DNA of 64,000 nucleotides, taken from positions 56,690-120,689 of the forward strand of contig RWJK01000996.1 in NCBI GenBank assembly GCA_004335835.1, read 5' to 3'. The stretch's first letter is position 1. Each line of letters opens with the position of its first letter. The DNA comes from Scenedesmus sp. ARA3 (Eukaryota; Chlorophyta; Chlorophyceae; Sphaeropleales; Scenedesmaceae). The translations under genes were made by a program, and so were the position numbers. This document shows, in pieces, positions 1-64,000 of this stretch. The notes beneath the pieces were generated by a model that saw only the letters and a program-made list of their open reading frames with translations, was not told the origin of the DNA and ran no database searches.

Positions 1-549
1 CTGCTGCTGCTGACAAGCAGCAGCACACTCATGTGACATTCCAAAGGCAGCAGTGAGGCTGTGCCTATTTTGAGCGGCGACGCAATTCCAATAGCAACAC
101 AGTTCCAGTAGTATAATAATAGGTGAAACACAGGCGTTGAGCAAAGAGGTGCAACACACAAAGGAGCAGCAGCAGCAGCAGCAGTGGCGCAGCTGTGTGA
201 ACAGCAGCACAGCTGTGCTGCAGGACGCATGGTAAAGGACAAGGAAACCGCAATAATAATCATGGCTGGGCAATCAACGCCGCAGCCATGGACAGGAACC
301 ACGCAGGCTCTTGGCAGGCAGAGCAACACCCCGACACCACACATGTAACCCCTGACACAAGTGCAGCAGCAGCTCAACCTCCACACCAACGCGAAGGCAT
401 ACCCTACGTATCAAGGCCCCAGCACGCCTGCTGCAGCTGGGGCATGCAGTCCAGCAACATTATCCTGCCCACAACACCAAATAAACCCCTAAAACCCACT
501 CCGAACCCATTCCACCCCATCCATATACCTCTTTCAAAACCATCCGCAG
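1..549. other. Region downstream of the surface-protein gene
   Basis: No gene is supported here. It contains scattered CAG/CTG runs and lies 3' of the minus-strand gene ending at 550. Open frames crossing it are short and of biased composition. Confidence 0.5.
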
Positions 550-998
550 CTACGGTGCCCGTGCCGTGTCTTTGCACAGTCCCATGGGCACATTATCACG
601 GTACACGCCCAGCTCCCGCACGGCCCAGTACATGTCCTTGCACTTGCACTTGGCTGGCGGCTCTGTCTGGAAGGAGCTGATCTTCAAGCCGCTCTCCTCA
701 TCCACCCAGCTGGGTATAAATTCAGGAGACTCCCACCTGCGGGACAGCACAGAATCAGCAGCAGCAGCAGCAGCAGCACCAGCAGTGTTGTAGCGCGTTA
801 AGAAAAGCAACAGCATAAATGGCCATACACCCTGCAAACGTACAACAAGCAAAGAAACACATCTCAGGGTCTCAGCAGCTGCTAGCCCAGCTGCGGCGAG
901 GCAGCAGCATGCCAAAGGTCACACATGAACGGCTATACCAAGCTTGAATATGAATGCTACAAACACGCATATCTAGTTGTTTGCATATAAGCTGTAGG

Positions 999-1043
<45 letters not shown>

Positions 1044-4000
1044 CACTTTGTGGTGCAGCCGCCAGCTCCAGGTGGATCGCACGAGAAGACAAACGTGCGC
1101 CTGCGAGGGTCGTTATATTTGCTTGTAACAAGTGTTATGTTCATCAGGTCCGGCAGCTTCCCGCCCTGCAGCATACACTCCGCAATAACATCTCCAACCT
1201 TGAACCCTCCAGGCCTGCTGCAAGTGGGTTGCTTCACGCTGGCTGGCGGCTGTGGCACCACCCACATGCGGCCTAGTGGCATCGGCCCGCGGTTCCAAAA
1301 CCCGTGGTTTAGGCTGCAGACCTTGTGATTTCCGGATCCGGGCACTTTTGGCCTGAAGCAGCGGGAGGCGGGTGCCACGCCGGCTTTGCTGCGGGCAAAA
1401 GCCATTACCGAGCTGCCAGTTAGGCAGCAGGATAGCGGCACTGTTATCTCAAGGGTTCCTGTTACTGCTGCGGCAGGAGCAGCAGTCAGCTCCACAGTAG
1501 AAGCTGCACTGCCAGCAGCAGCTGTGGCGTTGGCGGACACTGCATCTGTTCCTACAGCTGCTGCTGCCATGGCAGGTGCGCTGTTGAGGGCGCTGACGCC
1601 GTTGCAAGTTGCAGCAATGGAGGCCTTCACGTTCCACTTGCCATTCACAAAGCCAAAGTTTCCCCCGCATGTGACGGTGAGCTTGCCGGTAGTCTCGCTG
1701 GACGCTGCAAGCAGTAAATAGTGAACAGAACACCGCAGCAGCAAGATTATGACCATCATTGTGCGTCTGATGACAGGAAGTTGACAGCATAATAAGTTGA
1801 CTGAGTTAGGCGAGGCATCACTGCTGCTTCTACTTTGCTGTTCACCCTGCAACAGACTGGCCCACACCGCTGCTATACGTTGTGCTTTGCGCCTTTTCAG
1901 CCAGGTTTAGCAAAGCTGTGATATGCAGATATGTCTGAACAGCACGTGGCCGACCACCTTCCAGCGCCAAACACACTGCTGTGTGTCAAACATGTGTCTC
2001 AAACACACTGCTGTGTGTCAAACATGTGTCTCAAACATACTGCTGTGTGTCAAACATGTGTGTCAAACATACCACTGTGTGTCAAGCACACCACTGTGTG
2101 AGCAGCCACCCACATTCCAGGGTCGACTTGCAGTCAGTCGACAGCGCCGCCAGCGTGCCAGGTGCCACCACCTGGCGCAGCAACGCAATCCTGCTGCTGC
2201 TGCCGCTCCTGCTATTATGTCGTACACAGCAGCCACTAATCCGTCACCATGATGGTGCTACAGCAGAACGCTATGCTGCCGTCACTCATCATCTAGTGCT
2301 GCTTCATGTAAATACCACACGCAACTACCTCCCTCTCGGTATTCAAATACTTTGTACATCACAGCCACCCACCTTCCAATGTCGACTTGCAGTCAGTCGA
2401 CAGCGCCGCCAGCGTGCCAGGTGCCACCACCTGCCCCAACGGCTTGATAGCAGCCACCTGTGCTCCATTGCCCGCATTGTCCACCCAGTACTCAAACTGC
2501 GCTGTTGCGGTTCGAGAACCCAAGCACACTGGCACAGGCTCCAGGTGCCTCAGGTTGACAATTGGCCTTGCTTTGACGCTGATGCGCGTGGTTACGGGTG
2601 TCGTGGCAAGCTCCTGTTTGCAGACTGACACTGCACCTTGCTCCATCAGGTAGGCTGCAAGGGTGATGTCGTAGGTGCCGGAGGCAAAGCCGGCAGCGTC
2701 GTTTGTGCTGCAGGTGACGGTTACGCCTGTTGTAGACAGCGGCAGTTAACAACAGCAACAGCAACAGCAGCAGCAGCAGCAGCAGCATCACAAGCAGTGG
2801 TGACGTCGTAGGTGCCCGAGGCAAAGCCAGCAGCGTCGTTTGTGCTGCAGGTGACGGTCACGCCTGTTGTACACAGCAGCGATTAGCAGCAGCGGCAGCA
2901 GCGGCAGCAGCAGCAGTGGTGAGGCCCGCAACAAGGTGTAAGGCAGAGTGCTGCGCCTGGTAAGCCGTGATCATGCAACACATGGGCAGCTGCTGCTGTG
3001 GTGCCAATTCTCTGCTCCCTCTGCTGCTGGCAGCAACCTTGCATTGCTGCCAAACCTGCATGCATGTTTTGCAACGCAGCAGCTGCTACCAGAGCGCCTG
3101 CCCAAGCCGGAGTATACTACATCCCACTTTGTCTGCAAATGGCACCTACCGGAGCCTCCCGCTCACCCACCTGCCCCCGACTCAGCAGCGCTGCACATGC
3201 TCCTGTCCTGGCCATTGACCGTCACAGTGTACCCCATCGCGAGCCCGCGCACGCTCTCGCTCTTCTCATACGGGAAGCTCAGCAAAAACTGCTTGCTGCC
3301 GAAGCACAGCTCGGCATCTTGCGCCTTGGTGAGCCGGATGCTTGGGGGCCCGATGACGACTGCGGTTGTGGAGATGCTTCTGAACACGCCACCGCAGCCA
3401 GGCATGCCGTTGTCGAAAACAGCTGTGACCTGCAGTGAATGCGGGCCCTCGCTGAAGGAGCCCTGGCAGGCCACAGCGACCACGCCAGACTGTGTGAAGC
3501 CGTCCATGGAGCGCTCCACTGTCATTTTGTTATTTTTGTAACGGGTACGACAGCGATGCCGGCAGCCAGGTGCGAGGGTCATTGCAGCAGTGACGGCAGC
3601 AGAACAGTATGCAGAACTGTCAGCGCATATGGGGTTTTTGGACTGATGCATGTCACTACTGCTGCTGCGGCTGCAGGGATGTCTCGGCCCCTCTCACCAG
3701 TTGCGTTACAGGTCAGCTGCTGCTGCTGCTGACACTTCTGCTGCCACTCCTGATGCTGATGGGCCTACACCACCCTAGGTTGCTTCTTGATTGCAGCGGC
3801 TCCTGCTGCCATCCCTGCCGCTAACGTCTGTTGCTGCTACCGCAGCTGCTGATGCTGTGCTGCCTGCAGCCACTCACTCACAACCTCCGGCTCGCAGCTG
3901 CTGCTGCTGCTGCTGCGCTGGCTGCTAATGCTGCTGCTGCTGCTGTTCCTGCAGCCAATCACTCACAACCTCCGGCTCGCAGCAGCTGCTGCTGCTGCTG

Positions 4001-5692
4001 CTGCGCTGGCTCCTACTGCTCCTGCTGCTGCAACCATTGCTGCAAATTGGAACTCACCTACGACCTCCGGCTCGCAGCTGCTGGCCTCTCCATCAAAGAA
4101 AGTCTCAAAGGTGGGCGCAGTGTCGCCGTTGCCTGTCATGCTGGCTGTGTATGTGAGGTTGGTCACGATGCGGGTGCTGGAGCCGTCCAGGGAGCCCTGG
4201 CACTGGTCAGCCGGCTTCTGGGCTTCAATTGAGAGGCTGGGGGGCTGCTGGCAGGACACGTCGTCAGCAAGCACTCCTGCAGGAGGGACATGTTAACACA
4301 CATGTGGATGTTAGTATGTGCATAAACGGCAGGCCAGCAAGCTACATATCATGTGCCTCAAGAGCAAAGAGAGAGGCTGGGGGGCTGCTGGCAGGACACA
4401 TCGTCAGCAGTCACCCCTGCAGGAGGGACATGTTGACACACATGTGGGTGTTAGTGTGTGCAGGCATGCAAGGTAGATATCATGTGCTGGAGGCGAGAGG
4501 CTGGGATGCTGCTGGCAGGACACGTCGTCAGCAGTCACCCCTGCAGGAGGGGCACACACGTGTGGGTGTTAATGTATGCGGGCATGCAAGCTAGATATCA
4601 TGTGCTTCAAGCGAGAGGTTGGACGGCTGCTGGCAGGACACGTCGTCAGCAATCACCCCTGCACTGCAGGAGGGGCACGTTTGTGTGCATGATGGTTAGG
4701 GCCTAATGGGGCATGCCTGATGTGTGCTGCGAGTGGCATGTGTCAGCAGCAGTGTGTGAGCAGCAGTGTGAGCAGCAGTGTGAGCAGCAGAGTGAGCAGC
4801 AGCGACAGCTGTGTAAGGCAGCTGCTGCAGGAGAGCATCTGCATGCATGCAAGCATCCATGCTGCATCTGTCGCATGTTATGCCGTGTGTTAGTGAGTGT
4901 GGCTGATATGAGAAGAAGATGACACAGTGCGATGATGTTGTGCACTGCAGAGGTGCACTGCATGCCTGTATACTTTCCCAGCGTAAGCTGCAGCACAGTG
5001 CAGCTGTGCTGCATGGCATGGCAGCGGCTCTCTGCACGCCAGTGCAATGCAGTGCAATGCTGCTGCACCGCCAATGGGCTATGCGAGCACAACCCGTGAG
5101 GCACGCCAGTGAGGAGCTGCACAATGATATACAATTGCATAGAGGCAACTGGCGGCCTTCCCTTTCCTAGCTGCTGCGGATGCAAAATACCAGCAGTGCT
5201 GCTGCTGCTGCCGCTGCTGCTGCTGCTGCTGCTGATGTGGCCAAGCCTCAGCAGCACTTCACAGCAGATGCTGCAGCTCGCGCTGCCTTCACCTTAGTTG
5301 CATACACCACAACCAAACGTGCATATGCAAGGGTGTAGGACCCTACCAGAACTACCCACAATGCTGTGGTGCCACGTACCTGGCAAGGTGGCATACGTCA
5401 GGAGCAGGAATACCAGCTGCAGCACTACGCTGTATTTTCGTAGACTGTGCACGCCGATCTTTTGCTGCTGTCGCTTCGGCCTGGGCTGGTTGCTGCACGG
5501 AGTTTCAACAGCCTGCGTGGGGCAGCGGCAGGCGCGCCCAGCAGCAGACGTGGCCGCTGCATAACCATCTCCAGTGCCCATTGAAGTTTTATTTAACTTT
5601 GTGGTGTCCACTGGCTTTGCTAAGCGGCTCAGCGCACGAACGCTCTCTCCAGGAGCTGCAACAGCCGCTTCAGACCGCCGCTGTAATGCCAA
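550..5692 (-). CDS. Multidomain Cys-rich surface or secreted protein, 6 exons, 692 aa
   Basis: I do not recognise the family. The exons 5692-5380, 4276-4058, 3518-3171, 2726-2373, 1704-1047 and 736-550 have GT-AG borders and add up to 2079 nt in frame. Exon 1 ends with a hydrophobic segment (YSVVLQLVFLLLTYATLPG) preceded by basic residues, like a late signal sequence or signal anchor. Exons 2 to 5 encode successive beta-rich modules of about 70-120 residues that share a V-x-C start, paired cysteines and T-V/I-T strands (VACQGSF, VTVTCSTND, LTVTCGGNF), which suggests repeated Ig-like extracellular domains. Exon 5 also carries an Ala/Thr-rich linker and a Cys-containing region (FSCDPPGAGGCTTK) that continues into exon 6 (WESPEFIPSWVDEESG, then KCKCKDMYW). 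No C-terminal membrane anchor is visible. An extracellular matrix or cell-surface role is inference. The upstream part of exon 1 is low complexity, so a later start is possible. Confidence 0.7.
1969..2100. repeat. 32-bp minisatellite, about 4 copies, intronic
   Basis: Tandem copies of a unit containing ACACTGCTGTGTGTCAAACA lie in the intron between exons 4 and 5 of the surface-protein gene. Later copies are more diverged. Confidence 0.85.
2101..2178 (-). repeat. Copy of the exon-4 3' end with donor
   Basis: The segment repeats about 60 bp of the 3' end of exon 4 of the surface-protein gene (real copy near 2365-2440), including the donor-side bases. It lies downstream of the real donor, inside the intron. 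Confidence 0.8.
2796..2880 (-). repeat. Copy of the exon-4 5' end with acceptor
   Basis: It repeats about 75 bp of the start of exon 4 (real acceptor at 2727), including the ACAACAG acceptor-like bases, and lies upstream of the real exon. Confidence 0.8.
3880..4085 (-). repeat. Three donor-junction copies of exon 2 separated by CTG tracts
   Basis: A segment of about 25-30 bp, covering the end of exon 2 (EPEVV) and its GTGAGT donor, occurs near 4055-4080 (real), 3960-3985 and 3876-3900. CTG-rich sequence separates the copies. Confidence 0.75.
4282..4680 (-). repeat. Acceptor-junction copies of exon 2, about 120-bp tandem
   Basis: Three extra copies near 4370-4430, 4495-4545 and 4610-4665 repeat the exon-2 acceptor (CTGCAG) and its first coding bases, plus upstream intron. 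The real acceptor is at 4277. All extra copies lie upstream in transcription order, inside intron 1. Confidence 0.85.
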
Positions 5693-6605
5693 AAGATCAA
5701 AAATGTAATAGCTTGCAAGATGCTATCTGGTTGCAGCGATGTAGGCTACTTGCTGGTCGACTTCTATGGTTGGTCTGAGTTGCATGTTCAACGTTCGCAG
5801 ATATCAAGAGTTGAGTTCACACGCTATACATAGAGAACGCATCTGCACGATCAGCAGGCTATGCTCGCCCTACTGCTCATGCTGCATTCACCTGTGAAGT
5901 TAGGTGTGCAGAACACCACGAACAGTTCTTGCGTAATGCGCGGCGACCCTTCGTGTTCGTTGAGCTTGAGCACAACCAGACCGTGACAAACTTTAAGAAT
6001 ACATGCATGTTGTATGTTTGTGCATGTCTCCCCTCAAACCGTCAGGTCAGACCTACCACGCCCCCTGCACGCGTTTGGACAGGATTGGCTGGCCTTCTCA
6101 CGGCCAATCGAACGTAAATCTTGCCAGATAACGCATTACAGCTGCTGCTGCCTGTTTCTGGAAAGGCAGTACACTTCTATTGTGCAGGGCTGGCAGCAGA
6201 TGCCATCTGGGTGGCATGCACTGCACCTTGCCACAGCCTTAAAATGCCGCAATAGCACGGGTTCTCCTGTAATTGTTTCTGCAACCCCAACCCAGCTGAC
6301 CCCACCAGGTTTCGGCCCACACACCAAATACAGCACGGAGCATGCCGGTGACCCAGCAACACACCGTGACATAAAAAATTGGTTACCTTACACATGCTTC
6401 GAGACAACATCCCATACCACATCCTACACCTGGACACGCAGCAGCAGCGGTGCGCAACCAGCGCTGACACCTTGCCACATGCTTGACCTGTAATCACTGC
6501 TTCGGCACTAGCTCTCTGCCAGCAGCACGACACAAGCTTGAAGGTGCGTAAATTTGCACTTTTCATGCTAGATTGTCCATCTTTACGACACACAGTAACA
6601 AACTG
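5693..6605. other. Intergenic region between two minus-strand genes
   Basis: It holds the 3' flank of the protease-like gene and the promoter of the surface-protein gene. A TGTAA motif in minus-strand orientation lies near 6387-6391, about 215 nt past the upstream stop, and could be a poly(A) signal. No coding potential is supported. Confidence 0.5.
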
Positions 6606-9443
6606 TCACTGGTGCACTTGAGGGGGCCTGTCAGCCAGGTACAGCCAGCCAGACTTGAGGCACAGCACTGCACGCTGGCGGCCCCACACATCTGCGCCCA
6701 CCACCATAGCGGGCTGCCCAGACAGGCCCAGCTGCGCTAAACCCCGCAACCCCGCAACGCCAAACCGCGAAGGCGGTGACAGCAGCAGCGAACCTGAGCT
6801 GCTGCTGCTGCTGGTGGTGCTGGTTGCAGTTGCTGCTGCCGCAGCTGCAAGCCTCGCATGGCCTAACACCAGCTTCACAGCACTGGCAGCCACCTGATGC
6901 TGCTGCACCCGCAGCGGACTGTATCCACTGCCGTTGCTGCTGCTGCTGCTGCTGCTGCCACGGCCTCCCTTAGCGCTCTGTGGGCTACGAAATGGTTGCA
7001 CATTGCCTTCCAGCCAGCCGCCGATGCTGCTGCTGCTGCTGCTGCTGCCTGTCCCCAATCCGCCTGGCAGCGATATCTTTGGTGGCTGCCGGTTCAGAGC
7101 ATCAAGATGGCTGCTGCTGCTGCTGCTGCTGCTGCTGTGGCCGCTGACATGCAGTCCGTGCTGCTGCTGTTGCTGGTGACTGTGGTGATGCTCAGCCACC
7201 TGGGCGCTGCTGCTGCTGCTGCCGCTGCCGCTGCCAGGCAGCTTAGGCCGCTGTAGCAGCAGCTCAGCATCTGGCAGCACCTCAATATTGCCAAAGTAGC
7301 CATACATGTTGGCCGCCCCACCGCCACCGCTGCTGCTGCCTCCCTGCCCCTGCGGCGTGCTGCTCCCTGCTGCTGCTGTGGCACCGCTGCTGCTGCCGTC
7401 ACTTGCCAACTGCTGCTGCTGCTGCTGCTGCCACTGGCGCTCCTCCTGCTGCTGCTCTGTGCAGGTCATGCCCAGCAGTGCAGCGGCCTCCCAGTTGAGT
7501 ATGCTGGTGGCTGCTGACAGGTCCAGCAGCCCAGTGAATGGCGCGCTGCCTGCCAGGGACACTGGCAGCACGATGGCACCACCTGCACAGCAAGCACACG
7601 AATGGACAGGTTGCAGCAGGCGGCAGCAGCAGCTTGTAAGGGTCAGTATGGAGGCACCTCCTGGCCACAGGGTAGTCACAGCAAGTGGCATGAGGCAGTG
7701 AGATGAGGCAAGTGGAGTGCATTGCAGCCCCCCAGTTGAGGATGCTGGTGGCTGCTGATAGGTCCAGCAGCCCAGTGAAGGGTGCGCTGCCTGCCAGGGA
7801 CACAGGCAGCACAATGGCGCCGCCTGCGCACAACAGCAGCAGATAGAGAACCGGCAGCGCGTGAGAGTGGCTTGAGTAGACATGAGGGGTTGGCTAAGGG
7901 ACTGCGGCGCTGCCTGCCAGGGACACCGGCAGCACGATGGCACCACCTGCGCAGCAAGCAGATGAATGGACAGGTTGCAGGCGGCAGCATGTGAGGGGCA
8001 GCATAACAGCACCTCCAGGCCAGGGCGTAGCGACTGCAATGACACGAGGCAGCAGCGTGGGACAGGGAGTGCTGCCTGCCAGGGACACCGGCAGCACAAT
8101 GGCACCACCTGTGCACAGCAGCAGCATGCAACAAGAGCGAGCGAGCAGCAAGAGGTGCATGCTGAAAAGTCTCCAGTAAGTCCGAGCCACAGGCGGTGCC
8201 GTCACCAAGGCCAGCCAGAGCGACAGCACGCAACAGAGGCAGCAGAGCATGAGAGGCGCAGGCAGGAGAGGGCACCGCATGGCCCGCCGCCAGACGGTGA
8301 CAAATGCAAGCAACATCATACCAGTGACGAGATGTAAAACTCAAGGATGCAGCACATCAGCGATAGTGCAACCCACAACCACAACGTCGATACACAGCAT
8401 ATGTCACAGCCACTCACTTTCTGTGAACCTGCAGGGCACGGGCGTCATGCCGGCCACTTCACACAGTCCCAGCTCCACATGGCCTGCGGGGTGCAGCGCC
8501 AGCTGGTTACCAGCCACATCCACATCAAGGTCAACAACAGATCAAGCCATCTATGCTTCATGCCAGATGCGCCAGACTTGATACTGGGCACATAAAGTAG
8601 AGGCGACTGACAGCGTTGACAGCAACAGCAAACTTGTAACACTAGCAGCAGTCACTCACTCTTTGTAAAGCGACACGGCACGGGCGTCATGCCTGCCACG
8701 TCACACAGCCCCAGCTCAACGTGGCCTGCGGGGTGCAGCGCCAGCTGGTTGCCAGCCACGTCCACATCAAGGTCAAAGCAGCGCAGCACCTGCACACCCA
8801 ACAAGCCGCCAACCGCTGGCACTGCTGCTGCCGCTGCCGCTGCTGCTGCTGCTCCAGCAGCGGATCCGGCGCTGCTGTTGGCAGGTGGCTGCTGCTGCTG
8901 CTGGGTGGTGTTAGGGGGCTTGCTGCTGCTGCTGCTGCTGCCTGGCTTTTGCTGCTGCTGCTGCTGGCGGCGTGGCGGCAGCAGCAGTGAGGCCACGTAG
9001 GCCTGCTGCGGGGGCAGCTTGGCAGTGCCTGCAGCCCAAAGCAGCAACAGATGCAACAGGTGCAGCCAATGCAGCAACAAGTGCAACAGGTGCAGCCAAT
9101 GCAGCAACAAGTGCAAGCAACCGTGTTGACTGTGTGTAGGTAAAATCAGCGCATGCCAGGTGGTAGTTGCCACGCACTTTGGCATATGTGTCGGGTGTAT
9201 GGGAGGCTGATGACAAGCATGTCTGGTCAACTGCTAGCTGGAAGTCAACGCACAACATAGCAGCAGGGTGGCGAACCACACACCACAACTGCTCATGCAG
9301 CGAGTGCAATGCAGGTGTGCTTTGACTATGCATCTGCGCTGTTATAAAGCTGACATGAAGACACTGCAGAGACAAAACAGGCACAGCCCACTCACCCAGC
9401 CACATGTCTGGCAGCTGCACCCGCTGCCGCAGGCGCAGCCTGC

Positions 9444-9477
<34 letters not shown>

Positions 9478-9570
9478 GCTGCTCGTCCCTTCTCCGCTGG
9501 TGCCACTCCCTGCCACTGCATCGCTGCTGCTGCCTCTGCTGCTACTTCCCTCCCTGTTCCCTTCACCCTC

Positions 9571-9611
<41 letters not shown>

Positions 9612-10071
9612 CACTGGCCTTGCTGCTGCTGCTGCTGCCAGGCGCTGCAGGTTTGCGCCCCAGCACCACCGCCACTCCATCTGCCGGCCCCATGCCCAAT
9701 CTGCTGCGCAGGCCAGGCGTGATTCGCGACAGGTAGCTGGACCCATCCAGCAGGAAATCCACAAACCCTACACCCTCCACATCTACTGGCACTGTCAGGT
9801 AGCGCCGGCTGCCTGCCCTGCCAGCAATACACAGCCGCAGCGGCAGCCGCACGATCTTGGCTCGTGCTGCCACGCGTGCGGCAGCGAGGCGCGACAGCAG
9901 TGCGGAGCGGCGCTTGCTGCTGGCAGCGACACGTGCGGCGCGCGAGGCGGCCTGCGTGGAGAGCTGTTGCTGCTGCTGCTGCTGCTTGGTTAGGCCTTGT
10001 TCTAGCTGCCGCTGACTGCTGCTGCTGCTGCTTGAGCCTGCAGCAAGCTGTTGCACTTGCTTTGATTGCTG

Positions 10072-10107
<36 letters not shown>

Positions 10108-10779
10108 GCAATTCCGCTGCTGTGGCTCTTCCTGTTCTTCTTCAGGTATCTGCACACCTGTCATGCAGCAGACACAAAGCTGAAGTAACTACCTGCAGTG
10201 CAGCGTGCTTCCCTGCATTTGTGAGCATGCATGCTGCTGTGTATGCATGAGTCCGCCAGCCATCAGCAGTATCCTTGCCTCGTACTGCATGAGGCATGCA
10301 TGCACGGTGCTGTAACTGTTGCTGACCAGGCTGCAGATAGCTATGAAATACAAAGCCACTACACGGTATGTAAGGCAACGCTGATGTGGCAATGTGCGCA
10401 TCAATGTTGCCAGCTGCTCACCATGCTTGTGCAGCAGCTGGAGCAACTGCTCTGTGGGGTAGTCTGCCAGTACTGCTTGCTCTAACCGAATATGCTGCTG
10501 GTGCTGCTTAGGTACGCTGCATGGCGTATAAATGCGGCTTCTTCTGCTGCCTGAGGCCCGCGAGATGTGGCACAGGCTGTGCTTGTGCAGCAGCGAGGCA
10601 CAGCCATACTGCTGGCGCACAACCAGGCCTCGATGCGACATCATTGGCTTTTTACTTGATCTTATAACTTGAAAATGGAGGCGACGGTGCAGAGGAAGAT
10701 CAATTTTAGGCAAAGCGAATGTTCCCTTGAGCAGGTCATGTATTCTCGGTGCTGGACAAATTAACCGATTCCATACCAA
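6606..10779 (-). CDS. Retropepsin-fold aspartic protease-like protein, 4 exons, 821 aa
   Basis: The exons are 10779-10422, 10157-9396, 9028-8660 and 7582-6606, totalling 2466 nt in frame. The folded parts resemble plant retropepsin-type aspartyl protease proteins. One lobe reads VDFLLDGSSYLSRITPGL, followed by GLLGVQVLRCFDLDVDV, like the typical ILG-x-DFL and F-D-V-x-F strands. A second lobe reads FTGLLDLSAATSILNWEA and ends VVGADVWGRQRAVLCLK, then SGWLYLA. Gln- and Ser-rich linkers encoded by CAG tracts separate them. The expected catalytic D-T/S-G is DGSS in lobe 1 and DLSA in lobe 2, so proteolysis is doubtful. The N-terminus is Arg/Ser/His-rich (from MMSHRGL) and could be an organellar transit peptide if translation starts at that internal Met. 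There is no reverse transcriptase or integrase nearby, so this is a host gene and not a retroelement. Confidence 0.75.
7727..8112 (-). repeat. Three acceptor-side copies of exon 4 of the protease-like gene
   Basis: The real exon 4 begins at 7582. Copies starting near 7830, 7957 and 8112 repeat its acceptor and first bases (GAIVLPVSLAGS). The nearest copy extends about 100 bp (through TGLLDLSAATSILNW) and the two farther ones about 40 bp. All are upstream in the direction of transcription. Confidence 0.9.
8412..8560 (-). repeat. Donor-side copy of exon 3 of the protease-like gene
   Basis: About 120 bp repeats the end of exon 3 (real donor at 8659), including HPAGHVELG-like coding sequence and a GTGAGTG donor. 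It lies downstream of the real donor. Confidence 0.9.
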
Positions 10780-11141
10780 TATCGATCATCAAATCCACGG
10801 TGTGTTTCTGAAGAGGCTGTTCAGCGTCTGCTGTGGCTTCGGCACCAGAAACCCTACTCACACCCCCTGTGAGTAGGGGGTTGCCGTCAAGGTGTACATG
10901 ACCACCGCTGTGCACCAGCAAGCACATCAATCGCAAGAGCAAATGAAAAAGCAGCAATGACAGAGGATTTATCAAGCAACCGTGTCAGCTTCCCTGATGG
11001 CCCCGAAACAGCAAGATCCCAACCCTAGCAAGCATCACACCATGTGGCTGTGACAGTCACACCCAACAGCTTAGTCAGCAAACAACCCTGCCCATGCACA
11101 TTGTTTGACCAGACTTCAAGCACCAAGTTCTGGCGCCAAAT
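10780..11141. other. Short intergenic region with a perfect hairpin
   Basis: It separates the start of the protease-like gene from the stop of the transporter gene. The one clear structure is an 11-bp inverted repeat at 10852-10878, listed separately. Confidence 0.5.
10852..10878. other. 11-bp perfect inverted repeat with 5-nt loop
   Basis: The arm CCCTACTCACA is followed by CCCCC and then TGTGAGTAGGG. It lies between the 3' flank of the transporter gene and the 5' flank of the protease-like gene. The function is unknown; it could form an RNA hairpin in either transcript. Confidence 0.8.
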
Positions 11142-13312
11142 TCATGCTCCCGCGGTCAAACATGTGATCGCCATCACCGCGCCAGCAACCACCACCAGCA
11201 GCAGGCCTGCCCACCAGCTCTTGCGGGGAGTGAAGATGAGCCCTGCATCCCTAAACCCTGCCTTCCTGCTGATCCTTGCAGGCACCAGCAGCGGCGCTGC
11301 AAGGCCATCTGCTGCTGCCGCTGCCTCTGTGTCAGGCGCTTCTCCTGCTGCACCTTGCTGGCCTGAGCAGACGCTAGAGGCCTGCGCTGCTGCAGCTGCT
11401 GCTGCGTCGCCTGTGGCAGCAGTGCTGCCAGCAGTAGTGTGCTTGATGATGGCTGCGTTCATCAGCAGCAGCCCAGGCAGCAGGAACACCATGAACGCCG
11501 CAGCCTGCAGCACACACAGCGGCATCAGGGGTGTGCGTTGTGCGCATGAGAGTACTGCTGGTAGAGTTGAGCAGTACACCCCATGGCAGCCCCCACAGTG
11601 AAGGCCACAAAAGCAGCACGCACTTGAACATGCTGCAGCACACAACTAAGTAAACACCAGATTCATTGTACCACTGATCATGTGCTAAATCACATGCTCA
11701 GGCTTGCTACAAGAGCACGATTCAAGCAGTGGGAGTACCAGGCAGCAACAGCTGGGCGATAACGACTGGAATGCCCCACAAAAGTGCTGCTCAATGCTCA
11801 CCGTGCCTCCAATCATGTGCAGCACTTACCCTCGGTCCGTCACCAGGCAGTGCTCACAGTGGAGGCCGCGCAAGCAGCACAAACCAAGCAGCAGCCACAA
11901 ATGATTGCACCCTGTGCACAACCCTCTCGATAGGCGAGCTCACCGTGCCTCCGATCATGTGCAGCACTGCCCCCAGGTCTGTCACCAGCATGGCAGTGCC
12001 CACAGTGGAGGCCACAAACAGGCACGTCAGCAGCCGCGACAGCCAGCCCGGCACCACCCTCACATCAGCCGTGGCGTCCAGCAGGTCCTGCAGGCAGAGG
12101 TTAGAAATGCAACGTGTTTGACACAAAGCAAGCGCGATGGCATACTACACTTCGCAGCAAGGAACGTTGCGGTCAACTTTTTGAGATGGCGGGATAGTGC
12201 ATGCTGCAGCGGCTGGATGTTGTAAGCACCGCAGCTTGCAGGGCGACACACATGCACCACTGCTGTGGCCAGCTGCTGTTGCTGCTGCTGCTGTCTGCTG
12301 CCCACCTCCCACGCCTTGCGTGCCGGGTGGTGGTTGAGCGGGTAGCTGCCCATGCACACACCACCTATGGCAGCACGCGCCACCTGCATGCACACGCACC
12401 AACATACAACGCAGTAGATGTTCTGAGCTGAGTCCAGGAGTGCATCTCAAGTGGTGGCGTCACATGCGCCCAGCACGCAACTGTTTGGTTTGGTGATGTC
12501 ACCAGCATGCAACATGCACCGCTCGCAAAGTGAAACAGAGACAAGTGCCTTGGCGAGCAGCATTCTGCGTAGTGTTGCTGCAGAGTGTTGCACAGCTGGT
12601 ACGCACTGGAAATGACAGCATTGTCAGTCAAAATGGCAGACGTTGAGCAAATGCAATCGAGTTGGATTCTGCTGCAGCAGCTGCTGCTGCCGCTGCTTCA
12701 TTTTCTACTTCTTCTGCTGCTGCTGCTGCTGCTGCCAAACACATAGCGGCAGTGGGAGCGCACCTGGATAACAACGTCGTCAGCAGGGAAGGAGTTGAGC
12801 ACGTTGCTGTTGACTGTGGTGGGGAACGCAAAGTAGCCTGCACACACATGCAGGAGGGCAGGCGTATGAATGCATTCAGTAGTTGCGTGCTGCTGAAACC
12901 CACTTCAGATATCAACCAGAGAAACTGCCATCGTGCAGCAACTACTTGATATGCTGACAGCAGTGCAACCCAGCATGATGATGCTCACGTAGCTGATGAT
13001 GGCGCCCAGAGCCTAACCGCCCTTACGTGCTGTTAAGATTGGGAGAAAACAAACACCCTCACCTGACACGCCCACAGCAGTGTAGCCCAGCAGGATGATG
13101 CTCATGTAGCTGATGATGGCACTCAGAGCCAAACAGCCCTTACGCGCTGTTAAGATTGCTAGAAAACAAACACCCTCACCTGATACGCCCACAGCAGTGT
13201 AGCCCAGCAGGATGATGCTCATGTAGCTGATGATGGCGCCCAGCATGCCGATCAGCTTGTAGGTGGAGGGCTTGGGCGCCAGCGGGCCCAGGCTGCTGTA
13301 GTGGCCAGGGCT

Positions 13313-13410
<98 letters not shown>

Positions 13411-14653
13411 GGTGAAGGTGGGTCGGCAGCATACCATGAACTAGTGAGTCATGCAAGAGCGCATACGAGTGTTAAAGCGGATGCTGGAAAGGGTGCGCAG
13501 TGTCTTAGTTGCAAGCACCAGGTTGCAGCACCAGGACTGCATCAGCAGCCATTGCTGTGGCAGGAAGGATTGGCTGTGCAAACCGCACCGTCATGCAACT
13601 GCTGCTGCTACTGTGATTGACGGACACATGCTGAACCGGCTGCAGATCGTTCTGCACAAAGACCCCATCACCTCAACCCATTTGTCCCGGCATACCTGCT
13701 TGGTAGGCGTGGGATCAGCTTATTGGGGTAGTGCTCTAGCTCCCAGAACACGCCCACAACATTCGCCTGCAGCGCATGCAGCACATGCAGAACATTAAAC
13801 ATGTTTCACATGGCAACGGTTCTTTGGCTGAATGCCAGCAGGGCGCGGTGAACTAACAGGCGATGCATGTGCACATCAGCAGAAAATCTAATCGCACCGC
13901 CACTCACTGCCCTGCCATGTCAGCGGCAGCTGGCAGGCACATGCTGCCCAGTGCTGTGGCATCATGCTTGACGCTGAAAACAGCTATCTAAAAGCAGCTT
14001 TTAGCTGCAGGCCCTGCGAGCAGGTGACTGCATTATGCCTACATCTGCTGCTGCTGCATATTTCATGATCACTGCTGAACAGCCACGCATCCAGTCCGCG
14101 GCTGCAGCTGTCTTAGTTGCTCACATGGCAGTTGAAGCCAAACACCACAATGCTGATGGAATAGAGTGACCGCAGGTCCACGTTAAAGAGTGAGATGCCT
14201 GCCATGGGGTCTGGCCGCGCTGCAGCAGCCTGCGGGCATGATGCACAATGTGCCAAACACCTGATAATGAGTGGTGATGGGGTTGGCCATGGGCCAACTG
14301 CTGCACATGTGGAGCAGTGATTGTGTCAAGGCCTGACGTGCAGTTCATGTCATTATGCTATATCTATCTGTGCTGGCTACTAACCTGACACTCAGGATTA
14401 ATCTGGGCGCAGGAAGCAGTCAAAAAAGTTGGGATGGGGGTCGCTAAACACTCTTCAAACAGTCTTGCAGAGCTCCGCAACTACTGCACTGCTCGTGACT
14501 ACAGACAATCAAATGCTGGCTGGACGGCGCTGCAGCAGCAGCCCGCGCACCTGTATGCCTCGTGTTGAAACTGCTGCTGCAGTGTACAGGAAGCCCAGCA
14601 CAGCAGCACCACTGACGTACTCTGCAGCAACGCCACCAGCAGCCACAGCAGCC

Positions 14654-14694
<41 letters not shown>

Positions 14695-16454
14695 TTTAGA
14701 AACTCTCAGTACACAGCACAGTGTGGCGTCAGTTTGTGCACAGCCGTCCGCTGCGCCTTGAGTGTGCATCACTGACATACAGTTCTATCAACAGCAGCAA
14801 CACTGTTGTACACATCAATACCCCGAATAGCCAGCTGGTGAAAGCAAACACCATTGCATGCCAGCAGCACCCTGTCACATTGTCAGCAGGTCCTGCTGCT
14901 CACCCATTGCTTGCAGGTTCCTAGGGAAGCAGCACGGCAGCAGCAGCAGCCCCACCACCAGCAGCAGCGGCACGCGCTGCGACAGCCAGGCATCTGGGCC
15001 CAGGTGCATCTGCGACAGGCTGATGAACGTGTCAGCAACAACAACCTGAAGAGAACGGCAACAAAAGCAGCGGCACCAGCAGCAGCAGCAGCAGCGGCAG
15101 CAGCAGCAGCAGCAGCGGCAAAAAGCAGCATGGCCGTGGAAAGATCGCCAACATGGGCTTGCAGCAAAACACACATACACAAGCACAATCTGCTTTCCAT
15201 GACTTGTGCTGACTGCCCATCTCCCTGAAACCCTGTAGCCCATCAAACCCAAAATGCCGCCAAGGATGTACGTGAACCCAAGTCACCATGCAACCAGCAA
15301 TCCACCAAGTTGGCTACGCGGAGCCCCACAGGTACAGCACAGTCATGGCAGGCAGCCCCGCGCCAGTCTTGCGGCAAGCAATCAACCAAGTAAGCATTTG
15401 AACCCAGGACCCACCAAAGTAAGCACGCGCACACACACCCCACGAAGCACGCATGCAAACCTCCCAACACACCAGCAAGCATGCAAACCCCCGCACCCAC
15501 CAAGTATGAGCACAAATTGCTTTCCATGACATGTGCTCACTGCCCATCTCCCGAAAACCCTGTAGCCCAAAATGCCACCAAGGAAGCACGTGAACCCCAG
15601 TCACCATGCAAACCAGCAATCCACCAAGTAGGCCACGTTCGAGCCTCACATGTACAACACAGTTATGGCAGACCGCACCGCACTTGTCTTGCGCCCAGCA
15701 ACCCATCAAGGACGCACCCCCCCCCNCCCACACACACACACACACCAGCAAGCATGCTAAGCCCCAAACCCACCAAGTATGCCACGCTCGAGCCCCAGAG
15801 GTACAGCACAGTCACGGCAGACAGCCCCGCGCCGGTCTTGCGGCCCAGCGCGCGGCGGATCAAGCTGCCGTAGCTAGCAGCGTCGTATCGCTCCGCAAAC
15901 TTGGCCAGCACGTACATTGTGAGCGACTCCAGGCTGGCCACTGCCGCAAACAGCAGGAGCGAACCCACCAGGCCTACATAATGTAGTGCAGCAGGAACAA
16001 GCAGGTAATAGTTCAAGTAACAGAGCACAGGGATTGGAGTCCGTGGAATGGCACAGCAAGGCAGCCTGTGGTGGGCTTTGAATTGGACAGGCACTGCCGC
16101 TGCTGCGCAACACAGTGGATAGGTTGATGTAGAGGCCAGGCGCCACATCCAGCAAAGGCCCTACAGCTGCGGATTGGGCCCTGGGCCACATCACAGCCTG
16201 CATTGCTTGCACTTTTTTTGTAAGACTACATCCTTCTGCCACCAGCTGACCTTCCCACCTGTGCATCTGAAGGCGAAAGGCAGCCCCAGCACGCCCGCCC
16301 CTATGGCTGTGTTGCACAACGTGAAGACAGAAGATATGCTGCTAGCACCCACTGACAGCTGCTCATCTTGCTGCACGCCAGCTCTGCAGCAGCAACAACC
16401 AGCAGTAGCAGAGGCAGCGCTGTGGCAGTGGATGAGGACGCTGTGGGGCAGCAC
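11142..16454 (-). CDS. AAAP/SLC38-type amino acid transporter, 11 exons, 524 aa
   Basis: The exons are 16454-16259, 15973-15774, 15045-14904, 14621-14551, 14229-14125, 13766-13696, 13310-13180, 12837-12764, 12383-12306, 12087-11944 and 11504-11142, totalling 1575 nt in frame. Family hallmarks appear in order: TLCNTAIGAGVLGLPFAF in TM1, LVGSLLLFAAVASLESLTM, VLYLWGSSVAYL, a VVVADTFISL loop, SISIVVFGFNCH, FWELEHYPNKLIPRLPS, then a GYFAFPTTVNSNVLNSFP motif typical of SLC38/AAAP, and further membrane segments (LTCLFVASTVGTAMLVTDL, FMVFLLPGLLLM). Eleven helices are expected for the family. The likely role is proton- or sodium-coupled transport of neutral amino acids across the plasma or vacuolar membrane; the substrate cannot be read. 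Exon 4 and exon 7 acceptors lie at the ends of CTG tracts. The start Met is the least certain part, because other in-frame options are low complexity. Confidence 0.88.
11575..11885 (-). repeat. Donor-side copies of transporter exon 10
   Basis: A copy at about 11800-11885 repeats the end of exon 10 (real donor at 11943) with VASTVGTAM-like sequence and donor. A weaker second copy is visible near 11580-11620. Confidence 0.75.
12958..13128 (-). repeat. Two donor-side copies of transporter exon 7, about 117-bp period
   Basis: The end of exon 7 (ISYMSIILLGYTAVGVSG plus GTGAGGG donor, real donor at 13179) recurs almost unchanged at 13052-13128 and more diverged at 12958-13013. Copied intron sequence (GAAAACAAACACC) lies between copies. 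Confidence 0.92.
13314..13409 (+). repeat. (CAG)32 tract, sense CTG, forming a splice acceptor tract
   Basis: It is 96 bp of pure CAG on the plus strand. In the minus-strand transporter it reads (CTG)32 followed by CTGCAG, immediately before exon 7 at 13310, where a polypyrimidine tract and AG are expected. It is the longest pure triplet tract I saw in the window. Confidence 0.95.
15300..15710 (-). repeat. Two donor-side copies of transporter exon 2
   Basis: The end of exon 2 (KTGAGLSAVTVLYLWGSS, real donor at 15773) recurs near 15635-15705 and 15307-15385 with surrounding intron sequence, giving a period of roughly 330 bp. The copies have lost the full reading frame. Confidence 0.88.
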
Positions 16455-16597
16455 GCTTTACAGGAAGGCTGGAAACCCTGCCGTTGGCAGCTGCTACTCC
16501 AGCACTGTTCGGTGCTGCTGCTGCTGCTGCTGCTGCTTTGAAGACATTGTCCGACATGGACAACTCGAAACTAATAGCAAAACTCAACAATGTACCC

Positions 16598-16646
<49 letters not shown>

Positions 16647-17695
16647 AAGCCAGCTAGTGCATGGCTGAGCAGCCGCACCTGGGGGAGGCTTCTTCTATTA
16701 ATATTCGCGGAACCCGTGGCACAGGCCTGTATAAAGGAACAACAATTCGCCTCAGCAGGGTCCTTATGGCTGCTGCATCCCGGCACGTGCTGCTGCTGCC
16801 TTTCCGCGTGGCAAATCACCGTGGGTTGTAATACACCTCCGTATCAGAACTTGATTCCACCATTACGTTAGCCTTTTGACCACTCGGTTAGTACCGTCAA
16901 CTTCTAATGGCTTGCAAGCGACCAGAGAGCACCAGCGTGCTACTTGGCTAAGCAGGCAGGACAACCGTATCGTTGGTCAGCACGGCCTGCAGACCGCAAA
17001 CACTTTTACGCTGTGATTACTTCAAACTTTGACAGACATCTTGGATGTTGAACAACACGGACATAACCCGCTGCATCAGCAGATGTACAGCAGCTGTGTT
17101 ATTCTTTCAGGCATAACGCAAGGGTCCGCTGAAGCCCTGCATTTCACCCAGGTAGGAGGTGTGAAGGCGCATGGGGTATCCTCATCGTCACTGTAGCTCA
17201 TTCAATCATTCAGTACGACCACATATGCAGTGCTGCTATGCAGTTGCGGCGCATCACACGTCCATGCCAGCGCCTTGCGCGATATGCATTTTAACACAGA
17301 GAGTAGATGCATGCGACCATAAAGGTGTAGACTCACTAGTATAGTGTATAAGAGAGGCATGTCTGACCTTGACCATGGAACGCAAAAACAACAGAGCCTA
17401 CATCTCACACCTTCTGAATTTGCATAACCTCTTGTTGCGCTTTGTCAAACCAAGATGCTTTGCTAGCCATCTTGCATGCGTCCAACAACATTATAAATAC
17501 AACAACACACATCGTCGTCAAAATGACCTCATTGCGTGCGTATCAAGCACATGCCATGCCAGCATACTCCCCTCATACCCCAACAACCAGCCCATCCGCT
17601 TGGCAGTGTCAGATGCACGGCCGTCCAGCCGCTTAGCCAAATAGCTTGCAATGGGGCTGCTTCACCACGAGCGCTTCTCAGCGCTCAAGCACCCA
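16455..17695. other. Intergenic region upstream of the transporter gene
   Basis: About 1.2 kb with a (CAG)15 tract at about 16602-16645 just upstream of the assigned transporter start. No gene is supported. A tRNA-like A-box sequence on the minus strand near 16870-16890 was examined and rejected. Confidence 0.5.
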
Positions 17696-19366
17696 TCAGT
17701 AGCGGTGCACCGGCACGTTCTGGTCATACGATGGCTGCTGGTACAAGTTGTAGTGCCCACTAGGCTGAGGCGGGACAGCCATTGACCCGCCAGGTGGCAG
17801 CTGCCCCCCAGCTGCTGTTGCTGGGTAAGCAGCTGTTGGCGGCGGCTGGGGTGCTGCATAGCTGGGCGGATATCCGTACTGCCCATTGCTGTACGGCGGT
17901 ACCCCAGCAACTGGCGCAGCCATCTGTCACCAAGTGACAACAGCGCAGGGACGGCAAGGAGGCAAGGTGACAAGGCAGGGACATTGCAGGGATGGCAAGG
18001 AGGCAAGGTGACATTAGTGGGAGAGGCACGAGTTTCAAAAGTTGAGAGAAGACAGTTGCATGTGGATCCAGGCACATCTTGCAGCATGCGCCACAACAGG
18101 GTGAACACATAGTTTGAATGAATGACAATGCGATGGGCGACAACCGACAGGCTTGCCTCAAGGGGTCTGCATGAAGCCTGGGTTCACAACAGGGTGAACA
18201 CGGCAACCAGTAGAGCAGCAGCAACAAAAGAGGCAGCAGCATAGCACATGCGCAAGTGAAGGTGTGCAAGACGCAGCTGGCCCTAGTAGTACACCCGACC
18301 TCCCTACAATGCCACCAGCCAAAACTTGCTACAAGGCTGCCATCAACCACCAAATTTTACATTGCAAGGGCCGCACAACCGCGCAATGACGTTCGAGCTG
18401 CCCAAGCCACCAGGTGATTGCTGCAGCACCCAACAGCATGATTGGAACATTCATCCAGGCTCGACCTGTGGTGACCATCTTCTCATTCATCACCCACTTG
18501 ATCAGCCGCACAACAACTGAACAAGCAAAGCCAGCTGGCCCCACACCCCGCAACGCACCTGCACGCCATACAGCGCGCCCGGCGCTGCGGCTGCCGCGCC
18601 CGCTGCGTGCTTGGGGCTCCTCGAGCAGCAGCAGAAGTAGCAGCAGGGCAGCCAGGTCAACACTGCCAGGAACAGCCAGCCCACAGACCACACTGCGATG
18701 GGGCGCTTCATGCAGACCAGATATTGCTCGTAGCAGGCTGTCACGCGTGGCGCTTCTGAGGGGACTGTGCGGTTGAGGCACACGTAGCCGCCACCTGGAG
18801 TGCAGATATGGATGCAGTAGCCACAGCAGCCGCAGCAGCAGCAACAAGCACAGCAGACACAGCATCAGCATCAGCATGTGATAGGGGCGTAATGTGGCTG
18901 AGCCACAAGTAGTTGCAGCATGCAGCAGCTGCATTGGCTGCACTTGAGAGCACCTTGACAGTTTAATTTCAGCACCAGCAAGTGCAATAGCTGGGGACAG
19001 TGACTTGCAGGCAGCAGCTGCGCGTCAGATTGCTGTTTGTTAGATGCTGCCAACATATCCCTGAAGACGTTGTACACTGCTGCACGGCCATCAGCTAGGC
19101 GTGCAGCTGCTGTCGCCGCTGTTTCACGCTGCCGCCAAGCACCCCACACCATTGCCAGCATGTTTTTTGGACGCCAAAGCAAACGCACCTGCTATAGGGG
19201 AGCAGGCGCACGCGCTGTGCTTGTTGATGCACTTCTTGACCTCAATCACGCCGGGAATCCAAAACGCGGTGCCCAGCACCACTGCCAGCACTACGAGGCC
19301 CCACGCAATGCGGTTGCCACGCGTGCCGAAGCCCCAGTAGCAGCCTTTGCCGCCATCTTTAGCCAT
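17696..19366 (-). CDS. Small two-span membrane protein with Cys-rich loop and PPxY tail, 3 exons, 213 aa
   Basis: The exons 19366-19189, 18794-18559 and 17923-17696 total 642 nt in frame. The protein has a short hydrophilic N-terminus (MAKDGGKGCYWG), a first membrane segment (IAWGLVVLAVVLGTAFWIPG), a loop with about seven cysteines (CINKHSACACSP, then CLNRTVP, TACYEQYLVCMK), a second membrane segment (VWSVGWLFLAVLTWLPCCYF) followed by palmitoylation-like cysteines, and a 76-residue Pro/Tyr/Gln-rich tail. The tail contains VPPYSNGQYGYPPSYAAP, which includes a PPxY motif able to bind WW domains in other proteins. The architecture resembles small Shisa-type adaptors, but homology is not claimed. 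The family is not recognised; a role as a membrane adaptor is inference. Confidence 0.7.
17940..18015. repeat. About 34-bp tandem duplication in intron 2
   Basis: The phrase GGCAAGGAGGCAAGGTGACA occurs twice in direct orientation just upstream of the last exon of the small membrane-protein gene. Confidence 0.7.
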
Positions 19367-20671
19367 AACGCTGCTGCCGATGGCTGCGTCTGCTGACTTT
19401 CTGGCGCTTGCTGCGGCACAGCAGCTGCGGGTTATGTGCCGTTGTTAGATGCACGACTCGTGTGACAGAGGGCCCTGGCCTGCTGCTGTCAGCCTGGCCT
19501 GATTCTGCTACTGTGAATGTTCAATGTCAGGTGCAGGACCTGCAGCCAGTCAGTCAGTCAATCTGTTATGTGCAGCCCGGTCGTCGTTTCATCGAGCGTC
19601 GTCCACACTACATACGCAGGCTGGAAGAGTGAGTTGCTGCTGCTGGTGCTGCTGCTACAGCAGCAGTGCTGGTAAGAAGCAACTGCCGCGAGAGTTTACT
19701 TCACTCGATACATGCAAACTTCAAACTCATTTAATTTGATAGGCCGCAACTGCTGCAGGGCTACCCTGGAGGCAAACGTGCTGGCCTTCGCACCCGGCTT
19801 GAAGGCCACTTTTGGGCTGAGCACCAGGCTCCCACCAGAGCAAACGGCTGAGCCTATAAGTGAATATATTTGTCCTACTAGACTAATAAATGCGGCGATT
19901 AGCTTCTTTCGTGCTCAAGCCAAACGTCGAATGATGCAAGATGATTCATAGAGTGGTGTTGCTGTTCGTTCGGGAATGATACTTTGAGATACTGAGCAAT
20001 GTGACGTTTTGACACTCCTGCGAACCTGCGGCCGATCAAAGCAGCCCCCAAGACCTACAGGCGTAACCCAAGTTCGTATTATTGCAGTCTCATGCAGTAA
20101 CGGCAGCCATACGATGACTAGCCTTTTCATTGCTTGCAGTCGTTTACGTCGGCATGGAGAGCGACGGCTGGGCAGCGGTCGCAAGTGAGGCATTAACACC
20201 TGCTGGGTTCCTGCCAGTTGCCAGGCATCTGCCGTGGTGGCAGCATGCGTGATTGCGCAGTTCTACAAATCTAAGCACCTAATGTGATGACAAGCATTCC
20301 CAATGTGTCCATCCTGATGCACAGCCCACGATGTGTGTTACACTACGGGACCACAGCCCAAATCTCCATGCCTACTGCGTCTAGCTGACTCCTGCAAACG
20401 CAGCGGCAGCTGATGTCATATGACAATACCACGCTGCTCTAGACTGCGAAGAACCATGCTAAATGCATAGCTGTGCACCTTCAAGCAATGCGGAGTTGAT
20501 GTCAGCTGGAAGCGGGCTGCTTTTAACAAGTGGATGGAGTGTTAGCTGCTGCTGCAGACACTCCCCTGTGCTTCTTGCGCCGCTCCCCATGATGCTGCCA
20601 GCACAGCAGTGCTGTTGCTGCTGCTGCTCACCCGCACCCGCTGCATCATGCTGAGCAGCGCCATCCTCTTG
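19367..20671. other. Intergenic region, 1.3 kb
   Basis: It lies between the start of the small membrane-protein gene and the stop of the REB1-like gene, both minus strand. A TGTAA motif in minus orientation occurs near 20338, about 335 nt past the REB1-like stop. I see no gene or structured RNA here. Confidence 0.5.
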
Positions 20672-21492
20672 CTACTGGGCATGCCGCTTCTTCCTCTTCT
20701 GCTTTGGTTCTTTGTCACCATCACCTGCCGCAGCAGCAGCAGCAGCTGCTGCTGCTGCTGCTGCTGCAAAACCTGCCTCTGCCTCCGCCTCATGATCACC
20801 ATTGACCTCTGCTTCAGCCTGCTGCTGCTTGCGCTTCTTCTTCTTCTGTTTGCCACCTGCTGCTGCTGTTGCTGCTGCTTCTGCTTCTGCTGCTGTGACA
20901 TTCCCTGCCGCTGCGGCTGCCTCAGCATCACCAGTGGCCTCTGCTTCAGCCTGCTGCTGCTTGCGTTTCTTCTTCTGCTGCTTGCCACTTGCTGCTGCTG
21001 CAGCTGCTGCTGCTTCATCCTCTGCCGCTGCAGCTGCTTCAGCGTCATCATTGGCCCCTGCTTCAGCTTGCTGCTGCTTCCGCTTCTTCTTATGCTTGCC
21101 TGGTGCTGCTGCTGCTGCTGCTCCTGCTGCATCTGCTGCAGCTGCTGCTTCATCCCCTGCCGCTGCCGCTGTCTCAGCGTCATCATTGGCCTCTGCTTCA
21201 GCCTGCTGCTGCTTCCGCTTCTTCTTCTGCTTGCCTGCTGCAGCTGCTGCTGCTGCTGCTGCATCCCCTGCCCCTGCCTCCGCCCCACCACCATCACTGG
21301 CCTCTGCTTCATCCGCTTGCTGCTGCTTCCGTTTCCTCTTTGGCTTGCCACCTGCTGCTGCAGCTGCTGCCGAGGCCACCTTGGCCTCGCTCTGCTGCAC
21401 GCGCGCTACAGCCTCTGCCACTGCTGCAGAGAAGGAGGCACGGGACTCAACAGGCAGGTGCTTCAGCACCAGGCGCCAGCGCCGCTGACACT

Positions 21493-21527
<35 letters not shown>

Positions 21528-21785
21528 GCCACAATTGGATGCACAACACAAAGCTGTTGCGTTCAGCACCACACCCAGCACAAGTGGCTTGCTGGGCACC
21601 TCAACAGACATTGAGAGGCTGGTACGGACAGCTGCTGCTGCCACACTGTTGCATTCAGCCCATGTATTCACAGTACCTAGCTAGCAGCAAGCCCTAGCCC
21701 ATCAAGCAGCTCCGTATTTGTCGGGACTGTGTTAAGAACGCACGTTGAGGCTGGTGCTGCTGCTGCTGCTGCTGCCGCTGCCGCT

Positions 21786-21816
<31 letters not shown>

Positions 21817-22024
21817 TGGGTGCCACGTCATCCGCCCAAGCCTCACCTGCTCCACGCTGCGGCCAGGCACCAGGTCGTCCCAGTCCACCTGGTACGACTC
21901 AGCCGCCCCCGCTGCTGCCGCTGCCGCCAGGGCAGTGATGAGCCGCTTGTCATCGCCCCTGCCCCACTGGCCGGACTCGATCATGCTGGGCGCCAGGCCT
22001 GAGTGCCACTTCTCGGCACACTGC

Positions 22025-22089
<65 letters not shown>

Positions 22090-23204
22090 TGACAAGGTCG
22101 GTGGCAGTAACCCTGGAGGAAGGTGCAGTGCAACCACTGTGAGTTCACAGCGGCTAGATGAATCAGGGTGCTGCGAAGCCCATTCAGCATAGCGTGCAAG
22201 GCTGTGGGAACAACACGTGCGTGAGCGCGGCGCCAGTTCAAAGAGGGCCGCCGCAACGTATGCGAAGCTAATTGGGATGCAGTGTGGCGATATATGCTTG
22301 TGATTGCTGCTGCTGCACACCTGTCGTGAGGTGCGCGTGCCCATCTGGCGCGCCACAAAGGTCCAGTCGATGTTGTCCAGCGTCTGGCGGCAGCAGCAGC
22401 AGCAGCAGCAGCGGCGGTGGCAGCAGCAGAAGGCGCGTGAGTTACTGCCAGCTCCTGTGTGGGTGTAAATTGAAGACGTTGGCAATGCTGTTTCTGTATG
22501 AATGCAACGACCTAACCTAAGCGACCAGCAGCACACCATTATGCAGTGCTTCAGGTGGCACTGCTGCCCCTCACCGTGACAGCCACTGGCCGCACCTCAC
22601 TGGTCTCACTGGGCAGCAGGCTGCTCACCCAGACCCCATGCGTGCAAAAAGGCATCCTGCAAGTATAGTGCGCACGGCAGCGCTCACGCGCCCCTCACTG
22701 TGACTGCCACTCAAACAGCTTTGCACCACCTCCCAGTACACCACCACCTCCCACTGCACCCAACAGCCATGTGCTCGCAGGTACCAGAAGCACTCGCCCC
22801 TCACTGTGACTGCCACTCAACCAGCTTTGCCAACACCACTCGGCCCTCACCGTGACAGCCACAGGCCGCGCCTCAGCGGTTTCACTGGGCAGCAGGCTGC
22901 TGCTGATGGTGCAAAAGACATGCTGCAGGTACCAAAACCACCCGGCCCTCACCGTGACTGCCGATCAAACAACAGCTGTGCATCACCTTCCCGTACACCC
23001 AACAGCATCAAACCCACGGGCCCTCACCGTGACAGCCACAGGCCGCGCCTCACTGGCCTCACTGGGCAGCAGACTGCTGCTGATGGTGCGCGGGCCGCTG
23101 CCGCTGCCGTCTGTTGCCGCCTGCTGCTCCAGTGCCTGCCGGTAGCTGTCCACCAGGCTCTGCAGCAAGTCAACCTCGTCATCACTCCACTTGCCTGCGG
23201 CAGC

Positions 23205-23251
<47 letters not shown>

Positions 23252-26205
23252 CTTAGATGATGCAGTGTTGCAGCTGTCCACCAGGCTCTGCAGCAGGTCA
23301 ACCTCATCATCATCCCACTTGCCTGCTGCAGCGGCGGCAGCAGCCGCAGCAGCAGCAGCAGCCAAGGCCAAAGTCAAACAGATAGAACGATTGCACATGT
23401 GTCCCAGCAGGCAGGCTTGAGGTTGCACAAGTTAGCCAAGCAGTCAATTGTCTATGGTGTGCTGCGTGCCGTGCCGCACCTGTGATCAGGGGTAGGCCAT
23501 AAATTCAGACCTCGTGCCCTGTCCCGTGCCGCCCTGTCCAGCCGCCCCAGCCTGCGGCTGATCTCCATCTGCGCCCAGCCAAAATAAACACAAACTCAAC
23601 ACAAGAAAGCGCCGCACCTGTGTTGAGGGGCTGGCCGTAGTTTCAATCCCGCGCTCTGTCGCGCGCCGCCCTGTCCAGCCGGCCTAGCCTGCTGCCAACT
23701 TCCTTCTGCGCCCAGCCCAAATCAACACAACTTCAACACAAGACAGGGCCGCACCTGTGTTGAGGGGCTGGCCATAGTTCCAATCCCGCGCTCTGTCCCG
23801 CGCCGCCCTGTCCAGCCGGCCCAGCCTGCTGCCAACTTCCTTCTGCGCCCAGCCCAAATCAACAGAAATTCAACACAAGACAGGGCCGCACCTGTGTTGA
23901 GGGGCTGCCCATAGTTCAAATCTCGCGCCCTGTCCCGCGCCGCCCTGTCCAGCCGCCCCAGCCTGCTGCCGATCTCCTTCCACTTGGGCCCCAGCTCGTT
24001 GTATAAAGCAAGCAGCCTGGCATCTTCAGTGGCAGACCACTTGCCCTGTACAACAATCAAAAAAGCAGCATCAGCATCAGCAAGAGGACTTGCAGTGAGT
24101 CAGATCTCCTTCCACTGGGGGCGCAGCTCTTGGCACAAGTCCAGCAGCCACGCATCTTCAGTGGCAGACCACTTGCCCTGCAGCAGCAGCAGCAGCAGCA
24201 GCACTGGCAGCAGCTCAGCCGTGCGTTCAGCACTGCAATCCTACGCCATGCTTGCCTGGCCTGCACCTCTGTTGGCTGTGTGACTTCTGCTGCTTTCCCA
24301 GAATCTCCACCTCAGCAAGTGACACTGGCCAAGGCCAGGCTCAGCTCAGCTGTCGCAATGCCTGCTTGCATCATCATGAGCTGCAACGCTATGCACAAAG
24401 GCTGCAGCGCTATGCATAGGATCGCATTTCATTGCTCGCATCCCACCGCCCTCAGCAGCAGCAGCAGCAGCAGCAGCAGCGCCCACCTGCACCTCCGTGG
24501 GTGTGTAGTTGCCGCGCACAAACTGCCACACCGCCTTGCGCGTACGCTGCGGCAGCGCTGCCGCGATAGCGGTGATGGCGCCGCGCTTGTGGCCAGTAGT
24601 GGCACGCTCCACCAGCCAGTCGCACTCACCTGCAGGCGATTGCAATGATGAGGGCACATTTGAGCGGCATGCGGGCGCAAGCAGCATGTGCGGAGATGGC
24701 GGTGATGGCGCCGCGCTTGTGGCCAGTCGTAGCGCGCTCCACCAGCCAGTCGCACTCGCCTGTGTGGCGGCAGTTGAGATGAAGTAAAGCAAGTGAACAA
24801 GACATTCACATGGTGTGCGTGTGAGCAAAACTCATGAGGTGCTGGTTGTGTTGCCGCACGCAGCTGCCGCCCTGTGCAGCACACGCACGCTGCCCCTCCC
24901 ATGTAGGCACACTTGCAGCATCGGCACTGCCCCAACACCGCCAGACCAGATGCCACGACCACGCCCAGTGTGGTAACATGCAGGTATAGGAAGTTGAAGG
25001 CGCCTGCTTGAACCTGCAGCGCTTGTTTAACCTGAAGTGCATGCTAAACTCCAAACACATGTAAACCTTGGCTCATCCAGGCCATATGGCAGGCCGCGCT
25101 CATCCGCATACTCATGGATGGCTGTCAAACCTGAACTGCTGCAATCACCTTGCCTGCCTGCTAAACCTCAACCTGAACCGTGCCTAAGTCACCAAGGCCG
25201 TATGGCAAGCCGCACTGCCTTGCTTACCTGTTGATCGCTGTTGAACCTGAAAACCGCCCGCCAAACCTCAACCTTTGCCTGCTTAACCTCAACCTAAATT
25301 GCGTGCAACTCACCCAGGCCGTACGGCAGGCCGCGCTCCTCCGCATACTCCTGGATGGCTGCTGCGTTCCCGCTGTGCCCCAAATGCTTGCTTGCCACCA
25401 GAACAAACCGTACCAACAACCAAGCTGCCACCCTAACATCAGCAAGCTATGCAGCTGCAACTGCAGTGCACGCACGACTTCAGGCTCCTGCTAAACCTGA
25501 GGTGTCTTTGTACCCCGTGCCGACCCGCAGGCACCTACTACATAAAACAATGTGCAACTCACCCAGGCCGTACGGCAGGCCGCGTTCCTCCGCATACTCC
25601 TGGGCGGCTCTCGAACCTGAACTGCTGCCTGCTAAACCTCAACCTTTGCCGCCTGCTAAACCTCAACCTTTGCCGCCTGCTAAACCTCAACCTGAATTGC
25701 GTGCAACTCACCCAGGCCGTACGGCAGGCCGCGTTCCTCCGCATACTCCCGGATGGCTGCTGTGATTGCAGCACGCTCAGCGTCATCAAAGCGGCCGTGC
25801 TTCACATCGGTGCGGTTGTAGTCGGCGCGCCAGGAGCTGCTGCAACAGCAGAAGCAGAAGCAGCAGCAGGACCAAGTCAGACGTGCAGTCAGCTTTCCTT
25901 GGGCAGCAATGCAGACAAAAAGTGGCCTAACTGCAGCTGGCATGAGCACCTCCACCGATGGTCCGCAACTGCTGCTGCAACTGCTACTGCTACTGCTGCT
26001 ACTGATGCTGCTGTGGGTCTGAACAAGGCAGGCATGCTTACCTCTCTACAGCAGCACCACCGCCACCACCACCGCTGCCGCTGCTGCTAGTACCACCAGC
26101 CCTGCGTGCAGCAGCAGCACCGCCAGCTTCACCTGCTGCTGCTGCTGCCGGTGGCACTGCATCCCGAGTGAGCACTGTGTGCCTGCCTGTGCCAGGCCTC
26201 GCCAA

Positions 26206-26242
<37 letters not shown>

Positions 26243-26345
26243 AGACGCTGCTGCTGGGTGCGCTGCATGGCTTGGGCCAGTAGCTGCTGCGACGCACTCT
26301 GATGCCGCTGCTGCTGCTGCTGCTGATGCTGGCCAGCTTGCAGTG

Positions 26346-26401
<56 letters not shown>

Positions 26402-27481
26402 AGTGGCGGATTAGCAGCAACTGCAGCAGGCAGCTCGCCTGGTGCTTCTGGTGCAGCAGCAGCTGCTGCTCTTCTGCGCTTGTGCTGGTCTCTCTGCTGC
26501 TGCTGTGGTTGTGAAGCTGCCGCTGCAGCAGCTGCTTCGCCTGCTGGTGCCGCAGCTGGCACTGATGGTGGCGGTGCTGCTGCTGCTGCTGCTGCTGGGG
26601 CTGCAGCTTTTCTGTGCGTTTGCTTGTTCTTGTGCTGCTGCTCTGGTTGTGAAGCTTCGGCTGCCGCTGCTGCTGCTGCTGCCCTTTTGTGCTTGTGCTT
26701 GTCTTTCCGCTGCTCTGGCTCTGAAGCTGCCGCTGCAGCTGCGGCGTCTGCCAATGCATCAAGAGCTGCAGCTGCTGGTGGTGCTGCTGCTGCTGCTGCT
26801 GGAGGCACTGGTGCTGCTGCTGGCTGCTGCAGTGAGATCTTCCTGCCGTCAAAATGGAACTCCCTGCAGGCACAGCATTAAGCAGCACACAACAAAACAT
26901 GAGGGGCTGGCAGAGCAGGAGCCAAGGGGCCCACTGCAGCCTTGTGTGAGCTGTCATGGCTAGTTTGTTGTGGCAGCGGTGCCTGCACAAGGTGCTGATG
27001 CCTGACTGCTGCGGCAATCAGCAGCGCTGCTGCATGCTGAGTGTGTGCTCGTAGGCTCAGGGCTTTGCGGCTGTTCAGGCTCTCTTGAACAACGTTGAAT
27101 GCATCATGACCTTCTCTGCAGAGCTGCAGTACAGGCTGCTGCTGCTGCAGCAGCTGCTGCTGCTGCTGTGTTTCCTGCAAGGCGCGCCTGCTGTTCGCCA
27201 GCAGCTGCTGTAGCAGCTCGCCCACGTGTGCCTCATCCAGACCGTCCCCGTGCTTCTTCGAAAGCTTTTTCAACACCTTGCCCTGCACCTGCAGCCGTGA
27301 AGGAAGCAGCAGTCGAAGCAGCAGTCAAGTGAGCTGCTGCCAGGAGAGTACTACTCCAATTACTGTGCACTGCCCCTGCATGCCAGTGTCGCACCTTGCT
27401 AAGCTTTTGAGCCTCGCCATCATGCTTTTGCAGCACCGCTCGAACGGCTTTAGCTACATCACTGGCCTGTATGTTGGCCAT
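20672..27481 (-). CDS. Myb/SANT REB1/TTF1-like protein (RNA polymerase I terminator type), about 10 exons
   Basis: The exons are 27481-27395, 27282 to about 27150 or beyond (3' border unresolved), 26863-26042, 25836-25712, 24629-24487, 24045-23892, 23194-23028, 22383-22321, 22020-21847 and 21490-20672. Exons 3-10 are phase-consistent. The Myb array follows the plant RNA polymerase I termination factor order: GRFDDAERAAITAAIREYAE, an AIAAALPQRTRKAVWQFVRG block, GKWSATEDARLLALYNELG with WKEIGSRLGRL, GKWSDDEVDLLQSLVDSYR, DNIDWTFVARQMGTRTSRQC with EKWHSGLAPSM, and VDWDDLVPGRSVEQ with CQRRW. The N-terminus (KVLKKLSKKHGD) is followed by a Gln/Ala/Lys linker. The C-terminal exon has five repeats of about 40 residues built on GKxKKKRKQQQAEAEA, a likely nucleolar targeting region. 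The expected role is binding rDNA or other terminator sites in the nucleus. Acceptors of exons 7-10 are CTG-rich. Confidence 0.85.
22024..22089 (+). repeat. CAG tract (one TAG interruption), acceptor tract of REB1-like exon 9
   Basis: Read on the gene strand it is (CTG)n ending CTGCAG directly before TGTGCCGAG (CAEKW) at 22020. Confidence 0.9.
22565..22965 (-). repeat. Donor-side copies of REB1-like exon 7
   Basis: The end of exon 7 (SSSLLPSEASEARPVAVT plus GTGAGGG donor, real donor at 23027) recurs near 22855-22960 and 22565-22625. Short donor-only fragments lie near 22690 and 22800. Confidence 0.88.
23261..23340 (-). repeat. Acceptor-side copy of REB1-like exon 7
   Basis: It repeats the CTG-rich acceptor and about 65 bp of exon 7 (GKWxDDEVDLLQSLVDS), upstream of the real exon at 23194. 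CAG/CTG tracts separate the two. Confidence 0.9.
23480..23980 (-). repeat. 137-bp tandem array of a Myb exon end plus intron
   Basis: After the real end of exon 6 (23892), copies occupy 23842-23755, 23705-23618 and 23568-23480 at an exact 137-bp spacing. Each has an acceptor (GGCTGGGCGCAG), the coding block GSRLGRLDRAARDRARD through QPLNT, and a GTGCGG donor. The first two copied exon blocks are 88 nt and the last 89 nt, so inclusion of a single block would shift the frame. Confidence 0.95.
24085..24182 (-). repeat. Acceptor-side copy of REB1-like exon 6
   Basis: It repeats GKWSATEDAWLLDLC through WKEI with a CTG-tract acceptor, upstream of the real exon 6 (24045), and reaches an in-frame stop right after the copied part. 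Confidence 0.88.
24695..24765 (-). repeat. Acceptor-side copy of REB1-like exon 5
   Basis: It repeats ECDWLVERATTGHKRGA with its acceptor, upstream of the real exon 5 at 24629. Confidence 0.9.
25065..25612 (-). repeat. Four donor-side copies of REB1-like exon 4
   Basis: The exon-4 end (YAEERGLPYGLG plus GTGAGTTG donor, real donor at 25711) recurs near 25558-25612, 25308-25362, 25187-25220 and 25070-25125, with decreasing similarity. Cys/Leu-coding intron filler (CTAAACCTCAACC repeats) lies between copies. Confidence 0.9.
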
Positions 27482-27987
27482 CGCACCCCTCGCAGAATCC
27501 TCCGTTGGCCCCTCGCTTCTGTATGGAACCTCTTTGGTATCACTGTTCGGAACGACTCAAGCGTACAGCACGGCACAGAACGAGCCAATGCAAGACTGCC
27601 GTTGGGCCTCGACCTGATTGCAGCTGTCTCCCCCACGCCGCACAGGACGAACGTACTTGGCTGCCATAACTAGACCGCATTGCCCACATTAGACCGGCCA
27701 GGAGCGCACATACAGTTCGTAAGTAACTGTCATGTAGGGTTTCGGCCAAAGATGACATTTGTGCCTTCAGCACGCAAGGATTTGACGACCTGAAGCTGAA
27801 AACGCTCCGTGTTTTTCTCTTTTGATCTGTCCAAGCACCTGCCGACCCTGGAAAGTCCAGCAGCAATTGAAATTCATCCTGTTGTGCCAGCCTGCAGCAC
27901 CAGCACCTGCGCACCACACATGCAACCACCACCTGCAGCCTCAGCAAGGCAGCCAGCAGCCGCAGCAACAGCAGCAACAGCACCACC
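27482..27987. promoter_or_regulatory. Divergent promoter between REB1-like and HDAC genes
   Basis: About 500 bp separates the two start codons, which face away from each other. No TATA motif is obvious. Assignment as a bidirectional promoter rests on gene arrangement only. Confidence 0.5.
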
Positions 27988-28076
27988 ATGCTGCTCAGCA
28001 GCCTCAGGCGCAGCTGCCTGCGCCACATGGCAGCTACAGCAGCAACACCAAGGGCGACACCGCGCTGCCGCACCTT

Positions 28077-28113
<37 letters not shown>

Positions 28114-30186
28114 GCCATCCCGCCGCTGCCAGTGGTGCACCACCCGCTGTATAGCGCGCCGCAGCTGCCGCCAGGGCACCGCTTCCCAATGCAGGTGCTG
28201 CTGTATTGCTGGCTAGCTCACCAAGTGATTGCAACTTGCATGTAAACATGCAAGGGAAGTGGTCGGCAAATGATGTATCTGACTAGGCTCATGGTGTCTC
28301 AACAATGCTGTGGTGCAGCTGCTTTGGCCCACGGTTGTAATCCCTTTTCCCCACGCGCAGGTGTTCCGTGTGATCCACGAGCGCCTGCTGGCCCAGCGGC
28401 TCATCCTGCCCAGCCAGGTGCGCTGCTGATGTGGCAGATGATGTGGTAAACGTCAAGGGGGTCACCCACTAGGCTGGCTGCATTGCAACAACAGTTGCAG
28501 CACTTAAACACTGACAGTGTACTGTGCTGCCAGCCAGCAGCAACGCATGCCTACAGGGTGACGCTGCACTTCATGGAAGTGCTTGGTGTATGGCTTTAAT
28601 CCGCTCTTGCCCATCAGCCTGAGCTCACGATGACAGCTGAGCTGCATCACAACAACAATCCCAACACCACACGCGCGCTTGCCTTTGCCATGGTTTACCT
28701 TGTTGTTGTTGTTGTTGTTGTTTTTCAGGTGCATGTGCCGCCCAGCCTACCAACTGATGAGGAGCTGGCACTGGTGCACTGCCCCGAGTACCTGGCAGCC
28801 TTCTCAAGTTGTACGCTGGATGACCAGAGAGTGCGCAGGTGAACAACTGATGCCAGCAGTCATTCTGACTCAGCATACTGCAGTCCCATGGTGCACTGCC
28901 CCGGGTACCTGGCAGGCTTCTTTAACTGCAGCTTGCGAGTGCGCCAGCAAGTGAGCCAGCAGGAGCATCAGGCAATGCCAGCAACCATGTTGACTCATTG
29001 CCATGGTGTGGAACCTTGTTAGCAGCTTGTACACATCACGTTTCAACCTTGCATGTTAACCGCAGCTGACAGCACTGTCCCGCGTCACTTATTGTAACCT
29101 GCCGTTGCTCGCGGCGCACCCCCTTATTCCCTGTGAGATCGGCTTTGGTGGCGCAACGCGCACCCCAGCCCTCATCAACCGCCCAAAGATGTATTTGGCA
29201 TGCGCACAGCTTACACCGCTGACCGTGTCATGCCTTATGACCTGCTATTTCCCACACGTCAACCCCTCACCCCGTGCAGGATCGGCTTTGGTGCCGTCAC
29301 CCGCACACCCACGCTGGTAGACCGCACAAAATTCGAAGTGGCAGGCACGCAGTCAGCACCGCGGCCAGCACCCTCACAAGGCATGACTCCTGATATGAAA
29401 CTGCTGACTGCTTCACGTTGCCGTGACTCCACCCTCCACACTGTGCCGCATACCAATCTTTTTCTCCCTGCAGGATCGGCTTTGGTGCCGTCACCCGCAC
29501 ACCCACACTGGTAGACCGCACAAAATCGGAAGTGGCAGGCACGCTGCTGACAGCGCAGCTGGCGCTACAGCACGGCCTAGCTGTCAGCACTGCAGGCGGC
29601 ACGCACCATGCTTTTGCTGATGCCGGCAGCGGCTTCTGCATTTTGAATGACCTGGCGTACAGCGCGCACTGGCTGCTGGCGCATGGGGGGCTGCAGCGGG
29701 TGCTGATCCTTGACCTGGACGTGCACCAGGTGAGAGGCTGTGTCAATGCGATGTGGGACAAGTTGCTTGAACAGCAGTATGCACGGTGGCATGGGGGGCT
29801 GCAGCGGGTGCTGATCCTTGACCTGGACGTGCACCAGGTGAGAGAGATGAGAGATGACGCAGGGTGATGCTGTGTTATGGACAGTTTGTTTTGCTCGCGG
29901 GGTAACATACGGTGCTGCTTCTGCTATCCAAGCGTGGCCGCTTTGTTGTGCTTGACACTGGACCTGGTGTTGCATCAGGTGCGTGAGATGCTATGTCCTG
30001 ATACCCATAGCAAGTGAGCCTCAGGCTGTGGTGCGCGTAATGTGTTGGTGCCGATCCTGGACCTGGAGGTGCACCATGTGAGAGGCTGTGTCGATAGGAT
30101 GTGGGAGGCTGTGTCGATAGGATGTGGGCTGTGTCGATAGGATGTGGGACAAGATGCTTGAACAGCAGTATGCATGGTGACATGGG

Positions 30187-30240
<54 letters not shown>

Positions 30241-31526
30241 GGCCATTGCTGCTGCAGGGTGATGGCACTGCCCCCATGTGCGCCAACAGCCCCGGCATCT
30301 TCACTCTCTCTGTGCACGCCGCCTTCACTGCTCCTGCTTTGTTGCTGCTGTTGCTGCTGCTGATGCTGCTGCTACTGCTGCTGCTGCAGGGTGATGGCAC
30401 TGCCGCCATGTGCGCCAACAGTCCCGGCATCTTCACGCTCTCCGTGCACGCCGCCTCCAACTTCCCGGCCCGCAAGCAGACCAGCAGCCTTGACGTGCCT
30501 CTGCCTGACGGGCTGCAGGATGATGCCTATCTGGCGGCAGTGGCTGAGGTGTGTTTTCTTTGATGCAATGCATGCTCTGCGCATGGTGGTCTGTGCGTGT
30601 GTTGTCAGGAAGTGCAGTTGAAGTGTTGCTGCGTGACGGGCTGCAGGACGAGGCGTACCTGGCGGCAGCGGCTGAGGTGTGTGTCCTGATCCCACAGCAT
30701 GCTGTGTGTGTGGATGCTTTTGCATGCCATGTGATGCTGTGAAGTACAGTAGACGTGGCGCTGCTGGATGGCTGTAGGACGAGGTATGCCTGGCAGCAGT
30801 AGCTGAGGTGCATGCAACGTTTGCTACAGCAGTTGTTGCTGCTGCTGAAGTTCTTGGTTGATGCTTACAGTCCGCGTGGCGAGCTGCAGGACGATGCCTA
30901 CCTGGCGGCAGTGGCTGAGGTGTGTGCAGAGTATGTTTGCTGTGACAACCTGCTGCTGCTGGCACGTCGGAGCAAGAATTGCTGTTATGATGGTGCTGGT
31001 TGACGGAGAGTTTACATTCTACATGTAAGCATGGACTGCTGTGCGCGTAAAAAAAGGTCTATACTCTAGGATGGAAGGTACTGCGTTCAGCAGCTTCTGC
31101 ATGTGGCTGGCGTGGTGCTGAGTCTGAACGCAGTGTCATTGTGTGTGCGCATGCCGTGCTGGTGCTGTCTGGCGCGCTGGCAGCTTCTGGCGGCAGCTTG
31201 TGCTGCAAATGGCGGCGTGGAAGCATTGCTGTTGATGCTGCTGGAATTCATCAAAGATATATTATCTTCGCATGTGCTGTGCCATGCTGTGCAGGTGCTG
31301 CCTGGCGTGCTGAGCAGCTTCAGGCCGCAGCTGGTGCTGTACGATGCTGGCATGCAGACAAAGCTGATGTTACTGCCAAATGCATCCTTGCAATTGCTGT
31401 TTGTTGTGCAGGTGCTGCCTGGCGTGCTGAGCAGCTTTCGTCCACAGCTGGTGCTGTATGATGCTGGCGTGGACATCCACGTGGACGATGAGCTGGGGCG
31501 GCTGGCAGTCAGCGACGCAGGTGAGG

Positions 31527-31564
<38 letters not shown>

Positions 31565-32091
31565 AGAAGGTGATGGTGCTGGTGTTGTGTGTACTGTGCA
31601 GCTAGCTGCTGAAGGTGTTGTTACATGTGCGACAAGTTGGTGCGTCAGCTACAACCACTAATGCTGCCGCACAGCATGATGCTGGCCGTGCTCAACACCT
31701 GACACAGCCTCGATCCACCCATCACGGTTTATGACGCAGCGCTCTCAATCACACATGTGATACCTCTAGAGGTATGCAGATCTGCACTCAAAGTGCTCCA
31801 CCTGCTGTTGCTGCTGCTGCCGCTGCAGGGCTGATGCGCAGGGAGCTGCTGGTGCTGGACACCTCTAGAGTTGCAGTTGTGCTGAAAACTACATACGCTG
31901 TTGCTGCTTATGTTGCTGCTGCAGGGCTGATGCGCAGGGAGCTGCTGGTGCTGGACACCTGCCTAGGGGCAAGCGTGCCGGTGGCGGGCTACGTGGGCGG
32001 CGGCTATGCAAAGGACTTGGCAGTGCTGGCTGAGCGGCACATGGCACTGCACAGGGCGGCACTGCGCATGTGGGCTGACCACGGGCTTTGA
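27988..32091 (+). CDS. Zinc-dependent histone deacetylase-family enzyme, 7 exons, 354 aa
   Basis: The exons 27988-28194, 28361-28417, 28729-28838, 29474-29729, 30390-30548, 31412-31520 and 31925-32091 total 1065 nt with perfect phase. The fold is that of arginase/deacetylase enzymes related to class IV and bacterial-type HDACs. Visible catalytic elements are the tandem His pair in AGGTHHAFADAGSGF (about H169/H170), the zinc ligands in LILDLDVHQGDGT (about D207 and H209), the third ligand in LYDAGVD (about D284), and the active-site Tyr in YVGGGY (about Y327). All are intact, so deacetylase activity is expected. The first 45 residues are Arg/Ser-rich without acidic residues (MLLSSLRRSCLRHMAATAAT), like a transit peptide, so the enzyme may act in an organelle on non-histone substrates. 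A downstream start would remove this. Introns 3-6 contain partial copies of flanking exons. Confidence 0.92.
28885..28958 (+). repeat. Donor-side copy of HDAC exon 3
   Basis: A diverged repeat of the exon-3 end (ALVHCPEYLAAF region) and donor lies 50 bp past the real donor at 28839. Confidence 0.8.
29125..29362 (+). repeat. Two acceptor-side copies of HDAC exon 4
   Basis: The start of exon 4 (IGFGAVTRTPTLVDRTK) recurs at about 29130-29190 and 29280-29360. The nearer copy keeps a GTGCAG acceptor and is about 95% identical over 70 bp to the real exon starting at 29474. Confidence 0.92.
29780..30088 (+). repeat. Three donor-side copies of HDAC exon 4
   Basis: The exon-4 end (GGLQRVLILDLDVHQ plus GTGAGAG donor, real donor at 29730) recurs at 29787-29845 with no mismatch over 45 coding bases, and more diverged near 29945-29990 and 30035-30085. 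Confidence 0.92.
30189..30345 (+). repeat. (CTG)17 tract plus acceptor-side copy of HDAC exon 5
   Basis: A pure CTG run at 30189-30240 leads into CTGCTGCAG and about 70 bp copying exon 5 (GDGTAPMCANSPGIFTLSVH). The real exon 5 at 30390 has its own CTG-rich acceptor. Confidence 0.92.
30622..30930 (+). repeat. Three donor-side copies of HDAC exon 5
   Basis: The exon-5 end (DGLQDDAYLAAVAE plus GTGTGT donor, real donor at 30549) recurs ending near 30678, 30808 and 30920. Spacing is about 110-130 bp. Confidence 0.92.
31150..31365 (+). repeat. Two acceptor-side copies of HDAC exon 6
   Basis: VLPGVLSSFRPQLVLYDAG-like sequence with a GTGCAG acceptor occurs at 31294-31362, and a diverged copy at about 31155-31200. 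The real exon 6 starts at 31412. Confidence 0.9.
31825..31872 (+). repeat. Acceptor-side copy of HDAC exon 7
   Basis: About 40 bp (GLMRRELLVLDT with GCTGCAG acceptor) is identical to the start of the real exon 7 at 31925. Confidence 0.92.
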
Positions 32092-33094
32092 CGTGCAAAG
32101 GTGTCACAGCTATTGATGTGCCACGTCGCGACTGTGGGGCCATGAAACTTAGAAGCGGCGTGTTTGGTGGTGCAGCGTGGTGTCGCAGGTGCTGCTGTGT
32201 CACGGCAGCGGTGTTGTGTATGTCAACGGCAGGCCTTTCGATACTTCAGCGCAAGTGGCATTTGCTTTGTTTTGCCATAGTCTGCCCGCATTGTGGTGTA
32301 CAAGTAGTGCTAGACATACCTTGCCGCGGAGAAAGCAGGCACATCTTCATTGGCATTGTTGCATTCTGCTTCACTAGTCGGGTATGCAGTGCACTAGGCG
32401 CTCGGCTGTGTGCAGCAACGGAATTTTGTGCTGCACCTGCACAGCCCAATCAGTGACATGGTGCCGGCACGTATGCATGTGCTGTTGACAATTGATGCTC
32501 AAACGCATTTGCTACTGGCATGGCTGTGGTTCGTATTGCTGCATCTGGCTGCTTTGCGGTCAGCAGGTATTAGGGGCATGTGACCTGGCTTGGGCACAGA
32601 CACAGCTTGTTGCGCTGTGCCAGGTGCCATGCTGGGGTCTTTGCTGTTCAGTGCAAGGTAGTGCGCTGTCTAGTGTGTCTTTGAACCACGATAAACATAA
32701 TGTTTTGAAGCACGGGATGGTGCAGTCCCACCGGAGCGCTTGCTCTTGCCTGGCAAGTACAGGTTGGCAGTACTGCTGTGTGAAGCATGTGTCCTGGCTT
32801 CGCCTTTTAGCCAATACTGTAAATATAAGCAAACTTACTGTATAAATCGGTGCTTTCGTGAGTGAGAGGACACTCCGCTTACGCAAACCCTGCCTCTCAC
32901 CTCATTCACCTGAAAATGTCGTATATGCACAACGCACGTCGATCGCTACTTCAAACAGTGGATTCTTACATTGTTAAGCTGAACGAAACTTGCAACGCTG
33001 TCGGAGCAAGCCGTGCGATACACCTCCCACTACTTTGCATCAGAACGAACCACCTTCCCTGTTCATAGCATAGCAGCAGCGCAGCGTAGCAGCC
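32092..33094. other. Intergenic region between HDAC and UMP1
   Basis: It holds the HDAC 3' flank and the UMP1 promoter. A TGTAA motif is at about 32818. No further gene is supported. Confidence 0.5.
32841..32847 (+). promoter_or_regulatory. TATA-like element upstream of UMP1
   Basis: TATAAAT lies about 250 bp before the UMP1 start codon. The position is plausible for a core promoter only if the 5' leader is long. Confidence 0.3.
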
Positions 33095-34382
33095 ATGGAC
33101 CCAAGCTGTACCCTTCCATATCAAGCAGCAGCACACGACAACCTTAGGCATGGGCTGTGCAGCCTCAAGGAGGACGCCCTGCAGGTACAGTGCTGCAACA
33201 GCAGTAGAGCAACAGCATGCCTTCTTTGAGGCACTGCACCGTACCTAGCATCCGGCTGTGTCTGAAGCTTAGTTAACGACATAAACCCAACACACGCAGC
33301 AAGGCTGCACATGCATGCCCAAGCTCAGCAGGGCCCATGATGCCCTGGGAGTGCAGCAACCGCTTGCAGTGCTGCTTCACCTTGTCAGCAGCCCCTCCTG
33401 CAGCAGAGATGTACATCATAGCCAGCCATCCTCTTAATCAGCAGTTTGATTTGCACGCTTTGCATATCACTGCTTTGTTAAATCATGCTGGCCATCAGCA
33501 AGTACAGCGCAGCAACAGCTCGCACTTCACAGCTCACACCACATGCACTGCCCATACTCCACGCGCATCAGCTACCCCATCCCACATGTGTTTTCATTGC
33601 TGCTGCTATCACACATGCCACCGCAGAGGCACCCAGTGCAGCTGATCCAGGAGGCCACTGCCCCACCCGGCGTGCCTGCAGCAAACCCCCAGGTACGCGC
33701 TGCCTGCAACCCCCTTTGGGGGTTTTTGCATCCGGGGCTGGCTGCTATCGCTATGCTAGAAAGCAACATCATATGCTGATGGGCGTCAGGGGTTTGCAGG
33801 CCTGCTGCGGGTCTGCTGCTGTAGCAAATGCACCCCCCTCAGAGGTCTACTACTAGTTATAATCAATCTGGTGCTGGTTGTGGTGCACACTGGTGATGAA
33901 CCCGCAGGTGCTGCGCGACTTGTACGGCCTCGCCTTCCCCGCCCGCGTGGCCATCGCATTGCATCCAGGGTTTGCTGGCTGCTGTCGCTATGCTAGATAA
34001 CATGATGCTGTTGGGCTTCAGGGGTTAGCAGGCCTGCTGCAGGTCTGCCGCTGTAGCGGTAACATCCACCCTCATTGCTCAACTTGTGATCACAAAAGTA
34101 TGGTGTTGACTGATCCCGCAGGTGCTGCGCGACCTGTATGGCCTGGCCTTCCCCGCCCGCATGGCCATCGAGCGCCAGATCCTGGGCAAGTTCAGCCGCC
34201 TGCCTGGCCTGCCCAGCAGCAGGCTGGGCCTTGAGAGCCTCACTGGGGAGCTGGATGCGTTTGGGTTTGAGTCCTACCTGGCCCTGCCTGAGCACAGCGT
34301 GGACCAGCCCGTGGAGCTGCACTCGCAGATGGAGGCAAGGCTCGGCATGGCGACTAAGCCACTGACACGGCCTATGTTCTGA
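33095..34382 (+). CDS. UMP1: Proteasome maturation factor UMP1 (POMP), 3 exons, 138 aa
   Basis: The exons 33095-33184, 33627-33692 and 34122-34382 total 417 nt in frame, giving 138 aa, close to the usual length of about 140. The conserved UMP1 pattern is present: DNLRHGLCSLKEDAL near the N-terminus (like N/D-x-L/F-R-x-G-L-x-x-x-K), a PVQLIQE segment, LYGLAFPARMAIERQIL with GKFSRLPGLPSS, then GLESLTGELDAFGFESYL and the C-terminal EARLGMATKPLTRPMF. UMP1 chaperones assembly of 20S proteasome half-mers and is degraded as the first substrate of the finished proteasome, in cytosol and nucleus. Partial copies of exon 3 occur both upstream (its start) and downstream (its end, with stop codons). Confidence 0.93.
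33715..34160 (+). repeat. About 234-bp tandem duplication spanning intron 2 and the start of exon 3 of UMP1
   Basis: Intron sequence beginning GCATCCGGGGCTGGCTGCTA at about 33728 recurs at about 33962. Each copy ends in an acceptor CCCGCAG followed by VLRDLYGLAFPAR coding sequence (copy at 33908, real at 34122). It shows directly that one duplication unit can include intron plus exon start. Confidence 0.92.
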
Positions 34383-34461
34383 GCAACAGCAGCAGCAGCG
34401 GCGGCAGCAGCAGCGGCGGCAGCAGCAGTAGCTGACAACAGCCGGTGGTGGTGGCATAGCA

Positions 34462-34496
<35 letters not shown>

Positions 34497-34498
34497 GA

Positions 34499-34576
34499 TC
34501 AGCCGTGGAGCTGCACTCGCGGATGGAGGCGCGCCTGGGCATGGCGACCAAGCCGCTGACACGGCTCATGTTCTAG
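34499..34576 (+). pseudogene. Extra copy 1 of the UMP1 C-terminal coding end
   Basis: It is a 78-bp copy of the last 25 codons of UMP1, ending in TAG at 34574-34576, about 120 bp past the real stop. It is separated from the gene by GCA/GCG triplet-rich sequence. In 24 codons I count about 5 synonymous and 2 replacement differences. Confidence 0.85.
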
Positions 34577-34675
34577 TTGGCAGCGGCGGCGGCAGCAGCA
34601 GCAACGGCAGCAGTGACGGGAGCGGCGGTGGTAGTTGTGGCAGCAGTGGCGGTGATGGAAGCAGCAGCAGCAGCA

Positions 34676-34821
34676 GCCTCACTGGGGAGCTGGATGCCTT
34701 TGGCTTTGAGTCCTACCTGGCCTTGTCTGAGCACAGCGTGGACCAGCCCGTGGAGCTGCACTCACATATGGAGGCACAGCTGGGCATGGCCACCAAGCCA
34801 CTGACATGGCCCATGTTCTAA
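34676..34821 (+). pseudogene. Extra copy 2 of the UMP1 C-terminal coding end
   Basis: It is a 146-bp copy of the last 48 codons of UMP1 (SLTGELDAFGFESYLAL onward) with an open frame and its own TAA stop. A CAG directly precedes it and could serve as an acceptor. Eight codons differ silently and four by replacement, so the copy shows signs of coding constraint. It could be an alternative terminal exon or a relic. Confidence 0.85.
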
Positions 34822-36562
34822 GCAACAGTGGCAGTAGCACTCTCCAGCTGCCGCAGGGGCAGCAGCAGCGCAGCAGCTGTGGAGCAGGCACTGGTGGCAT
34901 TCGTTTGAGCTGGCACTTGGTCAGAGCTGTCAGCAGCAAGCCGATCACAATGATGCGGCAGCAGCAGAGCAGCAGCAGCAGCAGCAGCCTGCTCCCTAGG
35001 AGTGGGACGAGGCAGTGGAGCTACACTGGCAGATGTGAGAACACGGCCACGGCCAGCCCGTGGAATGGCTGGTTGTTGTGTTGTGCATGCAGAGCTGCGA
35101 CAACAGTAACAGCAGCCGCCAACTGCAGCAGTGCCAGCGACATCAGCGCCAATGTTTTGGCAGCGATGACTTTGGAAGTGCGACTGCAACAACAGCGGCA
35201 ACAGGTGTCGACGTTGGTCTTGTTGACAGCCTGCTCACATCATGCTGGTCCTGGCAGCAGCAGCAGATAGCAGCAGCAACAGCAAGCGTATTGGATCTTT
35301 GTGATCCATGCATTGTTGCGGCAGTGCCACTGCATAGTCGTAGTGCGGATGTGTCGTGTTGTGGATGGCAGCAGCTGCCGTTTTTTGCTGGCAACATAGT
35401 GTTGTCGTGATGATGGGACACTGTGACAGCATGCTGCCACTGTGTAGTGCATGCACATGGTAAGCTCGTACTTGCTGGCGCTTGTTGGTAGGGTGCAGAG
35501 CCCATCAGTATATGAGGCATGCAAGTGGCTGCCTAAGCCATGGCTTTGTGTGGTTGTGCTGCCTGTAACTTTCTTTGATTCTAGTGCGCAAACTGGGTGC
35601 TGTGTTTCCGACGGCGCACGGGACAATGTGCACAACAATATTGGTGCCTTGAAGCCTCTATGTGCAACGTATGATGTCCATGCAAGGTACCAACCAGGCT
35701 TCCCCTAATGCACCAGGATTTCAACTGAAGTTGAGACCAACGGCTGCCATGCAGCTATATGCCATGCATGCTAGTGGCAACCGCTGGGTGGTAACTTCAC
35801 TGGAGTAAACAGCTTGAGTCACCACATTTTGCTACAACGGCGTCTCGTCCCTAAAAACCATACATGAGTATTCTGGATGTCTGGCGATGTCTGGAATGTG
35901 TTCGATGTCCAAACATGGCAACAGCCTGTCCAGACAAGATAGAGCAGGACATCAATTGACTTGATGCCCAATGATGTTAGGCTGCAGAGGCGTCCGGCTA
36001 ATTATGCTGTGCACCCAAAGTCGCAATGGATTGCCGAGTCAGCAGTCTTTCGTCATCATCATCGTGTTACCATTCAAGCCATAGCAACGTCGCCATCCGA
36101 TGCTGGCCGGCCGGCGGCAACGCGCCCCACATGAGCGGCTGAAAGAACAGGCGAAGAGGGAAGGGGAGGGAGCACTCGAACAGGCGAAGGGGGAAGGGGA
36201 GGGAGCACTAGAGTCAGCAGTCTTTGTGTGACCATGATCATGATTGGTCGCCAGCCACACCGTGGTGTTGGCAACACTGTGTAGACAGTAAGAAGATCTT
36301 CTTATGGCGCAATAGCCGGTGGCGCTTTGCAGGCAGATCTGATCAAGCTTTGAGGCTGCACTTCGAGTCCCTAGCTGAGTCAGCTAGCACAGAAACCGTG
36401 GAACAAACGTTGGGTTGTACTCGACTTCAACCCTACAGGTACCTGCAAACGCAAAGAGTCGCTACATCATTGCGTCACTGTGGCTCTTGCAGCTGCCCGG
36501 CAGCCCGGCAGGGCCTGCCAGCCAATGACTCCCAGCAACGTGCCAGGAAAAAGACACACAAC
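34822..36562. other. Convergent intergenic region between UMP1 and the SNF2 gene
   Basis: About 1.7 kb with further degraded UMP1-like bits near 35000-35080, a 33-bp tandem duplication and one copy of a dispersed element (36064-36140). No gene is supported. Confidence 0.5.
36145..36210 (+). repeat. 33-bp tandem duplication
   Basis: The unit beginning GAACAGGCGAAG occurs twice back to back (36145-36177 and 36178-36210) with one difference inside the purine run and one at the last base. The flanks share a GAGTCAGCAGTCTTT direct repeat (about 36036 and 36211). Confidence 0.9.
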
Positions 36563-37786
36563 TCACTGCACCCCGAGGTGCTGCTTCAGCAGTGCAACCA
36601 CCTGCGCTGCTGGCAGCTCCTGCCCAGCCCCCCTACTGCTGCGGCAGACGGCCGCCCCTTCAGGGCCTCTAGCTGCAACAGCCGCTGCTGCTGCCGGCAT
36701 TTCAGCAGGCTGCTCAGCAGCACCTGCTGCCTCATCCGGATTTGCCGCTGCTGCTGCTGCTGCTGCTGCTGCTTCGGGCTGCTCCAGCAGCTCTTGCTGT
36801 TGGCCCTGCTGCATAAAGCGCTGAAGCGCAGGGGGCACATACCTGCAAGTGCCACGGCAGTAAAATCACAGCACTGCCTGTTATCACAGAAGAATGCATG
36901 GCTTGTGTCTGCAGAGGTCGCTGCCAGCCTACCAACCAGTATCATTGTATAAGTCAGGTGAATAGCACAGCTCATGCGGCTTCTCCTCAGCCCTCTTTGC
37001 AGGACCACGCCTTGTGACAGTAAACACTGACAACACAAGTGCTGGAAGCACTTGTTTATATTTGCGGCATTCCAAGCCTGGGTTGCAAAACTTAAAACCG
37101 TTGCCACATCAGCAGGTGCGTGTGCCCGCCCACCTGTTGTGCAGCAGCTTGTTGATGCTGCCAGCTGCCACCAGGAAAGTCACGTGCTGCTCATGCTTCT
37201 GGCCGTACCGATGGATGCGGCTCAGAACCTGCAATCAGAGATGCAGAAAAAAGCAAGTTGTTTGCAGCCAATTGCATCGTTCATGTGGCCGACATGCGCA
37301 ACAAGCATCCTTCCATGTTTCTCTGTATTGATGGAGTGAAGCAGGTGATGACACATCAGCCAGTCAAACCAGTCAAAGCAGTCAAACGGTGATGCAGCAG
37401 CAGTAAACTGTTTGTGGTCAAAAAATAACGTGTGTTAATAACATAGGTTGACCAGATCCAGGCGGAGCTGTCAATGGACCTACCATATAGTCAAACCTAT
37501 CAAATATCACAACAGCAGCAGTCAACTGTCTGAGGCCAAGCTTTTCAAGACTGCTGCATGCCTTGTGCATTATGTGATCAAACCTCAACAAAGGCTACAT
37601 CTGCAGCTGCGGCTTTGGCTATTTGATAGGCGCACACAGCGATAGAAAACATCCAGGTGAAACCTGTCACAACCGCTGCGCACCTGGTGCAGCGTGGCCT
37701 CCTCCAGCAGCGGGTCCAGCACCAACATGTGGTGCGCACACGTCAGCGTGATGCCCACAGCCTGCTGGGGGTCCTGTAAGACACGC

Positions 37787-37831
<45 letters not shown>

Positions 37832-40211
37832 TGCTTGAAACCATTGATTGTGGTGCGCACACGTCAGCGTGAGGCCCACGGCCTGCTGGGGGTCCTGCAA
37901 GACGCAGCAGCAGCAACAGCAGCAACACACTTTTTTTGTGTCAAGCTGTGGCGTGATGTGGCAATCAGTATCAGGTCGTGCACAGCACCAGGGGAATATC
38001 AAGACGATAGTACTGTGGCTCCTCGCAACATCCACCACATCAGCCGCAACGGATGAACATGCACGGTATACTGCCAAAAACGTACGGCTGCACACAGCAA
38101 GACGCAACCAACACGTAGCACGCAACCACTTTGAAGTTGGCATTCCCATCCAGGTGGAATCTTCACAGCAGTGGTTCTGGCCAGTGCCTGGTGCGCAACC
38201 GCCGCTCACCAGCACGTTGAGCACCAGCACGCGGCTCTGCCCCTGCCTAAACCTGTCCAGCCCCTCGCGCCTGTTGCGCGGCGCCTCCCGCAGCTTGCCC
38301 GGAAGCCGCTTGCATGCCACCCAATCCTTTGGGTCCAGGTGCTCATGGCCTACGCCCAGCTTCATGAGCAGCCGCAGCAGCTCCCAATACAGCACCTTGT
38401 TGGCCGTCACCAGCACCACCTGGCACAGCAAACAGCAAGTTTGCAGTGCTGGAGTCAGTTGGCGTTGTTGGCCGTCACCAGCACCACCTGGCACAACACA
38501 CATTGTAGTGCTGGAGTCAATTGGCGCGTACAAGGTCTGATGGAACGCGCCTGTAGCAGGAGCATAGCAGCCAGCTCTTCAGGACCAAGAATGGCTGCCC
38601 ACACACTTACAGCACCGGCCAGCAGTACAGCCACTGCTTAAGCAGCTCCCTGCCATGCATGCATTGAATCCGGACTGTCTGGCCAATACCAGTTCTATCT
38701 GTCAGAGCAAATAGCACACATTTGGAGAAGGCCATAGTGCGGAAGACGTGCATCTGGAGCAGGAGCACAGCCTAGCCACTGTTAGACCACACTCTGCTGT
38801 GCACACTGCGTAAGTGAATGCTGCTGGCAGCCATGCTCATAAGTACATACCTTGTGTTCCTTAAGCTGCCCCAGCAGCATGCCTGCCACGTGGCCCAGCA
38901 GTGACCAAGCTGTGCAGTTCAAATTGTATGTTCAAGTGATGAGATTTGGTAGTGTCTTCCCTTTCAAAGGACCGGTCAAGGTTGCTTTTTTCTCTGCCCA
39001 ATGAGCCTGTCATTGGCTCCCCAACGGGTGAGGTTACTCTTGTAACTTCCAAAATGTGAGTTCAAATTGTGTGTTCATGTGATGCTGGCAGCACCGCGCT
39101 CAACTTGTGGTCCTTGAGCTGCCCCAGCAGCATGCCTGCCACGTGGCCCAGCAGTGACCCGTAGCCCAGCTCAGCAGCCTCCTGGCTGACTGGCCGGCCT
39201 GCAGCAGACCTGCAGGCGTCAAATCACACAAACACAGGCGGCGGTCAACGTGAAAGCAGTGGCAGGCAGCTCAGCAGCCTCCCGGCTGACTGGCCGGCCT
39301 GCAGCAGACCTGCAGGCGTCAGTCACACAAAAACAGGCAGCTCAGCAGTAGCAGGCAGCTCAGCAGCCTCATGGCTGACTGGCCGGCCTGCAGCAGACCT
39401 GCAGGCATTAGTCACTCCATACCAGGCAGCTCAGCAGTATTAGACAGCTCAGCAGCGTCCTGGCTGACTGGCCGGCCTGCAGCAGACCTGCATGCGGCAA
39501 ACAATGCAACCACACAACACGCAAGCCCAAGCTCAAAAAACAGGTTGTTGGTTTCCAGCTGATGCTGAAGTCCACATGTGCAGGTGTCAGCTCTCGCAGG
39601 CTGCAGGTGCGAGGCACGGAGCCCAGCATTCATCATCATCATGTTACCCATCAAGCCATAGCATCAACGCCATCGGCCTCGCGCCCCAATGGAGCGGAGC
39701 CCAGCATTGTAGGTATGGCGCAAGTGCTGCAGACACCGGCAGCGACAGGCTGGTGCTGGCTGTGCATGTGCATTTAATCACTTATGGTACGACCATGATG
39801 CACAACCTCCAGCGGCAGCAAGGTGGGTGCCAGGTACAAGCCCCTGACAAGACAACTGATAAATAAGCTGGGGAATCTCTGATTGTCGTGGCACCTCACA
39901 CTTGCGAGCGGAAAAGCTGGTCAATCAGCACGCAAAATGCAGCAGCGACTGGCAATGTTATTGCGCATCGTCACTTGATGACTCAGGTGACCGCAGCAGC
40001 TGCCCCAGGAACACTCACTGCTTGAGCTGCTGTGTGTCCCGTAGCAGCTGCTCCACCTCTGCGCTGGTTCTGCCACACAGCTCCGCCAGCTCTGCCTGCA
40101 GCCTTTCGACCTCGCGCTGCAGTTGCAGCAGCACGGCACATCAACAGGCAGCAAGCCGTCAGTCAGCAAGGTGATTACTGCAGGCATGGTCTCCAAAAGA
40201 TTGGCAGTATC

Positions 40212-40261
<50 letters not shown>

Positions 40262-43200
40262 GTGTACAACAGCTCCTGTGCTGGACTGCTGAACCGGGTG
40301 AAAGCGCAGTGGGCAAGCAGAATACACGCGCAGTTTCTGCCAGCTGCTGCAGCTGTAGGAGTAGGACGTCCGCTCAGGCGAGTGCTGCGATCCACTCCAA
40401 TGCAACACACCATGCGAGGGCGTCAGAGGGCAGTGTGCGTTCAATGTACAGCTACCAGGTCATTCAGGGCAGAGCCTCAAGCAGTGAGCGACAGGTGTCC
40501 AACACGAAAATGTACTGCCTTTCCTCTCACCTGCAACTCGTGTGCCGGCCGCCGGGTTGCACGTGGCGCCAGCCATTTGGCAGCAGCCATCAGCTTTTCT
40601 GCTGCCTTCTCCACTGCACTGGCAGCTGCGTGCTCGTCGCACAGCTGCCTCAGCGTGTTGATCCAGCACACAACCTGCTGCTGCCGCTCGCCATCCTGCA
40701 GCGGTCAGGAGAGTCAGGAGATACTGGTATGTCATGTGAGCTATGCATGGCACTGCCACACGCGTGATTAGCAGCAATGTTGTAACTTGAGTTTATGAAT
40801 TTCACACAACAATGCAGCGTGCTGAATTTGGGGCCCCAGACACATCAGCTTCGCCTCAGCTTCAAGCCATAGGTACAAAAGTAGCTGCTGCCTGGTCATG
40901 AGCTTGCATCATCACAGCAAGCGCACCGGAAACAGTGGCAGCAGCATGTCCAGCAAGACATCCATGCGCATGACGCCCTGCCACATGACGCCCTGCCCAT
41001 GCCACTTCAGGCCAGCCCTGGCTGCGGCTTCCAGCATCGCCTTGCGCAGCAGGTGCGGCGGCGGCGCTGACGGTGAGCTCTTGCCGTAGCTGAGCAGGGC
41101 AGAGCTAGCTTCACCCAGCAGCTGCTGGTAGCGTGCTGACTCAGAACCTGGCAGCACGCCTTGCTCGCCTGCAAGCAACACAACGTGCAGATCCCATGGT
41201 ATGCGATGCAGGTTGAGCAAGCTGTGCAGGGTCGTGGGCATCACAGTGTGATGTGCGGTCTCAGCAACTCAGTCGTCAGCTGTCAGCCCGCGTCTGTAAT
41301 TGCTGTTAGGCGTTGCTGCTACACCTGCCGCTGCTGCTGCTGTTGTGTGTCCAATCTACAGCTATTCCTACGGCAACTATAAAAGCGTGTGAGCAGCAGG
41401 TCGCACCTTCAACTGCTGGCACCCTATCCAGCTCCTCCACAGCTCGCGTGAGCAGCCGCCGCTGCTGCTTGAGCTGCCCAAACCAGCCATGCAGCTCTGC
41501 AGGGGCCAGGTCCAGCTCTGCCTGCTGCGTCAGCACCTGCCAGTCCTGCAGGGAGCCACCCAGAGCCTCCACCTGCAACACAGTAGGTGCAGGAGGTGCC
41601 ATGCATCACACAGTAGGTGCCATGCATCACACAGTAGGTGCCATGCATCACACAGTAGGTGCCATGCATCACACAGTAGGTGCAAGAGGTGCCATGCATC
41701 ACACACTCCAAGCCCAGCCTCTGACCATTGAGGCCCAGCAGCTGGCTATCGCATGGACTGCACACTGCAACAATGCAATGTAACACAACATCGACGTGAC
41801 AGTGCAACGCACGGGCAACAACGGCGCAGCCTGCACACCGCAACAACACACTCTGCAGCACCTCTCGCAAACATGACCAGCTTTGCCTGCGGCATCTCTG
41901 GCAAGCGCATACTTGTGACCTGCGGTCAAAAACATTACAGGCTGCAAGCGGCGCCCTCACCTGCTCTGCTGGCACCGCCTTTTCAAAGTAGTGCAGCAGC
42001 TGCTGCTGTAGCACCTCCCCAGCCTGCTGCAGCTTTGCCTGCAGCCCGGCTGTGCCTGCAGGGGCTGCGGCAGCCAGGCCTGGCTGCTGCGCTGCCGCCG
42101 CCGCTGCTGCTGCTGCTGCTGCTGCAGCGGCAGCCCCATACGCTGCTGCGGCAGCTGCAGGGGCAGTCAACCTGCTGCTTAGCAGGCGCAGGTGGCCCAG
42201 GTTGGTGGTGGTCCTGTGCTGCTGCTTCATAAGCAGCGCGTGTGCGGCAGATGCCTCCAAACGCCACATCTGGCAAGCAGTCCTGGTCCTGCTTGTGTAG
42301 CCATGCTGACGCTGGATATGAGCTGGCTGTTGTGGGGTTGTCAGCATCCGGGTAGCCTCTCAGCAAGTCCAGCTCATGTAGCGTCCTGGGCCTTCTGCTG
42401 CATGACTGGTAGAAGGGCAGGCTGCTCTGCAGCAGATCGAGTGCCTGCCGCACTACCAGCCGCGCACCTGCATATGCAGCAGAGGCGCAGCGCACGCAGG
42501 GCCATTGACAGGCTTGCTTGCCATACCTCGCAAGCACGGCTCGACGTTTGTCAAATGCAAGAGGGTGTTTGGCAGGGAGCAGCACACGGCCAGCACTTCG
42601 GTTTGAGCAACACAACATGTGCATCAATCTAGCGGACGTCTGCCCATCTGTCTACTGCTTGCTGTGCACAGGGTGTATCTGCATATCCTTCAACTGCAGC
42701 GGCAGTTGGGATTCTTGCCTGGAAAGTCAGGGGCGCCCTCATTGTCCTGGCTGCACAAGTGGCTGGCCAGCTGGTACGCCGCTGCTGCCAGGTCTGCCGC
42801 CCTGCTGACACTGTGCAGCCAAAGGGAGTCCTGCATGAGGGCTGCCAGCACATCCTGCATGGCGCCCACATGGTGCACAAGGCGTCAGCAGTGAAGCTTG
42901 GAAGCTTGAATTAATTTCCCTAAGGTCCTCTCAGAAGCTCAGCAGGCACAGTTTGCTTAGCAGTGTCCGGCAGCTTGCTGCAGGTTCACCCAGCAGGACC
43001 AGCTGCCGATGTTAGCAGCCTGGTGCTGGTTGCATGCATCTGTGGCGTGCTGATGTGCTTGCAGGATGTGCTTGCAGGATGTGCACATAGGCTGTGCTTG
43101 CAGAGCTCTCCTGCAGGACCCACACACGACCCAGTCTGACGATTATTGCAGCAATGTATGGGTGCAAGCCAGATCAGTTGCACCAACTGCAGTACAATCG

Positions 43201-46200
43201 TCAGAACCCAACTTGCAACACGGAGATGCTGTTCTACGCAGAAGCATGCGTCGCAAGGCAACAGCGTGGCCGCTGACGCTGCAGTGGTCGCATGGCAGGG
43301 TTGATACAGGCACAGTTGGAGGTCCAAATGTGTCCGTGCACCAACCTGTGGCTGCACATCTCTCATGTTGTAGTTGTTCCTCAGCCACACATGCGGGTCA
43401 GTGAAGAGCCCAAACCTGTCCAGCGTCTGCTCGCCGCCCGTAAGGCAGCGGTCACTCTGCACACAGCCACACATCAGCATAACATGCAGTATGTAAAATT
43501 CTTTGTAGACAACTTACAGGCAGCGCTGTGTGCAGAAGCCGACCGCCAAAGCTGCTGCACACGCCTCTTGGTCTGCACCGATGGTCGCTGGCAAGTTTCA
43601 AACGTGCAAGTTGCACCTTCTGTGAGCGCCACAACCGTGCTGGGGGATACATGCCTCAGCATCACACTGTGTGACGCTGCTTGCACCCGCACACACCGCC
43701 TGACATGCACACAGTGCACAGCTTCACGTGTCAGCAGCTGATGCATTGCGTGAGCTGACAGATGGTGCAAGCCATGTCAGCTGTGATCAGGTAGTTTTGG
43801 AAAGCCTATGACATGTAGATTCCAGAACTACCCTCGGATGCATGCCTCCAACTGGCAAGATCAACTACAACTCTTGCCTGAAGATAGCACAGTTGATTGG
43901 AGCTGATTGGGGCAGCAGCGCCCCTCTCACCTGCGGGTGAAGGCTGGCTCCCACCAGCCGGTCAAACAGAGTCTGTGCAGTTTTGGCAGGCAGCTCCTCG
44001 CCAACAGCCACCTCCCCAAACGCCTAGTGGCAACGACAGTGAGGGGCATCGATGCCAAGATTGTCTTAGTAGTAGAAACAGCAACAGGTTCGCATCACCA
44101 TGTTGAAACAAACCGCCCGTGTCGACTCAGCTGAAAGGTGGTGTGCTGAGATGCAGCAAGCAGCCAGCGTGTGAGCTGCCTGCCACCACTGTCACGCAAA
44201 ACGTGCTTCACCTACCTCACGTCGTCAAGTACACTCATGTTGGAGAGGTTGCAGTTAAAAACGTTTCTTGGCACCTTCTTAAACGGTATGAGCCACGACA
44301 GGGTGAACGCACGGTCTGCAACCATATCAGCAACAAACTGTTTCGCTGCGTTCAGCGCATGTCTGTGCATCGCGTACAGGAGCCTTTGCAGTGCGGGAAA
44401 TCACCCACCTGTCGAGCCGTCTTCTGCAGCTGCCTCGTCATGAAAGCATCGCAGTGCCGCTGCGCCACCTCCACCACGCTGTGGCGCTGTGGAGGGATGG
44501 TGTAGTGCTCAGCCGCCACCTCGTCACGTGTGCGGCGGATCATCAGCACAGCCAGCACCTGTTTCAGCGCCTGCAGCAGGCGCAGCGCCAGTGGCAGCAC
44601 CATGCAGTTTCAGCGCCGCAGAAACTTGTGAATACTCTGTAGCTCATCCCACCGGCCCGCCAGAAGCTATCTCATGCGAGTGTTGGCATTGCCTCGTCTT
44701 CATCTTCATGCAAGCTTGGCTGCTGCAGCTCAGGCACGCTTGACCTGCCTAGCGACTCCATGCAACCTGGTCCTTCTTGCGGCAACACGGATTATGTGAC
44801 ATGTAGAGCTGGTGTATGCAGATGTCACACTGCCTGCTGGACTGCTTACCTGCTGCGCCTCTGATGCTGCAGTGATGTTGCGGCACTGCATAGCCCGGTC
44901 CACCAGCCTGCCAATCCACCCAGGCTGCAGGGGTGCAGCAGCAGCAGCAGCTGCTGCTGCTGCTGCTGCAGATGTGCCAGCAGCAGCGGCAGGCTGGCCA
45001 GCTGTACCACTGAACAGCAGCTGCAGCACAGACTTGAGAAGAGCTGCCTCGCGTCCAGCAGGGAAGGGCGTACCTGCGAGAAGGGAGAACGTCGGAGCTG
45101 TAGCTGGCATGCAGCTTGCAGGGTGATGCACATGCAGCTCACGGATGTAGCACAGGAAGACGAGACCTGAGCGGTGCTGTTCATCCTGCATGCAATGTTG
45201 CCGTTGCATTGTGCTGGTGAACCACTTGGTGTCGCATGCGCATGTGACCATGCATGCAGAGGCCATGCATGGCATATGCTACATTGCCTTGCCAATTGTT
45301 TGTGTGCAGCTGCTGGCCTCGGGCTTCTAGCCAAACACCAATCGGCTGCACACAGGCTGCAACAAGCATGCTGGCGCCCCCACCTGACATCAGCAGGCGC
45401 TGCTGCGCGTTGACTGCACGCAAGAGCCTGCACAGCGCTGAGTTGGGGCTGCCGAGCTGCTGGCACTCATCCACTATCAGCTGCGTGAATTCAATCTGCA
45501 GCAGCACCAGCAGCAGCAGCAGCAGTAGGTCAACAGCACGCGGCCATGAGCGCTAACAACAGGCAGAGCTGCAGCGGCAGTTGGAGGTAAGGCAGGGTGC
45601 ATGTGAGAACATGAAGCACACAGTGCATCTGCTTGGAAGGGATGCAACACAGCACAACCAGCTCACCTTCAGCAGCGGGCTCTGCATGTAGCTACCAGCA
45701 GCTGCAGCAGCGGCGCTGCTGCCTGCCCTGCTGCTGCTGCGCCTGTCTTCAGCCATATAGCGGGACTCCAGCTGCAGTTGGCAGCATTACAGTTATTGGT
45801 GCAGTTGAAGAAGCATCTTTGTTATTGTGCCTGGACCAGGCCAGACATTGGTAGACTGCATGTGGATGTGAGTTGTCATACAATCCAATGGAACGCACAG
45901 CTCATCAACCAACACAGCCACACAATTTGCTGCCCTGTGTAATGCCCAAAGACGCTCGAGTATACACAGCATGTTTGCGCTGCAGGGCAGGCTGCCTTGC
46001 AAAGCCACACACCTCCGCATCTGCCGCGCTCATCATCACCACATCATACTTGAGCAGCAGGTGCCTGAACTGCTCTGCCAGGCTGCCAAAGGCAGGCAGC
46101 AGCACAGCAGCAGCAGCTGCTGCTGATGCCTGCGAAACCCTGCAAGGCCAATCAGAGGAGCAGCAGCAGCAGCAGCAGCAACGTCCAAAGGATTTGCGAC

Positions 46201-46377
46201 AATCGCTGCATACAACGCCGATGCCACATCGCGGTGTATGCGCACGCCACCCTGCTCAGCTGTTATCTGCTGAACTGTTATGTTGTCGCCCGCAGACAGG
46301 CGCGCCGCAACCCACGTGAAAGCCATCCCACTGTCACCTGCTGCTGCCTTAAGGCACATGCTGCTCACCTGCGCCTC

Positions 46378-46425
<48 letters not shown>

Positions 46426-48617
46426 CCTGCTGCTGCTGCTTCCTGCTGCTGCTGCCTTCTGCCACATGTGCTCACCTGCGCCTCTTGCTCCTCTGCCCCT
46501 CCTGCTGCTGCTTGTGGGCCTCGGTCAGGGCCAGGCTGCTCAGCTTCCTGAAACTGTGGCCCTTGCTGTCATATGAGAAGCTATCAACACTCCTGCGCAG
46601 GCGGCACAGCAGGCGCAGAAAAATGCATGAATGTCGTACATCATGTCCTTGGAAGCCGCATTGTCGCGCAGCAGCAGAGCGCAAGGGCCTAGCACGCTGC
46701 TGAACATACCTATACATACTAATACACACTGATACATACTGGTTATACTGAACATATTGATACATGCCACTGATTCATGATGGCTTATTGTGGCTTGCTG
46801 GCTCCTGTGCCTGGTAGTACTCGCAGTAATCCGGCAGTGCAAGCATGCTGAAGCGCGCAACATACAACTTGCACCTGGCAAGGCATGTGCAAGCCGTACA
46901 ACAGCCAACTCACGCATGCAGTGCAAGCATGCTCCGCTGCTCAACATACATCGTGCAGCAGGCAAGGCATGTGCAGGCTTTAGACCGGCCAGCTCACGCA
47001 CTGTGGCAGGCTGTGCCGCCCAATGCCGGTGTAATGCAGCACCGTCAGGTTGCTGTGAAGGGTGATCTCAGCCATCATCTGCCCAGCAAGGGCAGCGTGC
47101 ACCAGCAGCAGAGCACCACCTTGGCCTGAAGCGGCAGCAGCAGCAGCAATGGCGGCGGCGGCAGCGGCTGGCGTCAGTGAAGTGCTCCATCACTTGGCGT
47201 GTACATGTGTAGGCCATTTGTTACAAAGCTCAACGCAAGTGCTGCAAGCCAGCAACTGCAGGTGACAACATTGCTAGCCAGGCACAGCATCAGGGGAGCA
47301 CCGCACCACGGTTTGCAACTACGATGCACCCTACACACTGTGCTGTGGTTCTGCACAGCAGGCACATACTGCATACCATGAGTCTCTGCATGTGCAGCAG
47401 CTGCTACTTGGCGCGTGCATTGTAGGCGATTTATTACAAAGCCAAGTACAAAGCCAACATTTGTCACTACTGCAAACCCTCAACAATGTGCTGTGAAAAC
47501 AGCCGGATGCCGCGCAGCAGTGCCAGAATGAAAAGAAGCGCTGGACGCGGCTTCAGCGCATCGTTGGTCTTGCTGACAGCAGATCAGCACCAGCTCTGCA
47601 GCGCTGCAGGCTTGCAAGCTTTTGAAGGGTGCACAGATCAGTCGCATACCTGGCAGCCTTGGCGTGGCCAGGATGCTGCCAATGCCCTGGATGGTCTTGC
47701 CCAGCCCCATTTCATCAAACAGCAGCGCACCACGCGGCATCTGCAGCAGCAGCTGTTTCAGCTCAGGCGAATCTTCACTACTGTTGCAGCAGCACGGGCA
47801 TTGCAGGCAGCGTCAGCCGAGATAAGCTACTAGTGGCTGCATGCAAACCGGGGACGCAAGTGGCAAGACAGCTGGGAATACAACCGCGGCCGGCCCATCT
47901 GCACCAAGCTGTCCTGCCCGTCAATCTTCAGCAGCAGCCGCTGCGGGTTTTGCTGCCTGTCTCTGATGAAGCTGATGCCTAGCTTTTGGAAGGTCATCTC
48001 GTCCACAGTGGCCCGGTAGCGCTCATCACTGCAGCCACAAATAATGCAAAGGGGCGAACCCATTTATTGGCGTGTGCAGTTGTGTTTCCTGAGTAATAAC
48101 AGGACGGGCACATGCCATCATAAAAGGCAACCCAGGTGCGCCAATGACAAACTACATGAAGACGGATTGCACGATAAAATCTTGCATTGCATTTGCTGGT
48201 TGCCTTCAACAACACCATGAGATCGGCCTGCATGCAGTGCACATCACAGTGGGACGTTGCATGCTGCAGGCAGTGCACACAAGCTATGCAAGGGTACAGC
48301 CACAACCAGCGATGCAGCGCACCCATACTGCTGCAGCAGTGGAATGGAGTGCGCTAGGCGGTGCTGCCTTGCTGCCTGAAACAGCGGCTCAGCTGTCAGC
48401 GGCTGCAGCAGAGCTGCATCATCTGATGCCACTGCTCCTGCTCCTGCTGCTGCTGCTGCTGCTGCTCCTGCTGCCGCTGCTCCTGCTCCTGCCGCTGCTG
48501 CTGCTGCTGCTGCCGCTGCTCCTGCTCTTGCCTCTGCTGCTGCTGCTGCTCCTGCTGCCACTGCTCCTGCTCCTGCCGCTGCTGCTGCTCCTGCTGCCGC
48601 TGCTCCTGTTCCTGCTC

Positions 48618-48673
<56 letters not shown>

Positions 48674-48716
48674 TCAGCTGCTGCCGCCTGTGAGTCAAGG
48701 GCAGGGACCACACCGT

Positions 48717-48750
<34 letters not shown>

Positions 48751-49431
48751 GCTTGGTGTCGGATCAGCCAGCAGCATGGGCTGGCCCTGCAGCGGCTGTA
48801 GCTCTCCAGCAGGTGTGCCTGCTGCTGCTGCTGTTGTTGTTGCTGCAGCTTCTGCACGTGATTTTGGGGGCTGCGTAGATGCAGCGTTACGAGCAAGTGC
48901 CTCAACTGATGCAGGAGTGACTCATCGCCGAGCAGAATGTAGGCAGGTGCAACGCAACGAGCACTGCGGCAAACTAGCTGCTCCATAGCTTTCAGCAGCA
49001 GGGGGTGCCTCTGCTATGTGATCTCCAAGGCAGTGTCAAACACAGCGCAATGCATGACGCTATGCTGCCATGTTGGGTGTGTTGCGGTGAGGCAGCAGAA
49101 TGGACTAACACAGTAAAGTGTGTTGTCACGCATGGTTGTGACCTACTTGTGTTGATGCTGATATGCTGATGTAGATCTCTCGCTTCAGCTGTCTGAATGC
49201 TTCTTCTGCATGCTGCAGCAGGCCCTGCTGCGACCACTTTGCCAAGGCATCGCACTTGTGCCTGGCGCTGCATGTCAGGCCCCTGATACTATCAGGGATA
49301 GCTTCAAGCTCTGCTTGAAAGAACTCTACATGATCGCTTCTAAACTGGTGAATGCAGTTCAGCTGCTCTTCAATTTTGACAAGGCCGGCATCCATACCGT
49401 GCTGCTGCTGTGGCACAGCACGCGCACGCAC
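36563..49431 (-). CDS. SNF2-family ATPase, SHPRH/RAD5-like, many exons (model partial)
   Basis: Helicase motifs appear in order on the minus strand. Motif I is LLFDEMGLGKTIQGI (near 47740-47650). Motif II is the unusual LIVDECQQL and motif III RLLMSGTPF (joined across exons near 45497-45385 and 45075). Then comes LMIRRTRDEVAAEHYTIPPQ (44590-44413). After a long coiled-coil insertion come the C-lobe exons 38753-38718 (AFSKC), 38419-38210 (VVLVTANKVLYWELLRLL), 37773-37684 (AVGITLTCAHHMLVLDPLLE), 37228-37134 (VLSRIHRYGQKHEQHV, motif VI) and 36842-36563, which are phase-consistent except around 39205-38853. The large insertion between lobes is characteristic of SHPRH, an E3 ligase in DNA damage tolerance, but I found no RING or PHD cysteine pattern. 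The 5' end is uncertain: a helical exon at 49431-49145 and a Gln/Ala-rich segment at 48900-48320 may belong to it. The product should be a nuclear DNA-dependent ATPase that remodels chromatin or stalled forks. Confidence 0.75.
37845..37910 (-). repeat. Acceptor-side copy of the SNF2 exon at 37773
   Basis: It repeats DPQQAVGxTLTCAHH, upstream of the real exon and separated from it by a (CAG)13 tract (sense CTG) at about 37791-37830. Confidence 0.9.
38450..38505 (-). repeat. Acceptor-side copy of the SNF2 exon at 38419
   Basis: About 40 bp (VVLVTANN with acceptor and preceding intron) repeats the start of the real exon. Confidence 0.85.
38850..39492 (-). repeat. Copies on both sides of an SNF2 exon near 39205-39100
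   Basis: The exon end (LLGHVAGMLLGQLKDHK) recurs at 38853-38918 with a GTATGT donor. The exon start (AAGRPVSQEAAEL) recurs three times upstream near 39316-39270, 39401-39365 and 39490-39453. The middle copy is the only one with both halves, but its own donor looks weaker (GTTGAG), so the exon in use is unclear. Confidence 0.85.
41577..41707. repeat. 21-bp minisatellite at an SNF2 intron acceptor
   Basis: About five copies of ATGCATCACACAGTAGGTGCC lie immediately upstream (gene sense) of the acceptor of the exon coding VEALGGSLQDWQVL. The unit contains the last intron bases of that junction. Confidence 0.92.
46362..46492 (-). repeat. Donor junction duplicated on both sides of a triplet tract
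   Basis: AAGAGGCGCAG followed by GTGAGCA occurs at the real exon end (about 46478) and again about 105 bp downstream. The interval is a CAG tract on the gene strand (CTG 46379-46424 on plus). Confidence 0.88.
46835..47012 (-). repeat. Tandem duplication with a donor junction, about 85-bp period
   Basis: GTGCAAGCATGCT through AGGCATGTGCA and the CTCACGCA donor bases occur twice. The upstream copy (gene sense) is the end of the exon at 47125-46998. Confidence 0.8.
48430..48760 (-). repeat. Long compound CTG/CTC triplet region
   Basis: About 330 bp of CTG runs interspersed with CTCCTG. On the gene strand it could encode poly-Gln/Glu, poly-Ala/Gly or poly-Ser depending on frame. The Ala frame continues into SDDAALLQPLTAEPLFQ and a plausible donor, so it is the most likely coding frame of the SNF2 gene. 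Confidence 0.7.
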
Positions 49432-49903
49432 GGAACAGCAACACGCGGTAAATGTGCCTCGATGTTACCAATCTGAAGTTTGTGATAATGATGTGGTGCA
49501 GAAGGCACCCAATGCGCCAGCAACACCCGCGAAGGCTCCGATCAACTTCTGTAAGAGCAGGGTTTGGCTCCAGCTGGTCAAGTGGTATGGCTGCATCGCA
49601 CCGCCTTCTCGTCACCCCAAACAAAGTTAAAAGACACATCTGATACTTCAACGCAGCGCAGGACATGCATGTCCAGGATTCTGAACGACTGCACATGCGG
49701 GTGTGCTGACTGGGTTGTCACGCTGCAAGTACGCCACCGCACCAAACTTCAGTGTACCATGATGTGACACGGTCAATCACACGGATTTTGGTGCCGTTTG
49801 TGCCTCTCATAGCATCTGAAAAGCCTGCAACGCGCTTCAAACCCTCGCTGAACACACGAAGCATCGCTTACACGTCAAATTCCCAGTTCACACCCATTGC
49901 AAA
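49432..49903. promoter_or_regulatory. Divergent promoter region between SNF2 and DUF1232 genes
   Basis: It is bounded by the uncertain SNF2 start and the DUF1232 gene start. No recognisable core motif. Assigned by arrangement only. Confidence 0.4.
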
Positions 49904-52857
49904 ATGACAGAACAACATCCACAAAACGATCACGACGGGGTCAGCGACGCCCAGGCCTTCCTGGCGGGAGCATCCTCAGCAGAGGCAGCAGACAGCCGAA
50001 AAGACAGTGCAGCCACACCTAACTCGGCACTCAGCCGGCGAGTCACGTTCTCTGACGATCACATAGTACATCAAATGCCAGGCGCGCCGTCCAGTGCAGG
50101 ATGGGAGTCAGAAGGTGAGCAGCAGCAGCAGCAACTTAAGCGGCGGCAACAGCAGCTCCAGCAGTGTCTGCCCTGCCTCACTGCGCAACAGCAAGCAAAA
50201 TTTAAAAGGTGAAGAATGCAATAGAGCTGTGTACTCTACTTGAATGGTCACACACATGGCATGTCACTCTATCGGTGCATGTCAAGTGGCAGTACAGCCA
50301 CCACATGGCTGCTGCGCGCACATGGTACGGCTTGCCTTGCAGTGGCCTGCATCCCAGTTGCAACGACGATCATAATCAACTCCTGCACCTGACTTCACCA
50401 TGTGCTCACCACGAACAAAGTAAGCAGCTTTCAAACGAGCGCGCATCATCATTAGCATTGTCCTCACGCAGTCTTTTTGCCATGCGCCTGCGATGCCATT
50501 GTGACGTTCTGCAGCAGCTGCAGATGCAGAGACTGGCTGCTGGCAGGCCTTCAACGCGCGAGTGAAGGCGCTCAAGCGGGACGTGCTAGCGCTGTACTAT
50601 GCAGGTGAGGAGGCAGCAGCGCCACGCAGTGTTACATCACGCAGCACCCTGGTCCCACGAGATGGGCTGTTCTCAACAGTGCCGCCAGTGGCGCCACAGC
50701 ATCCCTGCTAGCCCGCAGTGTGTGTGCGCTGCTGCTGCCCGTGCATGCGCAGTCAGCAGGAATGCGGCCACACGACCCACAGCAGATGTTTTGTTGGTTT
50801 ATATGTCGTGTGTGGTCTGTTGTGATCTGCTGTTGTGCGGACACTCCGCAGCAGGCGAGCTCCAGGGAGATCAGGACTTTGAGCACTTGATGAAATATGC
50901 CACAGCCTCATCACTGCATTGTACTGACATGGGGTAGCACAGCATACCCACAGCAGCGTCCGACAGTCGTTGTCATGTGCCAGCATGGAGGCAGGCAGTG
51001 CACACACTCCAGGCTTTCACGGGGGCATCAGGCAGCAGCAGCTGTTGTTGTGCTGCAGTGCACGATCCCCTGACCCCCGTGATGGCCAAGCTGCTGCCGT
51101 GGCTGGTGCTGGCACATGACATGCTCCTTGCCTTCCTTTGCAGTGTGGCCGTGTTGCCTTGATTGCAGTGCACGATATCCGGACGCCGGCACTGCCCAAC
51201 CTGCTGCCGTTGCTGGTGCTGGATTGATGAATGCTTCTCTCCTTGCTGTGTTGCGCACCACCTTGCAGTGCATCATCCCTGGGCGCTGTAGCTGAGCACA
51301 CTGCTGAACGTCATGCACAGCCCTGCCTCCTCACACTCTGCATCATGCCGCCACGCCGTTCAGTACATGACCCCCGGACCCCCGTGCTGAGCAAGCTGCT
51401 GCCGTGGCTCGTGCTGGCTCAATGACACACACGCGTCTTTCCTTCCTGGGCTGTGTGGCCGTGCTGCCTTTGATTGCAGTGCATGACCTGCACACGCCTG
51501 TGCTGCCCAAGCTGATGCCGTGGCTGGTGCTGGCGCTATTCAACACCCCTTATCTTGCTGTTTTGCCACTCTGCTGCGCAGTGCACAGTTGTTGGAGCCC
51601 CGTGTTGTCCAAGCTGCTGCTAAACGGCGCGCTGATCTTTGTGCTCCTTCATTGCTGTTTATGTGCTGCAGTGCACGACCCCCGGACCCCCGTGCTGAGC
51701 AAGCTGCTGCCGTGGCTGGTGCTGGCGTATGCTCTGAGCCCGCTGGACCTCATCCCGGACTTCATCCCCGTGCTGGGGCTGCTGGATGACATGCTGCTGC
51801 TGCCGCTGGGGCTGTGGGTCTCGTATAAGCTTATACCAGCACAGGTGGGTGTGAGTCAAATGTTGATGTAGTGCTTCGACTGCTGGACGACATGCGGCTG
51901 CTGCCTCTGGGGCTCTGGGCATCCTACAAGCTCATAGTGGCACAGGTAAGTGTGCGCAGGGGCCAGCCAGTGCTGATTTCGCCTGAACATCACATGCTGC
52001 TGGACCTCATCCCGGACTTCAACCCCGTGCTGGGGCTGCTGGACGACATGCTGCTGCTGCCGCTGGGGCTGTGGGTGTTTTACAAACTTATACCGGCACA
52101 GGTAAGTTCTATGCGGACTGGTACATGAGCAGACATGCCGACATGCTGATGCTGCCGCTGGGGCCGCGGGTCTCCTGTAAACTCATACCGGCACAGGGTT
52201 GTGTGAGTTGGATGTTTTCTTCATGTGCTTGGCTTGCTTGACAACATGCTGCTGCTGCCGCCGGGGTGGTGGGTTTTGTACAGACTCATATCTGCACAGG
52301 TGGGTGTGGAGCTCCTTGTACATATGTTTATGTAACGGTTTGACTTGCTACATGTGAGTTACTCCTCTCTCTCTACACTGCCATGTGCCGCAGGTGATGC
52401 AGGCTGCACTGCATGTGAGGTATCCTACTGCTGACGAGTATGTGCTTGTGGTCTATTTTGCTTCTGTGCAAGCTGAGGAGGAGCCGCTGCTGCTATGATC
52501 AATGTACGCATGTGCTGGTTGCTCAACATGCCTATGCCTTGTATCTGTGCGCCGCAGGTGATGCAGGAGTGCCGGCAGCGGGCTGAAGAGGAGCCGCTGC
52601 TGCTGGAGCGCAACTGGGTGGTGGCCGTGCTAGTCTTCGTACTCTGGACGGCCGGGCTGCTGCTGCTGGTGCACTGGCTGGTGCGGCAGTACGGGGATGA
52701 TGACCTTCGGCCGTATGAATGGGCAGTGCTAGCAGGCACGGGGGGTGTTGCTGCGATTGTGTTTTCGGTGTGGATGATTTCAAGGCTGCGGTATGAGGCG
52801 CGGCGGCGAGACGAGTGGAATGTGGCCCTGCTGGCAGATGCGGGGCGGGTGCTATGA
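49904..52857 (+). CDS. DUF1232 (YkvA-type) membrane protein, 4 exons, 257 aa
   Basis: The exons 49904-50114, 50515-50604, 51672-51844 and 52558-52857 total 774 nt in frame. A polar, Ser/Ala-rich N-terminus (about 70 aa) precedes [19 protein letters not shown]. Next comes the DUF1232 core with [20 protein letters not shown], then the signature [18 protein letters not shown] and a hydrophobic stretch ([16 protein letters not shown]), ending at about residue 158. The last exon adds two membrane segments ([18 protein letters not shown] and [18 protein letters not shown]). DUF1232 proteins are small membrane proteins of unknown biochemical role, found in bacteria and plastid-bearing eukaryotes. 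Exon 3 is flanked by five acceptor-side and four donor-side copies, the densest case in the window. Confidence 0.9.
51058..51630 (+). repeat. Five acceptor-side copies of DUF1232 exon 3
   Basis: Copies of [18 protein letters not shown] with preceding intron begin near 51058, 51169, 51364, 51480 and 51582. Three keep a clear TGCAG acceptor. The real exon starts at 51672. Spacing is about 90-195 bp. Confidence 0.95.
51868..52302 (+). repeat. Four donor-side copies of DUF1232 exon 3
   Basis: Copies of [22 protein letters not shown] end near 51944, 52102, 52195 and 52300. Three end in GTAAGT or GTGGGT, the third in GGTTGT. The second is about 100 bp long, starts at LDLIPDF and differs from the exon mainly at silent positions. 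Confidence 0.95.
52390..52500 (+). repeat. Acceptor-side copy of DUF1232 exon 4
   Basis: CGCAG followed by GTGATGCAGG and a later EEEPLLL-like stretch repeats the start of exon 4 (52558), with an insertion inside. Confidence 0.75.
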
Positions 52858-53733
52858 TAGAAGGCAGTTTTACGCATGGTTGCAATGCACACCTGCGCAC
52901 CTGCAAGCAATGCTGGACCAGAAGCCTCCCTACCCAAAGGCTCCTGACTATGATGATGGCCAGTGGGCACAGCTGGCAGCTGCGTTGTGCTACTGCAATG
53001 TGTGTTTCCTGCAGTTCTGTAAACAGCTGCAGTGGCATGCAGCAGTGTCACACTGGCGTACGGTACGGCAGTGCAGCTGTAGGCACAGCTGGCAGCTGCA
53101 ATGGAGTGCAGCAGTGTACGGCAGCTTCGCAACATGCCACCTCAAAACTGTGGCGCGTACGACTGATGCTTGCAGCGGATGAGATGCCTGCGCCGCTGCC
53201 AAACATTGGAAGGTGTGGCGCACTGTGCCATGCCATTGTACACTTGGCAGGAGTTTGGGAACCGCAAGCACCAACTTTATGCCTCGTATGTCTCAAGCAG
53301 ATGCGGCAGCTGTTGCAGGTTGTGGTGATCATGATTTGGGTACCAGCCAGAGCAACCTGCATAGACAGAGTCCAGTGCACATGCCATTGCATGTGCGGTG
53401 TGTATAGCTGTGGATGCCCTGCCGCAACAATTTAATTCAATCTGACGGGCTGAAAGATGCCCCCTATTTGGGTTACTTGTGACAGCTACCGGTCACCTGT
53501 AGCTGTCACCGGGTGGCAGGCTGTTCAGTTGAAGTTCAACTGTTGAACCACGTGGTTTCAAAAAGGCTCCGAAAAGGATGAGGTAGCAGGATGGTGCAGC
53601 TGTTCCTTTTCATGAAGTGAGGTCCGACAATACGCGCGCTCAAAGCGTTCTTGAATTGCGTGCACTGCTTCGTTTCTGGTGATCGGACAGAGGCAACAGT
53701 CGACCAACACACTCTGCACTCAAGCTGCACACA
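52858..53733. other. Intergenic region between DUF1232 and bZIP genes
   Basis: It contains repeats of CAGCTGGCAGCTGC-like sequence (about 52970-53100) and a TGTAA motif at 53018-53022. No gene is supported. Confidence 0.5.
53018..53022 (+). terminator. Candidate poly(A) signal TGTAA for the DUF1232 gene
   Basis: TGTAA is the usual polyadenylation signal of chlorophyte genes (established knowledge). It lies about 160 nt past the stop codon. Confidence 0.35.
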
Positions 53734-54033
53734 ATGGACCTCGCAACTTTAATGTCCGGAGTAGACTCACAGCTGGTCGAAAGCCTTCTCGATGCACTGG
53801 ACATGGCTATGCCCGATGTGGCAGAAGGAGATGGGAGTGCAGCAGCAGCAGTAGCTGCTGCACCCACCTTTGCGGACGTCATGCAGGCTACATTTCAGTG
53901 GAATACGGCAGAAGCAGGCAGCAACATGCAGGTTCTGTTCCCTCACTGGCAGTCACAGGGCGCTGCAGGGCCTCAGGGGCCCACTGCAACAGCAGGCATG
54001 CCCTGCCATTCGTCGCCATTTGCCGGACAGCAA

Positions 54034-54083
<50 letters not shown>

Positions 54084-55985
54084 GCTGATGTCATATACTG
54101 TCAGCCCGCTTCCTGTAGCAGGCGCAGCCATCCCCAGCCCTTTTGCAGGCATCGATGCAAGCATACTACAGCAGCCTGTCACTGCAGTGGCACCACCACC
54201 AACACCACCGCCAGCACCAGCAGCACCGCCAGCAGAACCAGCACCAGCAGCTGGAGCCAGCGTCGCTGCAGCCACAGCCGACCCGCCTAGCACATCGGCT
54301 GCTGCCACTCAAGGTTCTGCGGCTCAGCAGCAGCAGCAGCAAGAGGTGCAGCAACTCAAGCAGCAGGCCACTGCCAGGCGTGGCCGGCCCCCCAAGGTTG
54401 AGGGTGCATACAGCAAAGGCTACACGACTATCCTCAAGTACAGACAGCGCAAGAAGGAAATGGTGCGCAGCGTGGGCAGTGTGTGCTGTGTCAGGGTGGC
54501 AATGCATTTTGCAGTGCTGTTGTTGGCTTCTGAATAACAATCAGTGCGGCAGGGTTAGGTGCTTCTAAATCCACACCACTGCTCAGCTCTGCTTCGGCAG
54601 GCATACCTGCTGTTGATGTCGACCTGCAGGTAGCTTGTCGACCGCTCAACAATGACTCGTCATGTACCATGCCTACACCCATGTGCTGTTCACTTGCTAC
54701 TGCTGCTGCCGCTGCCGCTGCTGCTGCTGCTGCTCAGGTGTCCAGCATGGAGCAGGAAGTAGCCGAGAAGCTGGCGCTGCTGCAGCAGCTGCAGGCGCAG
54801 CAGCAGGCGCTGCTGCACAAGCAGGCGGCATTAGAGAACAGCCTTGGGGCACAGCAGGCGCTGTCAGCGCAGCTGGATGCCCTTAGGCTGTCTGTGGGGC
54901 CCAGCCAAACAGCTAGGCAAGCTGTGTTTGCAGATGCAGCCGAGGTGGAGCAGCTCACTGCTGCAGTGCTACTGGGCAGGGAGGGAGGCCCTGCAGGGCC
55001 ACATCAAGCAGCAGCAGCAACAGCAGGATCGGCAGCAGCAGGCCAGCAGCAGCAGGAAGTGCCGGATGTGCTGCAGCGTTACAAGCAGTATGTGCTGGAG
55101 GCGAGTGCCAGCTTGGCTGCTGCAGCAGCAGCACCAGCAAGTACACAGCAGCAGCAGCAGCAGCAGCAAGGCAGCAATGTGGCTGATGCAGGCGGCTGTC
55201 CGGCCTTTCCCTTCAACCTTGTTGAGGCGCTATCACTGTGGAAGATCAGCCAGAAGGTTGGAGTGCCAGACCTTGCAGCTGACTCAGCTCACAACAGCAG
55301 CAGTGACACTGGCGGCAGCAGCAGCACCACTGCTGCTGCTACTGCTGCTGTTTCTGCTGGTGGTGTGGCAGCTGGCAGTGAGCCCGAGACTGACATCAGT
55401 GCCGGCACAGTGAATTTGCAGAGCTTCCTGCATGATGTGGTGCCGATGTCAAAGTGGGTGGCAGTGGCGCGGCAGCTGGCTGTGCAGCCGTGGCAGCGGC
55501 AGCAGCTGAAAGCAGCGTGGCAGCTGTACACGGCTGCCATTGAAAAGCTCAATCTGGAGAGGCAGCAGCTGGTGCAGCAGCTGCAGCAGAAGCTGGAAGA
55601 CGGCAGCACTGCAGCAGCCGCAGGAGGAGGGGGGGCAGCAGTAGGCAGGACAGCGCGGCAGGGTGTGGTGACAGGAGCAGCCGCACGCATCAGGCCAAGC
55701 ACGCCGGGTGCTGCTGCTGGTTCCAGCAGTGGGGCTGGTTGCATTTGCTCTCCCCTGTCAGGCAGTGACCTGCAGGGCTACCTAGACTTGGCCAATGCAG
55801 TAGAGTGGAACCTAGTGAGGGGCCGTGCTATGGTGATGCTGTTTGGCTGGGCCATGCTGTGTGTGCTGGGCCGGCAGCAGATCGGCGTGCTGTGTGTGGC
55901 CAGCTGGCCGCACTTCCCGCTGATGCGGGCGGTGGCGGGCGTGCTGGTGGCGGGTACTGACCAGCAGCAGGGAACAGACGCCTGA
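53734..55985 (+). CDS. bZIP-like transcription factor, 2 exons, 658 aa
   Basis: The exons 53734-54462 and 54738-55985 total 1977 nt in frame. The N-terminal half has an acidic/hydrophobic start (MDLATLMSGVDSQLVESLLD), a poly-Gln tract and Pro/Ala-rich stretches. At about residues 213-245 an AT-hook-like RRGRPPK is followed by a basic region (KGYTTILKYRQRKKEM) that crosses the intron into a coiled coil (VSSMEQEVAEKLALLQQLQA, then HKQAALENSL) with leucines at heptad spacing. The usual Asn of the bZIP N-x7-R signature is not evident. The remaining 380 residues are Gln/Ala-rich with helical islands, one near the end (DLANAVEWNLVRGRAMVMLF). A nuclear transcriptional regulator is the likeliest role; targets are unknown. 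The intron ends in a CTG/CCG tract used as acceptor. Confidence 0.75.
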
Positions 55986-56540
55986 GGGCTTGGTGATTGT
56001 GTGATCAGCGAGTGATGATAGTACAGTGATCAATTCCCGTCGAGCAGTGTTACTGTTTTGTGGTGCCCGTCTGCAGGCTCACAAATATGGCCATTTGATG
56101 CCTTCAAGTGCATGGATGAGTGGGGTTTGTCACAGTAACAACGGTTCTGGATCTGGGTGCGGGCTGTTGCGCCTTTGCCTGTAAAGGGGCTTGCTGAGTG
56201 TTGTCTGCCAGTACAGTGACTGAGCTGTGATATGCATCTCTGCTTGTGGCTCGAAAAATGTCATCACCGACTCAGACTTTCAGGGGGGGCCCAGCTGAGC
56301 ACTTGGGCTACTGCCAGTCAGTGACATGCTACTGCCGTTGACTCTGACGGTCACTTGGATGCCATAGGATTGCTTGCAGCCATACATGGTAGTAGCAGCT
56401 ATATTAGTGCGCCTTTCCAGCCGATAGGTTGCTGCCGTAGCAATCGCAAAGCGTGCAGGCTGCAGTACGCCAACGTGCAATGCTGTAGTGCTTGTTGGCG
56501 CTGAATTCACCAATTCAGTCACCAGCACATTCAAATAATC
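55986..56540. other. Intergenic region between the bZIP and importin-11 genes
   Basis: It includes the bZIP 3' flank with a TGTAA at 56180-56184 and the importin-11 promoter. No gene is supported. Confidence 0.5.
56180..56184 (+). terminator. Candidate poly(A) signal TGTAA for the bZIP gene
   Basis: It lies about 195 nt after the stop codon, on the sense strand. Confidence 0.35.
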
Positions 56541-59500
56541 ATGTCAAACAACACACCATTGAGCGAGGCGGACATCCCGCAGTTGCTGCAGCTGCTGCAG
56601 GGCGCTCTCAGCCCGGACGCCCCTACGCAGAAGCAGGCTGAGGCAGTGCTGGCATCCATAGAAGGCAGGATAGGCTACTGCTCCTGTTTAGCGGTGAGCA
56701 CGTGGTGCTAGCCGAAGCGATCGCCGCAGCAACCGATGACTAGCAGCAGCTTGACAGCTGCTGCTGCTGCTGCTGCTGCTGCTGTGCTGTGCTGCTGTGT
56801 GTGCAGGCAGTCATTGGCAGCAAGGATGCGGACCACAGCGCCCGCTGGCTAGCAGCTGTGCAGCTGAAAAACAGCGTCAACAAGTACTGGAGGCCGCGAT
56901 ATGACAGCGGGTGCGCTTGCAGGAGATGTGGTGACAGGGCAACTCGTGCAGCTGCAAGCGCAGCGTTAAGCCTCGTGCAGCCAGCAATGGTCGGCCCTCA
57001 CACCATCACACCAGCTCTCAATCAATACTGCAGATGTGACGGATATATCAGTCAGCCGCACATAGCAGCCGCTCTGTGCAGCCCTAGGCCAGCAGCAGTG
57101 TTTCTGGCTCTGCTGCAATGGCTGCTCTTTTGAACATGGTGACAGCCCAACAGCATGATCACATACCACGCACCAGCACAACAGCCCAAGCCAGCAGATG
57201 CTTATCCAGCCGTCCTGCAAGGGCTGCTGCTAAACCTGCTGCCCCGTTGGGATGGCTGCGCAGGGGCCTGACAGCAGAGGAGCGGGCCTACCTGAGGGGA
57301 CGCTTCCTGCAGCTCATCCCACAAGATGACAACCAGGTAGCTGCAGCTGAAGTTAAAGCTGTCTGACTGTATGTATGCCTGTATAATTGCTGTGCGCTAT
57401 CGGTCGTGCAAGAGGCAGCTGGTGCAGCAGCACATGTAGAGGGGTCTTTTCCTGCAGCTCAGCCCTCAGGACGACAACCAGGTAGCGCTTAACATCCAGC
57501 TGCCTATTTGCAACTGTGCGTGTATTACTGATGTGCACCAGCTGTCCCACAAGAGGAAGCTGGTGCAGCAGCACACGCAGAGGGGGCAGTTCATCCCACA
57601 GGACGACAAGCAGGTAGCGCTTTACAAGCAACTGCCTACTACCTGCGTGTCTGCTAATGTGTGCTGCGTAACAGTTGTCCTGCAAGAGGCAGCTGAGCTG
57701 TGCAGCAGCAGCTGTAGAGGCTGAGCATCCCTGTCAGGCACAGCAACTACTTCCTGCAGCTCCTATCATGAAATTATGGCTAGAAACAAGCTAAACGCTG
57801 CCTGCACAGTGGACGCCCGGCAGCCCACATCCAGCGTACCAGCTGTCCTGCAAGAGGCAGTGGTGCAGCAACGGCGCTGGAGATTTTAGCCGTGTGTTTT
57901 GTGCACCTGCCCGCTTTCTGTTAGCGTCAGTAACAAGTGCCAACACATACCTTTCTTGCAGATTGTGGTGCAGGTGGCGCTGGAGGTGGCCAAGGCCCTT
58001 CCATCAGCCAGTCATCAAGCTGCACAGCTTGCTGTTGTTGTGCCCTGACACGTGACATGTGTGCTCCCCCGGTTGCTCTGCTTCGGTTTGTGTGGCGCAC
58101 GGCTGGCACTGCCTCTGTTCGCAGATTGCGGTGCAGGTGGCGCTGGTGGTGGCCAAGGTGGCCCGCTTTAACTTCCCAGCCAGTGGCCCAGCCCAACAAA
58201 TAGCCCGTGTGCTCTCCTTGATTGCCTGCTCCTGTTTGTGTTGCCTCCGTCTGCAGATTGCGGTGCAGGTGGCGCTGGTGGTAGCTAAAGTGGCCCGCTT
58301 TGACTTCCCCAGCCAGTGGCCCAGCCTCTTCAGCGACCTACTGGCAGGCCTGGAGCCAAATGCAGCAGCAGCAGCAACAGCAGGTGGTGGTGGCAGTGCT
58401 GCGGGGCCGTCGCTGCTGCTGGTGCGGCGCACCTACTTTGTGCTGCACCACGTGCTCAAGGAGCTGTCCAGCAAGCGGCTGGCGGCAGACCAGAAGGCCT
58501 TTGCAGAGGTGGGTCTGCAGGACTAAACACAGCAGCAGCGGCAGCAGCAGCAGCAGCAGCGGAACTACTACCGCCGCACTCGTGTTGTGGCTGGCATCGT
58601 GCGCCAGTGCACCATATGGCCATCAGTGTTGCCTGTCCGGGCGCCTGCTTTGTTTCAGCATCAGCCGTGAAGTGCTGCTTGCACTGGCGGTGCCTGCTGA
58701 GTGACGTGCATGCAGTAACAGTTGTCCAGCAAGTGGTTGGCGGCAGACCAGAAGGCCTCTGCAGAGGTGGCTTCTGGTCTTGCAGGAAGCACTTGCAGGA
58801 GACCAACAAACACAGCAGCAACAGAGACAGCAGCAGCAGCAGCAGCGCAGCATGGCATGCATCGAGCTGGTAGCTGCGGTACAACTGCTTGCTGACAGCA
58901 ATGCTGCATGTTGCCTTGTGTGCCTGCTGCCTTCGCGCTCGCTGCTGTAACAACCAACAGGTCACCAAGCTGCTGTTTGACCATGTGTGGAGCAGCTGGT
59001 GCAGCCTGCTGGGAGACATCTTGGGGGCACTGCCTGCAGCGCTGGCAGCACCCGGGGCGCTGGCGCCCCCGCAGCTGCTGCTGGCTTTTGAGCGCTGGCT
59101 GCTGCTGCTCAAGGTGGGGTGCTGGCCAGGCTGCTGCCAGCTGACTTTGGTTTTCGCTGTTTACATCATGTACTGCCTCCTTATTGACATGCGCAGGAAG
59201 CAGCATAGGCAGCTTGCGGTTTCTGGTCTGCACACATTTTGGAAGCATTGCCGCTTCATTGTTCAAGATTCAAGTCGAGCCTACATCTAACTGTTGTGAT
59301 ATCTGTGTGTGTATGTGTGGGCCCACCCTCCCCCTGCAGATCCTGCGCAGGCTGCTGCTGCACGGCTTCCAGCCAGACGCCAAGTCGCTGCAGCCGGTGC
59401 AGGCCGTGCTGCTTGTGGCGCCGCAGCTGCTGCAGGCGGTGGCGGCGCTGCAAGCCGCACGACCGGGCAGCAGCGAAGGCGGCAGCAGCAGCAGCAGCAG

Positions 59501-62500
59501 CAGCAGCGGCAGCGTGGGTCGCAGCCAGCTGGCGGCTATGGTGGAGCGTGGGCTGCTGAAGCTGCTCAAGACGCTGAGCCAAGTGCAGCAGGAGCACCCT
59601 TGGTGAGCGGGAACGTGTGTTTTATTTGAAGCCTTAGTCAAGTATATCTATGATGGCTTTGGTACATTTGCTGCACATGCTGCGTGTATGCCTTGAGACA
59701 CTGAGCCAGGTGCAGCAGGAGCACCGTTGATGAGCGGCGCTGATCAAAGAGTTTAGCCTTGTCATCATTTTTGGACACTCTGCAAAGGTACTGTGTCTGA
59801 CTATTGGTGTCCAGCACGACAAGGACGGCAGTCCCAGCAGCTGCGGGGTCGGCAAATCTTGTGTCCCATGCCACGTGCCTCAACTCCCCCAAACACTTCT
59901 CATACATCCTCTGTGCCCTCTCCTTGCCCCTTTCTTCCTTGGACCACTTGTCATGTCCTTCCACACCGCAGGTGTGCTGCTGTCCACGCTTGATGCCTGC
60001 TGCTGCCAGCTGCCTGCATTCATTGCAGAGTTTTGTGAGTTTTGTGGCGACTGTCTAACACTGCACTGCTGCCACTGGTCCTTTTATGCGGCCGGCGTGT
60101 TGCTGTCCAGCTGTGTGCCTTCCTCACTGAATATCTGACACATGCCTGACATTCCTCGCACTGCTGCCGCAGGTCCTTCCACGCAGCCGGCGTGCTGCTG
60201 CCCACACTGGAAAGCCTGCTGCTGCCAGCTGTGAGCCTTCCTCACCGAAAATCTGAAGTATGCTGCGCACTGCACTGCTGCCGCAGGTCCTTCCATGCAG
60301 CCGGGGTGCTGCTGCCCACGCTGGACGCCTGCTACAGCCTGCTGCTGGCGGCAGCAGCGGCAGGCGGCGGGCCCTTTCCCCCGGCGCGCGAGGCGCTGCT
60401 GAGTGCTGCCTGCGGCTGCGTGCGGGGGGTGCTGGGCTGCGACGGCTACGCGGGGCGGGCGGGCAGCGGCATGGGCAGCGCAGCCGAGCGGGTGAGTGCT
60501 TGCAGTGTCCACTGGACTTGCAGTGTGGGCTAAGGACATCACAGCGGTGACACAGGCATTGCAGGAGAGCATGTGAGCATTGTCAGTAGCTTTGCGCACT
60601 GGGAGCGGCTCAAGTATACAGTTGGGGTGGTGGTGGGGTGGGCTGCGACGGCTACGCGGGGCGGGCGGGCAGCGGCATGGGCAGCGCAGCAGAGCGGGTG
60701 AGTGCTTGCAGTGTCTAAGAACATCACAGCGGTGACACAGGCATTGCAGGAGAGCAGGTGAGCATTGTCAGTAGCTTTGTGCAGTGGGAGCGGCTCAAGT
60801 ATACAGTTGGGGTGGCGGTGGGGTTGGCTGTGAGGGCTACGCGGGCCGGGCTGGCAGCGGCACGGGCAGCGCGGCTGAGCAATGGAGTGCGTGCAGTGGT
60901 TGTGCACACTGAGAGTGGCTCAAGGCACAGTTGGGGTGGCGGTAGGGTCCAGGGTGGGCTGTGACGGCTACGCGAGGCGAGCTGGCATGGCGGCATGGGC
61001 AGCGCAGCAGAGTGGGTGAGTGCTTTGAAGGTCCAGTGGGGGCTGCAGCAACCGCATGGGCAGTGCAGCGGACCAAGTGAGTCAGGTGTACCAGCCAGTG
61101 ACATCGGGAGTGTTGCAACCAACATAGCAGGGGCGGCATGTGCAGCGCAGCTGACCGGTGGCGTGTAAGTAGAGGCTGTGTGCACTGGGAGCGGCTCGGT
61201 AGAAAGGTGTAGAGTTGGGGTGGTGGTGGGGTGGGCTGCGACGGCTATGCGGGGAGGGCTGGCAGTGGCATGGGCAGCGCGGCTGAGCGGGTGAGTAGCT
61301 GCGGTTTGAGGGTGTGTGTGGGCACAGCAATGCTGCTGACTAACATGGAGAATGCGTGTTTAGTATTTGCAGAGCTTCTGGTGCGTACTGGAGATGACAT
61401 TGTGACAGCTGCTGCAGCAGCCGTACTGTGTGCTGCATTGACTGCTGCTGCAGCACCAGCATGCTTTGTGCTGCTCCTAAAGTTTTTGCTTCATTTGCAG
61501 TCTGTTGCATATCGTCACTACCTGCTGTTGATTGCAAGTCACAAGTTTCTGTCACGCATGGTGGTTGCTGATTGCCTGACCTGCAGGCTGCCGCCATCAA
61601 GCCCATGGCAGCCGAAGTGAGCAGCCAGCTCAGCGCCTGGTGGGGTGCCCCCGCCCAGCTGCCGCCCCTGCCAGCACTAGTGGCAGCAGGCATTGTTTCC
61701 CCACAGCAGCAGCAGCAGCAGGCGCACACGCGGCAGGCGGTGCTGCTGCAAGTGCTGATAGCAGGCTACTTTGTACTAAACCACAGAGACCTAGAGGAGT
61801 GGGCAGATGATCCGGAGACCTGGGCACATGCAAATGCAGACACAGCAGCACACAGCGAAGGCCTGAGGTCATGCTGCCACCAGCTAGCATTGAGCCTGCT
61901 GCTTGCTGACAAGGCTGCACTAGCGCCAGTGCTAGTGCAGTTGCTGCAGCAGGTCAGTCAGGTGGTGCCTGCTGGCTGGGGTGTGGGGGCTCCGCCAGCT
62001 CAGCAACAGCAGCAGCAGGGGTGGCAGCCGCTGCCTGGTCCTGCAGTGCATGGCACTGGAGGTGTGCAGTACCCTGCTGTGCTGCTGCTGAAAGAGGCAG
62101 TGTATGAGGCAGTAAGCCTGGCAGCGTATGACTTGCATGACTATGTGGACTATCAGGGCTGGCTCAGGAGCAGTTTGCTTCCTGAGATGATGGCTGTACA
62201 GCAGCAGCAGCAGCAGCAGCAGCAACAGCGGCTGCTGCCAGTAATGCCGCGTGCAGCTGCACGCTTAGTCGGGCACTGGGTAGCAGACCTGAAGAATGAA
62301 GACAGGCCGGCTGTCTACACGGCGCTGACGGTGCTGCTGGTGCAGCCTGCAGCGCAGCAGCAGGCGGCTGGCAGCAGCGGCAGCAGCAGCAGCAGCGGTG
62401 TAGATGTCGTGCTGCAGCTGGCAGCTGTTGCTGCGCTGTGTGCGCTGGTGGATGACTTTGGCTTTGAGGGCGAGGCCTTTGTGGCGGTGCTGCCTGCCGT

Positions 62501-64000
62501 GCTGGGCGCGCTGTGCGGCATGCTGCAAGAGAGTGAGGAGCTGGACACACAGACACAGGTGGGTGCAACCAGCAAGCTCTGGTTGCACAGTTCTGAATCT
62601 GTTGATGCATTAGGCAGGGTCCTGGCATGCTATGTGCGCATTGTGTGCTGCTGCGGCTGATGGAGCGTATGTGTCGCACAGAAGCATGGGTAGGCGCTGC
62701 CAGGGGCACAGACACTTGAACAAGCAGCTTGCACCTGTCCCTTCAAAGACGCAGCCAATCATTGGGCGTGCTCGAGGTTGATCATGCTCAAGTTTGTCCC
62801 GCTGCACACCGTCTGCGCCCGCCAGGTGTTTGGGCTCATGAACCTCATCATCGAGCGCCTGGGGCAGGACGTCATCGCGCCGCACGTGGGCGGCATCCTG
62901 CCGCTGCTGCCGCGCATCTGGGAGGCGGCAGCAGACCAGAGCCTGCTGCGCATACAGGTGGGCGGAATTAGGACGGGCCTTGCTGTGCTACAGGCGGGGC
63001 TGGCTCAGCCAACATCTGGCAGGCAGCAGTGGCAGCCTCAGACCAGCCTGCTGCGCGTACAGGTTTGAGCATGGGGCTCTTGCTGCACACAGATGGGTCT
63101 GGCTTAGTCGACGTTTGACACGCAGCGGCTGGCCAGAGTCTGCTGAGCATACATGTGGTGCCTGCTGCTGTCGTGTTGCTGTGTGGATGCCAGAGATTGT
63201 ATGCTGCAGTTCGCTGCAGGTCAACAGGTTGACCAGAAGGTAATGACCGAATGTAACAGCTGTATGGCCTCGTCACCCCACCCACCTCTTGCAGGTGCTG
63301 TGCTGTGCTGTGCTTCGCTGCTGGTCAACGTGCTGTGCAGCATGTTGCTGCTGATTGGGCTGTGTTGCTGTGATGCTTACTGCTTACACTTGCCCCTGCA
63401 TCATTGCAGGTGCTGTGCTGCGCCTCGCTTCTGGTCAACGTGCTGGACCTGCTGTGCCTGCTGCAACCTGATTGTTTTCTTCAAACACCTTGTTAAGTCC
63501 CCGCCTGCCTGCCGCCAATGCAGGTGCTATGCTGCGCCTCCCTGCTGGTCAACGTGTTGTGCAGCATGTTGCTGCTGATGGTTCTGCTTTGCTTGGAAGC
63601 GTGCTGCTTACAGTTACCCCTGGTTGCTTTTGCAGGTGCTGTGCTGCGCCTCGCTTCTGGTCAACGTGCTGTGCAGCATGTTGCTGCTAATGGATCTTCT
63701 TGGCTTGGATGCATATTGCTCACCATTATCCCTGGTTGATGTTGCAGGTGCTGTGCTGTGCTTCGCTGCTTGTCAACGTGCTGGGCGAGGGCAGCGCCGC
63801 CACGTACGGCCTGCTGCTGCCGCTGCTGCAGCAGTCGCTCCATCCAAACAGCCCCCAGCCGGAGCTGCTGGAGGACGCGCTGTGCCTGTGGCTGGTGGCG
63901 CTGCGCAACGCGCCCGGGGGTTTAGGGGCAGCAGAGTGCGGTGGCCCTGCTGGTGCGCTGCTGCAGCTGGCGCCAGCGCTGGCTGCCTGCCTCACCAACA
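56541..64000 (+). CDS. IPO11: Importin-11-like nuclear transport receptor, 5' part, runs off the window
   Basis: The exons 56541-56693, 56807-56910, 57264-57336, 58257-58508, 58961-59113, 59340-59602, 60287-60491, 61587-62558, 62826-62957 and 63748-64000+ are in phase throughout. The start has the importin-beta N-terminal layout: helices LSEADIPQLLQLLQGALSPD and KQAEAVLASIE, then DHSARWLAAVQLKNSVNKYW and LTAEERAYLRGRFLQLIPQD. Downstream HEAT-like helices include VALVVAKVARFDFPSQWPSL. Importin-11 marks are YFVLNHRDLEEWADDPETW, an acidic-tryptophan motif of this family, and LLEDALCLWLVALRNAPG near the window edge. The protein carries cargo (in animals, UBE2E3 and rpL12) into the nucleus under Ran control. 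Ser- and Gln-rich insertions come from triplet tracts. Most introns contain partial exon copies. Confidence 0.9.
57412..57622 (+). repeat. Donor-side copies of importin-11 exon 3
   Basis: The exon end (FLQLIPQDDNQ plus GTAGC donor, real donor at 57337) recurs ending near 57481 and 57613, with more decayed fragments near 57690 and 57850. Confidence 0.88.
57953..58200 (+). repeat. Two acceptor-side copies of importin-11 exon 4
   Basis: IxVQVALxVAKV with TTGCAG or TTCGCAG acceptors occurs at 57961 and 58126. The second extends 70 bp, with three silent changes, one replacement and a 1-base deletion relative to the real exon at 58257. Confidence 0.93.
58703..58778 (+). repeat. Donor-side copy of importin-11 exon 4
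   Basis: SSKxLAADQKAxAE plus a GTGG donor repeats the exon end (real donor at 58509). Confidence 0.88.
59960..60240 (+). repeat. Three acceptor-side copies of importin-11 exon 7
   Basis: SFHAAGVLLPTLDAC-like copies begin near 59972, 60077 and 60175. The third keeps GCCGCAG and is nearly identical for 50 bp to the real exon at 60287. Confidence 0.93.
60640..61296 (+). repeat. Five or six donor-side copies of importin-11 exon 7
   Basis: GCDGYAGRAGSGMGSAAER plus GTGAGTG (real donor at 60492) recurs ending near 60697, 60875, 61015, about 61075 (partial), about 61155 (partial) and 61291. The first and last keep the donor and open frame. Confidence 0.93.
63028..63155 (+). repeat. Donor-side copies of importin-11 exon 9
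   Basis: DQSLLRIQ-like ends recur near 63063 and 63153, decayed, past the real donor at 62958. Confidence 0.75.
63290..63700 (+). repeat. About 113-bp tandem array: four acceptor-side copies of importin-11 exon 10
   Basis: Acceptors followed by VLCCASLLVNVL begin at 63295, 63410, 63524 and 63636. The real exon begins at 63748. Spacing is 112-115 bp. Three copies share a CAGCATGTTGCTGCT tail absent from the real exon. Confidence 0.95.

What the first reader, a model, noticed from the sequence alone, without database searches (positions are those of the whole stretch)
28839..31924. Introns built from partial copies of the flanking exon junctions
In the fully phased HDAC gene, introns 3 to 6 contain about a dozen partial exon copies. 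Every copy obeys one rule: a copied exon start (with acceptor) lies upstream of the real exon, and a copied exon end (with donor) lies downstream. Repeated tandem duplication across an exon-intron junction gives exactly this, because the outer copy becomes intron while one junction stays in use. The same rule holds in nearly every multi-exon gene of the window, so it looks like a genome-wide mode of intron growth. I do not know a description of it in green algae.
Basis: partly seen in the sequence, partly recalled or inferred. Interest (0 to 1): 0.88.

Follow-up and report, generated by a model that had tools for sequence, protein, structure and literature searches.

The report
Introns grown from exon-edge copies
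In a green alga the long introns are largely stacked, decayed repeats of the neighbouring exon's edge in steps of about 125 bases, which suggests that introns there lengthen by repeated duplication across splice junctions and that the exon-like pieces are then oddly well preserved.

Summary
The window is Tetradesmus obliquus. The HDAC gene model is secure (solved homologue; identical protein from another assembly). Introns 3-6 carry 12 clear partial exon copies plus one decayed one; all obey the stated rule. I tested the rule on 97 homology-anchored introns of 30 genes. The predicted exon edge matches its own intron in 20/97 (exon end) and 25/97 (exon start). Wrong edges match in 1/79 (itself part of a long exon-end copy) and 0/80, reverse complements in 0/353. 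Copies track intron length: 32/44 introns of 300 nt or more carry one, against 1/53 shorter ones. Repeat spacing has a sharp mode at 90-150 bp. Tandem duplication across junctions is therefore well supported as origin. Differences are skewed to third codon positions, and donor copies keep G at +5 in 40/41. I favour duplication followed by exon-limited exchange with the real exon; selected use of the copies and origin from diverged alleles remain open. Frequency varies: 4/39 introns in an unselected kinesin set. Single precedents exist; I found no description at this scale.

The parts
27988..28194 (+). HDAC exon 1 (start codon inferred)
   Evidence: translation; from residue 49 of the model on, the alignment to 9rje_A runs through
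28361..28417 (+). HDAC exon 2
28729..28838 (+). HDAC exon 3
29474..29729 (+). HDAC exon 4
30390..30548 (+). HDAC exon 5
31412..31520 (+). HDAC exon 6
31925..32091 (+). HDAC exon 7 with stop
28889..28921 (+). Intron 3: end-type copy of exon 3 (of 28772-28804, 94%, spacing 117); stops 34 nt short of the junction
29137..29219 (+). Intron 3: start copy of exon 4, spacing 337, 73%, acceptor AG lost
29280..29379 (+). Intron 3: start copy of exon 4, spacing 194, 86%, acceptor intact
29789..29837 (+). Intron 4: end copy of exon 4, spacing 108, 100% over 49 nt and 7 nt into the donor
29947..29990 (+). Intron 4: decayed end copy of exon 4
   Evidence: 77% to the 29789 copy
30048..30077 (+). Intron 4: end copy of exon 4, spacing 348, 90%
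30258..30327 (+). Intron 4: start copy of exon 5, spacing 132, 93%; the whole unit incl. CTG run repeats (30191-30327 / 30327-30459, 88%)
30614..30676 (+). Intron 5: end copy of exon 5, spacing 128, 82%
30752..30807 (+). Intron 5: end copy of exon 5, spacing 259, 74%
30871..30919 (+). Intron 5: end copy of exon 5, spacing 371, 88%
31162..31246 (+). Intron 5: start copy of exon 6, spacing 250, 71%, acceptor AG lost
31295..31358 (+). Intron 5: start copy of exon 6, spacing 117, 88%
31829..31864 (+). Intron 6: start copy of exon 7, spacing 96 (not among the copies counted, which masked low-complexity sequence)
   Evidence: (D11)

Best explanation
Long introns of T. obliquus grow by tandem duplication of roughly 90-150 bp units (and multiples) that straddle an exon-intron junction. 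Shown: the copies, their one-way geometry, the unit-length window, that the junction contiguous with the full exon is the conserved one, and that copy number tracks intron length. Inferred: the outer copy is tolerated because the intact exon keeps both of its own splice sites, while a truncated exon copy has only one and is not recognised as an exon. Inferred: after the duplication the exon-derived block, and not the faster-diverging intron block, keeps being rewritten by short-tract exchange (gene conversion or replication template switching) with the nearby real exon, so exon blocks look young inside old units. Candidate mutational sources for the unit, not tested: fill-in at staggered nicks or breaks, or slippage limited to about one nucleosome length.
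For: Direction: exon end vs own intron 20/97, exon start 25/97; wrong edges 1/79 and 0/80 (the one is part of a 133-nt exon-end copy of a 147-nt exon); reverse complement 0/353; non-adjacent introns of the same gene 3/1046; other genes 21/5295. 80 of 90 copies reach within 12 nt of the junction. Spacing: events per 10 bp rise to 28 at 120-130, are 20 at 140-150 and 3 at 150-160; smallest spacing in 62 of 85 clusters is 90-150 bp; nearest junction copy 92-148 bp in 32 of 44. Whole-unit tandem alignments that include intron sequence. Length: copies in 32/44 introns >=300 nt against 1/53 shorter; length about 271 + 154 x copies, Spearman 0.77. Real junctions: identical to the protein of another T. 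obliquus assembly and gap-free to a transcript-derived relative (HDAC only). Copies strictly local for the two exons searched. Exchange: exon part 0.889, intron part 0.614, unrelated 0.535 over 77 copies; intron-part homology detectable in 23 of 77, mean identity 0.79-0.86 by class; identity unrelated to distance, nearest copy best in 10 of 20 junctions.
Against: Simple exchange from the real exon should leave residual differences rich in amino-acid changes; instead third positions are 2.81-fold over the rate expected from positions 1-2 (CI 2.27-3.61; 4.96 in copies >=88% identical; ceiling 1.71 for a neutral copy). Changes private to one copy are less skewed (49 third, 56 first/second), so part may be mutational. 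Donor copies keep G+5 in 40/41 although +4 and +6 differ in 32% and 44%, which exchange does not explain. No exchange tract was observed directly; one genome only.
Confidence: 0.5

Rival explanations
1. Plain version of the first reader: junction-crossing tandem duplication, then neutral decay of the whole outer copy, with no further process.
For: Geometry, spacing and length growth; splice dinucleotides are lost with age (intact 21/22, 37/39, 12/19 by falling identity).
Against: For copies >=93% identical in the exon part, the six non-consensus nt next to the splice site differ at 48%; only 6 of 18 copies >=95% identical have detectable intron-part homology, microsatellite masking hiding some. 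Of 247 high-identity blocks at spacings >=85 bp only 3 fill at least 85% of their spacing; with longer blocks included there are 10 such young full-unit blocks in 297,695 bases.
Confidence: 0.13
2. The copies are functional: partial exons with working splice sites are selected, for instance as decoys or as inner splice sites that let long introns be removed stepwise, or are read into some transcripts.
For: Donor copies agree with the real donor at +1 100%, +2 98%, +5 98% but at +4 68% and +6 56% (41 copies); few indels in copies >=88% identical (7 in 3228 nt); third-position bias.
Against: Acceptor AG decays with age. Inner ends carry no splice site: AG directly before the inner end in 1 of 41 end copies, GT directly at it in 0 of 39 start copies. 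Spacing is not a multiple of three (remainders 0, 1, 2: 28, 22, 30 of 80). End and start copies occur together no more than expected (11 of 44 introns >=300 nt, with 19 end and 24 start).
Confidence: 0.15
3. Copies come from diverged homologous chromosomes (hybrid ancestry or very diverse alleles) by unequal exchange, so copy and real exon differ as two functional alleles do: synonymous changes, different but good donors, diverged introns.
For: Coding-like divergence with diverged flanks and different consensus-keeping donors; flank divergence hardly changes with exon identity (0.48, 0.49, 0.58).
Against: No allelic contig for either exon searched; only local copies and two paralogue hits. Several arrays would need more than two alleles. 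Intron divergence is much larger than third-position divergence.
Confidence: 0.13
4. De novo intron gain by duplication of an AGGT-containing exon segment (Rogers model).
For: Tandem duplicates of exon sequence lie in introns; many real junctions are CAG|GTG.
Against: That model puts the upstream exon's end against the real acceptor and the downstream exon's start against the real donor, without extra splice sites. Here start copies mostly carry their own AG and end copies their own GT (70 of 80 intact).
Confidence: 0.04
5. Assembly artefact.
For: Only one assembly could be searched.
Against: Junction-touching copies range from 71 to 100% identity with coding-patterned differences, which misassembly does not produce; copies occur in genes on many contigs.
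Confidence: 0.02

Closest known systems
Potato RdRp gene, intron gain by tandem duplication crossing an intron-exon boundary (PMC4974935; abstract and passages seen)
   Same: The duplicated segment joins the 3' side of an intron with the 5' side of the exon, as in the exon-start copies here.
   Different: Single event; there a new intron arose between the copies using a cryptic donor. [quoted passage not shown]
Internal gene duplication and intron creation (Rogers 1989; Gao and Lynch 2009; Hellsten 2011; known to me through PMC4974935 passages and recall)
   Same: Tandem duplication inside genes as a source of intron sequence.
   Different: Exonic AGGT duplication creates new introns; geometry opposite to the rule seen here.
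Tandem repeats in plants and green algae (PMC3887541; abstract and passages seen)
   Same: Reports more tandem repeats near intron-exon junctions in introns, especially in two green algae.
   Different: In the passages seen the motifs discussed are short; no exon-derived 100-bp units, no direction rule.
Small tandem duplications by fill-in at breaks, Pol alpha-primase (PMC8355091; passages seen) and patch-mediated duplications in rice (Vaughn and Bennetzen 2014; only its reference entry seen)
   Same: Mechanism that makes short tandem duplications at break ends.
   Different: Not shown in algae in what I saw; no 90-150 bp size class in the passages seen.
Introners (PMC9860276; passages seen)
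   Same: Large-scale intron change, also in algae, with a link to nucleosome positions.
   Different: Introners are dispersed transposable elements; these copies are local and gene-specific.

Membership tests
Junction-crossing tandem duplication (potato RdRp type) | Duplicated unit contiguous across the exon-intron junction | tested here: met
   80 of 90 copies reach the junction; whole-unit gapped alignments including intron; but the intron part is detectable in only 23 of 77 copies
Junction-crossing tandem duplication (potato RdRp type) | New intron formed between the copies | not testable with these tools
   No RNA data; homologous proteins show no extra residues at HDAC junctions
Rogers / Gao-Lynch intron gain | Copy of downstream exon start lies against the real donor and copy of upstream exon end against the real acceptor | tested here: not met
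   Copies carry their own splice dinucleotide in 70 of 80; nearest copies sit 92 bp or more from their own real junction
Introner | Near-identical introns dispersed in many genes | tested here: not met
   Two whole-genome DNA searches: copies only in their own gene, besides two paralogue hits
Whole-exon (mutually exclusive) exon duplication | Copy spans the full exon with both splice sites | tested here: not met
   Far exon edge matched in 1/79 and 0/80; the one is a long end copy lacking the first 14 nt of its exon
Paired-nick or fill-in tandem duplication | Dependence on the repair factors concerned | not testable with these tools
   Needs mutants or mutation accumulation

The most novel reading that the evidence does not exclude
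Introns of this alga hold a maintained reserve of functional exon edges: the intronic copies keep coding-type and donor-site constraint because they are used, or are regularly swapped with the real exon by recombination, so that exon edge and intronic copies evolve as one small array.
Probability: 0.15. Interest if true: 0.92.

Novelty: new variant of a known kind. Interest (0 to 1): 0.72.

Why it matters
How introns lengthen is usually put down to transposons or drift. Here length grows in countable steps with a marked origin in each step, so intron growth, splice-site choice among many near-identical competing sites, and short-range homogenisation can be read off one genome and tested by resequencing. 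A published table gives T. obliquus a mean intron length of 462 bp against 230-302 bp in four other green algae (PMC5966456, passage seen), which this process could explain.

Tried and rejected
Opposite geometry, whole-exon copies, inverted copies and dispersed copies were tested and rejected. A first BLAST-based spacing histogram could lose short spacings through BLAST's containment filter, so I repeated it with exact words; the 90-150 mode stayed and a smaller class of short-period repeats (<50 bp) appeared. Nested stepwise splicing predicts paired end and start copies; none beyond chance. A gene-model-free direction test was weaker than the gene-based one: 73 of 112 clusters with rule geometry against 20.8 for interior edges and 0.4 for random intervals, but 40 of 112 clusters also show swapped geometry (11 of 31 in the window, 29 of 81 elsewhere), which I put down in part to intron blocks that also end at splice sites, without testing it. 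The single wrong-edge match (1 of 79) turned out to be part of a long exon-end copy. Ten of 90 copies do not reach the junction. Literature: searches (open-access library only) listed no description of pervasive exon-edge copies in algal introns. Rows dropped: anchors with strong overlap on the profile (11, the shorter of each pair), introns whose model scored under 10 (10 of 101), three fetched kinesin genes without a usable intron (C1203, C577, C157), copies with under 35 matched nt (3 of 80).
Full report
Where it is. The window belongs to an 87.27-Mb, 1567-contig assembly. The HDAC protein built from the window is 100% identical to a Tetradesmus obliquus protein from another assembly over 93% of the searched stretch. 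Among the 120 best hits listed of 7975, the named ones are mostly green algae and then cyanobacteria, so this looks like a plastid-type HDAC gene. The gene model has seven exons. Residues 49-354 align end to end to PDB chain 9rje_A with one single-residue gap (E 1.7e-134), and the protein has one Pfam domain, Hist_deacetyl. In one search the protein of the other assembly is identical over the junctions it covers (it starts two residues before the end of exon 1), and a transcript-derived protein of a relative aligns through the same junctions without gaps. So the exon edges called real are the conserved ones.

The observation. Introns 3-6 hold 12 clear partial exon copies plus one decayed copy, all in the stated geometry. 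Searching the whole genome with exon 4 returns, besides itself, only its own start upstream and its own end downstream. Searching with a TCP1 exon returns local partial copies and two paralogue hits.

Wider test. Pfam searches of the genome gave exon positions for HDAC, kinesin, TCP1, tRNA synthetase and HSP70 genes, about 70 gene clusters by my count. I fetched 29 loci and used one locus; they hold 32 of those genes, 29 of which gave a well-scored intron. The first 20 loci were kinesin loci taken in list order, one at a contig edge skipped. The later nine were large genes, six of which had already shown overlapping partial hits, so frequencies outside the kinesin set are biased upward; the direction test is not. 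Introns were modelled from homology anchors, reading frame and splice consensus: 91 of 101 scored well, plus 6 HDAC introns, 97 in 30 genes. Results: the last 60 nt of the upstream exon matches its intron in 20/97, the first 60 nt of the downstream exon in 25/97 (17/91 and 22/91 without the window gene). The wrong edges match in 1/79 and 0/80, reverse complements in 0/353, non-adjacent introns of the same gene in 3/1046, introns of other genes in 21/5295. The single wrong-edge match belongs to a 133-nt exon-end copy of a 147-nt exon. Of 90 copies 80 reach within 12 nt of the junction. Such copies occur in 33/97 introns, in 30/91 without HDAC and in 12/29 other genes. By set: kinesin 4/39 introns, HDAC relatives 1/4, HSP70 11/29, TCP1 9/11, tRNA synthetase 5/8.

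Intron growth. Copies occur in 32/44 introns of at least 300 nt and 1/53 shorter ones. Length fits 271 + 154 x copies; introns without copies have a median of 233 nt. A published table gives T. obliquus the longest mean introns of five green algae compared (462 bp, PMC5966456, passage seen).

Unit length. Exact-word repeat events per 10 bp of spacing run 2 (80-90), 11, 15, 24, 28, 22, 20 (140-150), then 3 (150-160), with broader excess at 220-280 and 300-350 and a separate class of short-period repeats under 50 bp. In 62 of 85 repeat clusters the smallest spacing is 90-150 bp. The edge near 150 suggests a limit set by chromatin or by the repair step; that is inference.

The anomaly. If a unit is copied in one event, exon part and intron part have the same age. 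Because the real exon is constrained, the intron part should diverge at most about twice as fast. Instead exon parts average 0.889 identity and intron parts 0.614, with unrelated introns at 0.535 (77 copies). With gaps allowed, intron-part homology is detectable in 23 of 77 copies, and in 6 of 18 copies whose exon part is at least 95% identical (masking of microsatellites hides it in some). Where detectable it averages 0.79-0.86 identity by class, so the intron part did belong to the unit there. Identity does not depend on distance from the real exon. The differences are coding-like: in copies at least 88% identical, positions 1, 2, 3 differ at 0.031, 0.026, 0.143, and 128 of 136 third-position differences are synonymous; the ratio to expectation is 4.96 (3.62-6.86), against a ceiling of 1.71 for a neutral copy beside an exon free at synonymous sites. 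Over all copies it is 2.81 (2.27-3.61). Selecting on identity inflates the first figure. Changes private to one copy are 49 third against 56 first/second, changes shared by all copies against the real exon 18 against 4, so part of the bias comes from the real exon's own synonymous change and perhaps from more mutable third positions. Donor copies agree with the real donor at +1 in 100%, +2 in 98%, +5 in 98% (G in 40 of 41) while +4 is 68% and +6 is 56%; acceptor AG agrees in 82-85% and decays with age.

Reading. Duplication across the junction is well supported as origin. Preservation needs a second process. Exchange limited to the exon block, because intron blocks soon become too different to pair, fits the sharp boundary, the lack of an age gradient and the old flanks. 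It does not by itself explain the third-position skew or G+5. Selected use of the copies explains G+5 but has no visible splicing route: the inner ends of the copies carry no splice dinucleotide (AG 1 of 41, GT 0 of 39) and spacings are not multiples of three. Diverged alleles explain the coding pattern but no second haplotype turned up for the two exons searched.

Known work. A potato gene shows one junction-crossing duplication that made a new intron (PMC4974935, abstract and passages). A survey notes more tandem repeats near intron-exon junctions in two green algae (PMC3887541, abstract and passages). I found nothing on exon-edge arrays as a general mode of intron growth (searches; open-access papers only).

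Noticed in passing
L033 7642-8300: TCP1-family intron with a 107-bp array of six exon-end copies carrying donor sites; the longest regular array I saw in the sample.
   Followed up: partly
30085-30148: Short 20-23 bp tandem repeat GGCTGTGTCGATAGGATGTGGG inside intron 4, nested in the donor-side repeat.
   Followed up: no
28077-28112, 30188-30258, 31527-31566: CAG/CTG runs, coding (poly-Ser frame) in exon 1 and non-coding in introns 4 and 6; some sit inside the duplicated units.
   Followed up: partly
22568-25762, 51041-52349, 57294-61330, 63315-63786: Other dense local-repeat clusters of the window, not assigned to genes.
   Followed up: partly
window HDAC gene: The gene looks plastid/cyanobacterial in type: after green algae the named best hits are cyanobacterial, so its introns probably post-date endosymbiosis.
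   Followed up: no
L025: Two adjacent kinesin genes on C1428 look like a tandem paralogue pair.
   Followed up: no
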